Shown here one piece after another: positions 1-64,000 of a stretch of DNA of 64,000 nucleotides. Numbering within the stretch: the stretch's first letter is position 1; every line of letters starts with the position of its first letter. The notes beneath the pieces are model-generated. The model was not told the DNA's origin and searched no databases. It worked only from the letters and a program-made list of their open reading frames with translations. The position numbers and the translations under genes were made by a program. The stretch spans positions 961,501 to 1,025,500 of the forward strand of contig NZ_AP026867.1 of the NCBI RefSeq assembly GCF_026000115.1. The letters run 5' to 3'. Source of the stretch: Aureispira anguillae. Lineage in GTDB: Bacteria > Bacteroidota > Bacteroidia > Chitinophagales > Saprospiraceae.

Positions 1-362
1 TGAAGGTCACTTTTTCCAGCCGAATTAATCGCTTTGCTTTGAGGGTAGGTGTGTTCTGTGTTAACGCTAATGGTGCTGTTGTTGTCTGTCATTGCTGTCG
101 TTGGGTCTGCCAGAGGGGGAAGATAACGTTTCAAACCCGTATAAACGCAAGTGATGGTATCGTTTTCTTCATAAACATATTTAAACATATTGTCCCTCGC
201 TTGTCCATAAGAGGGCAAACTTGTCGGCTTGTAGTTTAAACGTAAATTGGTTGTCAATACCGTTCCCGTTTGTCCAGCAAAGACATCTTGATGACTATAT
301 TGGGCACTTATTTGATGGGTAATTAGGAGGTTGACGAAGAAAAAGAGATATAATTTATGCAT
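1..362 (-). CDS. Extracellular endonuclease I family nuclease (3' end beyond window)
   Basis: Reading leftwards from an ATG at 362 there are 120 open codons that run off the window edge. Residues 1-20 form a signal peptide ending in ISA before Gln21. The mature part has the hallmarks of the endonuclease I family (Pfam Endonuclease_1): a GQARDNMF segment near residue 53, TCVYTG near 71, LPPLADP near 81, and the metal-binding EHTYPQS block at 103-109 followed by AGKSDL, which in the family continues into a His pair now outside the window. Family members are secreted, metal-dependent nucleases that cut DNA and sometimes RNA non-specifically. In Bacteroidota they often carry a T9SS tail, which cannot be checked here. 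A nutritional role in degrading extracellular DNA is inferred. Confidence 0.85.
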   Translation of the reverse strand, partial: MHKLYLFFFVNLLITHQISAQYSHQDVFAGQTGTVLTTNLRLNYKPTSLPSYGQARDNMFKYVYEENDTITCVYTGLKRYLPPLADPTTAMTDNNSTISVNTEHTYPQSKAINSAGKSDL

Positions 363-1097
363 TGATTTGAATGACTAATCATTTCAATGAAGATGAAATG
401 ATGGATAAAAAAATAATAGAAGGTTGGCAAGATACCGTTTTTTTAGCAGTTTTGAAAAGATAAGTTGTTTGTTAATCGCTTAAGCATAGAAAGCAAGGAG
501 CGGTAGAAAATCGGAACTGTTGTAATGGGGAATGATTGTTGAATACCCACCAAAAAAAAGACTATCCTATAGTAACGATTATCACGAATAAAGTTGCATG
601 GATAGATATAGCCTTTTTCTCTATGCTAGTCTTTTGTAGCCCTTGCTACAAGCACACGCAGTTCACTACGTTCATCATCATCAAAAGACGAACAGCCTTT
701 CCAAGGATGTACGTTTTTGCTAAAGAGAAAAATCAGAACATCTCTCTGCTCATAAAATCTATTCGTGATAATCGTTAGTTGTTGTCTTAAAATCTAGTTA
801 TCTTTATATATTATTAGTTCGTTGGGAAAATGTATTCAATTGATTGTTAATAGTTTAGTAGTTTTATTTTTTTTAGTTAAAGTGCTGGTTATGAGTTGGA
901 TATAACTGCTTGTTTTTGCGTTTTTGACAAAAAAATCAAAACTAGGTAATATAGTGCACAAGCAGCTTGGTGCAATGCGCCAACAGGGCTGCCAGCACCG
1001 AAGGTCATCAACGAACTATTATTTATAGTAGTCCGCTAATTAATCAAATAATAGTATCCCCCAAGCAATTTCATTACTTGAATAAGCGAAAACGACA
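363..1097. other. Divergent intergenic region with inverted-repeat element and structured leader
   Basis: No convincing gene. It separates the nuclease (leftward) from the TPR gene (rightward). It holds a 205-bp stretch bounded by 18-bp perfect inverted repeats (listed separately). A structured segment lies just ahead of the TPR gene: CTTGGTGC at 966-973 can pair with GCACCGAAG at 995-1003 with one bulge. The 80-codon frame starting with TTG at 536 lies almost wholly inside the repeat element and looks fortuitous. Confidence 0.6.
571..779. repeat. MITE-like element with 18-bp terminal inverted repeats
   Basis: The 18-mer at 573-590 (TAACGATTATCACGAATA) is the exact reverse complement of 760-777. 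Taking the inner 17 bp as the terminal repeats, the element is flanked by a 3-bp direct repeat AGT at 571-573 and 777-779, which would fit a short target-site duplication. Inside are further complementary pairs: TTGTAGC/GCTACAA around 637-654, TTTTCTCT/AGAGAAAA, and GTCTTTT/AAAAGAC. There is no transposase frame. A non-autonomous inserted element is the most economical reading; a structured RNA is an alternative. Confidence 0.5.
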
Positions 1098-2291
1098 ATG
1101 GCAAAACTAACTTTAACCGAATTAGAAAATTTATCTCGTTTGTTATTGAGTTCAAATGATACGAATGTAGCGTTGGGATTAGAGATTTTAAAAAATCACA
1201 AAGAAGCAACTCCTTTGCTTTGTAGGGAATTGATCTTAATTTGGCAATTGCACCATGATTTGGAAAAAAGAATCGATGTTGAACAAGTCCTTCAAGCCAA
1301 GTACTCTGGGCGACAAATGGAACAGTGGGAAAAAGGATTTGATGTATTTAGAATAGTTCCTACGATTTATCGTTACACGCCTAAAGTACGTCGATTGGTG
1401 CAAGATCACGAAAATGTACGAGCAGACTATCAGGCACTAATTGAACGAAATGCAGCTTATAGTTTAAATTATTATCTCGTTGGCAAAAAGTTGCATCAGA
1501 CCTTTAAAAAGCACTTAGATATAGCCGAAATTTATTATCGGATTGTACTAAAAACAAACCCCACACACGAAGACAATTTGTTTTATTTGGCGTTCTTATT
1601 AGATAAATCTGAAGAGGGCTATGAGGAGGCTTTAAAGCACTATTTGACCATAGAAAGCATCAACCCCAATTCATCTGCAACCTTGAATAATATAGGGCTG
1701 ATTTATGACAATACAGGTGAATATGAACTGGCTTATAAATATTACAAAAAAGCTTTAACGGTACATCCCAATTCTACCTTGCACATGCGTAATTTGGCGA
1801 GTTTGTGTACGACTAGAATGGATGGCGCTGCTTATAAAAAGGAGGCTAAAACTTTGTTGATGAAATTGCTTAAAATTGATGCTCAATCTGGATCTAATTG
1901 GAATAGTTGGGCGGATTATCTTTGGAATATTGAACAGAATCACGATAAAGCAGAAGAAGCTTACCTCAAAGGTTTAGAGGTAGAACCCAACAACCCTTGG
2001 TTAATTGGTAATTTGGGGGAACTTTATATCGATATTCGAAAACAGTATGAGAAGGGCTTGGACTTGTACAAACAATCCCTTGAGCTGAAAGAGTCTCCTT
2101 ATCGTTTGGTAACAATGGTTACTCTTTTAGTGGATTATTATAAGGACTATGCTTTGGCCAAAAGCTATTATAAAAAACTTGTGGCACTATCTCCCCCCAA
2201 TCAAATTACTCGCAATCGATACCTTAGAGACGATCAATGGGCGGCTTTTTTAGCCGCAGAAAAAGTATTGTTAAACAAATTAAATGCTTAG
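1098..2291 (+). CDS. Tetratricopeptide-repeat protein, cytoplasmic
   Basis: A 397-residue protein with no signal peptide or membrane segment. Residues from about 130 to 370 form consecutive 34-residue helical repeats with TPR hallmarks: N-N-I-G-L-I-Y-D-N-T-G-E-Y followed by A-x-x-Y-Y-K-K-A-L-x-x-x-P near 205-235, later A-E-E-A-Y-L-K-G-L-E-V-E-P-N, then G-L-D-L-Y-K-Q-S-L. TPRs are protein-binding scaffolds, so no reaction can be assigned. Residues 1-60 form a separate helical segment whose pattern (LL-S-x-D-x-N-x-A-L) resembles the start of the LRR protein at 43151-43999. Translation starts at the ATG at 1098, after a structured leader. The gene stands alone and ends at a bidirectional terminator. 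Confidence 0.8.
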   Translation: MAKLTLTELENLSRLLLSSNDTNVALGLEILKNHKEATPLLCRELILIWQLHHDLEKRIDVEQVLQAKYSGRQMEQWEKGFDVFRIVPTIYRYTPKVRRLVQDHENVRADYQALIERNAAYSLNYYLVGKKLHQTFKKHLDIAEIYYRIVLKTNPTHEDNLFYLAFLLDKSEEGYEEALKHYLTIESINPNSSATLNNIGLIYDNTGEYELAYKYYKKALTVHPNSTLHMRNLASLCTTRMDGAAYKKEAKTLLMKLLKIDAQSGSNWNSWADYLWNIEQNHDKAEEAYLKGLEVEPNNPWLIGNLGELYIDIRKQYEKGLDLYKQSLELKESPYRLVTMVTLLVDYYKDYALAKSYYKKLVALSPPNQITRNRYLRDDQWAAFLAAEKVLLNKLNA

Positions 2292-2300
2292 TTGCTTAAG

Positions 2301-2342
2301 TAATGATTGGATAATTGGAAATTCCCAATTATCCAATCATTA
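2301..2342. terminator. Bidirectional terminator between convergent genes
   Basis: A perfect 18-bp stem: TAATGATTGGATAATTGG at 2301-2318 pairs with 2325-2342 around the 6-nt loop AAATTC. It sits between the TPR gene, which ends at 2291, and the leftward gene, which ends at 2353. The flanking T-tracts are weak, so termination is inferred from position and stability. Confidence 0.7.
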
Positions 2343-2352
2343 TACGATAGGG

Positions 2353-4047
2353 TTAGTTAATAACAACTGTTTTGCTTGATTTTTCCCCTTTACTGTTTTG
2401 TATTTCTAGTAAATAAAGCCCTGCAGGGATAGAAGAAGCCTCCCAATATCCTGTTATCTTTTGTGTAGATTTAAGCTGAGTCTCACTTTTTATCATACGA
2501 CCATCTATCGTGTAGACTGTTATCGCTAGTTCTCCTGTTGCACTACTTTCATAACTGAAGTAGAAACCGCCTAGGGACGGGTTGGGGAAAATGTTTAATA
2601 AAGAATGCGATTTAATAGAGGAAATGCTAGAAAAAGGATCGTATTCTACAGCACCAATATCTGGGTTTGTACGAGCATGCCCCAATATATCCTCTGAGGG
2701 AGCCTGATTGGAATTTGCTGCATTAATAACAGGACTATTAGAAGCAGGGGTGCCATAGTTATGAACTAGGCTTTCAAATGCTTCTCGAATCGTTGTTGAG
2801 CCATCGTTAAATTGGTTATTGGTAGCGTTGTAATGAGGGACAACCAAATTGCTAGGATCACTCAATAAGGGATCGTTTTGTAGGCGATTTAAGTCATCTG
2901 TATAATTAATTAAATCATTCAGTGAAGAAGGAATAGAAGCATTGTTATTCCAATAAATATTATTATCCAGTACAAAATAGTCCGTTTCTGTAAGCGGGCA
3001 ATCCGAAAAATCGGTCATAGTGCCTGTTGGATCAGACCAGATATTATTATAGATATAAATGCTATCGTTGTTGGGATTATCTCCTTCTGTATTCAATCGA
3101 AAGGCAAAGGCATTACTTGGCATATTTCCTGTCACTGTATTATTTCTAAATATGATATTTTTGCCTCCCTTAACCCCAAATGGTGCACGCATATAATTGT
3201 TGCTGTTCCCCAGCATTAAGTTATTTTCAATCATTACGTCATAGCCCTCATAAAAAGAGTTGCCATCTTCGCCAACCAGCACAAAATTAGTACCTGAACT
3301 ACCTTCGTAGTTTAGAAATACATTTCGGCGGATTGTTATATTGTGAGAGCCTGTGTACAAATCGCTATTCCCATTACTATCCTTAATGACAATATAGCTG
3401 CTGGTAGTATTGTTGTTGTTGCGATTGCTGCTAGCAAAATCATTCAAAAAAATATTATCTTGAATGATTAGATTCTCAACGCTATTTCCATCAATATGTT
3501 CATCGCTTCCAGTTTGATTAAAGAATAGGTTGCCTTGCAATGTAATATTGTAGCAGCTATTGTTGATTTTTGCCAAATCATTGTTATAACTGTCATGTAT
3601 AATGCAGTTCTGATAAACAATATCATGAACGGCTCCATTGCCATTCCCATCAATATGTATCACGAGGGGAGCTGAATTAGCACCACTATGAGCAATATCA
3701 AAGCCGTCAAACGTCATTCCGTGACAGCCACTAGAATGGGAATAAGCTGTCATAACAGTAGAATTATGCCTTAGTTTGGCTTGATAGGGCAACTCTGATT
3801 TGACCAAAATACCTATTGGAAATGATCCTCTAATACGAATACGCCCATTGTACGTGCCTGCTTTTACCCAGATTGTACTGCCGTCAGTGGCGTTGTCTAA
3901 GGCATGAGTAATGGTAGCCCAAGGGCTATTTGTTGAGCCGTTGCCATTTGAATCACTACCATTGGTTGCAACATAGTAATTTTGCTGTGCGTGTAGATGG
4001 ATTGTAATGCTGAGTAATAATAGAATAACTAATTGTAATGTTTTCAT
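2353..4047 (-). CDS. Secreted right-handed beta-helix protein with T9SS type A sorting domain
   Basis: A 564-residue protein with a signal peptide (about 1-20, ending LHAQ), then a DUF1565/pectate-lyase-like start (YYVATNGSDSNGNGS; G-S-T-I-W-V-K-A-G-T-Y-N-G). A long region to about 470 follows, rich in N-x-I/L-x-x-N-x-F motifs typical of parallel beta-helix coils. Residues 450-470 carry the common ending S-P-V-I-N-A-A, with D-I-G-A-V-E-Y just after. The last 75 residues are a type IX sorting domain (N-I-F-P-N-P-S, then G-L-Y-L-L-E-I, ending T-V-V-I-N). Such proteins are often polysaccharide lyases, but no catalytic residues can be named, so the substrate is unknown. It is exported across both membranes and probably anchored at the surface. 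Confidence 0.85.
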   Translation of the reverse strand: MKTLQLVILLLLSITIHLHAQQNYYVATNGSDSNGNGSTNSPWATITHALDNATDGSTIWVKAGTYNGRIRIRGSFPIGILVKSELPYQAKLRHNSTVMTAYSHSSGCHGMTFDGFDIAHSGANSAPLVIHIDGNGNGAVHDIVYQNCIIHDSYNNDLAKINNSCYNITLQGNLFFNQTGSDEHIDGNSVENLIIQDNIFLNDFASSNRNNNNTTSSYIVIKDSNGNSDLYTGSHNITIRRNVFLNYEGSSGTNFVLVGEDGNSFYEGYDVMIENNLMLGNSNNYMRAPFGVKGGKNIIFRNNTVTGNMPSNAFAFRLNTEGDNPNNDSIYIYNNIWSDPTGTMTDFSDCPLTETDYFVLDNNIYWNNNASIPSSLNDLINYTDDLNRLQNDPLLSDPSNLVVPHYNATNNQFNDGSTTIREAFESLVHNYGTPASNSPVINAANSNQAPSEDILGHARTNPDIGAVEYDPFSSISSIKSHSLLNIFPNPSLGGFYFSYESSATGELAITVYTIDGRMIKSETQLKSTQKITGYWEASSIPAGLYLLEIQNSKGEKSSKTVVIN

Positions 4048-4315
4048 AAATTTGGATTGGGGGATTGGGGTGATAAAAAGTGTTTAAATAAGGGAAAGCA
4101 ATAATATAAATAAGTAACTAAAAATAATAATAGTTGACTCGTTATTTGTTTCATAATGAAAAGATTAACAGTTCGTATGCTTAGGTCAACGAAGCATTGG
4201 TAATAAAAAGGATTAAAACTTCAAAAACTATAATATATGCTAACTTATAGTGTGTATTTCTGGGAAGTAGTTATTTTTGTAGAGATGCTATTTTTTTCTA
4301 TCAAAAAACAAAGAT

Positions 4316-5593
4316 TTGAACAAAGAATCAATTGATCTAAATCCCGATTTTAAGGCTTGTTTGCACGAGATGGAGCGAACCAATAACTGTCTATTTATAA
4401 CGGGTAAAGCAGGAACGGGAAAATCAACGTTATTGCGTTATTGGAGAGCAGGAACTCGAAAAAAAAATGCTGTCTTAGCTCCAACAGGTATTGCTGCCTT
4501 AAATATTGAAGGACAGACCATCCATTCTTTTTTTGGTTTTCCACCCAGACCGTTAAAAAAGGAGGAAATAAAGGTAAGACGCAATCGAAAAATGTTTCAA
4601 GCACTGGAGACCATCATTATAGATGAAATTTCTATGGTGCGAGCAGATATGATGGAGCAGATTGACTTCTTTTTGCGGGTAAATCGAAATAATCCTGCGC
4701 CCTTTGGTGGAGTTCAGATGATCTTTTTTGGCGATTTGTTTCAGCTTCCTCCTGTCATAGCATCTAGGGAAGAAAAGATACTTTTTCAACAACATTATGA
4801 AAGTCCCTATTTCTTTTCAGCAGCTGTTTTTAAGGATTTAGAAATTAATATGATAGAACTTCGGCAGGTGTATCGCCAAGACAATAGGCGCTTTATTCGT
4901 TTGTTGGATTCGATCCGTTTGCGCCGAATTGATGAAGAGGAGTTTAATGAATTAAACGAACGCTATATAGAAGGGTTTGACGACGATGATTATTATGTGA
5001 TTTTATCTGCTAGAAATGCAGAAGTAGATCGAATTAACGAACAAAAATTGGCAGAATTAACGACAGAGACCTTTTCTTATGTTGCCAAAATAACGGGATC
5101 GGTATCGGTGCTCCCCGCAGAAACCCCCTTGCATCTCAAAGTTGGAGCGCAGGTTATGTTTCTTAAAAATGATCCTAAACGGCGTTATGTTAATGGAACG
5201 GTTGGTAAGGTACATGCCTTGACACAAGATGCAATCAAAGTGGCTATTTTAAAACCCAATGGAACAATTGGTTACATCAATGTTGAGCCTTTTGAATGGG
5301 ATGTTGTAAAGCACAAAATCAATGAAAAACACGAAATTGAAACGGAGAATGTAGGAAAATTTACCCAATATCCACTGCGTTTGGCCTGGTCCATGACGAT
5401 TCACAAAAGCCAAGGAAAAACGTTTGATCGAGTTATTATTGATATGGGAAAGGGAGCCTTTGAATTTGGACAAACCTATGTTGCTCTAAGTCGTTGTAGA
5501 ACTTTAGAAGGAATTGTATTGAGGCGTCCTTTGCGTCCACAAGATATTTTTGTAGATGAACGGGTTGTTGATTTTTATCAGCAGCATTTTTAG
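4316..5593 (+). CDS. PIF1-family DNA helicase / RecD-like ATPase
   Basis: A 425-residue superfamily 1B helicase. Walker A is F-I-T-G-K-A-G-T-G-K-S-T near 28-39; Walker B is I-I-I-D-E-I-S-M-V near 100; then F-F-G-D-L-F-Q-L-P-P-V (motif III), L-R-Q-V-Y-R-Q, and the C-terminal SH3-like/2B part V-N-G-T-V-G-K-V with motifs A-W-S-M-T-I-H-K-S-Q-G-K-T-F and Y-V-A-L-S-R-C-R. This is the usual compact length for bacterial PIF1-like enzymes, which unwind DNA 5'-3' and resolve G-quadruplexes or stalled forks. The longest frame starts at TTG 4316, giving the family-like lead-in before Walker A. An internal ATG at 4367 would leave only about ten residues ahead of the Walker strand, so the TTG is preferred with moderate certainty. 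The gene stands alone. Confidence 0.88.
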   Translation: MNKESIDLNPDFKACLHEMERTNNCLFITGKAGTGKSTLLRYWRAGTRKKNAVLAPTGIAALNIEGQTIHSFFGFPPRPLKKEEIKVRRNRKMFQALETIIIDEISMVRADMMEQIDFFLRVNRNNPAPFGGVQMIFFGDLFQLPPVIASREEKILFQQHYESPYFFSAAVFKDLEINMIELRQVYRQDNRRFIRLLDSIRLRRIDEEEFNELNERYIEGFDDDDYYVILSARNAEVDRINEQKLAELTTETFSYVAKITGSVSVLPAETPLHLKVGAQVMFLKNDPKRRYVNGTVGKVHALTQDAIKVAILKPNGTIGYINVEPFEWDVVKHKINEKHEIETENVGKFTQYPLRLAWSMTIHKSQGKTFDRVIIDMGKGAFEFGQTYVALSRCRTLEGIVLRRPLRPQDIFVDERVVDFYQQHF

Positions 5594-5752
5594 CGAACCA
5601 GCAAAAATGTATTCTAATTAAGGTCTAATTTTTTGCATGTTCCGTTTTATCAAATTCTAACTGGCTATGAATTTGACCAATCCTCTGTTTGCTTGTTGCA
5701 AAATGTCAGGCAAGGTACCTATTGAAATTACCAACGTTAATACTTATGTAAA

Positions 5753-6661
5753 TTAGGGATTGACTTTTTTGAAATAATATAATATGACATAATAGGGATT
5801 ATCAATGGGATCAAAACATTTTACTCCTATTAGATCCGTAGCCAAATTATTAGATTGTTGATAATAATTGGCCTTAATGTGTTGATGAATTTCAGATAAC
5901 GAATACAACGAATCTACCTCTAATTTAATAAGGTGATTCTCTTGTTGGGTTGTTACTCTGACAGCTGTGTGCAAATAACGTCGGAGAGAACTTTGCATAG
6001 GGCTACCTGAATAGGTAGAATTCTCATAGACAGCACAAGTAAAAATATATTGACTGGAATCCTCAAAATGTTCTATAACATTTTGACTTGAATTTAGTCT
6101 ATCTCTAATATTTGCTGCAATCAGTATATTTTTTAAGAAAATACCCATTGAATCAACAGGAGTATTTTCATGGAATAACCGTATTGAATCAATGGCGTGT
6201 AAAAGTTCAGCGTCAGCCAATCGAGCACACGAAAAGTTCACAAGGGTTTCTTTGGTTGTTTTATTTTTGTAAGAATTGTATTCAAATTGATGATTATAAA
6301 CTTCTGAGGATTCTTTGTCGGATGTATCTAAATATGCAAGCGTAGTCTTTAAATCTCCTAGGGAAGCCCTACAATTATCTCCTTGGTATGGAAATAACGT
6401 ATATTTAAATAATGGGTTAGTAGAAGAAGTAACTTCTGAATAGATTAATATTTTGTCTTTTTTTTGCAGTTCTCCTACGACTCTAGCATTTCTAGAAAAA
6501 TGAATATAGGGGGCAGCATGAGGGCTAATATAGGTTCTACCAGCTTGAATTTTAGAAAAAATAATAGGTGCTCCTTTATTTTCCTCTTGAATAGATTTTA
6601 AATTGGCGCAAGCACAAATATTAACGAGTAAAAATGCAAATAATATATTTGTCGTGTTCAT
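5753..6661 (-). CDS. Putative lipoprotein of unknown function
   Basis: A 302-residue protein whose N-terminus is hydrophobic (residues 6-17) and ends in Ile-Cys-Ala-Cys, so Cys18 is a plausible lipidation site. The n-region lacks positive charges, so the lipoprotein call is tentative. The mature part is polar with no motif I recognise. It ends in a hydrophobic, aromatic strand (Y-Y-V-I-L-Y-Y-F-K-K). It is convergent with the helicase gene and has no operon partner. No function is proposed. Confidence 0.6.
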   Translation of the reverse strand: MNTTNILFAFLLVNICACANLKSIQEENKGAPIIFSKIQAGRTYISPHAAPYIHFSRNARVVGELQKKDKILIYSEVTSSTNPLFKYTLFPYQGDNCRASLGDLKTTLAYLDTSDKESSEVYNHQFEYNSYKNKTTKETLVNFSCARLADAELLHAIDSIRLFHENTPVDSMGIFLKNILIAANIRDRLNSSQNVIEHFEDSSQYIFTCAVYENSTYSGSPMQSSLRRYLHTAVRVTTQQENHLIKLEVDSLYSLSEIHQHIKANYYQQSNNLATDLIGVKCFDPIDNPYYVILYYFKKVNP

Positions 6662-7074
6662 ACGATATTAATTAGTAAATCACCTAAAGCAAGTATCGTG
6701 ACCACTGGAGATTAAGAGTTTTCCTATAAAAAAATACAAGGTTTAAAAGTCAACTATTTATGACTTTATTTTTGGAGTAAAAATTTGAATAAACCTAGAT
6801 GTTGTTTGTTTTTAGGAAACAATTTCGTTCAAGCATTTTTATAAGAGAAACCTTAATAGAAGGGATACACGGTTATAGGGTTAAATCATGTATAGAGTAT
6901 TCTATATTAATAGGTTGATAATTTCCAACTTAGTTTTCAATTGCTAGAAATATTCATCTAAATTTAGAAAATATAATGAAAAAATGCAATTTTTTCTGTT
7001 ACAATACTCTGTTGATTTTTTGCTTTTTGTGTAGAAAGCCAATGGAGTATTATCTGTTAAATACTTCACTATAA
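6662..7074. other. Intergenic, no gene seen
   Basis: 413 bases, strongly A+T-rich, between a leftward lipoprotein gene and the remnant starting at 7075. I see no RNA gene, repeat or convincing promoter match. Confidence 0.5.
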
Positions 7075-7338
7075 TTGATCTTAAACCCTTATTTAAATTC
7101 AGTTAAAATAAAATATATAATTTTATTGCTTTTTGTTAACTTTTTGATCGTTAATTCGAGTGCTCAGAATACTTTCTTTATGGGAACAGTATCAACTGGA
7201 GGCTCACATAATGAAGGAACCCTTTTTAGAACAGATAGTGTGGGTATGAATCTAACCGTTACCGCAAATGCTGGTGTTTATATCATTGAGGTATGTTCAG
7301 AGGAAGGGATATTTGTAGAGCGTATTGTAAAAAATTAA
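7075..7338 (+). pseudogene. Internally deleted remnant of a GloVer-repeat T9SS surface protein
   Basis: Only 87 codons from a TTG start. Residues about 10-31 form a signal peptide (ending S-S-A-Q). Next comes G-T-V-S-T-G-G-S-H-N-E-G-T-L-F-R-T-D-S, matching the start of the choice-of-anchor tandem repeats (G-G-x-N-x-G-T-I-F-x-x-x-x-D-G) found in much longer secreted proteins. The sequence then jumps, after L-T-V-T, directly to A-G-V-Y-I-I-E-V and the ending R-I-V-K-N, which is the last part of a type A T9SS tail. The repeats and most of the sorting domain are missing without loss of frame. I read it as a collapsed gene. A genuine tiny secreted protein is possible but less likely. Confidence 0.65.
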
Positions 7339-7834
7339 GCAAAAATGAGTGCTCATGCATAGGCATAAAAAAAGAAGAGTTTTCCCCTTCTTTAAAAATG
7401 ATTGTACGATTACTACAACAGCAAACAGCTATAAAAAGTTCACAGAAAGGCTGATTATTTTTAAATATTTATTTTTAGTAATTGTCATTGTGTTTTTAAG
7501 TGTTGACTATTAATGCTTTATTTTCGTTTTGTCATTTTTTTTATAATGAATAAAAATGCTATTCTGAGAAGAAAATAGATAATACATAAGTCTATCTGTA
7601 ATAGTGTTTGAGACTGCTTTATAATTGGGGCGAGTACAATTTTTTGGGGAATAACTTCTAACTTTTAGTTAAGGGGTTGTATCCATCTTTTTAAAAACCT
7701 ACCTTTGTGGCAATTAAATCCTAATTTTTTAGAACATTATTCTGTCAGCCCTCAAAAGGGATAGACCAGCGAGTTCGGCTCTGCGTGGTTTAGTATGGAG
7801 TAAGGTGCTACCAACCTTTTTATAAAACAAACTC
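7339..7834 (+). other. Intergenic region: weak terminator, promoter and structured leader
   Basis: No gene. A weak hairpin (AAAGAAG 7371-7377 with CTTCTTT 7387-7393) may terminate the remnant gene. Further on, TTG at 7677-7679, a 20-bp spacer and TACCTTTG at 7700-7707 match the Bacteroidota housekeeping promoter. They would start a leader of about 120 nt before the ATG at 7835. Within that leader are CCCT/AGGG near 7750-7761, an ACCA-GCGAG...CTC-TGCG-TGGT hairpin with a TTCG-like loop at about 7767-7791, and AAGGT 7802-7806 / ACCTT 7814-7818 followed by T5. Confidence 0.5.
7677..7707 (+). promoter_or_regulatory. Putative Bacteroidota-type promoter
   Basis: A -33-like TTG (7677-7679), a 20-bp spacer and a -7 box TACCTTTG (7700-7707), oriented toward the large surface-protein gene at 7835. 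Confidence 0.5.
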
Positions 7835-10800
7835 ATGAACTTCAACAACTATTATACCTCAAAAACATCAGAAATAGGCAAAAGTAAAACGATAATACTT
7901 TGGCTAGGAATACTTTTTCTTTTACTTGGAAATATTGCCAATGGGCAAGTTGCATTAGAGTGGGCAAAAAGCATGAAAGGAACTACTCATGGAGTGGTGA
8001 ACGCCATGACTACCGATAAGTGGGGGAATGTTTATACAACGGGCTACTTTTATGGTACCGTAGATTTTGACCCTAATACAGGAGTAGATTCATTAACGGC
8101 TGTTGGGGGATACGATATATTTATCCAAAAATTGGATGCAAAAGGCAATTTACTTTGGGCTAAGTCTATGGGCGGAAGCTATAATGATGAAGCACATTCC
8201 ATTGTGGTCGATGATTTTGGCAATGTTTATACCATTGGTCAATACTATTGGACAGTAGATTTTAACCCCAATGCAGGAATAAACCCGTTAACCGCTTTAG
8301 GTAGTTCAGATATTTTTATTCAAAAACTAGATGCCAATGGGAATTTTGTCTGGGCAAAAAGTATCGGAAGTACAGATCAAGATGCAGGATATGGGATTTC
8401 AATGGATCATTTGGGGAATATTTATACTACAGGATGGTTTCGTGCTACCGTAGATTTTGATCCTAATATAGGGGTAAATAATTTGACAGCAGTTGACCAT
8501 GAAGATGTATTTGTTCAAAAATTAGATGCTAATGGGAATTTTATCTGGGCAAAAAGCATGGGAGGAGTTAGTGGAGACGAAGGGCGTTCTTTAGCAATTG
8601 ATGACCTAGGCAATGTATATACAACAGGAAGATTTAGAGATACGGTAGATTTTGACCCTGGAGTAGGGGTTTATAAGTTGGTTTCTACAAGCTTATATGA
8701 TTTGTTTATCCAAAAACTGGATGCCAATGGGAATTTTGTTTGGGCGAAGAGCATCGATGCTGATATGGGGCGAGCGATAACGGTTGATCACCTGAACGAT
8801 ATTTATATTACTGGAAGTTTTAGTGGTACCGTAGATTTTAATCCAAATGGAGGGGGAAGCACGCTCACTGCTGCCAATACAGATGTGTTTGTTTGGAAAC
8901 TGGGGCAAAATGGGAATTTTATCTGGGCAAAAGGTTTTGGTGGAGCATTTCTGGATATTGGGTATTCAATAGCAACGGATCGCTTTAATAATGTGTACAC
9001 GATGGGGCGTTTTAGTGGTCCAGCAGATTTAAATCCTAATGCAGGAGTGCAGTTGGGAAGTTCTAGTGGCAGTATTGATATTTTTATTCAGAAATTAGAC
9101 GCTAATGGAAATTTTATCTGGGCAAAAAGTGTAGGAGGACCCAATTATGACAGTCAAACCAATGGTGCTATAACCGTTGATCATTCTAATAATGTTTATA
9201 CTGCGGGAAATTTTGTTAGAACAGCAGATTTTAGCTTTCATACAGGAAGGGTGAAATTGAAAGCGCTCAACTCCGATCTATTTGTTCAAAAATTAAAGCA
9301 AAAAGGAATTGTAGGACGCATCTATCACGACTTTAGCCAAGATTGTGTACAGGATACCAATGAAGTTAATTTACCCAATAGAATGCTCATTCTTAATCCA
9401 GGAAATATAATTACCAGCAGCAATGCAAATGGTATCTGGGCTTTTGATTCGCTTCCTATTGGAAATTATTCTATTACTGTTGATACGACAGGGGAATGGC
9501 GCCCCACCTGTCCAATAACACAACATTTTTCAGTGGTTAGTTTTGATAGTCTTGTAGAAGGACCCTCCTTTGGTTTTGTCCCTAGGGTTGTTTGCCCCAA
9601 ACCCAATGTTACAATTCATGCCCCTTTTTTGCGTCCAGGATTTTCTAATCAGAGAATTTATGTTCAAGCAGAAAACCAATCCCATGGCACAGGATCTTTG
9701 GATAGTGCCTATGTTATTATAGAATTGGATAGCTTATTAACAGTTCAATCCGCTAATCTACCTTATACCAATTTAGGAAATAATCAATATAGTGTGTATC
9801 TAGATACGCTATTCCCTAGTTCTGTGGTAAATTTTTGGCTAGATTGCCAGTTAAGCAATCGTGCAATTTTGGGACAAACCCTATGTTTGCAAGCAGCGTT
9901 ATACCCAATTAAGGACTGTGCTTTAGATACTTTTCCAACGCTTTTTCCTCCTAGAACAATTCCTTGCTCTAGCATCTATGACCAATCTCATTTAGATATT
10001 GATGCTTTCTGCCAAAATGACTCCATTCATTTTATGATTGTTAATAAGGGGAGCGGAAATATGTCTTGTTTTTCACCAATACGATTGTACATAGATAGCA
10101 TTTATACACTTACAGATTCTGTCTTATTAAATAGTGGAGATACCGCTATTTTTGCCTATTCAGGAGATGGAAGAACATGGAGAATGGAGGTCGATCAACA
10201 TCCCTTGCATTTAGGCAATTCAAAGCCTTCTGCCACCATAGAATTATGTGGAAATAGACAAAATTGGACGCCCAACTTAGTAACTGTTTTTCCTCAGGAT
10301 GATGCAGATCCACAGATAGATATTTATTGTGGGATTGTAGCGGGAAGTTTCGATTCTAATAATAAACAGGGATTTCCTTTAGGGGTGGGAACTGCTCATG
10401 ACATCTTACCCAATCAGGAAATGGAATATTTTATTCGCTTTCAGAACACAGGAACGGATACTGTATTTACAATCGTTATTCGAGATACGCTATCTATGGA
10501 TTTAGATATTAACTCTGTACGTCCTAGTGTAGCTAGTGATAATTATAGTTTTAGAATTTATGGACCAAGGGTTTTAGAGTGGACCTTTAATAATATTAGG
10601 TTGCCTGATAGTACGACCAATAGCGTTGGTTCTCATGGTTTTGTTGCGTTCAAAGTGAACCAAATTGCCAATTTATCGTTAGGAACAATTATTGAAAATA
10701 CCGCAACGATTTATTTTGATGCTAATCCGCCTATTTTTACGAACGCAACAGCGCATCAGATTGCAGGACCTCAGGATTTAAATTGGGAGGGAGAACAGAC

Positions 10801-12148
10801 CTTAGATGTTGCAGCATGTGAAAGCTATCGTTACAATAATAAACTTTATACTAAATCGGGAACTTATTGGCAAGCAATTAATAACGGAGGAAGAGATAGC
10901 TTGTATACCATCAATCTGTCTATTCTTAATTCAACCGCTCTTTTAACAGAAAATGCTTGTGGCTGGTATATGGCACCCGATAGTCAGATTTATACCAACA
11001 GTGGACAGTACACAGCACTTATCCCAAATGCAGCAGGTTGTGACAGTATCATTACTATTCATTTAACGATTAAGGACAGTACTTTTGCAACCATTTACGA
11101 GACAAGCTGCGATTCCTTTATCGCACCCGATAGCCAAGTTTATGCCAACAGTGGACAGTACACAGCAATTATCCAAAATGCAGCAGGTTGTGACAGTATC
11201 ATTACCATTCATTTGACGATTAAGAATAGTACTTTTGCAACCATTTACGAGACAAGCTGTGATTCCTTTATTGCACCTGATAGCCAAGTTTATACTAGTA
11301 GTGGACAGTACACAGCAATTATTCCAAATGCAGCAGGTTGCGACAGTGTCATTACCATTTATTTGACCATACCTCAAGTTCCAACTTTGACCCTAAACGA
11401 TACCGCTTGTGGGAATTTCTATATTGCTCCAGACGGACAATTTTTATTTACTTCAGGACAGTATACTTTTTTGATGCCAAGTTATCAAGGGTGTGATAGT
11501 ACGGTTATTATTAATCTTGTGTTTTCTCAACATTCATCGGTTAGTATCAACGAATATGCTTGTTCTAGTTATATTGCCCCTGATGGACAAGCTTATTTTT
11601 CTAGTGGTCAATATACTGCTACTATTCCTAACTCATCAGGTTGTGATAGCACTATAACCATAAATTTAACCATAGATAGCTTAGTAGACAGCAGTGTCCA
11701 TCAAAATGGGTTTACCTTAAGTGCTAATGCAGTTGGGTATACTTATCAATGGTTGGATTGCAACAATGGAAATGCATCTATTTCTGGAGCGACCAATGCA
11801 TTTTATACGGCAACTGCTAATGGAATTTATGCGGTTCAAATAACCAATGGAACCTGTACGGTCACTTCAAATTGTATTAATGTTACAGGGCTGTTGTTTC
11901 CTATGCTAGAAAAAAATATGGGAATACAAGTTTATCCGAATCCGACCACAGCTTTATTATATTTATCAAAAAAAGACAAGGATGAAATCAGGATTAGCCT
12001 AATAGATAATTTAGGTAGAGTCTTGGTTACTAGAACCTCAACCGCTCTTCTTACAACAATAAATATGAACGATCTTCCATCAGGTATTTATCATTTATCA
12101 ATCAATAATGGTCAAGAATCCATTACCCAAAAAATAGTAAAGCAATAG
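7835..12148 (+). CDS. Giant secreted SBBP beta-propeller / repeat protein with T9SS type A tail
   Basis: A 1437-residue surface protein. Residues about 1-37 are an N-terminal export signal. Residues 40-490 contain about nine SBBP-type units of 45-50 residues (pattern G-N-V-Y-T-T-G-x-F...D-F-x-P...D-I-F-I-Q-K-L-D-A-N-G-N-F-x-W-A-K), a beta-propeller. A carboxypeptidase-like or Cna-B-like segment follows (G-R-I-Y-H-D-F...D-S-L-P-I-G-N-Y). About 855-985 is a DUF11/DUF7619-like domain (Y-F-I-R-F-Q-N-T-G-T-D-T). From about 985 to 1285 there are six 50-residue units with C-D-S-F-I-A-P-D-S-Q and A-A-G-C-D-S cores. The last 75 residues are a T9SS sorting domain (V-Y-P-N-P-T...S-G-I-Y-H-L, ending K-I-V-K-Q). 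Probably a surface adhesin or stalk; the ligand is unknown. Confidence 0.88.
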   Translation: MNFNNYYTSKTSEIGKSKTIILWLGILFLLLGNIANGQVALEWAKSMKGTTHGVVNAMTTDKWGNVYTTGYFYGTVDFDPNTGVDSLTAVGGYDIFIQKLDAKGNLLWAKSMGGSYNDEAHSIVVDDFGNVYTIGQYYWTVDFNPNAGINPLTALGSSDIFIQKLDANGNFVWAKSIGSTDQDAGYGISMDHLGNIYTTGWFRATVDFDPNIGVNNLTAVDHEDVFVQKLDANGNFIWAKSMGGVSGDEGRSLAIDDLGNVYTTGRFRDTVDFDPGVGVYKLVSTSLYDLFIQKLDANGNFVWAKSIDADMGRAITVDHLNDIYITGSFSGTVDFNPNGGGSTLTAANTDVFVWKLGQNGNFIWAKGFGGAFLDIGYSIATDRFNNVYTMGRFSGPADLNPNAGVQLGSSSGSIDIFIQKLDANGNFIWAKSVGGPNYDSQTNGAITVDHSNNVYTAGNFVRTADFSFHTGRVKLKALNSDLFVQKLKQKGIVGRIYHDFSQDCVQDTNEVNLPNRMLILNPGNIITSSNANGIWAFDSLPIGNYSITVDTTGEWRPTCPITQHFSVVSFDSLVEGPSFGFVPRVVCPKPNVTIHAPFLRPGFSNQRIYVQAENQSHGTGSLDSAYVIIELDSLLTVQSANLPYTNLGNNQYSVYLDTLFPSSVVNFWLDCQLSNRAILGQTLCLQAALYPIKDCALDTFPTLFPPRTIPCSSIYDQSHLDIDAFCQNDSIHFMIVNKGSGNMSCFSPIRLYIDSIYTLTDSVLLNSGDTAIFAYSGDGRTWRMEVDQHPLHLGNSKPSATIELCGNRQNWTPNLVTVFPQDDADPQIDIYCGIVAGSFDSNNKQGFPLGVGTAHDILPNQEMEYFIRFQNTGTDTVFTIVIRDTLSMDLDINSVRPSVASDNYSFRIYGPRVLEWTFNNIRLPDSTTNSVGSHGFVAFKVNQIANLSLGTIIENTATIYFDANPPIFTNATAHQIAGPQDLNWEGEQTLDVAACESYRYNNKLYTKSGTYWQAINNGGRDSLYTINLSILNSTALLTENACGWYMAPDSQIYTNSGQYTALIPNAAGCDSIITIHLTIKDSTFATIYETSCDSFIAPDSQVYANSGQYTAIIQNAAGCDSIITIHLTIKNSTFATIYETSCDSFIAPDSQVYTSSGQYTAIIPNAAGCDSVITIYLTIPQVPTLTLNDTACGNFYIAPDGQFLFTSGQYTFLMPSYQGCDSTVIINLVFSQHSSVSINEYACSSYIAPDGQAYFSSGQYTATIPNSSGCDSTITINLTIDSLVDSSVHQNGFTLSANAVGYTYQWLDCNNGNASISGATNAFYTATANGIYAVQITNGTCTVTSNCINVTGLLFPMLEKNMGIQVYPNPTTALLYLSKKDKDEIRISLIDNLGRVLVTRTSTALLTTINMNDLPSGIYHLSINNGQESITQKIVKQ
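10948..11397 (+). repeat. Three near-identical 150-bp tandem units inside a surface-protein gene
   Basis: Units at 10948-11097, 11098-11247 and 11248-11397 differ at few positions, with an exact 150-bp period. For instance TTTTGCAACCATTTACGAG recurs 150 bp apart near 11083 and 11233. Each encodes one 50-residue unit. The neighbouring units on either side are clearly diverged, so these three were recently duplicated or homogenised. Confidence 0.85.
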
Positions 12149-12159
12149 GAATACAATTG

Positions 12160-12222
12160 TTCTGTGCGGCTTTCAGTACTTCTTTTATTTGAGAATGAAT
12201 GTTTATGAAAAGTCGCACAGAA
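12160..12222. terminator. Bidirectional hairpin between convergent genes
   Basis: TTCTGTGCG at 12160-12168 pairs with CGCACAGAA at 12214-12222. The stem extends inward through CTTTC/GAAAAG with one mismatch, closing a loop of about 30 nt. It lies between convergent stop codons at 12148 and 12243. Confidence 0.55.
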
Positions 12223-12242
12223 TAAATCCACACAAAATTGGT

Positions 12243-12986
12243 CTAGGGAGTATGCCGCTTATTAGAAAAATAAAAAGGCATATAAATAACAAAAAAGATG
12301 GGTAAGATTAAGAACTGTCCTTGAATGACATAATAAGGCCAAGGACCAAACCAATCCAAAACAGAACCAACCGTTGGCTTTTCGTTGAGATAGGCATAGT
12401 TGGAACCTAATAAATAATTCACACCAATAATAAGGATAAAATAGATTTGTAGAACACCAAAAGATTTAAAAATACTCTTAAAGGTAGGGCGGTATTGATA
12501 AACATAGGTGGCATATAAAATCATCCAAATCAAGCCCGCATGTCCCATCCAGTATTTTATAAAATTATAATGAGGAAAATTATGATACAAATCTGGTGTA
12601 ATAACGGCTTGTAAGGTTCCTCCCCAAATCCAAAAAACAATAATTTCATAGATCAGAAAACTGCGAGTTAGTGTAAAAATAGGCATGGTAAAAGCCATAA
12701 AGGAGCATAGATATAGCGGCAAATCAATGGCTAAATCAAATTTACCCAATGAAATTTCTGCAATGATCCACAATACAATGGTAAGCGATAAAGAACCACC
12801 AATGTAATTACCCAGTTTATATTTTTGTTGTTCTGAGCAATATTTGTTGGCAATATAAATAGAACAGATTGTGAAGAACGAAAATAAAACTAAGGCGGCA
12901 ATATGATGTGAGTTCCCAAAACTAAAGTTGTGGTTGTCTCTAAAAAATGCATTGATCATAGGATAGGGATGTTGGGTTAGCTCCAA
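12243..12986 (-). CDS. YwaF/TIGR02206-like integral membrane protein
   Basis: A 247-residue protein with about seven hydrophobic segments. Motifs typical of the TIGR02206 (YwaF) family are visible: a D-L-P-L-Y-L-C-S near 90, W-I-W-G-G-T-L-Q-A-V-I-T-P-D-L near 118-132, and W-M-G-H-A-G-L-I-W-M with its conserved His near 150. The family has no established biochemical function. The start ATG overlaps the 3' end of yraN by 10 bp, so the two genes are translationally coupled. That coupling is the only functional hint. Confidence 0.8.
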   Translation of the reverse strand: MELTQHPYPMINAFFRDNHNFSFGNSHHIAALVLFSFFTICSIYIANKYCSEQQKYKLGNYIGGSLSLTIVLWIIAEISLGKFDLAIDLPLYLCSFMAFTMPIFTLTRSFLIYEIIVFWIWGGTLQAVITPDLYHNFPHYNFIKYWMGHAGLIWMILYATYVYQYRPTFKSIFKSFGVLQIYFILIIGVNYLLGSNYAYLNEKPTVGSVLDWFGPWPYYVIQGQFLILPIFFVIYMPFYFSNKRHTP

Positions 12987-13339
12987 TTTGGAAAAAAAGC
13001 ATCTTCAAAATGTCGAATGGATAATTGCGGTTCTAACAAAATAGCAATCACATCAAACCGAAACTCTGCTTCATAGTTGGTTCGATACATATATTCAATT
13101 GCTAGCTCGTAGATGAGCATTTGTTTTTTGGGAGTGATGGCTTCTTCTGGCATTCCAAAAGTAGCTTTTTGGCGTGTTTTTACTTCTATAAAAACAAGTA
13201 CCCCTTGATGAAAGGCAATGAGATCAATTTCGCCTTTGCCCCAACGCCAATTGGAATCTAGGATCTGATAATTTTGGACGATTAAGTGTTTTTTTGCAAT
13301 TTGCTCACCTAAGTCGCCAACATCATTGTGTTTCGCCAT
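12977..13339 (-). CDS. yraN: YraN family (UPF0102) nuclease-like protein
   Basis: A 120-residue protein of the usual length. It has the family's restriction-endonuclease-like core: an N-terminal G-D-L-G-E-Q-I-A-K-K-H-L helix, W-R-W-G-K-G-E-I-D-L-I-A near 32-43 and V-F-I-E-V-K-T-R near 50-57, which supply the D...ExK metal site. The family resembles Holliday-junction resolvases and is suspected of acting in DNA repair or uptake, but its role is unproved. It is the first gene of a two-gene operon with the YwaF-like membrane protein (10-bp overlap). Upstream lies a 19-bp inverted repeat in the divergent region. Confidence 0.9.
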   Translation of the reverse strand: MAKHNDVGDLGEQIAKKHLIVQNYQILDSNWRWGKGEIDLIAFHQGVLVFIEVKTRQKATFGMPEEAITPKKQMLIYELAIEYMYRTNYEAEFRFDVIAILLEPQLSIRHFEDAFFPNWS

Positions 13340-13367
13340 AAAATTATTATATTGCAGAGTTATTTGG

Positions 13368-13418
13368 ATAAGTCAAGAATAAGCAAACAAGATAACAAAT
13401 TGCTTATTCTTGACTTAT
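13368..13418. repeat. 19-bp perfect inverted repeat in divergent intergenic region
   Basis: ATAAGTCAAGAATAAGCAA at 13368-13386 is the exact reverse complement of 13400-13418, with a 13-nt loop. It sits between divergent genes (yraN leftward, the isomerase rightward), so a terminator role is unlikely. The 76-codon frame at 13328-13558 spans it and is not credible as a gene. Confidence 0.75.
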
Positions 13419-13679
13419 TTCTTGTAGAAAAAATAGGATATACTAAAATTAATAATTCTAATGTTGTTTTTAGTATAAAATATTGTAAGGTAATGGTTAA
13501 GTATATATGCAAAATGAACAATAATAATTTTACATACTTATTTAAGCAATCTTGTTAAAGAATAGATATCGGAGCAAGAGAATTTTAATGTACTTTGTTC
13601 TAGTGATTCAAATAACATTATTATCCAACCTTTGACCCTTTTGGTAGAAGGGTGAAACTTAAAAAAAATAAGGAAAGTT

Positions 13680-14678
13680 ATGATGAATGTTTTTATCCAG
13701 GAGTTTCCTAAGCAATTAAAAACGGCTTTAGAAATTGGGGAACAGGCAACATTGAGTAAACACGACCGACCTATCCATAATATAATTGTTTTGGGAATGG
13801 GTGGTTCTGGTATAGGAGGAGATTTTGTCGCTGAATTTGTCCGAGATTCTTGTTCCGTACCTTTTTTGTCTTGCAAAGGATATGATTTGCCTGCTTATGT
13901 AGGTGAGAATTCATTGGTAATTGCATCTTCTTTTTCTGGTAATACAGAAGAAACACTGCTTACATTTGAAAAAGCATTAAAGAGAGGAGCCAAAATTGTT
14001 TGTATTTCTTCTGGTGGAAAATTGCTTGAAGAAGCAAAACGATTAAATTTAGATTGTATAAAAATACCAAGTGTCCAACAACCTCCTCGATCTTGTCTGG
14101 GCTATTCTTTGGTACAACAATTGTTTGTTCTAAACTATTTTGGCTTTGCATCCAAGCAGTGCATTGATGATTTAAGAAAATCAATTGCCTTATTGGAGGA
14201 GCAACAAGAACAGATTAAAGTAAAGGCAACCAATTTGGCACGCAAAATGCATGGAAAATTTCCTGTAATTTATGCTACAGATCGTATGGGAGCTGTTGCT
14301 TTGCGTTTGCGTCAGCAATTGAATGAAAATTCTAAAATTTTGGCCTTGCACCATGTCTTCCCAGAGATGAATCATAACGAATTAGTGGGATGGAGAGAAC
14401 AATCTGGTGAATATGCTGTTTTATTATTCCGTTCAGGAAGTGATTTTGAACGCAATCAAATGCGTATTGAAATTAGTAAAGGGATTATTAACAAGGTAGC
14501 AACGTCAATCCTAGAAGTTGATTGTATGGGCGATTCTCTAATTGAACAGGCGATGTATGCAGTACATTTGGGAGACTGGATTTCTTGGGAATTGGCAGAA
14601 GCTAGAAAAGTAGATTCTATTGAGGTAAATGTTATCGATTTATTAAAGCGTGAATTGGCTGCTGCTGCATTGGGGTAA
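13680..14678 (+). CDS. Bifunctional phosphoglucose/phosphomannose isomerase
   Basis: A 332-residue protein with two SIS domains. N-terminal SIS: G-M-G-G-S-G-I-G-G-D near 39-48 and S-S-F-S-G-N-T-E-E-T near 81-90. C-terminal part: R-Q-Q-L-N-E-N-S-K and P-E-M-N-H-N-E-L-V-G-W near 225-240, where Glu and His correspond to the isomerase base and ring-opening residues. It interconverts glucose-6-phosphate or mannose-6-phosphate with fructose-6-phosphate in the cytoplasm. The size fits the TIGR02128-type enzymes, not the 550-residue canonical Pgi. Two adjacent ATGs (13680, 13683) follow an A/G-rich stretch. lipB starts 21 bp downstream, so the two are probably cotranscribed. Confidence 0.88.
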   Translation: MMNVFIQEFPKQLKTALEIGEQATLSKHDRPIHNIIVLGMGGSGIGGDFVAEFVRDSCSVPFLSCKGYDLPAYVGENSLVIASSFSGNTEETLLTFEKALKRGAKIVCISSGGKLLEEAKRLNLDCIKIPSVQQPPRSCLGYSLVQQLFVLNYFGFASKQCIDDLRKSIALLEEQQEQIKVKATNLARKMHGKFPVIYATDRMGAVALRLRQQLNENSKILALHHVFPEMNHNELVGWREQSGEYAVLLFRSGSDFERNQMRIEISKGIINKVATSILEVDCMGDSLIEQAMYAVHLGDWISWELAEARKVDSIEVNVIDLLKRELAAAALG

Positions 14679-14699
14679 TCAATAAGGCACAATAGAGAA

Positions 14700-15401
14700 A
14701 TGGGCAAAGAAATTATTTATAAAGACTTGGGGGTAATTCCATACACCGAGGCTTGGGATTTACAAACCAAACTTTTTGAAGAGGTTGTTGAACGTAAGTT
14801 AACCAATCGAAAACTCGAAGTGGAGGAGCAACAAGAACAGTTTCATTACTTGCTTTTCTGTGAACACCCGCATGTATATACGCTTGGTCGGAATGGAAAA
14901 GAAGCACACTTGTTGTTAAATGAGGCTACTTTATCGCAAAAAAATGCAACGTTTCATAAAATCAATAGAGGGGGAGATATTACTTACCATGGTTATGGGC
15001 AGTTAGTGGGGTACCCGATTTTAGATCTCGATGAGTTTTTTACAGATATAGGGCGTTATGTTCGATTGTTGGAGGAGGCAATTATTCGTATGCTTGCAGA
15101 ATATCAGATTGTAGGGGAGCGAATCAAGGGGCTTTCTGGGGTATGGATTGGAGTAGGAACAAATAATCCTCGAAAAATCTGTGCAGTTGGGGTACATTTG
15201 AGTCGTTGGACAACAATGCATGGTTTTGCTTTAAATGTGAATACTGATCTGACTTACTTTAGACATATAGTCCCTTGTGGAATCGATGACAAAGCAGTGA
15301 CTTCAATGGAACAAGAATTAGGTCAGGTAGTTGATTTAGATGAGGTTAAGGAACAATTAAAACGTCATTTTGCAGATTTGTTTGAGGCAAATTATAAGTA
15401 A
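14700..15401 (+). CDS. lipB: Lipoyl(octanoyl) transferase LipB
   Basis: A 233-residue enzyme that transfers octanoyl from acyl carrier protein to the lipoyl domains of 2-oxoacid dehydrogenases and GcvH. Visible motifs: E-H-P-H-V-Y-T-L-G-R near 58-68, R-G-G-D-I-T-Y-H-G-Y-G-Q near 90-101 (the family usually has P where this has the second Y), R-K-I-C-A-V-G-V-H near 158-166 with the catalytic Lys, and V-P-C-G-I with the nucleophile Cys193. Length is normal. It follows the isomerase gene by 21 bp with no terminator between them. No lipA is in this window. Confidence 0.95.
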   Translation: MGKEIIYKDLGVIPYTEAWDLQTKLFEEVVERKLTNRKLEVEEQQEQFHYLLFCEHPHVYTLGRNGKEAHLLLNEATLSQKNATFHKINRGGDITYHGYGQLVGYPILDLDEFFTDIGRYVRLLEEAIIRMLAEYQIVGERIKGLSGVWIGVGTNNPRKICAVGVHLSRWTTMHGFALNVNTDLTYFRHIVPCGIDDKAVTSMEQELGQVVDLDEVKEQLKRHFADLFEANYK

Positions 15402-15536
15402 CCTAATACACTGGCTTTTACGAGTATAAAAACACACACATACATTTTATACATTAGATTAGGATTGGTATAAACAGGTTTAGTAATTTTACAAGCTGTA
15501 TGATGCCATAAAATTGAAAAATATAAGTATTAGAAG

Positions 15537-15935
15537 ATGAAGAAAGATATTCCGATCAAAAAGGTAACCGATATCGCAATTGCTGTAGTTCCCAGTGAAG
15601 AAGACAAAAATTTTTGGAATGTATATCTACTAAATCTAAAAAAGGAGGAAATTAAAAATGTTTTTATAAGCTCTAGAGGCTATGGAGAAATTGATGGAGA
15701 GAAAGTAGAAACGACCCAATTGCGTTACTTTTACGAATATATTGGCGCTGAAATGGCAGTCAAAATTGAACCCATTGACTCAAAATTATTCCAATTAGCA
15801 AACGAGTACTGGATTAGTTTTAATTATGATGGCTTTATGTACGATAAAAAATACGTCTTTGTACAGGGAAGTTTTATTGAAGTTAATCTAACCCATATCC
15901 CAATTGTTGAAAAAAGAGGGGTTATGATACAATAA
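15537..15935 (+). CDS. Conserved Bacteroidota protein of unknown function
   Basis: A 132-residue soluble protein, with no signal or membrane segment. The segments W-N-V-Y-L-L-N-L, I-S-S-R-G-Y-G-E-I-D-G, A-V-K-I-E-P-I, E-Y-W-I-S-F and Y-D-K-K-Y-V-F-V are the kind seen in a small protein conserved across Bacteroidota that is sometimes mislabelled as a phenylalanyl-tRNA synthetase fragment. I see no synthetase motifs. It is a single gene ending in a strong bidirectional terminator. Confidence 0.7.
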   Translation: MKKDIPIKKVTDIAIAVVPSEEDKNFWNVYLLNLKKEEIKNVFISSRGYGEIDGEKVETTQLRYFYEYIGAEMAVKIEPIDSKLFQLANEYWISFNYDGFMYDKKYVFVQGSFIEVNLTHIPIVEKRGVMIQ

Positions 15936-15974
15936 AAAAAAGCGGAATTGATTTTTCAATTCCGCTTTTTTTAT
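15934..15974. terminator. Strong bidirectional intrinsic terminator
   Basis: The 11-bp perfect stem AGCGGAATTGA (15941-15951) / TCAATTCCGCT (15956-15966) has a TTTT loop, with A-runs on the left and T-runs on the right. It serves the convergent genes that end at 15935 and 15971. Confidence 0.92.
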
Positions 15975-16363
15975 TGTGCTTCATGAGGGATGAATTTTAA
16001 ATCAAATTCAATGGGTTCCTCGTCAAATAAGATCTCGAATTTAATCCATAAATGATCTGAATTGACCTCTTTTATTTCTAAGTCAAAATTAGGATTAATT
16101 ACTATTAAATTGTCTTTTAACTCATAGTGCTCCTCCTTTTTTAAACCAGGCATCATATCAGGCAACAACTCGCATTTAAATTGTTCAGTTGTAAATGTAA
16201 ATATAAGATTGTTTAGTAATTCTATTCCTTCTTCACTGCCATTTTTAGTCCCACTTTCAAATATCCATGAGCCAACTAGTAAGTCTTTTTGTGGACTGCT
16301 TGGGCTATCTTCGCAAGAGATGAACAATAATAAAGAAAAAGAGATAAGTAGTAGTTTTTTCAT
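15971..16363 (-). CDS. Small lipoprotein, lipocalin-like
   Basis: A 130-residue protein. The N-terminus is a classical lipoprotein signal: two Lys, a hydrophobic stretch, and L-F-I-S-C with Cys17 as the lipidation site, then an acidic/Ser linker. The mature part starts L-L-V-G-S-W-I-F-E-S and alternates short beta strands (F-T-F-T-T-E-Q-F, H-Y-E-L-K-D-N-L-I-V-I), the pattern of the lipocalin-like lipoproteins of Bacteroidota. Their ligands are mostly unknown. It has a single-gene context, sharing its terminator with the convergent gene. Confidence 0.7.
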   Translation of the reverse strand: MKKLLLISFSLLLFISCEDSPSSPQKDLLVGSWIFESGTKNGSEEGIELLNNLIFTFTTEQFKCELLPDMMPGLKKEEHYELKDNLIVINPNFDLEIKEVNSDHLWIKFEILFDEEPIEFDLKFIPHEAQ

Positions 16364-16832
16364 TGTTTGAACGTATTACAATAGTCCGTTAAAAATGGCA
16401 TCATGGATTCTTTATAAGAACCAAAGGATTATACATCAAAAAGCTAAATTAACGGGCTACTATATTAAGTAATAATGGTTTGTTGAAAAACCGAACCAAG
16501 TACAGTGTAAAACCCGCACAATGAAACTGAAAAATAGTTGATTGAGGGATTAGTTAAAAACACTGTCTCTGAACTAATATAAGAATTCATTGAAATATTA
16601 GAAATTAATCCTTTGTGCATTTTTAACTTTTTGACAAAAAAAGTGAAGAAAGTTAGAATGGAACTAAAAAGTACAAACTTTAGTTAATAACAGGGATGAT
16701 AAATCACTAGAAGTACCAAATATTATCTTTTTCACTCATTACATTTGAGTACAGGACAAACCCAGCTTGCTTGTGAGTGCTTTGTTTTATCGTTCGTCCT
16801 GTACACAGCTCATTCATTCAAATCAATAAAAA
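16364..16832. other. Divergent intergenic region with leader of the RNA-repair genes
   Basis: No gene. An imperfect inverted pair (ATAGTCCGTTAA at 16383-16394 against TTAACGGGCTACTAT near 16452) lies close to the leftward lipoprotein gene. Near 16626 there is a T5-GAC-A7 hairpin-like stretch. The last 100 bases before the RNA ligase ATG contain two interleaved complementary pairs, described separately. Confidence 0.5.
16733..16804 (+). promoter_or_regulatory. Candidate pseudoknot/hairpin leader of RNA-repair operon
   Basis: GTACAGGAC at 16749-16757 is perfectly complementary to GTCCTGTAC at 16796-16804, and the stem continues AAAC/GTTC with one mismatch. CACTCA at 16733-16738 is complementary to TGAGTG at 16774-16779. 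The two pairs interleave (a-b-a'-b'), the topology of a pseudoknot, and end 28 nt before the RNA ligase start. Pairing is seen in the sequence; regulation is inferred. Confidence 0.45.
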
Positions 16833-17504
16833 ATGCAATCTCGCAAATATGGTAGAACGTATCATTTGCCTTTTTCTCAGGGAGTGAGCAATGATGATAA
16901 AATATTAAAGGATTGGCAAGGGCTATTAAAAAAGGAGCTATTAATTACTGAAAAGCTAGATGGAGAAAATACTTGCCTCAAAAGCACAGGTGTTTTTGCT
17001 CGATCCCATGCTGCTCCTACTCGAAATCCTTGGGCTAAAAACATGTGGGTTATTTGGGATCGCCTGAGAGATAGTTTAGGGGATTTAGAAGTATTTGGCG
17101 AAAATCTATATGGTATTCACAGCATAGAATATCAGCAATTGTCTTATCATTTTTATGTTTTTGCGATTCGGGAAGGGGATCACTGGCTTTCCTGGGAAGA
17201 GGTCTTATTTTTTGCCGATATATTGGACTTGGCTACCGTTCCTGTTTTTGAAATGGGAAAATTTACAGAAAAAGAACTAAAAGAGTTGATCACTAAACGT
17301 ATGGAACTAGGAAGTGCATTGGGCGGAGACTGCGAAGGTTTTGTCCTTCGAAATGCCGATGGATTTTCCTCAGTAGACTTTAAATACAATGTCTTAAAAT
17401 ACGTACGTAAAAATCATGTACAAACCGATGAACACTGGACTCGAAATTGGAAAAGGGCTGCCCTCTGGTATGAAAAACCTATGGCACAAAGATTTAACCC
17501 CTAA
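16833..17504 (+). CDS. ATP-dependent RNA ligase (Rnl family)
   Basis: A 223-residue nucleotidyltransferase. The ordered motifs are all present: motif I E-K-L-D-G-E-N-T with the AMP-accepting Lys41, motif III F-G-E-N-L-Y-G-I-H-S near 90-99, motif IV E-G-F-V-L-R-N near 170, and motif V near 183-191 (F-K-Y-N-V-L-K-Y-V). It joins 5'-phosphate to 3'-OH RNA ends through enzyme- and RNA-adenylates. It is compact, with no long C-terminal specificity domain. The downstream HD-Pnk gene begins inside its 3' end, so the two are coupled and form an end-healing plus sealing cassette. Similar pairs are known from other Bacteroidota such as Runella. Confidence 0.9.
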   Translation: MQSRKYGRTYHLPFSQGVSNDDKILKDWQGLLKKELLITEKLDGENTCLKSTGVFARSHAAPTRNPWAKNMWVIWDRLRDSLGDLEVFGENLYGIHSIEYQQLSYHFYVFAIREGDHWLSWEEVLFFADILDLATVPVFEMGKFTEKELKELITKRMELGSALGGDCEGFVLRNADGFSSVDFKYNVLKYVRKNHVQTDEHWTRNWKRAALWYEKPMAQRFNP

Positions 17505-18555
17505 TTGGGAACGTATTGAACAGAAGCAATGGTTTCAGGATATGCAAAACTGTCAGCAAGATCCTATTTTTCATGCGGAGGGAGATGTGGGAATTCATAC
17601 TAAGATGGTATTGGATGAATTGATAAACTTAGAGGCGTTTAAGGAATTGGATCGATATGAGCAAGAAATTTTGCTTTGGTCTGCTTTATTGCATGATGTT
17701 GCAAAGCCTCAATGCACAACAACGGATGAAGAAGGACATATTCGAGCGCCCAAACATAGCGAAGTAGGAGAAAGAATGGCTCGAAAATTATTGTGGAACA
17801 TGGATTTTAAAGCAAGAGAGTTGATTTGTTCCCTCATTCGTTTACATGGCTTACCCATTTGGTGCTTGAATAAAGACAATCCTAACCGAGCTGTTGCCAT
17901 GTCTAGTCTGAGGCTAAACAATAAGTTGCTTTATCTATTGTCCAAGGCGGATGTATTGGGGCGAAAGAGCAATAGTCAGGATGATTTTTTGGATCGGGTG
18001 GAATTGTTTAAAGTGTTTTGTATAGAACAAGAATGTTGGGAAACCCCTAAAGCATTTCACAATCAACATAGCCAGTTCAAGTTTTTTATAAAAAACGCCA
18101 TTTACCCTGCTATTATTTATGACGATACACGTTTTGAAGTGATTTTATTGTCGGGCATTCCTGGAAGTGGTAAAGATACCTATGCGCAAACTATAAATTT
18201 GCCTATTATTAGTTTGGACGAAATTCGTCAAGAGTTAGGGATCAAATATACCGATAAAAAGGCGCAAGGCAAGGTAGCTCAATTGGCTTATCAAAGGGCT
18301 AAAGAATATGCTGCTCAAAAAAGAAGCTTTATTTGGAATAGTACCAATCTGACTACAGAACTTCGTTCTAGAATCATCAACACACTAAGTGTGTACAACC
18401 CAACATTTAAAATTATTTACATAGAAACTTCAATAGAGAACATCTTGGCTCGGAGAAGAGCAACAATCCCCATTCGAAAGCTAGAAAAAATGATACAGTC
18501 CTTAGAAGTTCCTCAACCGTATGAAGTGCATGAAATCGCTTACTTTAAAAATTAA
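17470..18555 (+). CDS. HD-Pnk: HD phosphoesterase fused to 5'-OH polynucleotide kinase
   Basis: Two domains. The N-terminal HD domain shows L-L-H-D-V-A-K-P (HD motif), the helix pattern H-T-K-M-V near the start, H-S-E-V-G-E-R-M-A and R-L-H-G. The C-terminal kinase shows the P-loop G-I-P-G-S-G-K-D-T, then S-L-D-E-I-R, a W-N-S-T-N-L strand and the lid I-L-A-R-R-R-A. By analogy with the characterised Runella HD-Pnk, the HD part removes 2',3'-cyclic phosphate or phosphoester ends, and the kinase phosphorylates 5'-OH ends for the neighbouring ligase. The longest frame starts at 17416, overlapping the ligase by 89 bp. The ATG at 17470 (M-K-N-L-W) overlaps by 35 bp and leaves the HD domain intact, so it is preferred. 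Confidence 0.85.
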   Translation: MKNLWHKDLTPNWERIEQKQWFQDMQNCQQDPIFHAEGDVGIHTKMVLDELINLEAFKELDRYEQEILLWSALLHDVAKPQCTTTDEEGHIRAPKHSEVGERMARKLLWNMDFKARELICSLIRLHGLPIWCLNKDNPNRAVAMSSLRLNNKLLYLLSKADVLGRKSNSQDDFLDRVELFKVFCIEQECWETPKAFHNQHSQFKFFIKNAIYPAIIYDDTRFEVILLSGIPGSGKDTYAQTINLPIISLDEIRQELGIKYTDKKAQGKVAQLAYQRAKEYAAQKRSFIWNSTNLTTELRSRIINTLSVYNPTFKIIYIETSIENILARRRATIPIRKLEKMIQSLEVPQPYEVHEIAYFKN

Positions 18556-18651
18556 ATATTGATTTTGTAACACAAAAATAATTTTAATCTGTTCTTTTTT
18601 CGGGTTTTTTATATTAACAAACAAAATAAAATTTTGTAAAAAAAATAAAAT

Positions 18652-18684
18652 TTTGTCTAATCAATGGATAATATTGTATATTTG
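18652..18684 (+). promoter_or_regulatory. Promoter of the Lrp-family gene
   Basis: TTTG (18652-18655), a 21-bp spacer and TATATTTG (18677-18684) match the Bacteroidota -33/-7 consensus. The start would lie near 18691, leaving a leader of roughly 90 nt before the ATG at 18783. Confidence 0.75.
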
Positions 18685-18782
18685 CAATCACGCATCCATT
18701 TAAGATGCAAATTTTTATTCAATAAATAGTTGATTGTTATATTTTCTATTTATTTATTTAATTTTTTAAAAGATAAAAACAT

Positions 18783-19289
18783 ATGTCTGGACACAATCAC
18801 AAGTTGGACAAAATAGATTTAAAAATTTTGAAAATCTTGCAGGCAAATAGTAAAATTACAAATTTAGATTTATCCAAAAAAATCGGTTTGTCGCCAGCTC
18901 CAACATTAGAACGTGTAAAGAAGCTTGAAAGCTCTGGAATTATTAAGAGTTATCATGCTCAAGTTGACCCTCAAGTAATTGGTTTAAGTGTAAAGACGTT
19001 TGTATTGGTGTCTTTAGCTTGGCAAAAAGAAAATGCGCTAGAGAACTTTATTGCTAAAGTTGCTGAAATTGATGAGATAGTAGAATGCTATATCATTACT
19101 GGTGAGGCTGACTTCTTGATGCACCTAGTTTGTAAGGATATTCCCACTTATGAGCAGTTGTTATTCAAAACACTTTCTAAAATAGAAGAAATTGAGCGCC
19201 TAAAAACTTTGATGACTTTGTCTACTGTAAAAGATTCAAAAGTGTTACCTTTTGATTATGATACGGTTCCTTTTAATGGAGGAAACTAA
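18783..19289 (+). CDS. Lrp/AsnC family transcriptional regulator
   Basis: A 168-residue protein of standard size. The N-terminal winged helix shows L-D-K-I-D-L-K-I-L-K-I-L-Q-A-N-S-K, then L-D-L-S-K-K-I-G-L-S-P-A-P-T-L-E-R-V-K-K-L-E near 28-48 and G-I-I-K-S-Y-H-A. The C-terminal RAM ligand-binding domain includes G-E-A-D-F-L-M-H-L-V. Members form octamers that respond to amino acids and control amino acid metabolism genes; the effector here is unknown. It has its own promoter and terminator, and neither neighbour is an obvious target. Confidence 0.92.
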   Translation: MSGHNHKLDKIDLKILKILQANSKITNLDLSKKIGLSPAPTLERVKKLESSGIIKSYHAQVDPQVIGLSVKTFVLVSLAWQKENALENFIAKVAEIDEIVECYIITGEADFLMHLVCKDIPTYEQLLFKTLSKIEEIERLKTLMTLSTVKDSKVLPFDYDTVPFNGGN

Positions 19290-19315
19290 TCATTGTTTAA
19301 AACCATATTGTAATA

Positions 19316-19353
19316 AAAATGCTCCTAGGGAATTTGTTTCCTAGGAGCATTTT
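19316..19353. terminator. Intrinsic terminator, bidirectional
   Basis: GCTCCTAGG (19321-19329) pairs with CCTAGGAGC (19340-19348), flanked by A-rich sequence on the left and T5 on the right. It lies between the convergent lrp-like gene and the large surface-protein gene. Confidence 0.9.
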
Positions 19354-19437
19354 TGGTATAAACCATTAATAAAAAAACAAGCAATGAGCTACGCTTTAAA
19401 CGAAAAGGTAACCCATGCTTGCTCATCATATAGTCTC

Positions 19438-22400
19438 TTAACGGATTAAGGTGAATTCACCTTTTGATGAACTCGGATTAGGATCACTTGCTTTCTGATA
19501 CTCAATTAGGTAAATATAAACTTCAGTTGGTTGAGGAACACCTTGGAATGTACCATCCCAACCTTCGCCATGAGCTTCGTCTCCATTATAGACTTCTTGC
19601 CCCCAACGATTGTAAATTCTAAATACCTTTACTTCTTCATCGCTTAAGGTGACTGGACGGAAAGTATCGTTTATGCCATCCCCATCAGGAGAAAAAGCAG
19701 TTGGAATTCCTTGGAATGGAGCCTCAACAGTAAGCCAAACGGTATCTGTTGCCGTACAAGTTGTGTCATTAGTGGTTGCACTAGCAGTTACAATATAAGT
19801 GTAATCACCTGCTGGATCAGGATTAGTTGTTGTTTGGGCTGCAGATGGATTTGCAATATTGGCATTTCCTGTAACTGGATCAGCGCTACTTGTCCACGCA
19901 TAATTAAACCCTGTAGAACCTGCTGAAAGAACAACAGAACTATTCAATGGCACAGAAACACTAGTCATACCCGTAACACTTACATAAGCATCTAGTGTTG
20001 GAATAACTGGAGCGTAAATGGTTTGGCTAGCTGTATCGGTACAACCGTCACCATTGCTTGCTGTTACGGTATAACTCCCTGCACCTAGATTAGTTATTGT
20101 ACTATCTGTACTATTGTTACTCCATGTGTAGCTAATATTGTTACCACCTGTTGCACTAGCTTGTAAGGCACCAATTGCTTGGAGATCGCAAGATAAGAAT
20201 CCTGTTAGTGTGCTGATATTAACAGCAATGCTCGTTGCTTGCTCAACCGTATAAGCGCCTCCACTAACGGTACAATTATTATCATCTGTAACAACAACAG
20301 AATAATTACCCGCAATAACTCCAGTTAAATCTTCAGTTATTGCCATATTATCCCAAGCATAGGTATAGGGGCTTGTTCCTCCAAGGACTTGAATGTCTAC
20401 AGCACCACTGTTGGGAGCCGCATGACAACCAATATTGGTTGTGTCTAATAAAGATACTGTCAAAACAGGTGGGTTGTTAAGCGTGATGGTGTGTGTGCCT
20501 GTACAACCATTGTTTTGATCGGTAACGGTAATCGTAACAGTGCCTGCTGACAGACTAGTCGTATTACCTGTAGCGGTAGAAGCAGCTCCCCAATCAAAGG
20601 TATAATTGCCTGACCCGCCAGCAACAGTTAAGGTAGCAGAACCGTTGTCTCCATGACACAGTGGATGCGTTATTGTGTCAGTAACGGTTAGAAGGATAAC
20701 AGGAACAATAGAAACACTTGCTGTGTCACTACATCCATTGGAATCTGTAACGGTAACGGTGTAATCATCATTAGGAACAGCAATAAGATCTTCTGTTATT
20801 GTTGAATTGCTCCATAAATAGGTTAGCGTACCTACACCACCACTTGCTGTAATATAAATATTACCATCAGGAGTACCATCACAACTGTTATTGTTGGTAC
20901 TATCTATCGTAATCAGAATTGGATTAGGCACGACTAGCGTTGTTTGATCGGTAGCTGTACAGCCGTTTGCATCGGTTACGGTTACCACAAAAGTCCCGCT
21001 AGTTAGGTTACTAATGTCAGCGGTTACATCGTTATTGGTCCAATTGTAAGTATAAGATGCCGTTCCACCAGTTGTTGTGGTATAGATTGCACCGTCATTA
21101 GAATTATTGCAAGATGGATGATCAAAAGAATCTACTGTAATCGCTAATACTGGAGGCTCTGTTATCGTAATAGTTTGTGAGTCAATACACGAAACAGGGG
21201 TAGAACCTGTTGATAGGGTATCGGTTACAACTAAGGTGTAGGTACCAGCAGTAAGCTGACAAATAATATTGGTATCTACAGCTCCCATAGACCAAGTTAA
21301 GTTCATTGGGTTGCCACTACCACCTGTTACCGAGGCATTAATACAACCCGAAGAATCATTGTTGCACGATAAATGAGTAGGGGTTAATGTAATATTAATT
21401 GCTGGATTATTGATACAACTAGGGTTTAGTGTAGCGCAATTACTTGTCCCTACTGGACTTAATGGACAACTGCCATTGGTGCCGTCATTAGCACGTACTA
21501 AGATAGTATAGTTGGTATTGGTTATTAACCCTGTTGCTGTTGCTGAAAATGTTGCACCAACATTAATCCAAGTCGTACCACCATCTATACTATATTCATA
21601 ATAACCAGTAGCAGGCAAATTTAGATTAGACCAACTAAAACTAATTGTATTTAAACTAGCACTATCGCAAGTTACAGTAGGGCTGCTTAATCCTGAAATA
21701 GCATGAATCGTAGTTGTGTCGATATACGAGCAAACACCATCCGAAACCGTAACGGAATAGGTGGTAGTAGCTAAAGGACTAGCCACGGGAGTTGGTACAT
21801 CATGAGCACTTAAAGAACCTGCTGGAGACCAAGTATAGAAAGGACCAAAGTTTTTGGGCTCAAAACGAAAGGCAGTATTGGAAATCGTGGTCGTGGTTGC
21901 ATTGGCTCCAGGAGCAGCATGTGCAAGCGTACCAGTGCTATTTTCTATCCCTAAGGTTAATTCATTGAAACTGCCACTTGGAGTAGCATTGGTTACATGC
22001 AATTCAATGACATTGGAATTTTCAAATAAGATAGCCTGTACCGTTTGGTTGCCTGTACCTGTAGAATAAGGAGGCACATTAATAAAATTCACAACCAATT
22101 GGCGGTTGGGTGCTGTACCTACGGTAAAGTACTCGATGGTACCTCCTGAGGTAGGATTACAATCGGTCCAACACATGGCAATAATATCATTGGGATCAAA
22201 AGGATCAGGTATATTTTGCCCAGAGCAGCAGCCACTTCCTGCGTTGGGATCAAAGGAAATAAACCCATTACTACTGATAAAGAAATTGGTGTAATTGTTA
22301 CAGAAAAAATTAAAAGTAAATCCAATGGGTAAACTTGCTGATAATTGGTCGTCCCCCAAACTAATGGATGTCCCTGTTCCCGTAATAGGAGCAAAGGGAA

Positions 22401-23730
22401 TTGTATTAACATTATAATCATCACAAACCGAAGGAGTAAGTGTATCCGATAAAACGACTTGCAAGGTTGAGGTTTGTCCAATACAAATAGAATCTGGTGT
22501 AGCGGTTGTTGCTAAACTTACATCATTGAATAAGAGCATCATTGTATCCCGCATGGGGCACAAACCACCATAATCGTAATCTACAACAATAAGTATCGTA
22601 TCATTAGAACTGGTTGCAGCGGTGGTTGGTATCGTAATGGTCGGGGTTCGTGAGCTAGTGCTCGAAAAGCTAACGCTTGGACCACTAAGTTGGCTCCAAA
22701 CATAATTAGAACTACCCAAGGTGGTACTAGGAATAGAGTCTGCAACAATCTGAAAACTTTCTCCAGAGCAAACCATTCGATTTGTTAATTGAACCCCAGG
22801 AACAACTACTTGTATGTCTAGTAAGTCAAAACAACTACTGTCGCTAAAACCTCCAGTGTATAAATCATTTCGTAGCCCAATATTAAAATTAGTAACACCA
22901 ATTTCATTAATTGTGGGGGTTACCAATGCAAAAATGGACAAGTCATTGAGCGAAGTTGGGGCATTAGGATTCATTGCAAAGACAGAGTTATTGGCAAAGC
23001 TATTGTTTATGGTGGTAAAGGGACCATATAAGCTTAAGGTATCACTGGCACTAGATTGAGCATTTACCTGAATTCCAAGTGTATTACCAACACAGACCAC
23101 AAATTGGTTAACGCCATTAGTCGTATCGGTTATAAAACCTTGATTTCCTGCTGTAGGAGGCATAGTATCTATGGTATAAGGAATTTCGCAAGGGCAAGCA
23201 ATGTTTCCAGTACCTGAATTTTGAGTACTAAAAATATTAGTTGCAACATTGGCATAGTTGGTGACCATTAGAATATAAACCTCACCAGCTTGAGCATTAG
23301 GGATCTGAACAGGCTCTTGAGGCGCACCGCTATAACTACAATCGGCTACTGCTCCCCATGCTCCACCATGTCCCATTGAGTCACAGGCAGAATTGGCTGC
23401 TGCTATACTAGAAAAAGGTCCCCAAAGTATAAAATCAATATCTACATTTGCTGTATTGTCTAGGGTGAAATTGACAGATCCTGTTTGGTCAATGGTTAAG
23501 GAAAAGTAACTAGGGTTTCCCCAAGTTCCTAAACAATCGTAATTAGGTCCTGTGGGAGCTTGAGGGCCAGATCCTGGTCCTGTACTATCGTAATTGGCAG
23601 GATATTGCGCAATACCACTACAAAAGGGGCTCAGGTAAGAGTCTCCACAATTGATCGCTTGTGCATTGGTCTGGGTAACCCAAGCACAAATGGCTAAGCA
23701 TAAAAATAAAATATTACAAATATGTTTCAT
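19438..23730 (-). CDS. Giant SprB-repeat surface protein with CHU_C (T9SS type B) C-terminus
   Basis: 1430 residues. A signal peptide (about 1-23, ending T-N-A-Q) precedes an N-terminal domain with several Cys pairs. Around 430-640 is a nidogen-like segment (S-S-N-G-F-I-S-F-D-P-N), then a fibronectin III-like unit near 680-770. From about 780 to 1290 there are six or seven SprB-type repeats of about 75 residues (S-C-N-N-D-S-S-G...G-G-S-G...W-S-N...A-G-T-Y-T-V-x-V-T-D-x-N-G-C). The last 90 residues are the gliding-motility-associated CHU_C domain: P-T-A-F-S-P-D-G-D-G-I-N-D-T-F, I-Y-N-R-W-G-Q-E-V-Y, W-D-G-T. SprB in Flavobacterium johnsoniae is a mobile gliding adhesin, and this protein likely has an adhesive or filament role. 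It is transcribed alone after the small exported-protein gene. Confidence 0.9.
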   Translation of the reverse strand: MKHICNILFLCLAICAWVTQTNAQAINCGDSYLSPFCSGIAQYPANYDSTGPGSGPQAPTGPNYDCLGTWGNPSYFSLTIDQTGSVNFTLDNTANVDIDFILWGPFSSIAAANSACDSMGHGGAWGAVADCSYSGAPQEPVQIPNAQAGEVYILMVTNYANVATNIFSTQNSGTGNIACPCEIPYTIDTMPPTAGNQGFITDTTNGVNQFVVCVGNTLGIQVNAQSSASDTLSLYGPFTTINNSFANNSVFAMNPNAPTSLNDLSIFALVTPTINEIGVTNFNIGLRNDLYTGGFSDSSCFDLLDIQVVVPGVQLTNRMVCSGESFQIVADSIPSTTLGSSNYVWSQLSGPSVSFSSTSSRTPTITIPTTAATSSNDTILIVVDYDYGGLCPMRDTMMLLFNDVSLATTATPDSICIGQTSTLQVVLSDTLTPSVCDDYNVNTIPFAPITGTGTSISLGDDQLSASLPIGFTFNFFCNNYTNFFISSNGFISFDPNAGSGCCSGQNIPDPFDPNDIIAMCWTDCNPTSGGTIEYFTVGTAPNRQLVVNFINVPPYSTGTGNQTVQAILFENSNVIELHVTNATPSGSFNELTLGIENSTGTLAHAAPGANATTTTISNTAFRFEPKNFGPFYTWSPAGSLSAHDVPTPVASPLATTTYSVTVSDGVCSYIDTTTIHAISGLSSPTVTCDSASLNTISFSWSNLNLPATGYYEYSIDGGTTWINVGATFSATATGLITNTNYTILVRANDGTNGSCPLSPVGTSNCATLNPSCINNPAINITLTPTHLSCNNDSSGCINASVTGGSGNPMNLTWSMGAVDTNIICQLTAGTYTLVVTDTLSTGSTPVSCIDSQTITITEPPVLAITVDSFDHPSCNNSNDGAIYTTTTGGTASYTYNWTNNDVTADISNLTSGTFVVTVTDANGCTATDQTTLVVPNPILITIDSTNNNSCDGTPDGNIYITASGGVGTLTYLWSNSTITEDLIAVPNDDYTVTVTDSNGCSDTASVSIVPVILLTVTDTITHPLCHGDNGSATLTVAGGSGNYTFDWGAASTATGNTTSLSAGTVTITVTDQNNGCTGTHTITLNNPPVLTVSLLDTTNIGCHAAPNSGAVDIQVLGGTSPYTYAWDNMAITEDLTGVIAGNYSVVVTDDNNCTVSGGAYTVEQATSIAVNISTLTGFLSCDLQAIGALQASATGGNNISYTWSNNSTDSTITNLGAGSYTVTASNGDGCTDTASQTIYAPVIPTLDAYVSVTGMTSVSVPLNSSVVLSAGSTGFNYAWTSSADPVTGNANIANPSAAQTTTNPDPAGDYTYIVTASATTNDTTCTATDTVWLTVEAPFQGIPTAFSPDGDGINDTFRPVTLSDEEVKVFRIYNRWGQEVYNGDEAHGEGWDGTFQGVPQPTEVYIYLIEYQKASDPNPSSSKGEFTLIR

Positions 23731-23870
23731 GATGAATTTTAATTTATGAAATAGAGCTACTGTCTCTATTGTATAAGTTAAATAGATAGATAATAAATCA
23801 TCTGTTAAAAATAACTCCTGATAAGAATAGGAATTGAATGGTGTGGTACCTTCTATAAGGGTGACATAAA

Positions 23871-23899
23871 AAAGCTAAGGCACTACAAAACTGTAGTGC
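23871..23899 (-). terminator. Terminator of the small exported-protein gene
   Basis: GCACTACA (23880-23887) pairs with TGTAGTGC (23892-23899) around AAAC. On the minus strand a T6 tract follows within about ten bases. It separates the gene ending at 23941 from the surface-protein gene starting at 23730. Confidence 0.7.
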
Positions 23900-23940
23900 A
23901 TAAGGAAGGTGAAAATAACCATTTAATGAAGGATTATTTT

Positions 23941-24378
23941 TTACTCAGATTTTTTGGCATCCAATTGTTGTTGGTTGGACAATTGCCTTTCAGCTACTGC
24001 AATTTGTCGTTGATTTAACTCGATAGCTTTCTGATATTTTGCCAATAAAACGGCATCGCTATTTTGTGCTTCTTGCAAATCTTTTACGACAGCAGTTAGT
24101 TTCTGCTGATTGGCTTTTAGATGTGCCAAATCTTGTGTGTGTGAAGATACAGCAATAGAATGCTGCGTTTTTTGTTGCTTTTTACTACATGTATTGCACG
24201 TTTTGTGCTGATCTTTTTGTTGAATAGTGAGTGCTTCAATATCCATTTTTTTAGCTAGGGGATACCGGCCCACAAGCTGATTTTCTGCCTGTTGATGTGC
24301 TAACCTTGCTTCCGCATTAGATTGGGCTAACAAACCAAAAGGTGCAAAAAGTAGTAATAGGAGGATTAACTTTTGCAT
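23941..24378 (-). CDS. Small exported coiled-coil protein, unknown function
   Basis: A 145-residue protein with a clear signal peptide (about 1-18, ending L-L-A-Q). The mature part is mostly alpha-helical and rich in Gln, Lys, Ala and Glu, with heptad-like spacing from about 80 to 140 (A-H-L-K-A-N-Q-Q-K-L-x-x-V-V-K-D-L). A C-N-T-C pair near residue 62 could form a disulphide or bind metal. I do not recognise a family. It precedes the giant CHU_C protein on the same strand, but a terminator lies between them, so co-function is not supported. Confidence 0.6.
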   Translation of the reverse strand: MQKLILLLLLFAPFGLLAQSNAEARLAHQQAENQLVGRYPLAKKMDIEALTIQQKDQHKTCNTCSKKQQKTQHSIAVSSHTQDLAHLKANQQKLTAVVKDLQEAQNSDAVLLAKYQKAIELNQRQIAVAERQLSNQQQLDAKKSE

Positions 24379-25061
24379 AATTGTTTGTATAAAATGATTA
24401 AAAAAAAATAATTAAATTTTCTTAAAGATAAGTGAAATTGCCCTTAGATGCCACTTCTTATAAGATTTTTTCTAGCCTTCTTTTGTTAAAAGAAAGTGCC
24501 CTAAAGTTAACATAAAAAAACAATTTATTTGTAAATGAATAATAATTCCTTTAAATAGCACCTTTGTTTAAAAGAGGAACTTAGGAAATGCAGGAATAAA
24601 AAAGCATGGAATTAAAATGCTATGTTTTTTCCAAAAAAACATACTTTGATCGATAAACAATAGTAACCTAACTGAGCTTATTGACTCACTAGAGAGAGTA
24701 AGCGAATCTAGCAATGCCATTATCTCGAAGCAGGAACGGAGAGCGTATAAATTTCTAGAATGGAAATAAAAACCCTTAGGGCTAAGTTTTTCTTAAAGCA
24801 TTTTTTATTTTTACTGTTTTGATTACTTAATACTCCGTTAATTTTTTACTTTTTTACAAAAAAAAGCAAAAAAACATCTTGTATTCGATTGATTATTAAG
24901 TAACTAATGTTTTGAGTGGTAGAATTACATTGTTTTAATAATCAATCGAATACGATTTTTCAACGGAGTAATGATTACTATAAAATCGTAAAAAGACTTT
25001 TGCATTTTTGATACAATAGTTGGGTTAGCTTGTTAGAACTTATAATAGAATAAAGACACTT
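24379..25061. other. Long divergent intergenic region with nested inverted repeats
   Basis: 683 bases without a credible gene, between the leftward exported-protein gene and nupC. GTATTCGATTGATTATTAA at 24881-24899 is exactly complementary to 24935-24953 (35-nt loop). An outer pair TACTCCGTT 24831-24839 / AACGGAGTA 24962-24970 encloses it. The rest is A+T-rich, with no RNA gene seen. Confidence 0.6.
24831..24970. repeat. Nested inverted repeat, 19-bp inner and 9-bp outer arms
   Basis: The inner arms 24881-24899 and 24935-24953 are perfect. The outer arms 24831-24839 and 24962-24970 are perfect, with further A/T matches beside them. No coding capacity. It lies about 90 bp upstream of the nupC start. 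Confidence 0.7.
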
Positions 25062-26678
25062 ATGGAAGACATTTTTAGAGGAATATTGGGAATTACAGTA
25101 ATGATAGCTATGCTGTACTTATTTAGCTCCAATAGGAGAGCAATTGATTGGAAACTAGTAATAATCGCTCTAGGAATGCAAATCCTATTTGGTTTGGCGG
25201 TATTAAAAGTGGAGTTTGTTCGCAATATTTTTGATTGGATTGGTAGTGGATTTGTCAGTGTTCTGGAGTTTACAAAGCAAGGTTCTACCTTTGTTTTTGG
25301 AGGTCTAATGGACCCCTCGAATGTTGGTTTTATCTTTGCTTTTCAAATTTTACCAACCATTTTGTTTTTCTCTGCATTATCTTCTATTCTCTATTATCTT
25401 GGTATTTTGCAGCGAATCATTTATGCTTTGGCTTTTGTAATGACAAAAGTAATGCGTCTTTCTGGAGCAGAAAGCTTGGCAGCAGCAGCAAATGTGTTTA
25501 TTGGGCAAACAGAGGCACCCTTGATTGTCAAACCTTATTTGGACAAGATGACAAAGTCGGAATTACTTTGTCTGATGGTTGGAGGAATGGCTACAATTGC
25601 TGGTGGTGTCTTGGCGGCTTATATTGGTTTTTTGGGAGGAGATGACATCGCTTCCAAAGAAGAGTTTGCAAGGCATTTGTTAACCGCTTCTATTATGTCT
25701 GCACCTGCTGCTATTTTGGCGGCCAAAATTTTATATCCTGAAACAGAGGAGGTAGACACGAACTTAGAAATTCCTAAAGATAAGATTGGCAATAATTTAT
25801 TAGAAGCAATTTCTAATGGTACATCCGATGGCTTAAAATTGGCGGTTAATGTAGGAGCCATGTTAGTGGTATTTATTGCCTTGGTGGCTATGCTAAATGC
25901 AATCTGTTCTAGTACATTTGGAGACTGGATTGGTTGGTCTGTTCAAGATGGTTCTATGGCTTTGATGGGGGACACGTTCTTACCGAATCAGGATACATTG
26001 GTGCGAGCAATACAAGTTCCAATGCCAGCTTTGGAGGAGATGGTAAAAGTAGTGCAAGAGTCGGTTGTTGTGGGGACCAATGGGACAGATAGTATTGTAT
26101 TTAATATTGTAGAACAACCCATCAGCACGCCTCAATTTGACGTTGTTTATGATACCTTACTAAGAAGTGAAATGGACATTCGTTGGGCGGTTATTGGTCA
26201 AGAGGCAATAGCTGGAGCCAATGGGGTAGATAGTTTTGCTGCAGTAGACGGCTGGGTACTTTACGACCGTCAATCTAAGGCTCCTTTAGATACCTTGGCT
26301 TATGCCAGCAATGAAATGAATCGAATATCATTAAATATGCACGTCAATCAATTGACGACAGGGCGATTTCCTGCTTTTAATTTAGAATATGTACTTGGAG
26401 TAATTATGTCTCCCATTGCATGGATTTTGGGAACGCCATCAGATGATATTTTAATTATAGGACAGTTATTGGGTAAGAAGACCATTCTCAATGAGTTTGT
26501 TGCTTATGCAGATATTCCTGCGGTTAGTGATCATATTGCCCACAAATCAAAAATCATAGCAACTTATGCGCTCTGTGGTTTTGCCAATTTCGCTTCTATT
26601 GGAATCCAGTTAGGGGGAATTCTATTGCTCCTGAGCGTCGTACTACGTTGGCAGAATTTGGGGTTAAGGCTCTTATAG
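25062..26678 (+). CDS. nupC: NupC-type concentrative nucleoside transporter, frameshifted near C-terminus
   Basis: The frame gives 538 residues. N-terminal helices, then the CNT core: F-A-F-Q-I-L-P-T-I-L-F-F-S-A-L near 95-110, N-V-F-I-G-Q-T-E-A-P-L near 146-156, G-G-M-A-T-I-A-G-G near 175, L-G-V-I-M-S-P-I-A-W near 448, and C-G-F-A-N-F-A-S-I-G-I-Q near 504. It imports nucleosides with Na+ or H+. About 140 polar residues (roughly 295-435) are inserted between membrane segments, more than in the 400-residue classical NupC. After G-G-I (codon at 26619-26621) the frame turns into an unrelated Leu-rich tail. The expected A-P-E-R-R and last helix are in another frame (next entry). The product as read lacks its final membrane helix. 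Confidence 0.85.
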   Translation: MEDIFRGILGITVMIAMLYLFSSNRRAIDWKLVIIALGMQILFGLAVLKVEFVRNIFDWIGSGFVSVLEFTKQGSTFVFGGLMDPSNVGFIFAFQILPTILFFSALSSILYYLGILQRIIYALAFVMTKVMRLSGAESLAAAANVFIGQTEAPLIVKPYLDKMTKSELLCLMVGGMATIAGGVLAAYIGFLGGDDIASKEEFARHLLTASIMSAPAAILAAKILYPETEEVDTNLEIPKDKIGNNLLEAISNGTSDGLKLAVNVGAMLVVFIALVAMLNAICSSTFGDWIGWSVQDGSMALMGDTFLPNQDTLVRAIQVPMPALEEMVKVVQESVVVGTNGTDSIVFNIVEQPISTPQFDVVYDTLLRSEMDIRWAVIGQEAIAGANGVDSFAAVDGWVLYDRQSKAPLDTLAYASNEMNRISLNMHVNQLTTGRFPAFNLEYVLGVIMSPIAWILGTPSDDILIIGQLLGKKTILNEFVAYADIPAVSDHIAHKSKIIATYALCGFANFASIGIQLGGILLLLSVVLRWQNLGLRLL

Positions 26679-26731
26679 GTGGAACAATTGCTTGTTTCTT
26701 AACGGCAACAATTGCTGGTATGTTAGTTTAA
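26624..26731 (+). pseudogene. Displaced C-terminal end of nupC in a shifted frame
   Basis: Starting at 26624, a different frame reads I-A-P-E-R-R-T-T-L-A-E-F-G-V-K-A-L, then G-G-T-I-A-C-F-L-T-A-T-I-A-G-M-L-V, and stops at 26729-26731. This is the normal end of CNT transporters. Only two bases (CT, 26622-26623) separate the two in-frame parts. A loss of four bases (restoring the usual G-G-I-x-x-I-A-P spacing), or one base lost or miscalled in the G5 run at 26613-26617, would explain it. True mutation and assembly error cannot be told apart here. Confidence 0.85.
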
Positions 26732-26822
26732 GTATGGAATTTTTATGAACGTATAGCGCTGATTATTAATGCTGAAAAAAGGCACTTTTAAGGCGCTTTG
26801 CAAAAAATAGATCAACTATGAT

Positions 26823-26851
26823 TGAATTAATCATTGAATTCTATACCTTTG
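26823..26851 (+). promoter_or_regulatory. Putative promoter of fabD
   Basis: TTG at 26823-26825, an 18-bp spacer and TACCTTTG at 26844-26851, about 65 bp before the fabD ATG. The spacer is slightly short of the 19-21 bp norm. Confidence 0.5.
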
Positions 26852-26914
26852 CGCAGTTCAATTTTTATCAAAATAAGTTTGTCAAGAACTGATAATTTCT
26901 AAAAATTAAAAAGG

Positions 26915-27793
26915 ATGAAAGCGTTTTTGTTTCCTGGGCAAGGAGCTCAATTTGAAGGGATGGGAAAAGATCTATATGATGGTCATGCTGTTGCTCGTGA
27001 ATTGTTTGAGCAAGCTAATGAAATCTTAGGTTTTGATATTGCTAAGGTAATGTTTGAAGGGACGGCAGAGGAGCTGCGTCAAACCAAAATTACTCAACCT
27101 GCTATCTTTTTACATTCTGTAATTACCGCTAAGGTAAAAATGAGTGAAAATGAACAACCAACGGCTGTTGCAGGACATTCATTAGGTGAGTTTTCGGCAT
27201 TGGTAGCAAGTGGGGCACTAACGTTTGAAGATGCGTTACAACTAGTCTATAAACGTGCTATGGCGATGCAAAAATCTTGCGATGAAACAGAAGGGACCAT
27301 GGCTGCGATTATGACCCCAGATATGGAGTTGGTTGAGCAGGTTTGTGCTGCTGTTGATGCAGTTGTTGTTCCTGCCAATTATAATACACCAAGTCAATTG
27401 GTAATTTCGGGTTCTATAGCAGGAATCGAACAGGCTTCTAAAGCATTGGAAGAAAAAGGAGCAAGAGTAATTCCTTTGACAGTAGGAGGAGCTTTTCATT
27501 CTCCATTGATGGATTCTGCCAAACAAAGTTTGCAGGAAGCAATTGAAGCGACCACTTTTAATACGCCATTTTGCCCGATCTATCAAAATGTTACCGCAGC
27601 ACCTACGACAGATGTAGATGCCATTCGTACCAACTTAATCAATCAATTGACAGGTTCTGTTCGTTGGAGCCAAACCATCCAAAATATGATGGCGGATGGA
27701 ATGGAACATTTTGTAGAAGTAGGGGGGAAAGGACGCATTTTGTTGGGAATGGTTCGCAAAATCAATAGAAAAGCACAGATGGAAATGTTATAA
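26915..27793 (+). CDS. fabD: Malonyl-CoA:ACP transacylase FabD
   Basis: A 292-residue enzyme of standard length that loads malonyl from CoA onto acyl carrier protein for fatty acid synthesis. F-P-G-Q-G-A-Q at 5-11, the nucleophile elbow V-A-G-H-S-L-G-E with Ser89, the K-R-A-M-A-M-Q helix with the malonate-binding Arg near 112, and G-A-F-H-S-P-L-M near 190-197 carrying the catalytic His are all visible. It ends G-M-V-R-K-I-N. It is monocistronic, with a promoter upstream and a strong terminator downstream. No other fab genes are in the window. Confidence 0.95.
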   Translation: MKAFLFPGQGAQFEGMGKDLYDGHAVARELFEQANEILGFDIAKVMFEGTAEELRQTKITQPAIFLHSVITAKVKMSENEQPTAVAGHSLGEFSALVASGALTFEDALQLVYKRAMAMQKSCDETEGTMAAIMTPDMELVEQVCAAVDAVVVPANYNTPSQLVISGSIAGIEQASKALEEKGARVIPLTVGGAFHSPLMDSAKQSLQEAIEATTFNTPFCPIYQNVTAAPTTDVDAIRTNLINQLTGSVRWSQTIQNMMADGMEHFVEVGGKGRILLGMVRKINRKAQMEML

Positions 27794-27816
27794 CAACAAC
27801 AATTTCTTTGTTATAT

Positions 27817-27857
27817 AAAAATGAGTCGCCTCTTTTCAGAGACGACTCATTTTTTTA
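27817..27857. terminator. Bidirectional terminator
   Basis: ATGAGTCG (27821-27828) pairs with CGACTCAT (27843-27850), with extra pairing of CTC/GAG inside, an A-run on the left and T7 on the right. It lies between convergent fabD and the sulfatase gene. Confidence 0.88.
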
Positions 27858-27881
27858 ATAACTCGTACAATTACAGTATGC

Positions 27882-30473
27882 TTATTCTTTCATCATCATT
27901 CGTCTAGCTTCAGCTTTTCGATTAATAATAGGATTTCCTGGTACGATAACTTCTACATATTTGATTCTTCCTCCCTCAAATTTGCCTTTCTCTGCTAGGT
28001 TTGGATAATCTGTAGTGATTGGATCGGCACTATCATAGCCGACACAAAGCCCATCACCTGAAAGAGTAAATTTAGCGGGTTGAGTTTGGATTGATAATGT
28101 CTTAACAGGATTATCATTTATATAAAGGGTTAATTTCCCATAAGCTGTACCTCTAGTATCTGTTGAGTCGATGTCAAATTTTGCTTTGAAGACGAAATCT
28201 TGACCACTAGTGGTTGCATTTATTGGAGCTTCTAAGAGATATTGTTTGTCGCTAATTCCTAAGAAATTATACAAATATTTGATGGAATCATTTTTTATAT
28301 ATAAGGTATGACCTCCAAAACGAGAACCATGAGCAAATAAAACCCCTTGAGTTGTATCCGTTACATTTTGAACGGTAGCTTTGATGGTATAAGAACGTCC
28401 ACGAACATTTACTGCAACGCCTTCTGGTACGGCTGTCGTTTTAGGATAATAACGATACTTTTTGCGAGGACGTTCTGGGCTAGGACGTTCTACTAAGAAC
28501 ATATCTTCGGCCGCTCTATCGTCTAAAGGAAGTACATTATTGATCGCAGCTTGTTTGAACCACTCATCTTTTAAAGAATCTAATTTGGCTGGATATCTAG
28601 TGGCTAAATTATTCGACTCTGAGCGATCTTTATCAACATGATAGAGTTCCCATTCATCGATCTCAAAACCTATCGTGTCATTAGTCTTTCCACTAGTAGG
28701 AGCATGTAAGGCTACAGCCTTCCAGCCGTCTTTCCAAATACCTCTAGTTCCCAACATACAATAATATTGTACCTCTTTTTGGGTTGGTGTCATAGAATCA
28801 CAAGCTGATTCAAAGGTATAAAGCATAGAAACACCAGAGAGTGGTTTTTGTATTTCTCCATGGTACTTATGTGGCATTTTTATAAATCTACGTTTCTGAT
28901 CAGGATTTGTCATAGAAACACCTTTATTAATAGCATCAATTAAAGTAGGAACAATATCCACAGAATGGTGATATTGGTGACGAATTTCGCCCTGTACTCC
29001 TTGCTCTTTCATATATTTAGGCCAAGTAATAACAATAGGATCATTGGTTCCTCCTGCAAATTGAGAATAACGCTTAAACATTTTAAAAGGAGTAGAGAAT
29101 GCAGATGCCCACCCTGTTGGAAAATGACTGTAGGTTTCAGTAGAACCAAGGGTATCGATATACTTCATATTTTCATCAATATCATCTGGATAACCATTAA
29201 AGAATTTATTTTCATTAACAGAACCATCTGGTGTTCCTTCTCCTGAAGTACCATTATCGGCGGCATAAATAATAATGGTGTTTTCATATTGCCCCGATTC
29301 TTTTAGATAGTCAATAATTCTTCCAACTTGATAATCGGTATAGGTAGAAAAAGCAGCAAAGGTCTCTGCCATTCTGATAAAAAGAGCTTGCTCATCAGTA
29401 CTAAGGTCATCCCAAGGAATTCTAATAGAATCAGAAGGATTCGCTACGTCTTGATCTAAAAAATTACGATCAGTTAGTGCCGTATTCTCTGGCAAGATGC
29501 CCTTCTCTTCCATTCTATCAAGAATCTCTTTTCGATAAACATCATAACCTGCAATAAAGGTTTGCTCATCTTTATATTTTTGAATCATGCTATCTGGTGC
29601 ATGATGAGGAGCATGATTAGCGCCTGGGCAGAACCACATATACCAAGGTTTGCTAGGATTAGAAGCATTTTGGTTGCGCAACATTTTAAGCGCTTGATCT
29701 GCTAAGTCTTTTGACAAGTGATACCCTTCTTCGGGGCTATAAGGTGCTTCAATAAAATGATTGTCCTCTACCAAATCAGGATACCAGTTGTTGGTTTCAC
29801 CACCTAAGAATCCATAAAAACGATCAAAACCCATTTGACAAGGCCAAGAACCACGATAGCCACCTGGGGCAACATCTGTTTCTGGAACATTGTGATTTTT
29901 GCCAATCCAAAAAGTGCTATAGCCACTTTCTTGTAAGATGGTTGGGAAGGTTACACAGTTGTCAGGCAATCTACCATTAGAGCCAGGATAACCATCGGCA
30001 GTTTCTGTAATAGAAGCCATACCGTTTAGATGGTGATTGCGTCCTGTTAGAATGGTAGAACGAGTAGGAGAACACAAGGCTGTAGTGTGCCATTGAGTAT
30101 ACGTAAGCCCATGAGCAGCAAGGCTATCCATGGTAGGCATTTTTATACTTCCCCCATAAGGTGACCAAGCCCCTAAGCCCGTATCATCGTATAAAATGAA
30201 TAAGATATTGGGCGCTCCTTTGGGTGCTGTTTTTGGAGTAAATTGTCCCCAATCAGAATGGGAATTATGCACATTTATCTCAATTTCACCATTGGTTGTG
30301 TTACCATCATACCACTTTTTCATGCTTAATGGGACATTTTCATTGAATGAGTCAGGCAAGGAGTCTTTCTGTGAACCAGATGGGAGCGATCCACAACTTT
30401 GCAGTTTGAATAAAAGAAGTCCAATGCCTAAGCTATAAACAAGCCATTTAATTGGAGAGATAATTTTTCTCAT
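27882..30473 (-). CDS. Lipoprotein arylsulfatase (type I, formylglycine-dependent)
   Basis: 863 residues. Lipoprotein signal with L-Q-S-C (Cys27). The sulfatase fold begins N-I-L-F-I-L-Y-D-D-T-G (metal Asp96-Asp97). The activation motif C-S-P-T-R starts at Cys134, which must be converted to formylglycine, followed by S-T-I-L-T-G-R. Further metal and sulfate-site motifs are W-I-G-K-N-H-N, N-H-A-P-H-H and A-A-D-N-G-T-S-G-E-G. A C-terminal beta-rich extension from about 640 ends in a laminin/lectin-like segment. It hydrolyses sulfate esters, probably on sulfated polysaccharides at the cell envelope; the exact substrate is unknown. The FGE gene lies 48 bp upstream on the same strand, so the pair is one operon encoding enzyme and activator. 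Confidence 0.92.
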   Translation of the reverse strand: MRKIISPIKWLVYSLGIGLLLFKLQSCGSLPSGSQKDSLPDSFNENVPLSMKKWYDGNTTNGEIEINVHNSHSDWGQFTPKTAPKGAPNILFILYDDTGLGAWSPYGGSIKMPTMDSLAAHGLTYTQWHTTALCSPTRSTILTGRNHHLNGMASITETADGYPGSNGRLPDNCVTFPTILQESGYSTFWIGKNHNVPETDVAPGGYRGSWPCQMGFDRFYGFLGGETNNWYPDLVEDNHFIEAPYSPEEGYHLSKDLADQALKMLRNQNASNPSKPWYMWFCPGANHAPHHAPDSMIQKYKDEQTFIAGYDVYRKEILDRMEEKGILPENTALTDRNFLDQDVANPSDSIRIPWDDLSTDEQALFIRMAETFAAFSTYTDYQVGRIIDYLKESGQYENTIIIYAADNGTSGEGTPDGSVNENKFFNGYPDDIDENMKYIDTLGSTETYSHFPTGWASAFSTPFKMFKRYSQFAGGTNDPIVITWPKYMKEQGVQGEIRHQYHHSVDIVPTLIDAINKGVSMTNPDQKRRFIKMPHKYHGEIQKPLSGVSMLYTFESACDSMTPTQKEVQYYCMLGTRGIWKDGWKAVALHAPTSGKTNDTIGFEIDEWELYHVDKDRSESNNLATRYPAKLDSLKDEWFKQAAINNVLPLDDRAAEDMFLVERPSPERPRKKYRYYPKTTAVPEGVAVNVRGRSYTIKATVQNVTDTTQGVLFAHGSRFGGHTLYIKNDSIKYLYNFLGISDKQYLLEAPINATTSGQDFVFKAKFDIDSTDTRGTAYGKLTLYINDNPVKTLSIQTQPAKFTLSGDGLCVGYDSADPITTDYPNLAEKGKFEGGRIKYVEVIVPGNPIINRKAEARRMMMKE

Positions 30474-30521
30474 AACGTGATGATAATTTAATAGTTAATA
30501 ATTGTGTTTATACTTTTTGTC

Positions 30522-31550
30522 TTAGTTAATATCTTTTACACAGCGAAAACCTGCGTGATTGAGTCCTGTATCTGTACCTGAGCCCATTCTGCGAGCATTG
30601 CGATAACCAGAGCAATAACTATCGCTGCAAAGGAAGGAGCCGCCCCGCATGACTTTTTCTTTTAGTAAAGGCATGGCAGGATTATAGGCTGTAGTAGGGC
30701 CTGAAGTATTGGCTTTTTGAGCAGCTGCTTTTTGGTAATAAGCTACATCTAGCCAGTCTTCGCACCATTCCCATACATTCCCAGCCATATCATATAAGCC
30801 ATAGCCATTGGGCGCAAAGGATTTAACGGGGGCAGTGCTATAGAAACCATCCTTGAGTTGATTTTGATAAGGAAAAATCCCCTGCCAAAAATTAGCTTTG
30901 GGTGCTCCTTGGTTTACGGGATCATTTCCCCAAGGATAAATCGCATCTTTTTGACCACCTCTTGCAGCCCATTCCCATTCTGCTTCTGTGGCCAAACGCT
31001 TGCCTGCCCATTTGGCGTAAGCATTAGCATCTTCCCAAGCTACCTGTACAACAGGGTGATCCATTTTTTGCTCAATGTTACTATTGGGACCTTCTGGATG
31101 CCGCCAAGTAGCTCCGCTTGTCCATCGCCACCACAAAGAGGGATTGTTTAGGCGAACGGGGTGTTTGGTTGCTTGAAAGACCAATGCTCCTGGTAATAAG
31201 AGGCTATCGGGCGGTTTAGGGGTATTGGGAGGAAGTTCTTTTTTCATCTCTTCCCAATCAATAGGGCGCTCGGCAACAGTTATATATCCTGTAGCGTCAA
31301 CAAAAGCTGCAAATTGTGCATTGGTTACTTCATTGGCATCCATCCAAAAAGAGCGAATGCTGACATTATGCTTTGGAAATTCATTGGGATCAGCTTGGTC
31401 GTTATCACCTCCCATATGAAGTATTCCTTCAGGAATCAGTACCATCTTATTGTAGGATTCCAAGGTAGTATTTAGGTTTGTTTCAGTGCAACTACAGCAG
31501 ATTAGTAACAGGATGGAAATCGTGATTTTTGTAATTTTTTGGGCTTTCAT
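30522..31550 (-). CDS. Lipoprotein formylglycine-generating enzyme (SUMF1/FGE)
   Basis: 342 residues. Lipoprotein-type signal with several Cys around residues 18-21 (L-L-I-C-C-S-C). The FGE-sulfatase domain follows: I-P-E-G-I-L-H-M-G-G near 38, F-W-M-D-A-N-E-V-T-N-A-Q-F near 68, G-K-R-L-A-T-E-A-E-W-E-W-A-A-R-G-G near 185-201, Y-D-M-A-G-N-V-W-E-W-C-E-D-W near 250. Near the end is R-G-G-S-F-L-C-S-D-S-Y-C, whose Cys308 and Cys313 align with the copper-binding catalytic pair Cys336/Cys341 of human FGE. It is therefore probably a true oxygen-dependent FGE, not only a structural relative. It would act on the neighbouring sulfatase outside the cytoplasm. Confidence 0.88.
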   Translation of the reverse strand: MKAQKITKITISILLLICCSCTETNLNTTLESYNKMVLIPEGILHMGGDNDQADPNEFPKHNVSIRSFWMDANEVTNAQFAAFVDATGYITVAERPIDWEEMKKELPPNTPKPPDSLLLPGALVFQATKHPVRLNNPSLWWRWTSGATWRHPEGPNSNIEQKMDHPVVQVAWEDANAYAKWAGKRLATEAEWEWAARGGQKDAIYPWGNDPVNQGAPKANFWQGIFPYQNQLKDGFYSTAPVKSFAPNGYGLYDMAGNVWEWCEDWLDVAYYQKAAAQKANTSGPTTAYNPAMPLLKEKVMRGGSFLCSDSYCSGYRNARRMGSGTDTGLNHAGFRCVKDIN

Positions 31551-32160
31551 TTCAGAATTGCTGGATTAAAAATGCTATGAATGGTGTAAAATTTGAAGGT
31601 TTATGTCGTAAATCTAAAAGCTGTTTTTGGGCTACTTAATAGTTTTTATATGCAATGGATTTAATAAGTGTTTTATTTTGATGCAAATCAATACATATAT
31701 TAAAATAGTTGTTTTCATTGCTGATACCAATGTTTGACTCCTTGTTACATGGAGCCCTAAAAGGGGCTAAAACGGCTTTATTTGCATGTTTTTGTATAAA
31801 AAAGAAACTAAACAAAAGGCTAAAAAGTAATTATTGAACACTAGAGTAGGCAATAGGCGATTGCAGTTTCTTTGTCGTTGGATTAGAATTGTGGAGTATG
31901 AATAGAACTTAATGGAGGGATAAAATTGTTATAACATAAATTGAAAGCCTCAAGGACTAACTTAATGGTTGTTGATGAAGCTAAGAGATTAGCACAATTT
32001 TTGCTTTATTTTAGGATAGACCTTCCCCAACTTATTTTTTACGAAGTAACAATTTTATAGCGTAGCATAACTTGTATCACAGCATTGGATACTTATCTAT
32101 TGTATGAATCTTTTTACTTCCATAAAATAATAATTAGGACATATAAAATCATTTGACAGA
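31551..32160. other. Divergent intergenic region, nothing identified
   Basis: 610 bases between the FGE gene (leftward) and a FISUMP lipoprotein gene (rightward). It contains a small AGCCC/GGGCT hairpin near 31753-31768, otherwise A+T-rich sequence. I see no RNA gene or clear promoter match. Confidence 0.5.
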
Positions 32161-32790
32161 ATGAAAAGAAAACAAACAATAAGCGTGATCGTGATGATAC
32201 TTTTGGGAGGACTAATAGCATGTAAGCGTCCTGTTGAATTTGACCCAACAGATCTAGTTGATGATCGAGATGGGCAGCGTTATTCAACGGTGGTCTATAA
32301 AGATCAGAGATGGATGGCAGAAAATCTAAATTATAACCTTAACCACTCTAAATTCAATGCTGACAATCCAATTACAGAATATGGTAGACTATATACTTTT
32401 GAACAAGCCTCTATTGCCTGCCCTACAGGCTGGCACCTCCCGACAGAAAGCGAATGGAAAGAAATGGAGTATGGGATCGGGATGGGAGCAGGGGAGCTAA
32501 ATTCATTCGGATATAGAGGAGGGCTGTTAGGATCAGCCATGAAATCCCAAACGGGTTGGATCTTACAAAATGGAACCAATAGCCTAAAGTTTAATGCTTA
32601 TCCTGCTGGTATATACGATCCTATAAAAGGTACTTTTGAGAAATTAGGCAATCAAGCCTGTTTTTGGACAGCCAGTGATTCTTCTAGTTCTAGTGCTTGG
32701 TATCGAGGACTTACCAAGAGCTTTGATGGAATTTATAGAGATACAAAGCATAAGGGCGAGGGATTGTCTTGCCGTTGTATTGAAGATTGA
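32161..32790 (+). CDS. FISUMP-domain lipoprotein, paralog 1
   Basis: 209 residues. Lipoprotein signal with Cys21 (G-L-I-A-C-K). The rest is one Fibrobacter succinogenes major paralogous domain (TIGR02145): D-D-R-D-G-Q-R-Y-S-T-V, Q-R-W-M-A-E-N-L-N-Y, Y-G-R-L-Y-T-F-E-Q-A, C-P-T-G-W-H-L-P-T-E-S-E-W, F-N-A-Y-P-A-G, C-F-W-T-A-S and the ending S-C-R-C-I-E-D. The family occurs in large surface paralog sets with unknown function. The H-L-P-T-E-S-E-W and R-C-I pieces resemble the FGE/C-type-lectin-like fold of the neighbour at 30522-31550. A close paralog lies at 35578-36216, and thiC-thiS sits between them. Confidence 0.85.
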   Translation: MKRKQTISVIVMILLGGLIACKRPVEFDPTDLVDDRDGQRYSTVVYKDQRWMAENLNYNLNHSKFNADNPITEYGRLYTFEQASIACPTGWHLPTESEWKEMEYGIGMGAGELNSFGYRGGLLGSAMKSQTGWILQNGTNSLKFNAYPAGIYDPIKGTFEKLGNQACFWTASDSSSSSAWYRGLTKSFDGIYRDTKHKGEGLSCRCIED

Positions 32791-32822
32791 GAGTTGGAAA
32801 AAACGATTGTTTTTCCCAACTC
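32791..32822. terminator. Bidirectional terminator
   Basis: GAGTTGG-AAAAA (32791-32802) pairs with TTTTT-C-CCAACTC (32810-32822) with one bulged C. It separates the FISUMP gene from convergent thiC. Confidence 0.8.
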
Positions 32823-32845
32823 ATTACTTTTTATTCAAGGCAATT

Positions 32846-34726
<1,881 letters not shown>

Positions 34727-34751
34727 TTAGCCCCATGTTGGGATGTGAATT

Positions 34752-34967
34752 TTAGCCCCCTTGAGTAGCTGTTATAATGGTTACTTTGTCTTGATCCTTA
34801 AGATCTAAGTCTTGCCATTTGATTTTAGGAATTACACTGTTGTTAACTGCTATGGCAATACCTGTTTTTTCAGCTTTATTAATTTGCTGAAGCAAACCCA
34901 ATAGTGTTAATGGAGCAATGTATTGTTGCTCTTTTTGGTTGACCCAAATGTTTATGGTTGTTGGCAT
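34752..34967 (-). CDS. thiS: Sulfur carrier protein ThiS
   Basis: 71 residues from the ATG at 34967. The frame could also start four codons upstream at a TTG, but M-P-T-T-I-N-I-W-V-N-Q is the natural beta-grasp start. It ends in A-T-Q-G-G, and the C-terminal Gly-Gly is the adenylation and thiocarboxylation site. The carrier donates sulfur for the thiazole ring of thiamine. It is the first gene after the TPP riboswitch, with thiC next. The other thiazole genes (thiG, thiH, thiF) are not in the window. Confidence 0.93.
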   Translation of the reverse strand: MPTTINIWVNQKEQQYIAPLTLLGLLQQINKAEKTGIAIAVNNSVIPKIKWQDLDLKDQDKVTIITATQGG

Positions 34968-34979
34968 AAAAGAAAACAA

Positions 34980-35577
34980 TTAAATAGAATAACTTCAGAA
35001 TGAAAAGGAGATAGGAAAGACCAATGCAGGATTATGCTAATGATAAGTAGTGCAACTTTTCCCTACGACAGTACGAACTGTATCAGGTAATAAGGGTCTT
35101 TCTCAGTACCATAATGGGTACACCCCTAAAGTTTGAAGCAAAGTTAGTAAAAAAAACTATCTCTTCTATAACTTAGAAGGAAATGTATAGTTGAATAATA
35201 GAAATTAACTGCTAAGCCTTTTTTTGTAATTGAACAATGGTTTTTGTTTGGAATGAAGTCGATATAAAAACCTGATAAAAATGCAAAAATATGTTATGAG
35301 CTTTTTTTCTAATTTGATAAAAAAAATACAATTTAAAACTGTACAATATCATTTATATAGTTTGTGTAATTGGACAACCAATCCATAAAAATCTGATAAA
35401 TTTGAGTTTTTGTAATTGTAAAATTTACAACAAAAATTTATTTTAAAATTCAGTGAATTCTTAATAGAATGTGCTAAAAACGACACCTTTTTATCGTTGT
35501 TTCCTAAAAACTATACCCCCAATATTGGTAACAATGTAAAAGGAAGAGTGTTACTGAAAACTATTAAATAGACAGTT
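34980..35577. other. Divergent region between thiS and the second FISUMP gene
   Basis: Besides the TPP riboswitch (35050-35131), it contains three copies of TGTAATTG (35225-35232, 35365-35372, 35411-35418). It also has two related blocks, ATAAAAACCTGATAAA near 35260 and ATAAAAATCTGATAAA near 35386, all on the side of the rightward FISUMP gene. No coding frame is credible. Confidence 0.55.
35050..35131 (-). promoter_or_regulatory. TPP riboswitch (THI element)
   Basis: On the minus strand, in order: TTAGGGGTGT, CTGAGAAAGACCC, ACCTGAT, a short TACAGTTCGTACTG hairpin, and GTAGGGAAAAGT. These are the conserved thiamine-pyrophosphate aptamer segments (the family patterns GGGGTGC, CTGAGA, ACCTGATC, GTAGGGAA). 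The element ends about 80 nt ahead of the thiS ATG. A -7-like TAACTTTG (35139-35146, minus) lies directly upstream. Confidence 0.95.
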
Positions 35578-44226: not shown

Positions 44227-46035
44227 ATGAATATTTTAGTCATCAATTGTGGAAGTTCGTCTATCAAGGCAGCTGTTGTGAATAATGAGAATGGAAATTT
44301 TTTATTAACGATGCTCATTGAGCGGGTATTGGATAAGCCCCTAATTCACATTAACGAAACCGCTATTGATTGTCCAGAATCTGGGCACGAAGCCGTTTTG
44401 AATTTTTCATTGCCTTTGATTCAGGATTATTTGGGAGCGCATGAGTTGAATGGTGTAGGACATAGGGTCGTGCATGGAGGAGATAAATTTGATGCCCCTG
44501 TTTTGATTGATGAAACAGTAGAAAATGCAATAAAGGAGGTCAGTGTTTTGGCTCCTTTGCACAATCCTGTTAATCTGCTGGGAATTACTGTTGCCCGCCA
44601 AATATTTGATAATTTGCCTCATGTTGCTGTATTTGATACTTCCTTTCATCAGACCATGCCCAAACGAGCGGTTGCTTATGCTTTGCCCAAACAGTTGAGA
44701 GAAAAGCATGAACTTCGCCGATATGGATTTCATGGGACAAGTCATGAATATGTAGCAGAGTTGGCGGCAGCGCACTTGCAGACAGAGCTAAATATGGTAC
44801 GAATTATTACCTGTCATTTGGGAAGTGGTGCTAGTGTAGCAGCAGTAGAATATGGTCGTTCTGTTGAGACTTCTATGGGGATGACTCCATTAGAAGGTTT
44901 GATTATGGGGACACGCTCAGGTGATCTGGATCCTGGAATTTTGTTGCACATTGCTAGAGAAGAAGAATTGTCGATGAATGATTTAGATCAGTTGCTCAAT
45001 AAAAAAAGTGGTTTGCTTGGGCTTTCTGGGATCAGTAATGATATGCGGGATATTATAGAAAAATCGACTGTTGGGGATGAAGATTGTCGTTTGGCTTTGC
45101 AGGTGTTTACCCATCGTTTGCGCAAATACATAGGAGCTTATGCGGCAGTTATGGGAGGAGTTGATGCAATTGTATTTACAGGAGGAATTGGCGAAAATAG
45201 CCCTGTTGTTCGACATAGAGCAACACAGCGACTGGATTTTTTAGGGGCTATTATTAATGAAGACAAAAATCAGGATATTAAATTATCTGCGGAGCAGCCT
45301 GTTCAAGAATTTTCGATGAACCATAGCCGAGTTAAGCTCTTGGCAATTAGAACCAATGAGCAATTTGCTATTGCAAAAGAAGCAGTTCGAATTATAGAAG
45401 AAAAAACAAAGGTAAACACTGTGCCTACAATCCCTATTGCTGTATCTGGACGACATATCCACTTAACGCAAGAAGCTGTAGATGCACTATTTGGACAAGG
45501 TTATGAATTAACAGAAAAAGCACCACTATCACAACCAGGGCAATTTGCTTGCAATGAGCAGGTAACAATTGTTGGACCTAAAAATCAGATTGAACGAGTG
45601 CGTGTGCTGGGGCCTACCCGCTCCAAAAATCAATTAGAAATATCGAGAACAGATGAATTTTTCTTGGGGGTAGATGCCCCTGTTCGAGCATCGGGGAAGG
45701 TAGAAAATACGCCTGGCATCAAGTTAGTTGGTCCCAATGGAGCCTATGTTATGCAAGAAGGTGTTATTTGCGCTTGGAGGCATATTCACATGACTCCTGA
45801 GGATGCTCAAACTTTTGCTGTGCAGGACAAAGATATTGTGGATGTGGAGGTTAGCAATGGCTTACGTCCCTTAACATTTGGCAATGTATTGGTCAGAGTA
45901 TCGCCCAAATACAAGTTAGAAATGCATATTGATACAGACGAAGCTAATGCTGCTGAATTACCAAGGTATTCAGAGGGCGTATTAAACAAAACAGAAAGGA
46001 GTGCTCACCTTCTAAAAAAGAAGAAAAGGCACTGA
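44227..46035 (+). CDS. Acetate kinase fused to PduL-type phosphotransacylase
   Basis: From the ATG at 44227, about 602 residues. The longer frame from TTG 44188 adds 13 residues before the natural strand M-N-I-L-V-I-N-C-G-S-S-S. Residues about 1-390 are acetate kinase: G-H-R-V-V-H-G-G, F-D-T-S-F-H-Q-T-M-P, G-F-H-G-T-S-H, H-L-G-S-G-A-S, T-R-S-G-D-L-D-P-G, F-T-G-G-I-G-E-N. Residues about 400-590 are a PduL phosphate acyltransferase with its zinc-site motifs G-R-H-I-H-L-T and W-R-H-I-H-M-T and the segment L-G-P-T-R-S-K-N-Q-L-E-I-S. Together they convert acetyl-CoA or propionyl-CoA plus phosphate to acyl phosphate, then to acid plus ATP, and the reverse. A single chain could channel acetyl phosphate. 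Confidence 0.92.
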   Translation: MNILVINCGSSSIKAAVVNNENGNFLLTMLIERVLDKPLIHINETAIDCPESGHEAVLNFSLPLIQDYLGAHELNGVGHRVVHGGDKFDAPVLIDETVENAIKEVSVLAPLHNPVNLLGITVARQIFDNLPHVAVFDTSFHQTMPKRAVAYALPKQLREKHELRRYGFHGTSHEYVAELAAAHLQTELNMVRIITCHLGSGASVAAVEYGRSVETSMGMTPLEGLIMGTRSGDLDPGILLHIAREEELSMNDLDQLLNKKSGLLGLSGISNDMRDIIEKSTVGDEDCRLALQVFTHRLRKYIGAYAAVMGGVDAIVFTGGIGENSPVVRHRATQRLDFLGAIINEDKNQDIKLSAEQPVQEFSMNHSRVKLLAIRTNEQFAIAKEAVRIIEEKTKVNTVPTIPIAVSGRHIHLTQEAVDALFGQGYELTEKAPLSQPGQFACNEQVTIVGPKNQIERVRVLGPTRSKNQLEISRTDEFFLGVDAPVRASGKVENTPGIKLVGPNGAYVMQEGVICAWRHIHMTPEDAQTFAVQDKDIVDVEVSNGLRPLTFGNVLVRVSPKYKLEMHIDTDEANAAELPRYSEGVLNKTERSAHLLKKKKRH

Positions 46036-46286
46036 AAAACAAGGTTTTATTAATTGTTTGTTAAATGGATTAAAAATTGGAACAACAATTGTAATATTAT
46101 AAGAATAAGCAACGTTTTTAAGCTGTATTACATTTATTATGAGCTGCTTTTGATCATTTTTAAACTGTACTTTTAGTTAAAAAAACGCAATTAATTTTAT
46201 CTTGATAATTAGTTTGTATCTTTAGTATACATTATTATAAAATGATGAGCCCTAATAAACTAATTTTAAACTTTAAATTAAAAATC

Positions 46287-46676
46287 ATGAGGCTATTAAC
46301 ATCTGTTTTTGCATTAATCTTATTGATGTCTTATTCTGTTGTTGGACAAGATTTGGGAGTGGCACCAAGTATGGGAGCTCCTAATGCAACTAAAGCTGAG
46401 GATATCGCTATAAAATTAGATAAAACCACAGGAAAGATTGAATTGTTTAATCTACAACAAAATGTAGCAATTACACAAGAGTATGAATTAGATCACTTAG
46501 AACTAGAAATTTTTGATTCCAATGGAGAATATGCAGGATCTTTGGAGCTAAAAGATTTCTTGATTCCCCAAAATGAAGTCGATCAATCAGAAAAAGTAAA
46601 AGTTGCTAATATTCGTTTTAAACATACTGCTTCGGGGGAGGAATTGACCCTGTCAAACGTTGATTTTACCAAATAA
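46287..46676 (+). CDS. Small exported protein of unknown function
   Basis: 129 residues from the ATG at 46287, where M-R-L-L-T-S-V-F begins a good signal peptide (cleavage after V-V-G). An earlier ATG at 46242 would add 15 residues in front of it and is less likely. The mature part is acidic and strand-rich (I-A-I-K-L-D-K-T-T-G-K-I-E-L-F-N-L), with no family I recognise. Its stop codon TAA is directly followed by the ATG of the class IV aminotransferase gene, so the two share a transcript. The functional link is unclear. Confidence 0.65.
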   Translation: MRLLTSVFALILLMSYSVVGQDLGVAPSMGAPNATKAEDIAIKLDKTTGKIELFNLQQNVAITQEYELDHLELEIFDSNGEYAGSLELKDFLIPQNEVDQSEKVKVANIRFKHTASGEELTLSNVDFTK

Positions 46677-47474
46677 ATGCAGACCAATCGAGCATTTAAA
46701 TATGGAGATGGTTTATTTGAAACGCTTCGGGTTCGTGATGGTAGAATATTGTATCTAAAAGATCATTTTATTCGGCTGTCCAATGGTTTAGACATTTTGA
46801 AAATGCAAAACCCAAATGCTCCTTTATCATTTGATGAATTTCAAAAAATCTTAACAGATTTTATACGTATACAAAGTGATACGAATCTTAGGATTCGTAT
46901 CACTTTTTTTAGGCAAGAGGGTGGTCTATACAGCCCTCAACAACAGGATTATCACTACCAAATAGAAGCTACGGTTCTTCAAGATGCCCAATATAAGTTG
47001 AATACCCAAGGCTTAACCTTAGGAATTTGTACTGCGGTTCAACTGCCAATTGATCAGTTATCTAATTTAAAGACAATTAGTGCATTGCCTTATGTTCTGG
47101 CAGGTATAGAAAAGCAACAGGCTGGTTGGGATGATTGTTTTTTGATCAATTCAAAGGGGAACATTGCAGAATCTATTGCTGCTAATATTTTTATGGTGAA
47201 AGGACAACAAATCTACACACCAGCACTAACCGAGGGGTGCATAGCAGGAGTAATGCGTTGCCAAATTATTCGGTTGGCCAATAAATTAGGATTAAAACTA
47301 ATTGAAACAAGCATTCAACAGGAAGATCTATTACAAGCAGATGAAATTTTCTTGACCAATGCTATTCGTGGTATTCAATGGGTAAAACAATTGGCTACAT
47401 ATCCTCATAAGTTTGGGTGTAGAGTTGCCAAGCAGTTGCTCGAACAAATTGAGTGCGAATTGTCCCATTTTTAA
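46677..47474 (+). CDS. Class IV aminotransferase / aminodeoxychorismate lyase-like
   Basis: 265 residues of the PLP fold-type IV family. F-K-Y-G-D-G-L-F-E-T-L-R-V at 7-19, L-R-I-R-I-T-F-F near 72, N-L-K-T with the probable PLP Lys near 138, W-D-D-C-F-L-I-N-S-K-G-N-I-A-E-S-I-A-A-N-I-F near 155-176, and E-I-F-L-T-N-A near 220. The closest known activities are 4-amino-4-deoxychorismate lyase (PabC, folate) and branched-chain or D-amino-acid transamination. The length and the start at the F-x-Y-G-D-G motif favour PabC-like, but this is not certain. The coding DNA contains a perfect 15-bp hairpin with T7 at 46873-46910. It follows the small exported-protein gene with no gap. Confidence 0.8.
   Translation: MQTNRAFKYGDGLFETLRVRDGRILYLKDHFIRLSNGLDILKMQNPNAPLSFDEFQKILTDFIRIQSDTNLRIRITFFRQEGGLYSPQQQDYHYQIEATVLQDAQYKLNTQGLTLGICTAVQLPIDQLSNLKTISALPYVLAGIEKQQAGWDDCFLINSKGNIAESIAANIFMVKGQQIYTPALTEGCIAGVMRCQIIRLANKLGLKLIETSIQQEDLLQADEIFLTNAIRGIQWVKQLATYPHKFGCRVAKQLLEQIECELSHF
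46873..46910 (+). terminator. Terminator-like hairpin inside a coding region
   Basis: AAAGTGATACGAATC (46873-46887) is the exact reverse complement of GATTCGTATCACTTT (46892-46906), with loop TTAG. The run of T from 46904 to 46910 directly follows. It encodes S-D-T-N-L-R-I-R-I-T-F-F of the class IV enzyme, in frame. Structure is directly seen; any effect on transcription is inferred. Confidence 0.7.
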
Positions 47475-47762
47475 TGAGAATCCATGCAAAAAAATGCTAA
47501 AAGGCAAAATATTATGTAGAAAATAATTCATAATTCACTCTATTAGTGTTATATTAAATAATTAGCCCCCTATTAGAAATTGATGTTAGTGTAGAGTCGT
47601 TATAGAACACTATTTTAAATTACATGAAGATAGTTTTTATGTGAAAAATAAATTTTAGTGTAATGTGTTTATAGACAGGTGTGTATAGGAAGAGAAGAAC
47701 AAAATTTCTAACTTGCAAAAAGTAAAACCACCATATTTTATAGTAGAAAAGACCCCTTTATT
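47475..47762. promoter_or_regulatory. Upstream region of the five-gene operon, TTAGTGT repeats
   Basis: 288 bases without a gene. TTAGTGT occurs at 47543-47549, 47586-47592 and 47655-47661, and the related AACACTAT (reverse strand ATAGTGTT) near 47606. The spacing is irregular. They could be operator sites for the operon starting at 47763. No confident promoter match. Confidence 0.35.
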
Positions 47763-48842
47763 ATGGATTTAGATACAATAGATTCACATTTTCAAGATGT
47801 CAAAAATGTTGAGAATATCCCCATTGATCGACAGGTTTTACAAGTATTGGCTAAACACGGAACATTAACAGCCGAAGAACTTCAGTTAACTTACCAACAG
47901 AGTTCACTTTACCCTAAAAAAATAGAATGGCTAAATATTGCTTATCGTTTTTTTATGGGAGCAGGCTTATTGCTATTGCTTTCAGGGATTGTCTTTTTCT
48001 TTGCTTATAACTGGAGTGGATTGCACAAGTTTGCCAAATTAGGGCTTGTTGAATCAGGAATTATTATTATTGGCATTGCTTTGCTAAGTACAAAGACCTC
48101 AGACTTTGTGCTAAAGTTAGGGCTTACAGCAATTTCTGTTTTGGTTGGAGTTGCTTTTGCTGTATTTGGTCAGATTTATCAAACGGGGGCAGATGCCTAT
48201 GATTTTTTTCTGGGGTGGACTTTTTTTGTAACAGCATGGGTGGCTATTTCTAGTTTTCCATTTTTATGGATCTTTTATTTGATGTTGATTAACATCACTA
48301 CGCTGCTTTATTTTGAACAGGTGCAACTCTCCACAGAAACCTCTACCTTATTCTTTATTTTTGGTCTACTTAATGTATTGGCTTTGGCAATTTGGGAGTA
48401 TGTCATCCAAGGAGATAGAAAAAATTGGGTGCAGATTTTGTGTACTCGGTTAATCGGGGTTGCCATTGCTCTAATCTTGACAAATGCTGTGATTTATACT
48501 ATTTTTGATACACAAGATACAATTTTTGCTTGGTTAAATGTTGTGCTGTATGTAGGGGGTATGGTTATGGTAAAAATTTATTACAACGATCAAATTAGAG
48601 ATATTGGATTTGTTACAATAGGAGCCATTTCTTTACTGGTGATTGGCAATGCGCTGGTGCTAAAAACGTTAGACAGTGGCTCAGGTGATTTCATCGGAAT
48701 CTTCCTTTTATTGGGGATTGCCAATATAGTGGTTACCGTTGTATTAGTGATGAAACTAATACAATTAAGCAAGGATTGGAATCCAGAACAAGTCGATTTG
48801 TCAAACCATAAAATAGAGGCAACAGATGAGCAAGAAAAATAA
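47763..48842 (+). CDS. DUF2157 integral membrane protein
   Basis: 359 residues. A cytoplasmic N-terminal part of about 65 residues contains a helical I-D-R-Q-V-L-Q-V-L-A-K-H-G-T-L-T-A-E-E-L segment. Then about ten membrane segments begin I-E-W-L-N-I-A-Y-R-F-F-M-G-A-G with G-I-V-F-F-F-A-Y-N-W, the DUF2157 signature. The Gly near F-G-Q-I-Y-Q-T-G-A-D is also conserved in the family. Biochemical role unknown. It overlaps the DUF4401 gene by 17 bp. Together with the GDYXXLXY gene it forms a membrane triad found side by side in many bacteria, here extended by a sensor kinase and an exported protein. Confidence 0.88.
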   Translation: MDLDTIDSHFQDVKNVENIPIDRQVLQVLAKHGTLTAEELQLTYQQSSLYPKKIEWLNIAYRFFMGAGLLLLLSGIVFFFAYNWSGLHKFAKLGLVESGIIIIGIALLSTKTSDFVLKLGLTAISVLVGVAFAVFGQIYQTGADAYDFFLGWTFFVTAWVAISSFPFLWIFYLMLINITTLLYFEQVQLSTETSTLFFIFGLLNVLALAIWEYVIQGDRKNWVQILCTRLIGVAIALILTNAVIYTIFDTQDTIFAWLNVVLYVGGMVMVKIYYNDQIRDIGFVTIGAISLLVIGNALVLKTLDSGSGDFIGIFLLLGIANIVVTVVLVMKLIQLSKDWNPEQVDLSNHKIEATDEQEK

Positions 48843-49935
48843 AATGGGGTTAGTAGATCTATTGGAATGGTATAAAGAAGAAGGAATAAACCCTAAGCTT
48901 AATACGAAGGCTTTCCAGAGGGAGTATCATGACTCGGCGGCTAAAAAAACACCTATTTTAGTTCAGGTATTAATGTTTATTGGCTCAATATTAGGGGCGA
49001 TATTCTTTTTGGGATTTATGGCATTAAGTGAAGTTTTCCAATCTGAAATTTTTATTCTAATAACGGGGCTAATCATTGCCATTGTTGGGCTTACAATTCC
49101 TTATCAATCTAAACAAGAAGCAACTGCTGAACCTGTAGGAATGGCTTTGTTAATCGTAGGCTGTACTTTATTTACAATAGGTTTTATAAGCTATGGAAAT
49201 AATAGTTTCTTTACTTTTTTGATCTTATCTCTGATAACCTCTATCATAGTTGTTGTGATAGCGGGGAGTCATTTGCAAAAAATTTCAGCGGTTTTGTGTG
49301 CAAATTTATGTGCTTATTGGCTCATTTGGGAAATGAATTGGGGAGTTGGTTATAACTTTTTAGTCTTGTTAAATGCCTCTATTGCCACAATTGCTTGGTT
49401 AAAAGAACCTCAAATATTAGCGCAACAGTCTCGTTTGGGACAATGGTATGCTGCGATACTCAATGGTTGTTCGATTTCTATGATAGCAGTACTAGTCGGT
49501 TCTGTTAATATTTACCAGAATTACCATTGGGATGGAGTAACAATAAACCCGAGTTATTGGTGGCTCTCTTCCATTTTATTAGTTGCATTGGTTTTGTGGA
49601 CGTTAAGTGAAACGTTAGATCGAGTCGGCGAGAAAAATAAAAAAATTCCAATTTTGCTAGGAGCAGGTATTGCTTTATTGGTTCTGATCCAAGCACCTGG
49701 TATTGTGGCGGGGATTTTGTTGTTATTTTTGGGTGTTTATTCAAGCTATTATCTATTTGCTGGGCAAGGAATTTTAGCCATCTTCTTTTTTACAGGAATG
49801 TTCTATTATAATATGGAAACCACCCTATTGCTTAAATCCATATTAATGGTTAGTGCAGGGCTTATTTTTTTAGCCTTAGGTTATGGTATAAAAAGAGTAT
49901 ATGATCAGGATCGCACACTAAATTCAACGTTATGA
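48826..49935 (+). CDS. DUF4401 integral membrane protein
   Basis: 369 residues with about ten hydrophobic segments. The N-terminal cytoplasmic piece (L-L-E-W-Y-K-E-E-G-I) resembles in layout that of DUF2157. P-I-L-V-Q-V-L-M-F-I-G-S-I-L-G-A begins the membrane part, followed by F-L-G-F-M-A-L. This is the DUF4401 pattern, and DUF2157 and DUF4401 are distantly alike, so the pair may form a heteromer (inference). It overlaps both neighbours: 17 bp with the DUF2157 gene and 4 bp (ATGA) with the GDYXXLXY gene, so translation is coupled. Confidence 0.85.
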   Translation: MSKKNKMGLVDLLEWYKEEGINPKLNTKAFQREYHDSAAKKTPILVQVLMFIGSILGAIFFLGFMALSEVFQSEIFILITGLIIAIVGLTIPYQSKQEATAEPVGMALLIVGCTLFTIGFISYGNNSFFTFLILSLITSIIVVVIAGSHLQKISAVLCANLCAYWLIWEMNWGVGYNFLVLLNASIATIAWLKEPQILAQQSRLGQWYAAILNGCSISMIAVLVGSVNIYQNYHWDGVTINPSYWWLSSILLVALVLWTLSETLDRVGEKNKKIPILLGAGIALLVLIQAPGIVAGILLLFLGVYSSYYLFAGQGILAIFFFTGMFYYNMETTLLLKSILMVSAGLIFLALGYGIKRVYDQDRTLNSTL

Positions 49936-50438
49936 AAGGGTATAAAAGAATTATTTTTATCGTTAATTTATTGGCCGTGCTCGTTGTTTTTAATTGGATG
50001 ATTCTTCAAAAGGAACATACGATTAATAATGGAGAACTAGTTTTGCTAGAATTGTATCCGTTGGATCCCCGCTCTTTGATGCAAGGAGATTATATGAATT
50101 TGCGTTATGAAATGACTCGTCAATGGAATTTAAATGATTCTATACCAACAAGAGGTTATTGTATTTTAAGGAAAGGGAGCAATAATATAGGGAGTTTTGA
50201 ACGTTTACAAAGTAGCAGAACGCCTTTAGCATCCAATGAATTAGCAATTAAATATTATAGAACTGCTCATTTTGTGAAGATTGGGGCAGAATCATTTTTG
50301 TTTGAGGAGGGACAAGCAGAGACCTATGAACAGGCTAAATATGGAGGACTAAAAGTCGAGCCTAATGGTTCAGCGGTTTTGGTAGGGTTATACGATGCAA
50401 GCGGTACAAAAATTATCAGTAATTATGATATAGAGTAG
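49932..50438 (+). CDS. GDYXXLXY domain protein, membrane-anchored
   Basis: 168 residues. One N-terminal membrane segment (I-I-F-I-V-N-L-L-A-V-L-V-V-F-N-W-M-I-L), then a periplasmic domain starting L-V-L-L-E-L-Y-P-L-D-P-R-S-L-M-Q-G-D-Y-M-N-L-R-Y, which contains the signature G-D-Y-x-x-L-x-Y. The family almost always accompanies DUF2157/DUF4401 proteins, and its function is unknown. The start overlaps the DUF4401 stop by 4 bp, and the sensor kinase ATG follows its stop after 2 bp. Confidence 0.88.
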   Translation: MKGYKRIIFIVNLLAVLVVFNWMILQKEHTINNGELVLLELYPLDPRSLMQGDYMNLRYEMTRQWNLNDSIPTRGYCILRKGSNNIGSFERLQSSRTPLASNELAIKYYRTAHFVKIGAESFLFEEGQAETYEQAKYGGLKVEPNGSAVLVGLYDASGTKIISNYDIE

Positions 50439-50440
50439 GC

Positions 50441-53281
50441 ATGAAGGAAGATTTTTTGAATCAAAATTATAAGGATAAGGATACAGACGGTGCGTTCAAA
50501 CGTGTTTTTGATCTGTCTCCTGATGCTATGCTGAAGATTAGAACAGCAGATTTTAGATTAATTGCAGCTAATCAGCAGGCCTGCCATTTATATGGCTATA
50601 CTAATAGCGAGTTTGGTGCCTCAGAGATTAATGACTTGGGATTGGATGAAATGGTTTTGCAAAAAATCATAGAGGTATCTAGTGATTATGCTATTGGTCA
50701 AATTATAGAACTAGAAGGGGTTAGTAAACAAAAGAATGGCACCTTATTTCCCGTGCAGATTCGATACTGTAAAACGGATGAAAAATATGCATTAGCGGTC
50801 ATTAGAAGACTGTCTACATCACAAGAAATAAAAACGGTCAATGCTAACTTTTCAAAGGTTTTGGCACTTAAGGAACAGCAAAATAAAAAGCTCCAACTCA
50901 ATAGAGATATTTTGAGATTGGTTACCCAGCATCAGCCTTTACCAGATGTTTTGGATGCTATGGCTCAACGCCTAGAAGATTTGGTAGAGGGGATGAAGGT
51001 GGCGATACTTTTGTTAGAGGGGGCTCAACTTTTTGTTGGGGCAGCTCCTACTTTGCCCAAGAAATTCTTGGATGCTCTTGATGGAATTCATGTAGGTCCT
51101 TATAGTGTTCCTTGTGCTCATGCTGTTTATTTTAAGAAGCAGATTATCATTGAGAATATAGAGACTGACCCAACTTGTATGAATTGCAGAGATTTTTGCT
51201 TAATGCATGATGTAAGGGCTTGTTGGTCAACTCCTATTATCTCTTCTGAGGGGCTTGTTTTGGGAACATTTGCTATGTGTTGGGCAGAGCCTCAAAAAAC
51301 TACGACCGAGACGCTAGACTTAATTACTATGGCGATAAACTTGGCAGAAATAGCGATTGAGCAGAGTTATTATCAAGAAAGTCTCACAGCAATCAATGAA
51401 GAGTACATTCTTCAAAACAAAGAATTAGAACTGGCTAAATTACAACTAGAAGAAGATAAAAAAATAGTACTTGATCGAGAACATAAGTTGAAGGAAGGGC
51501 AGCGTTTGTCCAAAGTTGGGAGCTGGGAGTTTAATTTTAAAACTAGAGAATTGATTTGGTCTGAGGAGCAGTATCGTATCTATGAACTAACAGGTATTGC
51601 TAGTGTTGAATTGTATGATGCATATCAGGCTAGAATTCACCCAGAAGATAGAGAAATAAAAAAAACGGCTTATCGTAATTCAATTAATGGTAGCAAGAGG
51701 TTCAATTATGAACATCGTATTGTAACAGGCGATGGACAGACTAAATATATATTGGGCGTTGGTAAGCTAGAAACCAACGATTCGGGAGAACCTCTTTTTT
51801 TAAAAGGAACGGATCAGGATGTAACCGAATTAAAATTGGCTCAACAGGCAGCTTGGGAAAATGAATTCAAATTAAATGAGTTGATGTCTAATATTAACGA
51901 AATTGTATTTATTGTTGATCTTAGAGATAGTACTCAATATGATAATCCCATTACTTACATTAATGGCGATACCGTTGAAATTTTTGGATATACACACCAA
52001 GAATTAAAAGACATCGTTAACTTATGGGTAGATCGTATTCATCCTGAAGATCTTCAATCTGTTATAGAAAAAAGCGAAATACTGCATCAATACAAAAGAC
52101 AAGTAACTAGAGAATATCGGTTTAAACACAAAAAAGGGCATTATTTATGGATCGAAGATAATATTTCGATAGGGGGAAATGATGATAAATACTCTAAATT
52201 GTATGGGAGTGCTCGTGATATTACCAAACGTAAAAAATCAGAAGCGGCTTTATTAGAAAGTAAAGAGCGGTTGCAGTTGGCAACCCAAGCTGCAAAATTG
52301 GGAAGTTATGATTGGCGGGTAAAAGAGAATTACATACATTGGGACGATAGAATGTATGAGATCTTCGGCTTAGATAGAAAGCCCGAAATAAAGGATAAGC
52401 GGAGTTATGTTATGTCTGTTATGCATCCAGATGATCGAGAACGCATAAACAAGGCTTTTGCAAAAAACTTGGTATCCAGTGATGTCCTTATCAATTTTAA
52501 GAATGAGTATAGAATTGTATTAAATGAAAAAAACAGATACATAGAAAGTTATGTGATCTTTTTTAGAGATCGAAAAGGAAGGGTAGATCGTGTAATCGGA
52601 ACTTGTTTGGATGTAACGGAACGGAAGGAAGCCGAGGCGCTTTTGATTTCTAATGAAGAAAAGGATGTATTGCTTAAAGAGATTCATCATAGAGTAAAAA
52701 ATAATTTACAAGTTATTACCAGCCTTTTGAGTTTGCAATCCAGTTATTTGGCTAGTAATGAGCAAAGGAAGCTTTTTACAGATAGTCAGTACAGGATTAA
52801 TTCAATGGCAATGGTACACGAAATGCTTTACCAGTCTGACAATCTCTCTAAAGTGGATTATCAAGATTATTTAAGCGAATTGAGTCAGTTTTTGATTCGT
52901 TCTGTAAAAGGAAGCTCCAATAATATCCATTTGATTTTAGATGTGCCTAAAATGAGCTTAGGAATAGATACTGCGATTCCCCTTGGTCTCTTGATTAATG
53001 AGGTGTTAACAAATTCACTTAAGTATGGAGTTCAGGGAAATGATAAAGGAACCATTAGCATCAAAATAAGGAGAAAAATCAATGACAAAAGCGAAAAGCC
53101 ATCGTTTGTCTTAGAAATAGGTGATGATGGAGCAGGCTACCCCGATACCATTAATTTTAGAAATTCAAACTCACTGGGGTTAAAATTAATTCATAACTTA
53201 ACCCGCCAATTAGAGGGAACCTTAGAGAAAGATAATACTCGAAAAGGAACCAATTACATCATCTGTTTTAACGAAATATAA
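50441..53281 (+). CDS. Cytoplasmic multi-PAS/GAF sensor histidine kinase (HisKA_2 type)
   Basis: 946 residues without membrane segments. In order: PAS (about 15-130; N-x-x-A-C-H-L-Y-G-Y); GAF (about 155-310) with a Cys-rich stretch (V-P-C-A-H-A, then C-M-N-C-R-D-F-C near 245); coiled coil (320-355); three PAS domains (about 355-470, 475-600, 605-730), each with H-P-E/D-D and a closing D-V/I-T-E/K-R/L; HisKA_2 K-E-I-H-H-R-V-K-N-N with His749 or His750 as phosphoacceptor; HATPase with L-L-I-N-E-V-L-T-N-S-L-K-Y (N box), G-D-D-G-A-G and S-L-G-L-K-L-I. There is no receiver domain, and no response regulator gene in the window. Tight packing with the DUF2157-DUF4401-GDYXXLXY genes (2-bp gap) suggests it senses for, or is controlled by, that membrane complex. 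The Cys cluster could bind metal, haem or react to redox; this is inference. Confidence 0.9.
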   Translation: MKEDFLNQNYKDKDTDGAFKRVFDLSPDAMLKIRTADFRLIAANQQACHLYGYTNSEFGASEINDLGLDEMVLQKIIEVSSDYAIGQIIELEGVSKQKNGTLFPVQIRYCKTDEKYALAVIRRLSTSQEIKTVNANFSKVLALKEQQNKKLQLNRDILRLVTQHQPLPDVLDAMAQRLEDLVEGMKVAILLLEGAQLFVGAAPTLPKKFLDALDGIHVGPYSVPCAHAVYFKKQIIIENIETDPTCMNCRDFCLMHDVRACWSTPIISSEGLVLGTFAMCWAEPQKTTTETLDLITMAINLAEIAIEQSYYQESLTAINEEYILQNKELELAKLQLEEDKKIVLDREHKLKEGQRLSKVGSWEFNFKTRELIWSEEQYRIYELTGIASVELYDAYQARIHPEDREIKKTAYRNSINGSKRFNYEHRIVTGDGQTKYILGVGKLETNDSGEPLFLKGTDQDVTELKLAQQAAWENEFKLNELMSNINEIVFIVDLRDSTQYDNPITYINGDTVEIFGYTHQELKDIVNLWVDRIHPEDLQSVIEKSEILHQYKRQVTREYRFKHKKGHYLWIEDNISIGGNDDKYSKLYGSARDITKRKKSEAALLESKERLQLATQAAKLGSYDWRVKENYIHWDDRMYEIFGLDRKPEIKDKRSYVMSVMHPDDRERINKAFAKNLVSSDVLINFKNEYRIVLNEKNRYIESYVIFFRDRKGRVDRVIGTCLDVTERKEAEALLISNEEKDVLLKEIHHRVKNNLQVITSLLSLQSSYLASNEQRKLFTDSQYRINSMAMVHEMLYQSDNLSKVDYQDYLSELSQFLIRSVKGSSNNIHLILDVPKMSLGIDTAIPLGLLINEVLTNSLKYGVQGNDKGTISIKIRRKINDKSEKPSFVLEIGDDGAGYPDTINFRNSNSLGLKLIHNLTRQLEGTLEKDNTRKGTNYIICFNEI

Positions 53282-54372
53282 TGTTATACTTTCTGTTTTG
53301 TCTACTTTTTGCTGTTACGGCTGCCGCCAATCCCATAGAGCCTATTATTGTTACGGAGCAAACATTACAGATAAATGGAGAACAGCGATTTTTCTTTGCT
53401 TTTGAGGCAGGAGATGAGATGCTTATTGATTTATCAATGCTTAAAGGAAAATCAATAAAAGAATTCGAAATCTTAAAATACCCTGAGTCTAGCAAATTTC
53501 AAACGTTGCATTTAGAAGAACTTAACGGGAAAAAAATTCGAGTTTTTGATCGAGCTGTCTATGAGTTTAGGCTCAAATCAGGAGGAGCCAAACGATTAAG
53601 GTTTAAAATTCAGCGAGTTCCCTATTCTAGTGCTCGAATTAATTTTGATACGCATGTCAAATGGAAAACTGTTACGGATAGTATTCGTCGAAATTATAGT
53701 GAAAAAATTAATGTAATTTACGATACAACCTACCTTACCAAATACCGCAAAGTGCTCCAAAAAACTAATCTCAACGTTATTGATGTTGCCAACCAAGAAG
53801 AGCGGGTACATTCTAGAACAAATCTAACGAATGACAATGTCAATACCCTAACATTTAATTTGCCTCCATCTAAAAAAGAATTGTTGTTTGAAAAAAAAGT
53901 TATTGGCTGGGCTTATTGGATCGGGGTAGGTCAAGAAGGAACAGAAAATTATAATCGAGAATTAAAAAAATTCTTACAAACAGCAGCAACCAAAGTAGTC
54001 ACTAAAAATTTATTGGCAGGATTGGCATTGGGGATATATGCAGTGACGCTTAATCCTCCTAAGGGGGAAAATATTCATTATGAATTGACGGTTCAGCATA
54101 AACAAAAAAATCAACAAGTTGCAAAGGGGAATATAACCTCAACATTTGGTAGAGAATTACAGTTCTTAGAGGGCAAAGTAATTGTAAAATTGGATAATGA
54201 CAATTTTATCAATGGCTTGAATGTAAAGGTGAAAATATCAGCGGTAGTAGAAGAACAATACTACAGAATGGAAGGTTATCAAGTCCGTCAAATTACACCA
54301 ATAGAATTAAAAAATATTAAAGGAAGAGTGGTGCTTAGAAAACGAGAGGTGCCTGTTATTAATGCTTGGTAA
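53281..54372 (+). CDS. Exported protein of unknown function, last gene of the five-gene operon
   Basis: 363 residues. Signal peptide at 1-17 (F-A-V-T-A-A-A-N). The mature part starts with a beta-rich domain (I-I-V-T-E-Q-T-L-Q-I-N-G-E-Q-R-F-F-F-A-F-E-A-G-D), then a mixed region that includes a hydrophobic stretch near 240-256 (N-L-L-A-G-L-A-L-G-I-Y-A-V-T-L). It ends with more strands and a basic tail. I do not recognise a family. The start codon A is the last base of the kinase stop codon (TAATG), so translation is coupled. The N-terminal domain could be a jelly-roll sensor domain, but that is a guess. Confidence 0.65.
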   Translation: MLYFLFCLLFAVTAAANPIEPIIVTEQTLQINGEQRFFFAFEAGDEMLIDLSMLKGKSIKEFEILKYPESSKFQTLHLEELNGKKIRVFDRAVYEFRLKSGGAKRLRFKIQRVPYSSARINFDTHVKWKTVTDSIRRNYSEKINVIYDTTYLTKYRKVLQKTNLNVIDVANQEERVHSRTNLTNDNVNTLTFNLPPSKKELLFEKKVIGWAYWIGVGQEGTENYNRELKKFLQTAATKVVTKNLLAGLALGIYAVTLNPPKGENIHYELTVQHKQKNQQVAKGNITSTFGRELQFLEGKVIVKLDNDNFINGLNVKVKISAVVEEQYYRMEGYQVRQITPIELKNIKGRVVLRKREVPVINAW

Positions 54373-54384
54373 ATAGGAAAAATA

Positions 54385-54432
54385 CAAAGGGTTGGTCAAA
54401 GGGTTGGTCAAAGGGTTGGTCAAAGGGTTGGG
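54385..54432 (+). repeat. Four tandem copies of a 12-bp terminator arm
   Basis: CAAAGGGTTGGT occurs at 54385-54396, 54397-54408 and 54409-54420, with a fourth copy ending in G at 54421-54432. The fourth copy is the left arm of the terminator hairpin; the others can also pair with the right arms. Confidence 0.95.
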
Positions 54433-54478
54433 GCAAACCAATGTGTTTGCCCCAACCCTTTATCCCAACCCTTTTTTT
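54422..54478. terminator. Very strong bidirectional terminator with duplicated right arm
   Basis: AAAGGGTTGGGGCAAAC (54422-54438) pairs perfectly over 17 bp with 54445-54461, loop CAATGT. A second right-arm copy CCCAACCCTTT lies at 54464-54474 and runs into T7. It separates the five-gene operon from the convergent nucleoside phosphorylase gene. Confidence 0.93.
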
Positions 54479-55355
54479 AAATATAAACTTCAAAAAACGA
54501 ACGAATTAATTTTCGCTCTAATGCTTTGGGATCTTTAGCAAAGGCACCAGTTGGGCGATTGGCTAAAATGACATTTAATGCAAGTGCACGATGTCCTAAT
54601 ATGCTAGCCAGTCCATAAATGGCAGACGTTTCCATTTCTAAATTGGTTAGATGCAAATTGTCGTATTCAAATGGTTCTACCAAATTGAACAAATCGGGAA
54701 CAATACTTTTAGCTCGAATCATTCTGTTTTGAGGCGCATAAAAGCCTGTTGCCGTTGCTGTAATGCCATGTCGCCATTCTGCTCCTTGAAAGAGATCAAT
54801 TAATTGTTGTGATGCATGGCTATAAGTTGGAGTGATGGGAAAATCAAAATTAAGTTCCTTCAAAAATCCATTAAAACTAGATTGGAGTCCTTGAGCTTTC
54901 TGGTTGAGTTGTTGGTGGTAAAATAGCATTAGCCCATCAAAGCCAATTCCATAATCAGCGGCTACCAAACTTTCTACAGGAAGGTCGCTGCGAATCGCAC
55001 CAGAGGTACCGAGACGAATCAGATTGAGCGTACGGTGTTGCTCTTTGAGCATTCGAGTTTCAAAATCAACATTGACCAACGCATCCAGCTCATTAATAAC
55101 AATGTCTATATTGTCCACACCAATTCCTGTTGCTAGGCAGGTGATTCGTTGATTGCCAATACGTCCTGTTGAGGTAATAAATTCTCGTTTTTGCTTGGTA
55201 AATTCTATGCTGTCAAAATGTTTGGTGACTTTGGCAACACGTTGCGGATCACCAACAAGAATAACCGTATCGGCAATATCTTCTGGACGAATTCCCAAGT
55301 GATAAATACTACCATCTGGATTTATAATGAGGTCAGCGTTTTTTAATGCTTGCAT
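54477..55355 (-). CDS. Nucleoside phosphorylase, uridine phosphorylase-like
   Basis: 292 residues of the PNP/UDP phosphorylase (NP-I) fold. V-I-L-V-G-D-P-Q-R-V near 31-40 (phosphate-binding Gly-Asp-Pro), G-I-G-V-D-N near 77, R-L-G-T-S-G-A-I near 113-120 and N-L-E-M-E-T-S-A-I-Y-G-L-A near 240-252, where Glu binds the ribose. It releases ribose- or deoxyribose-1-phosphate and base from nucleosides. The subtype cannot be fixed without alignment. A Bacteroidota promoter precedes it on the minus strand. It may feed nucleosides brought in by NupC toward DeoC. Confidence 0.85.
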   Translation of the reverse strand: MQALKNADLIINPDGSIYHLGIRPEDIADTVILVGDPQRVAKVTKHFDSIEFTKQKREFITSTGRIGNQRITCLATGIGVDNIDIVINELDALVNVDFETRMLKEQHRTLNLIRLGTSGAIRSDLPVESLVAADYGIGFDGLMLFYHQQLNQKAQGLQSSFNGFLKELNFDFPITPTYSHASQQLIDLFQGAEWRHGITATATGFYAPQNRMIRAKSIVPDLFNLVEPFEYDNLHLTNLEMETSAIYGLASILGHRALALNVILANRPTGAFAKDPKALERKLIRSFFEVYI

Positions 55356-55448
55356 AATCTATTTATTTCAAAATGAATATTTGATATTGCCTTTCTATTG
55401 AATGAATAGAAAGGTATCAAACAATTTTATCTGTTTACAGTCAAGCTA

Positions 55449-55480
55449 CAAAGATAGGAAACAAAAGACGGTGAAACAAA
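55449..55480 (-). promoter_or_regulatory. Promoter of nucleoside phosphorylase gene
   Basis: On the minus strand TTTG (55477-55480), a 20-bp spacer and TATCTTTG (55449-55456) match the Bacteroidota consensus, about 95 bp upstream of the ATG at 55355. Confidence 0.7.
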
Positions 55481-55523
55481 AAAAATATAGATTGAGCAGG
55501 GAAGGAGCAAAGATTAGAAAAAT

Positions 55524-55761
55524 CTTAGAAGTTGTTTAAAAATGGAGTTTTGCTGATAATGAGTACTAATTTTTAGATAAACAAGGCATGAGCATAGCGA
55601 ACTGCGCAGGCTTATAGCTAGAGCTATAATCGTTAAGCATATTTGCTCCATAGCAGCGCTATGGAGCAAATTTTTAACGCCGAGTAGCTAAAAATTAGCT
55701 TTAGCTTCGCTGATTTTACAATTCATTAGCGATGTAAGGCTATTCTTAAACAACTTCTTAG
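55524..55761. mobile_element. MITE-like element, 228 bp, with 5-bp target duplication
   Basis: AAGTTGTTTAA at 55529-55539 and its exact reverse complement TTAAACAACTT at 55746-55756 are the terminal repeats. They are flanked by a direct repeat CTTAG (55524-55528 and 55757-55761), as a target-site duplication should be. Inside are CTAATTTTTAG 55566-55576 / CTAAAAATTAG 55688-55698, the hairpin TTATAGCT-AG-AGCTATAA 55612-55629 and the central perfect hairpin ATTTGCTCCATAGC / GCTATGGAGCAAAT (55641-55671). No transposase frame, so it is non-autonomous. Confidence 0.82.
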
Positions 55762-55768
55762 TCTGCTC

Positions 55769-56617
55769 TTAAAGCTTGTTAATGGAATTGCGCTTAGATT
55801 CTTCCAACAAAACTAAAATTCGATCTACTTTCTCTTGCAGTTGAGTTACATCCTCCTTTATCAGGCTAACCTGCTCTTCCAAATCATCGTTATTATCACT
55901 TACCATAGCGTCTACAAAAATAGAATTGACGATGGATAAGCCAATGACTCCTCCAAAGACCAAAATGGTTACAAAGTAGAACTTGGTGAAAAAGCATTGA
56001 ATGGTACTTAATTCGCCATTTGCTGTAATTTCATCAGGAATTGTATTCCAGCCCTCAATCGTAAAGACCTTAAACATGCTATAATAAGAAACAATTGGAT
56101 CTTTAAAATATTCAGGGGCGATATTTTGGTACATATAACAAGACAGGATTGACATAATAAAGATAAAGAGAAAGAAGCCAACCAAAACCATAAAAGAAGC
56201 CCTTAAGGCTTCTCGTATAGAGCGAAAAATATGTTCTACCTGTGGAAAAAATTGAATGAATCTAAAAAACTTAAACACCCTGAATACTCTAAATACCAGC
56301 AAGAAACCAATATTAGCGGCTGTTGTATCTACAAATATTCTTGCTAATAAGGGAGGGAGGGAAAGTAAAATGAGTAAGACATCAAATTTATTCCAGGTAG
56401 GTTTTAGGTATTCTTTTAATCCAAAATGCCGACTTTTTATAAACACCTCTATTAAGAAACAAACAGAGATGAAATCATCAATCATCATCAAGACATAATG
56501 TGTTTTTGTCCCGATTGTTTGGGCAGAAAAACCTTGAAGAAAGATAATAATGGCATTGATAGAAATCAATAACAATATTATTTTATCATTTAAAAATATC
56601 TTTTTGAGCGGATTCAT
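55769..56617 (-). CDS. Voltage-gated ion channel, BacNav/NaChBac-like
   Basis: 282 residues, the size of one-domain bacterial sodium channels. Six membrane segments. S4 carries regularly spaced Arg/Lys (F-R-V-F-R-V-F-K-F-F-R-F-I) near 110-122. The pore loop has F-K-V-F-T-I-E-G-W-N near 185-194, aligning with the T-L-E-S-W selectivity filter of NaChBac, where the Glu ring selects Na+. After S6, a polar helix with heptads (L-I-K-E-D-V-T-Q-L-Q-E-K-V-D-R-I-L-V-L-L) near 245-270 is the tetramer coiled coil. Tetrameric inner-membrane channel. The Gly in place of the filter Ser may shift selectivity. A -7-like TATCTTTG lies at 56803-56810, far upstream. Confidence 0.88.
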   Translation of the reverse strand: MNPLKKIFLNDKIILLLISINAIIIFLQGFSAQTIGTKTHYVLMMIDDFISVCFLIEVFIKSRHFGLKEYLKPTWNKFDVLLILLSLPPLLARIFVDTTAANIGFLLVFRVFRVFKFFRFIQFFPQVEHIFRSIREALRASFMVLVGFFLFIFIMSILSCYMYQNIAPEYFKDPIVSYYSMFKVFTIEGWNTIPDEITANGELSTIQCFFTKFYFVTILVFGGVIGLSIVNSIFVDAMVSDNNDDLEEQVSLIKEDVTQLQEKVDRILVLLEESKRNSINKL

Positions 56618-56891
56618 TAGTGTTGAATATAGTACTATTTTGTTTCAATGATATAAATGAATTGGGCTGCTTTTACTATCGGGGGTGTTTTTAGTAGCGC
56701 TATAACCTACCTTTTCGAGAAAGGCTGATTATTAGACAAACTAACAAAGCTAGATTAGCTGACGCATAGCTTGATCAAGCGTTCGCTGTAGATTTAGCGT
56801 TACAAAGATATGAAAAAAAATGAAATGGTGAACGGTAGCTTTAGCCACGGTTCACCATTAGAAAATAGTATCTTAAAAGAAAAAACTCAAA

Positions 56892-58535
56892 CTAGGTCTG
56901 AATGATTCCTGGATTAAATTTATCGACAGGAGCATTATTGGCTGCTTCAATCCCTTGAGAAATTACCTTACGTGTTTCTAGAGGATCAATGATTGCATCA
57001 ACCCACAAGCGAGAAGCGGCATAATAAGGCGTTGTTTGTTTGTCGTAACGTGCTGTAATATCGTCCAATAGCTTCTTTTCTTCTTCAGGAGAAACTTCTT
57101 CACCTTTTGATTTTTGAGAAGCTGTTTGGATTTGCAGCAATACCTTTGCAGCTTGCGAACCACCCATAACAGCAATTTTTGCCGTTGGCCAAGCAACAAT
57201 TAGGCGAGGATCATAAGCTTTGCCACACATGGCATAATTTCCTGCACCGTACGAATTCCCCATTACAATTGAAAATTTAGGAACGGTAGAATTGGATACA
57301 GCCGAAACCATTTTTGCACCATCTTTGATGATTCCTCCATGTTCAGAGCGAGTACCCACCATAAATCCAGTAACGTCATGCAAAAATACCAATGGAATTT
57401 TCTTTTGGTTACAATTCATGATAAAACGAGCTGCCTTATCGGCAGAGTCAGAATAGATAACCCCACCAAATTGCACTTCGCCTTTGGCATTTTTTACAAC
57501 TTGACGATTGTTCACAACAATTCCAACTGCCCAGCCATCAATACGAGCATAGGCACAAATAATTGTTTGCCCATAGCCTTTTTTGTACTCTGTAAATTCA
57601 GAATTATCAACCAAGCGCTTTAAGACCTCTTTGGTATTATAGGGCTTTGAACGTTCCGCAGGTAAAATACCATATAATTCCTTAGGATCTTCTTTGGGTA
57701 ATTGAGGCGTTTCTCTAGAAAAACCAGCTTTTTCAAAAGTGCCAAATTTATCTACCAAATCCTTGATGGTGTCTAAGCAAGTTTTATCATCAGGCATTTT
57801 ATAATCGGTAACGCCCGAAATTTCGCTTTGAGTAGTTGCGCCACCCAATGTTTCTTTGTCTACCGTTTCTCCAATTGCAGCTTTTACCAAGTAAGGACCA
57901 GCCAAGAAGATAGAGCCCGTGCGTTCAACAATTAGTGCTTCATCTGACATAATTGGCAAATAAGCACCGCCTGCTACGCAGCTTCCCATAATCGCAGCGA
58001 TTTGAGGGATGCCCATACTTGACATTTGGGCATTGTTGCGAAAAATACGACCAAAATGTTCTTTATCTGGAAAAATTTCATCTTGCAAAGGAAGAAAAAC
58101 ACCCGCAGAGTCTACCAAATAGATCGTAGGCAAGCGATTTTCCATTGCAATTTCTTGAAAACGTAGATTTTTTTTGCCTGTAATAGGGAACCAAGCTCCT
58201 GCTTTTACCGTAGCATCATTGGCAATGATCATGCATTGGCGACCACGAACATAACCAATACCACCTACAACACCTCCAGCAGGGCAGCCACCATATTCAG
58301 CATACATCTCATGTCCTGCAAAAGCACCAATCTCTAAAAAATCTGTATCTTCATCAATCAAATAATTGATTCGCTCACGAGCAGTCATTTTGCCTTTTTT
58401 GTGTAGCTTATCAATTCGCATTTGTCCACCACCTAAACCAATGTTTTTGAGCATACGGCGCATTTTTGCGACTTCTAGCTTGTTGGTGTCCTCATTTCTA
58501 TTAAATTCTAAATCAATTTTTATTGGTGTTTCCAT
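56892..58535 (-). CDS. Acyl-CoA carboxylase carboxyltransferase (beta) subunit
   Basis: 547 residues, crotonase fold duplicated as in biotin-dependent carboxyltransferases. G-K-M-T-A-R-E-R-I near 48-56, the ATVKAGAWFP block near 110, V-D-S-A-G-V-F-L-P-L-Q near 142-152, G-S-C-V-A-G-G-A-Y-L-P near 184-194 and, in the second half, D-V-T-G-F-M-V-G, H-G-G-I-I-K-D-G-A-K and G-N-S-Y-G-A-G-N-Y-A. It transfers CO2 from carboxybiotin to propionyl-, methylcrotonyl- or a similar acyl-CoA. The sequence details look most like methylcrotonyl-CoA carboxylase of Bacteroidota, but the substrate is uncertain. The biotin-carrying alpha subunit is not adjacent. Confidence 0.9.
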   Translation of the reverse strand: METPIKIDLEFNRNEDTNKLEVAKMRRMLKNIGLGGGQMRIDKLHKKGKMTARERINYLIDEDTDFLEIGAFAGHEMYAEYGGCPAGGVVGGIGYVRGRQCMIIANDATVKAGAWFPITGKKNLRFQEIAMENRLPTIYLVDSAGVFLPLQDEIFPDKEHFGRIFRNNAQMSSMGIPQIAAIMGSCVAGGAYLPIMSDEALIVERTGSIFLAGPYLVKAAIGETVDKETLGGATTQSEISGVTDYKMPDDKTCLDTIKDLVDKFGTFEKAGFSRETPQLPKEDPKELYGILPAERSKPYNTKEVLKRLVDNSEFTEYKKGYGQTIICAYARIDGWAVGIVVNNRQVVKNAKGEVQFGGVIYSDSADKAARFIMNCNQKKIPLVFLHDVTGFMVGTRSEHGGIIKDGAKMVSAVSNSTVPKFSIVMGNSYGAGNYAMCGKAYDPRLIVAWPTAKIAVMGGSQAAKVLLQIQTASQKSKGEEVSPEEEKKLLDDITARYDKQTTPYYAASRLWVDAIIDPLETRKVISQGIEAANNAPVDKFNPGIIQT

Positions 58536-58718
58536 ATTGTATAATTAGTAGTAAGCATTGGGAAGAATTTATTTTAGGATAGGCAAAGATAGAATTTTTT
58601 GTCAAAAAGTAAATAGGAGGACTGTTATAAATTGTATTGGGATACTTAGTCTACCAATGAACTATTCGAGGAGTATTGGGGTTCTGTCTTTAGGTATTGC
58701 ACGAATAAATCAAAAATA

Positions 58719-59432
58719 ATGAAGCATAGAGGGAAACATTCGAATGATGATAAAAATTTTGGACTGAAATGGCACACTACTTTTGCAGAAGCTGCACAAG
58801 ATTTGTCTTTTTTGTTGGGACGAAAATATGGAGAGAAATCTGCCTTGGCTTTGGTTGGGAATCGTTATCAACTCAATAAAAGGCAACAACGTGCTTTGAG
58901 TCTGATTAGCTGTCCTTATGACAAAATAAACACTAGAAACTCAAAACGCTTGTCTGCCAATCATCTAGAAAATAAAACGGTTGTTATAGATGGATATAAT
59001 TTACTGATTACAATCGAAGTGGCTTTGTCTGGTGGTTATCTATTTGTGGGGCAAGACGGTTGTATTCGAGATATTGCTAGTGTGCATGGTACTTACAAGA
59101 AAGTGGAGGAAACAATCCCTGCCCTGAAATTGATCGATGAGGCATTAAAAGAGTTGAAGGTTGCTCACGTAAAGTGGTATTTTGATGCTCCTGTATCAAA
59201 TAGTGGACGTTTAAAAACATTACTGTATGCATTGGCAGAGGAGCGAGCTTCTAATTGGGAGGTAGAATTGGTCTACAACCCAGATACAACATTAATCCAA
59301 CAAAATAATATCTGCATTACAGCCGATAGTTGGATTTTGGATGAAGTAGCTGCTTATTTTGATTTGGCGGGCTACCTGATTGCTCAAAAAATACCAGATG
59401 CGAGAATTTTAAATTTCTTTGAAGAGAAATAA
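58719..59432 (+). CDS. DUF434/DUF5616 protein, PIN-like fold suspected
   Basis: 237 residues, soluble. The N-terminal part contains A-A-Q-D-L-S-F-L-L-G-R-x-Y and L-V-G-N-R-Y-Q-L-N-K-R-Q-Q-R-A-L (DUF434). The C-terminal part has V-V-I-D-G-Y-N-L-L near 90-98, Y-F-D-A-P-V-S-N-S-G near 151-160 and T-A-D-S-W-I-L-D near 201-208 (DUF5616). The three acidic positions at strand ends are spaced as in PIN-like nucleases. Known members are uncharacterised. It stands alone just upstream of tRNA-Ser and lies outside the presumed integrated element. Confidence 0.8.
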   Translation: MKHRGKHSNDDKNFGLKWHTTFAEAAQDLSFLLGRKYGEKSALALVGNRYQLNKRQQRALSLISCPYDKINTRNSKRLSANHLENKTVVIDGYNLLITIEVALSGGYLFVGQDGCIRDIASVHGTYKKVEETIPALKLIDEALKELKVAHVKWYFDAPVSNSGRLKTLLYALAEERASNWEVELVYNPDTTLIQQNNICITADSWILDEVAAYFDLAGYLIAQKIPDARILNFFEEK

Positions 59433-59581
59433 GAGAAGCATTCTCTACCTTTTGTAGCGTTCTAAAAGAATTTTAAAAAAAAATAAAAAAAATGTTGCCC
59501 TTGCAGTAGCTTGGAAATGAATTAGAAAGCAAAAAAGTGTGCAATTTTTCTAAAAAAAAAGACATTTTTTTAATCCAAAAA

Positions 59582-59612
59582 TTTGCAGATTTAAAAAAGG
59601 GTCGTATATTTG
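59582..59612 (+). promoter_or_regulatory. Promoter of tRNA-Ser
   Basis: TTTG (59582-59585), a 19-bp spacer and TATATTTG (59605-59612) match the Bacteroidota consensus exactly. Transcription would start near 59619, about 30 bases before the mature tRNA. Confidence 0.85.
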
Positions 59613-59647
59613 CATCGCAGTCAACGAAATGGTTGCACTAATAATAA

Positions 59648-59735
59648 GGAAGTTTGGCAGAGCGGTTGAATGCACCAGTCTTGAAAACTGGCGTGGGTTA
59701 ATAGCCTACCGGGGGTTCGAATCCCTCAACTTCCG
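59648..59735 (+). tRNA. tRNA-Ser (anticodon UGA)
   Basis: Acceptor arms GGAAGTT (59648-59654) and AACTTCC (59728-59734) plus discriminator G. The anticodon stem CCAGT/ACTGG encloses the loop CTTGAAA with anticodon TGA. A long class II variable arm follows, then the T arm GGGGG-TTCGAATC-CCT(C). 88 nt; CCA is not encoded. Its 3' end is followed by a terminator and an integrase gene, so it is probably the attachment locus of the element downstream. Confidence 0.97.
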
Positions 59736-59745
59736 CACGAAAGAG

Positions 59746-59787
59746 CCGCAAATAGCTACATCAGCTGTTTGCGGTTTCTCCTTTTTT
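59746..59787 (+). terminator. Intrinsic terminator after tRNA-Ser
   Basis: CCGCAAATAGCT (59746-59757) pairs with AGCTGTTTGCGG (59763-59774) with one G-T pair, followed by a T-rich run ending in T6. Confidence 0.88.
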
Positions 59788-59834
59788 AAGACCTTATCTC
59801 TGCTGTTTTCTCCAGAACAGAGGGGTAAAAAAAA

Positions 59835-60773
59835 ATGCAAGACTCAAAGAAAGATCCTACCGCTATTAATATAATAGTAGCCCTCAGGATCGCTCAACGC
59901 ATCAAATCCACCTACATTCGCTATAAATCGTTGCAGGAGTACAAAAACTTTATCGACCGATTTGAGGAATATCTAAAGCTCAAAGAACTGGATGATTTAA
60001 AAATTTCGGAATTTACGAAAGCTCATGCCATTCGATATTTGGACGATGTGCTATTGACCAGAAAAGTAAATGCCCAAACTCGGAACAATTATATGCGGGC
60101 CATGAAAGCGTTGTTTTATACCCTAGCAGAACGAGACTATATTGAGGTCAATCCTTTTGCTGCGATCAAAACGCTAAAAGAAACACAGAAAAAACGGCGC
60201 ACTTTTACCTATTCCGAAAAGCAAACGATTATACAGTATATAAAGCAGGATAACAAAGAATTGCTTTTAGCCGTTTGCTTGTGTTATTATTGTGCTATTC
60301 GCCCAGCGGAATTGCGTCGGCTGAAGGTTGGTAATCTTGATCTCAAAATTGGATTAATCCAGATGGATGGGAGCCAAACCAAGAATAAAGAAAATGCAAC
60401 GATTACGATTCCGAAAGTTCTCCTTCCTCTTCTGAACTCCTACCACTTGAACAGCTATCCCAAAAGTTGGTATTTATTTGGAGCTGGCGCACTAAAGCCT
60501 GCTGCTAATCCTTGTGGCCGTGATACCATTTCTAAAAAACATAAGCGGGTGATTAAAAATTTGCACCTGTACGGCTTCCTAAAAGATGTGGAAGGGAAAA
60601 CCTTCTACAGTTGGAAAGATACCGCTGCACGGGATCTGATAGAGCAGGGGCTAAACATCATGGATCTAAAGCAACATTTTCGCCACAAAGAACTGGCAAC
60701 AACTCAAAGATATTTGCAAGCTTATGGGGGAGTTAATGACAGTATTCGTGACATGGAAAATAAGATTTTCTAA
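59835..60773 (+). CDS. Tyrosine recombinase (integrase) of an integrated element
   Basis: 312 residues. An N-terminal SAM-like core-binding domain (about 25-110) and a catalytic domain (about 125-300). Active-site residues seen: Arg in C-A-I-R-P-A-E-L-R-R-L near 154, Lys in the beta-hairpin near Q-T-K-N-K, and near the end F-R-H-K-E-L-A-T-T-Q-R-Y with His and the nucleophile Tyr. The box that is usually H-x-L-R reads Y-S-W-K, a His-to-Tyr and Arg-to-Lys change seen in many Bacteroidota phage and transposon integrases. It lacks the long arm-binding domain of some relatives. Position 100 bp after tRNA-Ser, and the same orientation, indicate site-specific insertion into the tRNA gene. Confidence 0.92.
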   Translation: MQDSKKDPTAINIIVALRIAQRIKSTYIRYKSLQEYKNFIDRFEEYLKLKELDDLKISEFTKAHAIRYLDDVLLTRKVNAQTRNNYMRAMKALFYTLAERDYIEVNPFAAIKTLKETQKKRRTFTYSEKQTIIQYIKQDNKELLLAVCLCYYCAIRPAELRRLKVGNLDLKIGLIQMDGSQTKNKENATITIPKVLLPLLNSYHLNSYPKSWYLFGAGALKPAANPCGRDTISKKHKRVIKNLHLYGFLKDVEGKTFYSWKDTAARDLIEQGLNIMDLKQHFRHKELATTQRYLQAYGGVNDSIRDMENKIF

Positions 60774-61192
60774 AAACTGTGAAACGTGGGAAGTTTAAAA
60801 ACTGCCAAAATAGTCCGATAAGTCCGACAGCACCTTGCAAGTTATTGATTTACAGTTAATTGTGAAGGTTTTTTTTGTCGGACTTAAAAATGGGTAGTCC
60901 GACGTGATTCTATAAGTAGTTGATTTGTAATGAGTTGGGAGTCGGGGCAGGGTTTGCCATTTTAGTCCGACACTTCGAAGGCAGTCCGACACTTTTCCGA
61001 AAAAAGAGGAATATTGCTCTGATAGTATAGGAGTTGTCAAAAGGGATAAAAAATAAAAAATCTATTTTATTGCTTTTTGTGACATGGTGGGGACTTCCGC
61101 CTGTGTATAGTTCAATAGATTGAAAAATAGAATAATATCATTTTTTAGAATGAAACACTATATTTGTTAAAATTTAAATAAATAATAAAACT
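60774..61192. other. Intergenic behind the integrase with AGTCCGAC repeats
   Basis: 419 bases. The first half carries the repeat cluster described separately. The second half has a -7-like TATATTTG at 61159-61166 ahead of the lipoprotein gene. The 81-codon minus-strand frame at 60795-61040 is built from the repeats (S-D-x-x-R-S-V type residues) and is not credible. Confidence 0.6.
60812..60990. repeat. Cluster of AGTCCGAC iterons next to the integrase gene
   Basis: AGTCCGAC at 60821-60828, 60896-60903, 60964-60971 and 60983-60990 on the plus strand, its reverse complement at 60877-60884, and the one-base variant AGTCCGAT at 60812-60819. That makes six sites in 179 bp. Flanks are not conserved beyond a following A and a preceding T or G. 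Arm-type integrase sites or binding sites of an excisionase or replication protein are the likely readings. Confidence 0.75.
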
Positions 61193-61927
61193 ATGAGAAA
61201 CTTACTTTTGATTACTACCCTAATTATTTTAACTGCTTCCTGTAGACAAACTGGATATTTAAAATATAAAGGAAAGACTGATGAAATTATTGCAACGAAT
61301 AAGATTAAAAAGTTCATGAAAGATAATGAATCTCCTTCTATTGTGTTGAGGGTGCCAAAGTCAGAACAAAATGCTACCCAAGAAGACCCAAATGCATACA
61401 TATACAATTCAATAGAAAAGGAGTTAGTTTTGGCAGGATTTGATGTAAAGGATAGGGGGCTATTTAATGAGGTTGTTAGTAAATCTGAAGAAACCAATTA
61501 TAAGGAATTAAAAAAATTAACGGAAACAGATTTGATTCTGGAGTTGGTGCAAATGAAGTTTAACATTAAGCACAAAACCAATAAATTTTACACTAAACGG
61601 GGTAAAGAAAAAATTGCTTCTAGAGATGCAAGTATAACTAAAACGGGGGCTGTTATTGAATTTAAATTGATTATACTGGAGAAAAATGATTACGGGGGAA
61701 GCTATTCCTTTTATTATACACCGTGCAATGGGAGTGAGGAACACAAAGCTGATTGTAAGTGCAAAATAGCCCACAAAGGCAGTAAAATATATCCTGAAAT
61801 AGATTTGTGTAAAACTAGAAAAAAGAAAAAGAAGGAAGCCTTTGAAATTATAGATAAAGATCTTTTAGAGGAATTTGTACGAAAAGGGGTAAAGCAAATG
61901 GTAGAAGAAACAAAAGCAAAAGTCTAA
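61193..61927 (+). CDS. Putative lipoprotein carried by the integrated element
   Basis: 244 residues. Lipoprotein signal with L-T-A-S-C (Cys17). The mature part has a mixed alpha/beta stretch (S-I-V-L-R-V-P...Y-I-Y-N-S-I-E-K-E-L-V-L-A-G-F-D-V-K-D-R-G-L-F-N-E-V) resembling in layout the CsgG/DUF799-type lipoproteins, whose N-terminal domain has a strand, an amphipathic helix and a D-R-x-x-F motif. Four Cys follow near 186-210 in C-N-G-S...C-K-C-K...C-K. The C-terminus is Lys-rich. The fold assignment is tentative; a cell-envelope role is likely. It may be cargo of the element inserted at tRNA-Ser. Confidence 0.6.
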   Translation: MRNLLLITTLIILTASCRQTGYLKYKGKTDEIIATNKIKKFMKDNESPSIVLRVPKSEQNATQEDPNAYIYNSIEKELVLAGFDVKDRGLFNEVVSKSEETNYKELKKLTETDLILELVQMKFNIKHKTNKFYTKRGKEKIASRDASITKTGAVIEFKLIILEKNDYGGSYSFYYTPCNGSEEHKADCKCKIAHKGSKIYPEIDLCKTRKKKKKEAFEIIDKDLLEEFVRKGVKQMVEETKAKV

Positions 61928-62233
61928 GTAAGAAAAACTTAGATTTATAGGCAGCCAATGGTTTAACCTACAAAAGTTATGATTGGATTGTTAAACTTGT
62001 TCCATGTAACTAGAATTTGCTTTTCTTGAAAAAAATTCTTATTTTCGTAACATAGTCCGCAAAACTATCTATTTTTCAAAGGAAACTTTTCCTTATTATA
62101 TTAAGTTAGGTTAACAAGAGATAACAAGGCTCCTGACCCTTCCTACCTTACAGTTTTCTGTATGGAGTAGGTAGTTTTTGCGGACGAATAGGGCAGGGGT
62201 CTTTATTATTATTAACTAAAATTCGTCCGCAAA
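61928..62233 (+). promoter_or_regulatory. Structured leader with two mutually exclusive stems
   Basis: 306 bases without a gene. GTCCGCAAAACTA (62055-62067) can pair with TAGTTTTTGCGGAC (62172-62185), 13 bp with one bulged T. It would enclose two inner hairpins, AAGGAA/TTCCTT (62079-62094) and CCTAC-TACAG / CTGTA-GTAGG (62142-62171, loop TTTT). The same right arm, TTTTGCGGACGAAT (62176-62189), is also perfectly complementary over 14 bp to ATTCGTCCGCAAAA (62221-62234), which runs into the ATG of the next gene. Both cannot form at once. An attenuator or riboswitch-like control, or an operator with three sites, is inferred. Confidence 0.5.
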
Positions 62234-62428
62234 ATGAAGAACGTTAAAAATCCATCCCCGAAATTACTATTAGTATTAGGAATGATTAGTGAGCATAAAA
62301 TGAGTATGCTTGACATTTTATTTGAAGCTGCTACCCGTCATGCAGCACAACTAAAAGGCAATGAACAATACGAAGATGAAGTGCTGTTAACATTCGATTT
62401 ACTGAAAGATGTAATTTTGGAAAGCTAA
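62234..62428 (+). CDS. Small protein of unknown function, 64 residues
   Basis: The frame reads M-K-N-V-K-N-P-S-P-K-L, then mostly helical, with L-L-V-L-G-M-I-S-E-H-K-M-S-M-L-D-I-L-F-E-A-A near 12-33 and an acidic second helix. No transport signal. I recognise no family. Support for being real: ATG directly behind a structured leader, a strong terminator 8 bp after the stop, and codon use like its neighbours. It could be a small regulator of the element. Confidence 0.55.
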   Translation: MKNVKNPSPKLLLVLGMISEHKMSMLDILFEAATRHAAQLKGNEQYEDEVLLTFDLLKDVILES

Positions 62429-62435
62429 AGAATAG

Positions 62436-62463
62436 AAGCCTGTCCTTTTGGATGGGCTTTTTT
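62436..62463 (+). terminator. Intrinsic terminator
   Basis: AAGCCTGTCC (62436-62445) pairs with GGATGGGCTT (62450-62459) with two G-T pairs, loop TTTT, then T6. It ends exactly at the stop of the convergent membrane protein gene. Confidence 0.85.
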
Positions 62464-63208
62464 ATCCACTATAAATAAAAGTAGAAAGAATATTGATTAA
62501 AAGACTTAGAATTATGACCCCAAATACAAGGTTTCGAATTTTTAATCTATGTAAGTACTCCTTTTTTTGTTTTCCTAGTGCAACAAAGATATGAGGGAAC
62601 AAATATTTCTTAATTTTTTCAAAAAAGATACTAATAAGTACTCCAAGGAAAAAAAAGGATGTTAATACCTTTACAGGGATCTTATGATTTAGAATTTCTA
62701 ATGAATTACTATTTTCCATTCCATGAGAATTATTATCAATATAAAATATGTAGAATGTTAGTAAAAGTGCGACAAATAGAGGAGCTATAAGTATCAAGTC
62801 TGTTTTACTTATAAGATTACTTTTAGTTTTAAATCCTCTTAAAAATTTATTTAATTCATCATCAAACCTAAAACCCCAATCTTGTATATCATAGTCTAAA
62901 TGATACCGAATTGTATGATTCATGGATAAAAATTCTTTCCCTAAATATATTGAAAGATGAGCAGAGTCGTCTCCTAATCCCTTCTTGCATGAAGTTTGAA
63001 TATGTATTAATTTCCTCTCCTTGTGGTTTGGATAGTTAAATAAATCTTGAAGATCTTGAAACTTTATTGTCGTTTTATCAATTGTTCCTCCAATTAACTC
63101 AATACTAGTGAAATATTTGAGAAGGAACTGGTGGAATTCAGTAAAGTTTTCTTCATTGATGATTAACGAGTGATTTTTTGTTTCATACTTTGAAAAATTG
63201 CTTGGCAT
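62462..63208 (-). CDS. Membrane protein of unknown function with large cytoplasmic N-terminus
   Basis: 248 residues. About 135 polar residues come first (I-I-N-E-E-N-F-T-E-F-H-Q-F-L-L-K-Y-F; Y-D-I-Q-D-W-G-F-R-F-D-D-E-L). Three hydrophobic segments follow near 136-157, 178-197 and 224-245, with a basic loop (F-E-K-I-K-K-Y-L-F-P...K-Q-K-K-E-Y-L-H-R) between the second and third. I recognise no family. A sensor-plus-membrane layout would fit a defence or signalling protein, but nothing proves it. It shares orientation with the gene at 63353 but a hairpin separates them. Confidence 0.6.
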   Translation of the reverse strand: MPSNFSKYETKNHSLIINEENFTEFHQFLLKYFTSIELIGGTIDKTTIKFQDLQDLFNYPNHKERKLIHIQTSCKKGLGDDSAHLSIYLGKEFLSMNHTIRYHLDYDIQDWGFRFDDELNKFLRGFKTKSNLISKTDLILIAPLFVALLLTFYIFYIDNNSHGMENSNSLEILNHKIPVKVLTSFFFLGVLISIFFEKIKKYLFPHIFVALGKQKKEYLHRLKIRNLVFGVIILSLLINILSTFIYSG

Positions 63209-63274
63209 AGGTTTAAAAACTTTTTAATCAAAGATGACTTTTGACGCTTGATAATTCATTATTATAGGTAGATA

Positions 63275-63316
63275 AAAAGCAATGTAAACGCTTACATAGG
63301 CATCTGCATTGCTTTT
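63275..63316 (-). terminator. Hairpin terminator between two leftward genes
   Basis: AAAAGCAATG (63275-63284) pairs with CATTGCTTTT (63307-63316), and an inner GTAAA/TTAC pairing is possible. On the minus strand the stem is followed by T-rich sequence. It would end the transcript of the gene at 63353-64000. Confidence 0.7.
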
Positions 63317-63352
63317 GGTTATTATATTATGCTATGTTTAATTTTACAAAAA

Positions 63353-64000
63353 TTAAGCATTATGAATACTCTTATATATCTGAGTGATTTGGTTTAAAGA
63401 AGAATAGCAAGCTTTACTTTTTCCCATTAACATGGGGTTGCTATTTGCTATATCCATATAAGTGCTTTTTGCAGCAGTAATTAGTTGATTATCATTAAAA
63501 AAAGTAGGGGGCATATATTGCCATTCTCCATTTTTAAAAATAATGAATTCCGATAAAGCAGCTAGTATTGGAAATACAATACCATCTGGGATATTTTGTA
63601 TCTGACCTTTAGAATCTCTTTCTATGCTTTTGATTCTAGTACCCACAAAACCACTATGTTTTTTCCATTTCCAGTATAAAGCCCAAGCGTTCGATGCTAT
63701 ATCTAGGTAGAAATTATATAAGGCTAGGTTTTTTTTGTGATCCTTGTCATTTTGATCTTTTGCTTTCTTATATACCTCTTGGAATTGTTTTAAACATTTA
63801 GATTTCATATTATAGGCATATACTTTATTAACTTCCCCTTTCTGTATCCAAAGTTCTTTTGGAGTTAAAGCTGTAAGTACCTGTAATAATCTTTCTGATT
63901 GGATATAGTTATCAGAAAGCTTTGTCTCAGATTTTTTTAATTTAGAACTAGGAGACTTTCTTTGCATAGCAGCTTCTAGCTCATCTAATTGCCCTAACCT
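63353..64000 (-). CDS. Protein of unknown function, 5' end probably beyond window
   Basis: 204 residues are readable from an ATG at 63967. The frame stays open through the remaining eleven codons to the window edge (R-L-G-Q-L-D-E-L-E-A-A), which look like ordinary protein, so the true start is probably outside. The protein is soluble, Lys-rich and mostly helical, with aromatic segments N-A-W-A-L-Y-W-K-W-K-K-H-S-G-F-V-G-T-R and I-P-D-G-I-V-F-P-I-L-A-A-L-S-E-F. No family recognised. It lies within the presumed integrated element. Confidence 0.6.
   Translation of the reverse strand, partial: RLGQLDELEAAMQRKSPSSKLKKSETKLSDNYIQSERLLQVLTALTPKELWIQKGEVNKVYAYNMKSKCLKQFQEVYKKAKDQNDKDHKKNLALYNFYLDIASNAWALYWKWKKHSGFVGTRIKSIERDSKGQIQNIPDGIVFPILAALSEFIIFKNGEWQYMPPTFFNDNQLITAAKSTYMDIANSNPMLMGKSKACYSSLNQITQIYKSIHNA

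Follow-up and report, generated by a model that had tools for sequence, protein, structure and literature searches.

In the Lia system, to which the locus described here can be compared, LiaF, a membrane protein of the DUF2157 type, acts together with LiaRS, a pair of kinase and regulator. DUF2157 is named as the N-terminal transmembrane part of LiaF, and LiaS is described as membrane-bound (PMC11237479). A GDYXXLXY protein of Fusobacterium nucleatum was among 16 proteins that co-purified with both FtsX and EnvC (PMC5915739), and one is listed in a table of an RNA-sequencing experiment on F. nucleatum (PMC9848294). Searches of the open-licence literature by family terms found, in the portions of the sources returned, no function for DUF2157, DUF4401 and GDYXXLXY as a set (termed here the triad).

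The window, by which we mean the 64,000-nucleotide stretch of Aureispira DNA analysed here (on a 7.6-Mb contig of a 7.8-Mb genome), contains a triad like that of other Bacteroidota, with the complete gene set in the usual order, for the most part with short overlaps, and with the GDYXXLXY motif, but it differs in what comes next: in the other loci surveyed, GDYXXLXY is followed by different genes (among them a DNA methylase, HAD, GNAT and ATP-grasp), whereas in the window the next gene is a PAS/GAF/HisKA_2 histidine kinase, followed by an apparently exported protein, P5. As in the Lia and phage-shock systems, a DUF2157-type membrane domain thus lies near a histidine kinase, the equivalence of DUF2157 to the N-terminus of LiaF being taken from PMC11237479. 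However, the Pfam scan, which covered nine genes (the operon plus four neighbours), detected neither a PspA, PspC or Toastrack family nor a response regulator or receiver domain, and the kinase here is soluble and of the HisKA_2 type where LiaS is described as membrane-bound. A triad beside a kinase and an exported protein offers a concrete entry point to the triad's role.

The five genes share one strand (Table 1) and are separated by junctions of -17 bp (DUF2157/DUF4401), -4 bp (DUF4401/GDYXXLXY, ATGA), +2 bp (GDYXXLXY/kinase) and -1 bp (kinase/P5, TAATG), a layout that had been described in the initial annotation and that the ORF coordinates reproduce to the base; the overlaps suggest translational coupling of all five. 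The domain families that had been assigned to the first four genes, those of the three adjacent triad genes included, all score above Pfam cut-offs, and the very strong terminator reported 3' of the operon is likewise there, as a hairpin with a 17-bp stem within a 10-bp outer stem that ends in T7, three of these T's being paired in the outer stem. This terminator is absent from the list produced by a consensus terminator scanner. Judged from the sequence, the five genes most likely form one operon, found, as far as we searched, only in part of the genus Aureispira.

Table 1. Features of the five-gene operon and its terminator (positions are those of the window).
Feature	Coordinates	Strand	Description
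DUF2157 multi-pass membrane protein	47763..48842	+	359 aa; Pfam PF09925 2e-19, residues 37-169; ~9 hydrophobic segments
DUF4401 multi-pass membrane protein	48826..49935	+	369 aa; Pfam PF14351 8.8e-34; ~8-9 hydrophobic segments
GDYXXLXY protein	49932..50438	+	168 aa; Pfam PF14345 3.4e-37; motif GDYMNLRY
Histidine kinase	50441..53281	+	946 aa; PAS - GAF - PAS_3 x3 - HisKA_2 - HATPase (Pfam)
GAF domain of kinase	50936..51361	+	Pfam GAF_2, residues 166-307; contains C-x-x-C-x-x-x-C
HisKA_2 + ATPase core of kinase	52679..53266	+	Pfam, residues 747-821 and 846-942
P5, apparently exported	53281..54372	+	363 aa; Saprospirales family without Pfam model
Intrinsic terminator	54410..54475	+	-45.8 kcal/mol hairpin, T tract at end

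Hydropathy indicates a single membrane segment in GDYXXLXY, next to about nine in DUF2157 and eight to nine in DUF4401. Within the motif that gives GDYXXLXY its name, G52, D53, L57 and Y59 are invariant in a 53-sequence alignment, and Y54 is nearly so. The AlphaFold2 model made with a 53-sequence alignment (pLDDT 86, pTM 0.76) combines a beta-rich domain with a long N-terminal helix that spans residues 2-33 and is hydrophobic at 7-25, and its comparison with the PDB returned no convincing fold match. DUF2157 and DUF4401 show no detectable relationship to each other. Because two genomes each encode a pair of triad members as a single fused protein (DUF2157 with DUF4401 as a single ORF of 620 aa in L037, DUF4401 with GDYXXLXY as a single ORF of 881 aa in L051), the three proteins most likely form one physical complex.

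The kinase is likely to be active because its His, N and G boxes are intact: the HisKA_2 domain is recognized with an E-value of 1.5e-27 (PF07568), and inspection by eye finds all three boxes conserved in the five orthologs. It shares its HisKA_2 and ATPase core with HisKA_2 PAS/GAF kinases such as PhyK and the blue-light kinases, but differs from them in its multi-PAS/GAF front end and in that its operon encodes no regulator. In the PDB, the core is matched best by entries named as blue-light-activated histidine kinases, and the NCBIfam models for PhyK and for a blue-light kinase match it at 122 bits (cut-off 750) and 85 bits (cut-off 450); all kinase equivalogs in NCBIfam fall below their cut-offs, the PAS domain model TIGR00229 being the only one above. 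No obvious membrane segment is present in the protein, the one marginal hydrophobic stretch lying within the GAF domain, and nothing else in its own genome matches the GAF region at E <= 0.001. The C-x-x-C-x-x-x-C cluster proposed as a sensor is indeed present in the window's GAF domain (C246, C249 and C253), but C246 is replaced by Tyr and C253 by Ala in all four other orthologs aligned, so that the cluster expected of a redox or metal sensor kinase is not conserved. All five orthologs share the GAF-region cysteines C225, C249 and C261.

P5 is apparently exported, to judge from its hydrophobic N-terminus as seen by eye and in the hydropathy profile, which contains a further, marginal stretch at 239-257. 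It has no significant match to any Pfam, NCBIfam or PADLOC family, and a profile of 11 members detects its family in 41 of 298 genomes of the order, some of the matches being partial (the N-terminal third or another part). Residues invariant in the 11 members include G44-D45, W210 and N306-D307-N308. The N-terminal half of two of the 11 matches PF01105 (GOLD/emp24), at 6.8e-07 in L034, above the cut-off, and at 0.0037 in L032, below it, and to this extent the family may resemble GOLD / emp24-gp25L proteins; it differs from them in that the window's P5 itself has no significant match to PF01105 or to any other Pfam family and in that its C-terminal half has no relative found by sequence.

Within the genus, we searched nine Aureispira genomes (the window's own and eight others, the kinase being counted at E <= 1e-100) and found GDYXXLXY in six, P5 in six and the kinase in five. 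All five genes occur in the same order in five of the nine, namely the own genome, G008, G003, G001 and G006 (in G006 the contig stops within P5), so the arrangement is not confined to one genome, the case in which the initial annotation would have regarded it as incidental; G003 and G008 are near identical, leaving about four independent copies of the operon at most. In the order own genome, G008, G003, G001 and G006, the DUF2157/DUF4401 junctions measure -17, -11, -11, +77 and -14 bp and the DUF4401/GDYXXLXY junctions -4, +5, +5, -4 and -4 bp, and the two junctions around the kinase are +2 and -1 bp in the window and +1 and 0 bp in each of the four other copies. Between the window and G008, G001 and G006 the five proteins are 54-72% identical, with dN of 0.21-0.38 and dS of 1.4-3.5 or not computable, values from which we infer purifying selection on each of the five genes; G001 and G006 are less diverged from each other (dS of 0.6-1.1 over the five genes). 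P5 is 68-70% identical between the window and the other operon copies, a degree of conservation that counts against its being an idle passenger.

The remaining Aureispira genomes depart from this pattern in different ways. In G004 the triad occupies the corresponding position, but what comes after it, beyond a gap of 188 bp, is a short ORF, then receiver-like genes and a CheR-like ORF, and at the contig end a truncated PAS protein (these domain names were assigned by eye). The PAS fragment is the best G004 match to the PAS_3 region of the window kinase (103 bits), and in the reverse search it hits the operon kinases best in G000, G001, G003 and G006, making the two reciprocal best matches, although the contig stops before any kinase core. 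Because a kinase-related protein thus lies downstream of the triad even in G004, the tie between kinase and triad may be closer than the word accessory, as used below, implies. In the metagenome-assembled Aureispira genome L065, by comparison, the triad is followed by a DUF4349 protein, with no kinase in view.

Outside the genus, our survey results argue against triad, kinase and P5 being generally linked in Bacteroidota, a linkage that the initial annotation had thought worth looking for. Among the 51 non-genus genomes of a 60-genome set, P5 is present in six and GDYXXLXY in five, both together in none, and the kinase is found in none at E <= 1e-100. PF14345 occurs in 23 of the 395 genomes of a phylum sample, and we inspected 21 of the 22 that are not the window's own (G360 was left out); the 25 loci shown have neither this type of kinase core nor P5 within six genes. 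We also examined 80 named GDYXXLXY loci, including those of G001, G004, G006 and G008 (L062, L064, L061 and L063, respectively), 75 of them from outside Aureispira, of which at least three are genomes also represented among the 25. Kinase and P5 both lie within five genes of GDYXXLXY only in L061-L063, all Aureispira, and neither does so in any of the 75, although two of these (L075 and L121) lie on contigs that stop immediately after GDYXXLXY. The P5 family gives the same picture from the other side: at 27 loci outside the operon copies (seven from the 60-genome set and 20 from the order set), there is no triad gene within four genes of P5 and no such kinase anywhere in the locus.

What does follow the triad is diverse. 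A same-strand gene starts no more than 60 bp downstream of GDYXXLXY in 34 of the 80 named loci, and a Pfam scan of 20 downstream neighbours assigned a family to 14, mostly enzymes: two DNA methylases, a HAD, a GNAT, an ATP-grasp, a metallo-beta-lactamase fold, a thioredoxin-like protein, a UbiE, a decarboxylase and an amidohydrolase. A DinB and a DUF4349 account for two of the remaining families, and L041 contributes a His_kinase gene with its LytTR regulator, a pair that starts 272 bp behind GDYXXLXY. A count made with profiles of our own at 100 loci, L061-L064 being excluded, finds no enrichment of signalling genes near the triad (5/568 within three genes versus 5/1084 farther away, p = 0.33), a comparison of low power given just ten signalling genes. 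Thus, in most of the hosts seen the triad has no kinase next to it.

On balance, we consider it slightly more likely than not that an old, self-contained membrane unit has been joined in Aureispira by an orphan kinase and an exported protein that are lineage-specific and accessory rather than obligatory to the triad, a status suggested by the separate occurrence of these modules outside the genus in the 60-genome set, the 75 loci and the 27 P5 loci. The old Bacteroidota unit comprises two multi-pass proteins and a single-pass subunit, GDYXXLXY, whose beta-rich domain is presumably periplasmic. The soluble HisKA_2 kinase would read cytoplasmic signals through its PAS and GAF domains and act on a response regulator encoded elsewhere, and P5, which belongs to a Saprospirales family of its own and may carry a GOLD-like sandwich at its N-terminus, would be exported, the whole forming a co-expressed, envelope-associated module if the genes are co-transcribed as their spacing suggests. 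A functional link of triad, kinase and P5 is plausible. If the link to the kinase is true, the triad's role becomes testable; if not, the operon illustrates how accessory genes come to be attached to an older unit.

A more ambitious reading, which we consider doubtful, is that the operon is a dedicated sensing system comparable to Lia, in which the triad would detect the state of the envelope, the PAS/GAF kinase would read the triad's conformation or product in the cytoplasm, and P5 would serve as an exported ligand, adaptor or effector. The tight junctions kept at high divergence argue for it, as does the kinase, or the reciprocal-best PAS protein of G004, downstream of the triad in all six of the nine Aureispira genomes that have GDYXXLXY, and the placement of DUF2157 in the N-terminus of LiaF (PMC11237479) is consistent with it. 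However, the kinase is soluble, the proposed cysteine sensor is not conserved, the nine scanned genes include no response regulator, GDYXXLXY loci elsewhere show no enrichment of signalling genes (within the low power of that count), L065 has the triad with no kinase in view, and the G004 contig ends ahead of any kinase core. The "complete sensing or envelope-stress system" of the initial annotation remains a guess, of which the tight cluster stands, in five of nine same-genus genomes, while the general linkage does not and the cysteine cluster is not conserved. Its most specific form, with the Aureispira triad as a LiaF-like membrane sensor that carries a periplasmic GDYXXLXY subunit and signals to the soluble kinase while a GOLD-like P5 acts outside, seems unlikely; if true, it would be the first functional setting for the three families as a set.

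By comparison with the accessory-gene explanation that we prefer, it is improbable that the five genes stand together merely through collinearity of the chromosome within the genus, although the wider context lends this some support. When window ORFs of at least 80 aa were compared with a 100-kb stretch of G003 by reciprocal matching, 28 of the 30 genes from 12977 to 54372 matched in the same order, plainly unrelated ones included, and the AckA-PTAC gene, small gene and aminotransferase upstream of the triad keep their place in G001, G003, G004, G006 and G008. The operon forms the end of this 41-kb block, and for that reason the shared gene order does little, taken by itself, to show that the genes function together. 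However, collinearity breaks directly after P5, at the operon's edge (none of the ten genes after P5, nor of the nine before 12977, matches in that G003 stretch), and the junctions around the kinase stay within 2 bp even though the window has diverged from the other copies to near or full saturation at synonymous sites. Such tight junctions at high divergence are better evidence than order and argue for joint transcription. In addition, GDYXXLXY and the kinase are jointly absent from G002, G005 and G007, where the aminotransferase is followed by other genes; G005 and G007 yielded neither gene, and G002 has P5 without the triad, with a receiver-domain gene 122 bp downstream of P5.

Downstream of the gene for the apparently exported 363-residue protein, the window carries three tandem copies of AAAGGGTTGGTC and an incomplete fourth (54386-54431), which lie upstream of the terminator hairpin and inside its 5' side; the stems of the hairpin are built from the same AAAGGGTTGGTC motif as these adjoining repeats.

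In the Aureispira genome G002, the lone gene for this protein is followed, after a gap of 122 bp, by one for a 176-aa receiver-domain protein (L028:10160-10690). Downstream of the membrane triad in the congeneric G004, inspection by eye found short receiver-like, CheR-like and PAS pieces (L035:1-3000), which look partly decayed or chimeric, in an assembly that is fragmented. In another genome, DUF4401 and GDYXXLXY are fused in a single 881-aa ORF (L051:7283-9928).

The window also encodes, at 44188-46035, a 615-aa protein in which an acetate kinase domain is followed, in one chain, by a phosphate acyltransferase domain of the PTAC/PduL type; this fusion is also present in L035 (G004) and in L166, a G002 locus.

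Domains of the 615-aa fusion protein (domain, residues, E-value)
Acetate kinase	16-397	4e-135
PTAC/PduL-type phosphate acyltransferase	416-591	2.7e-80
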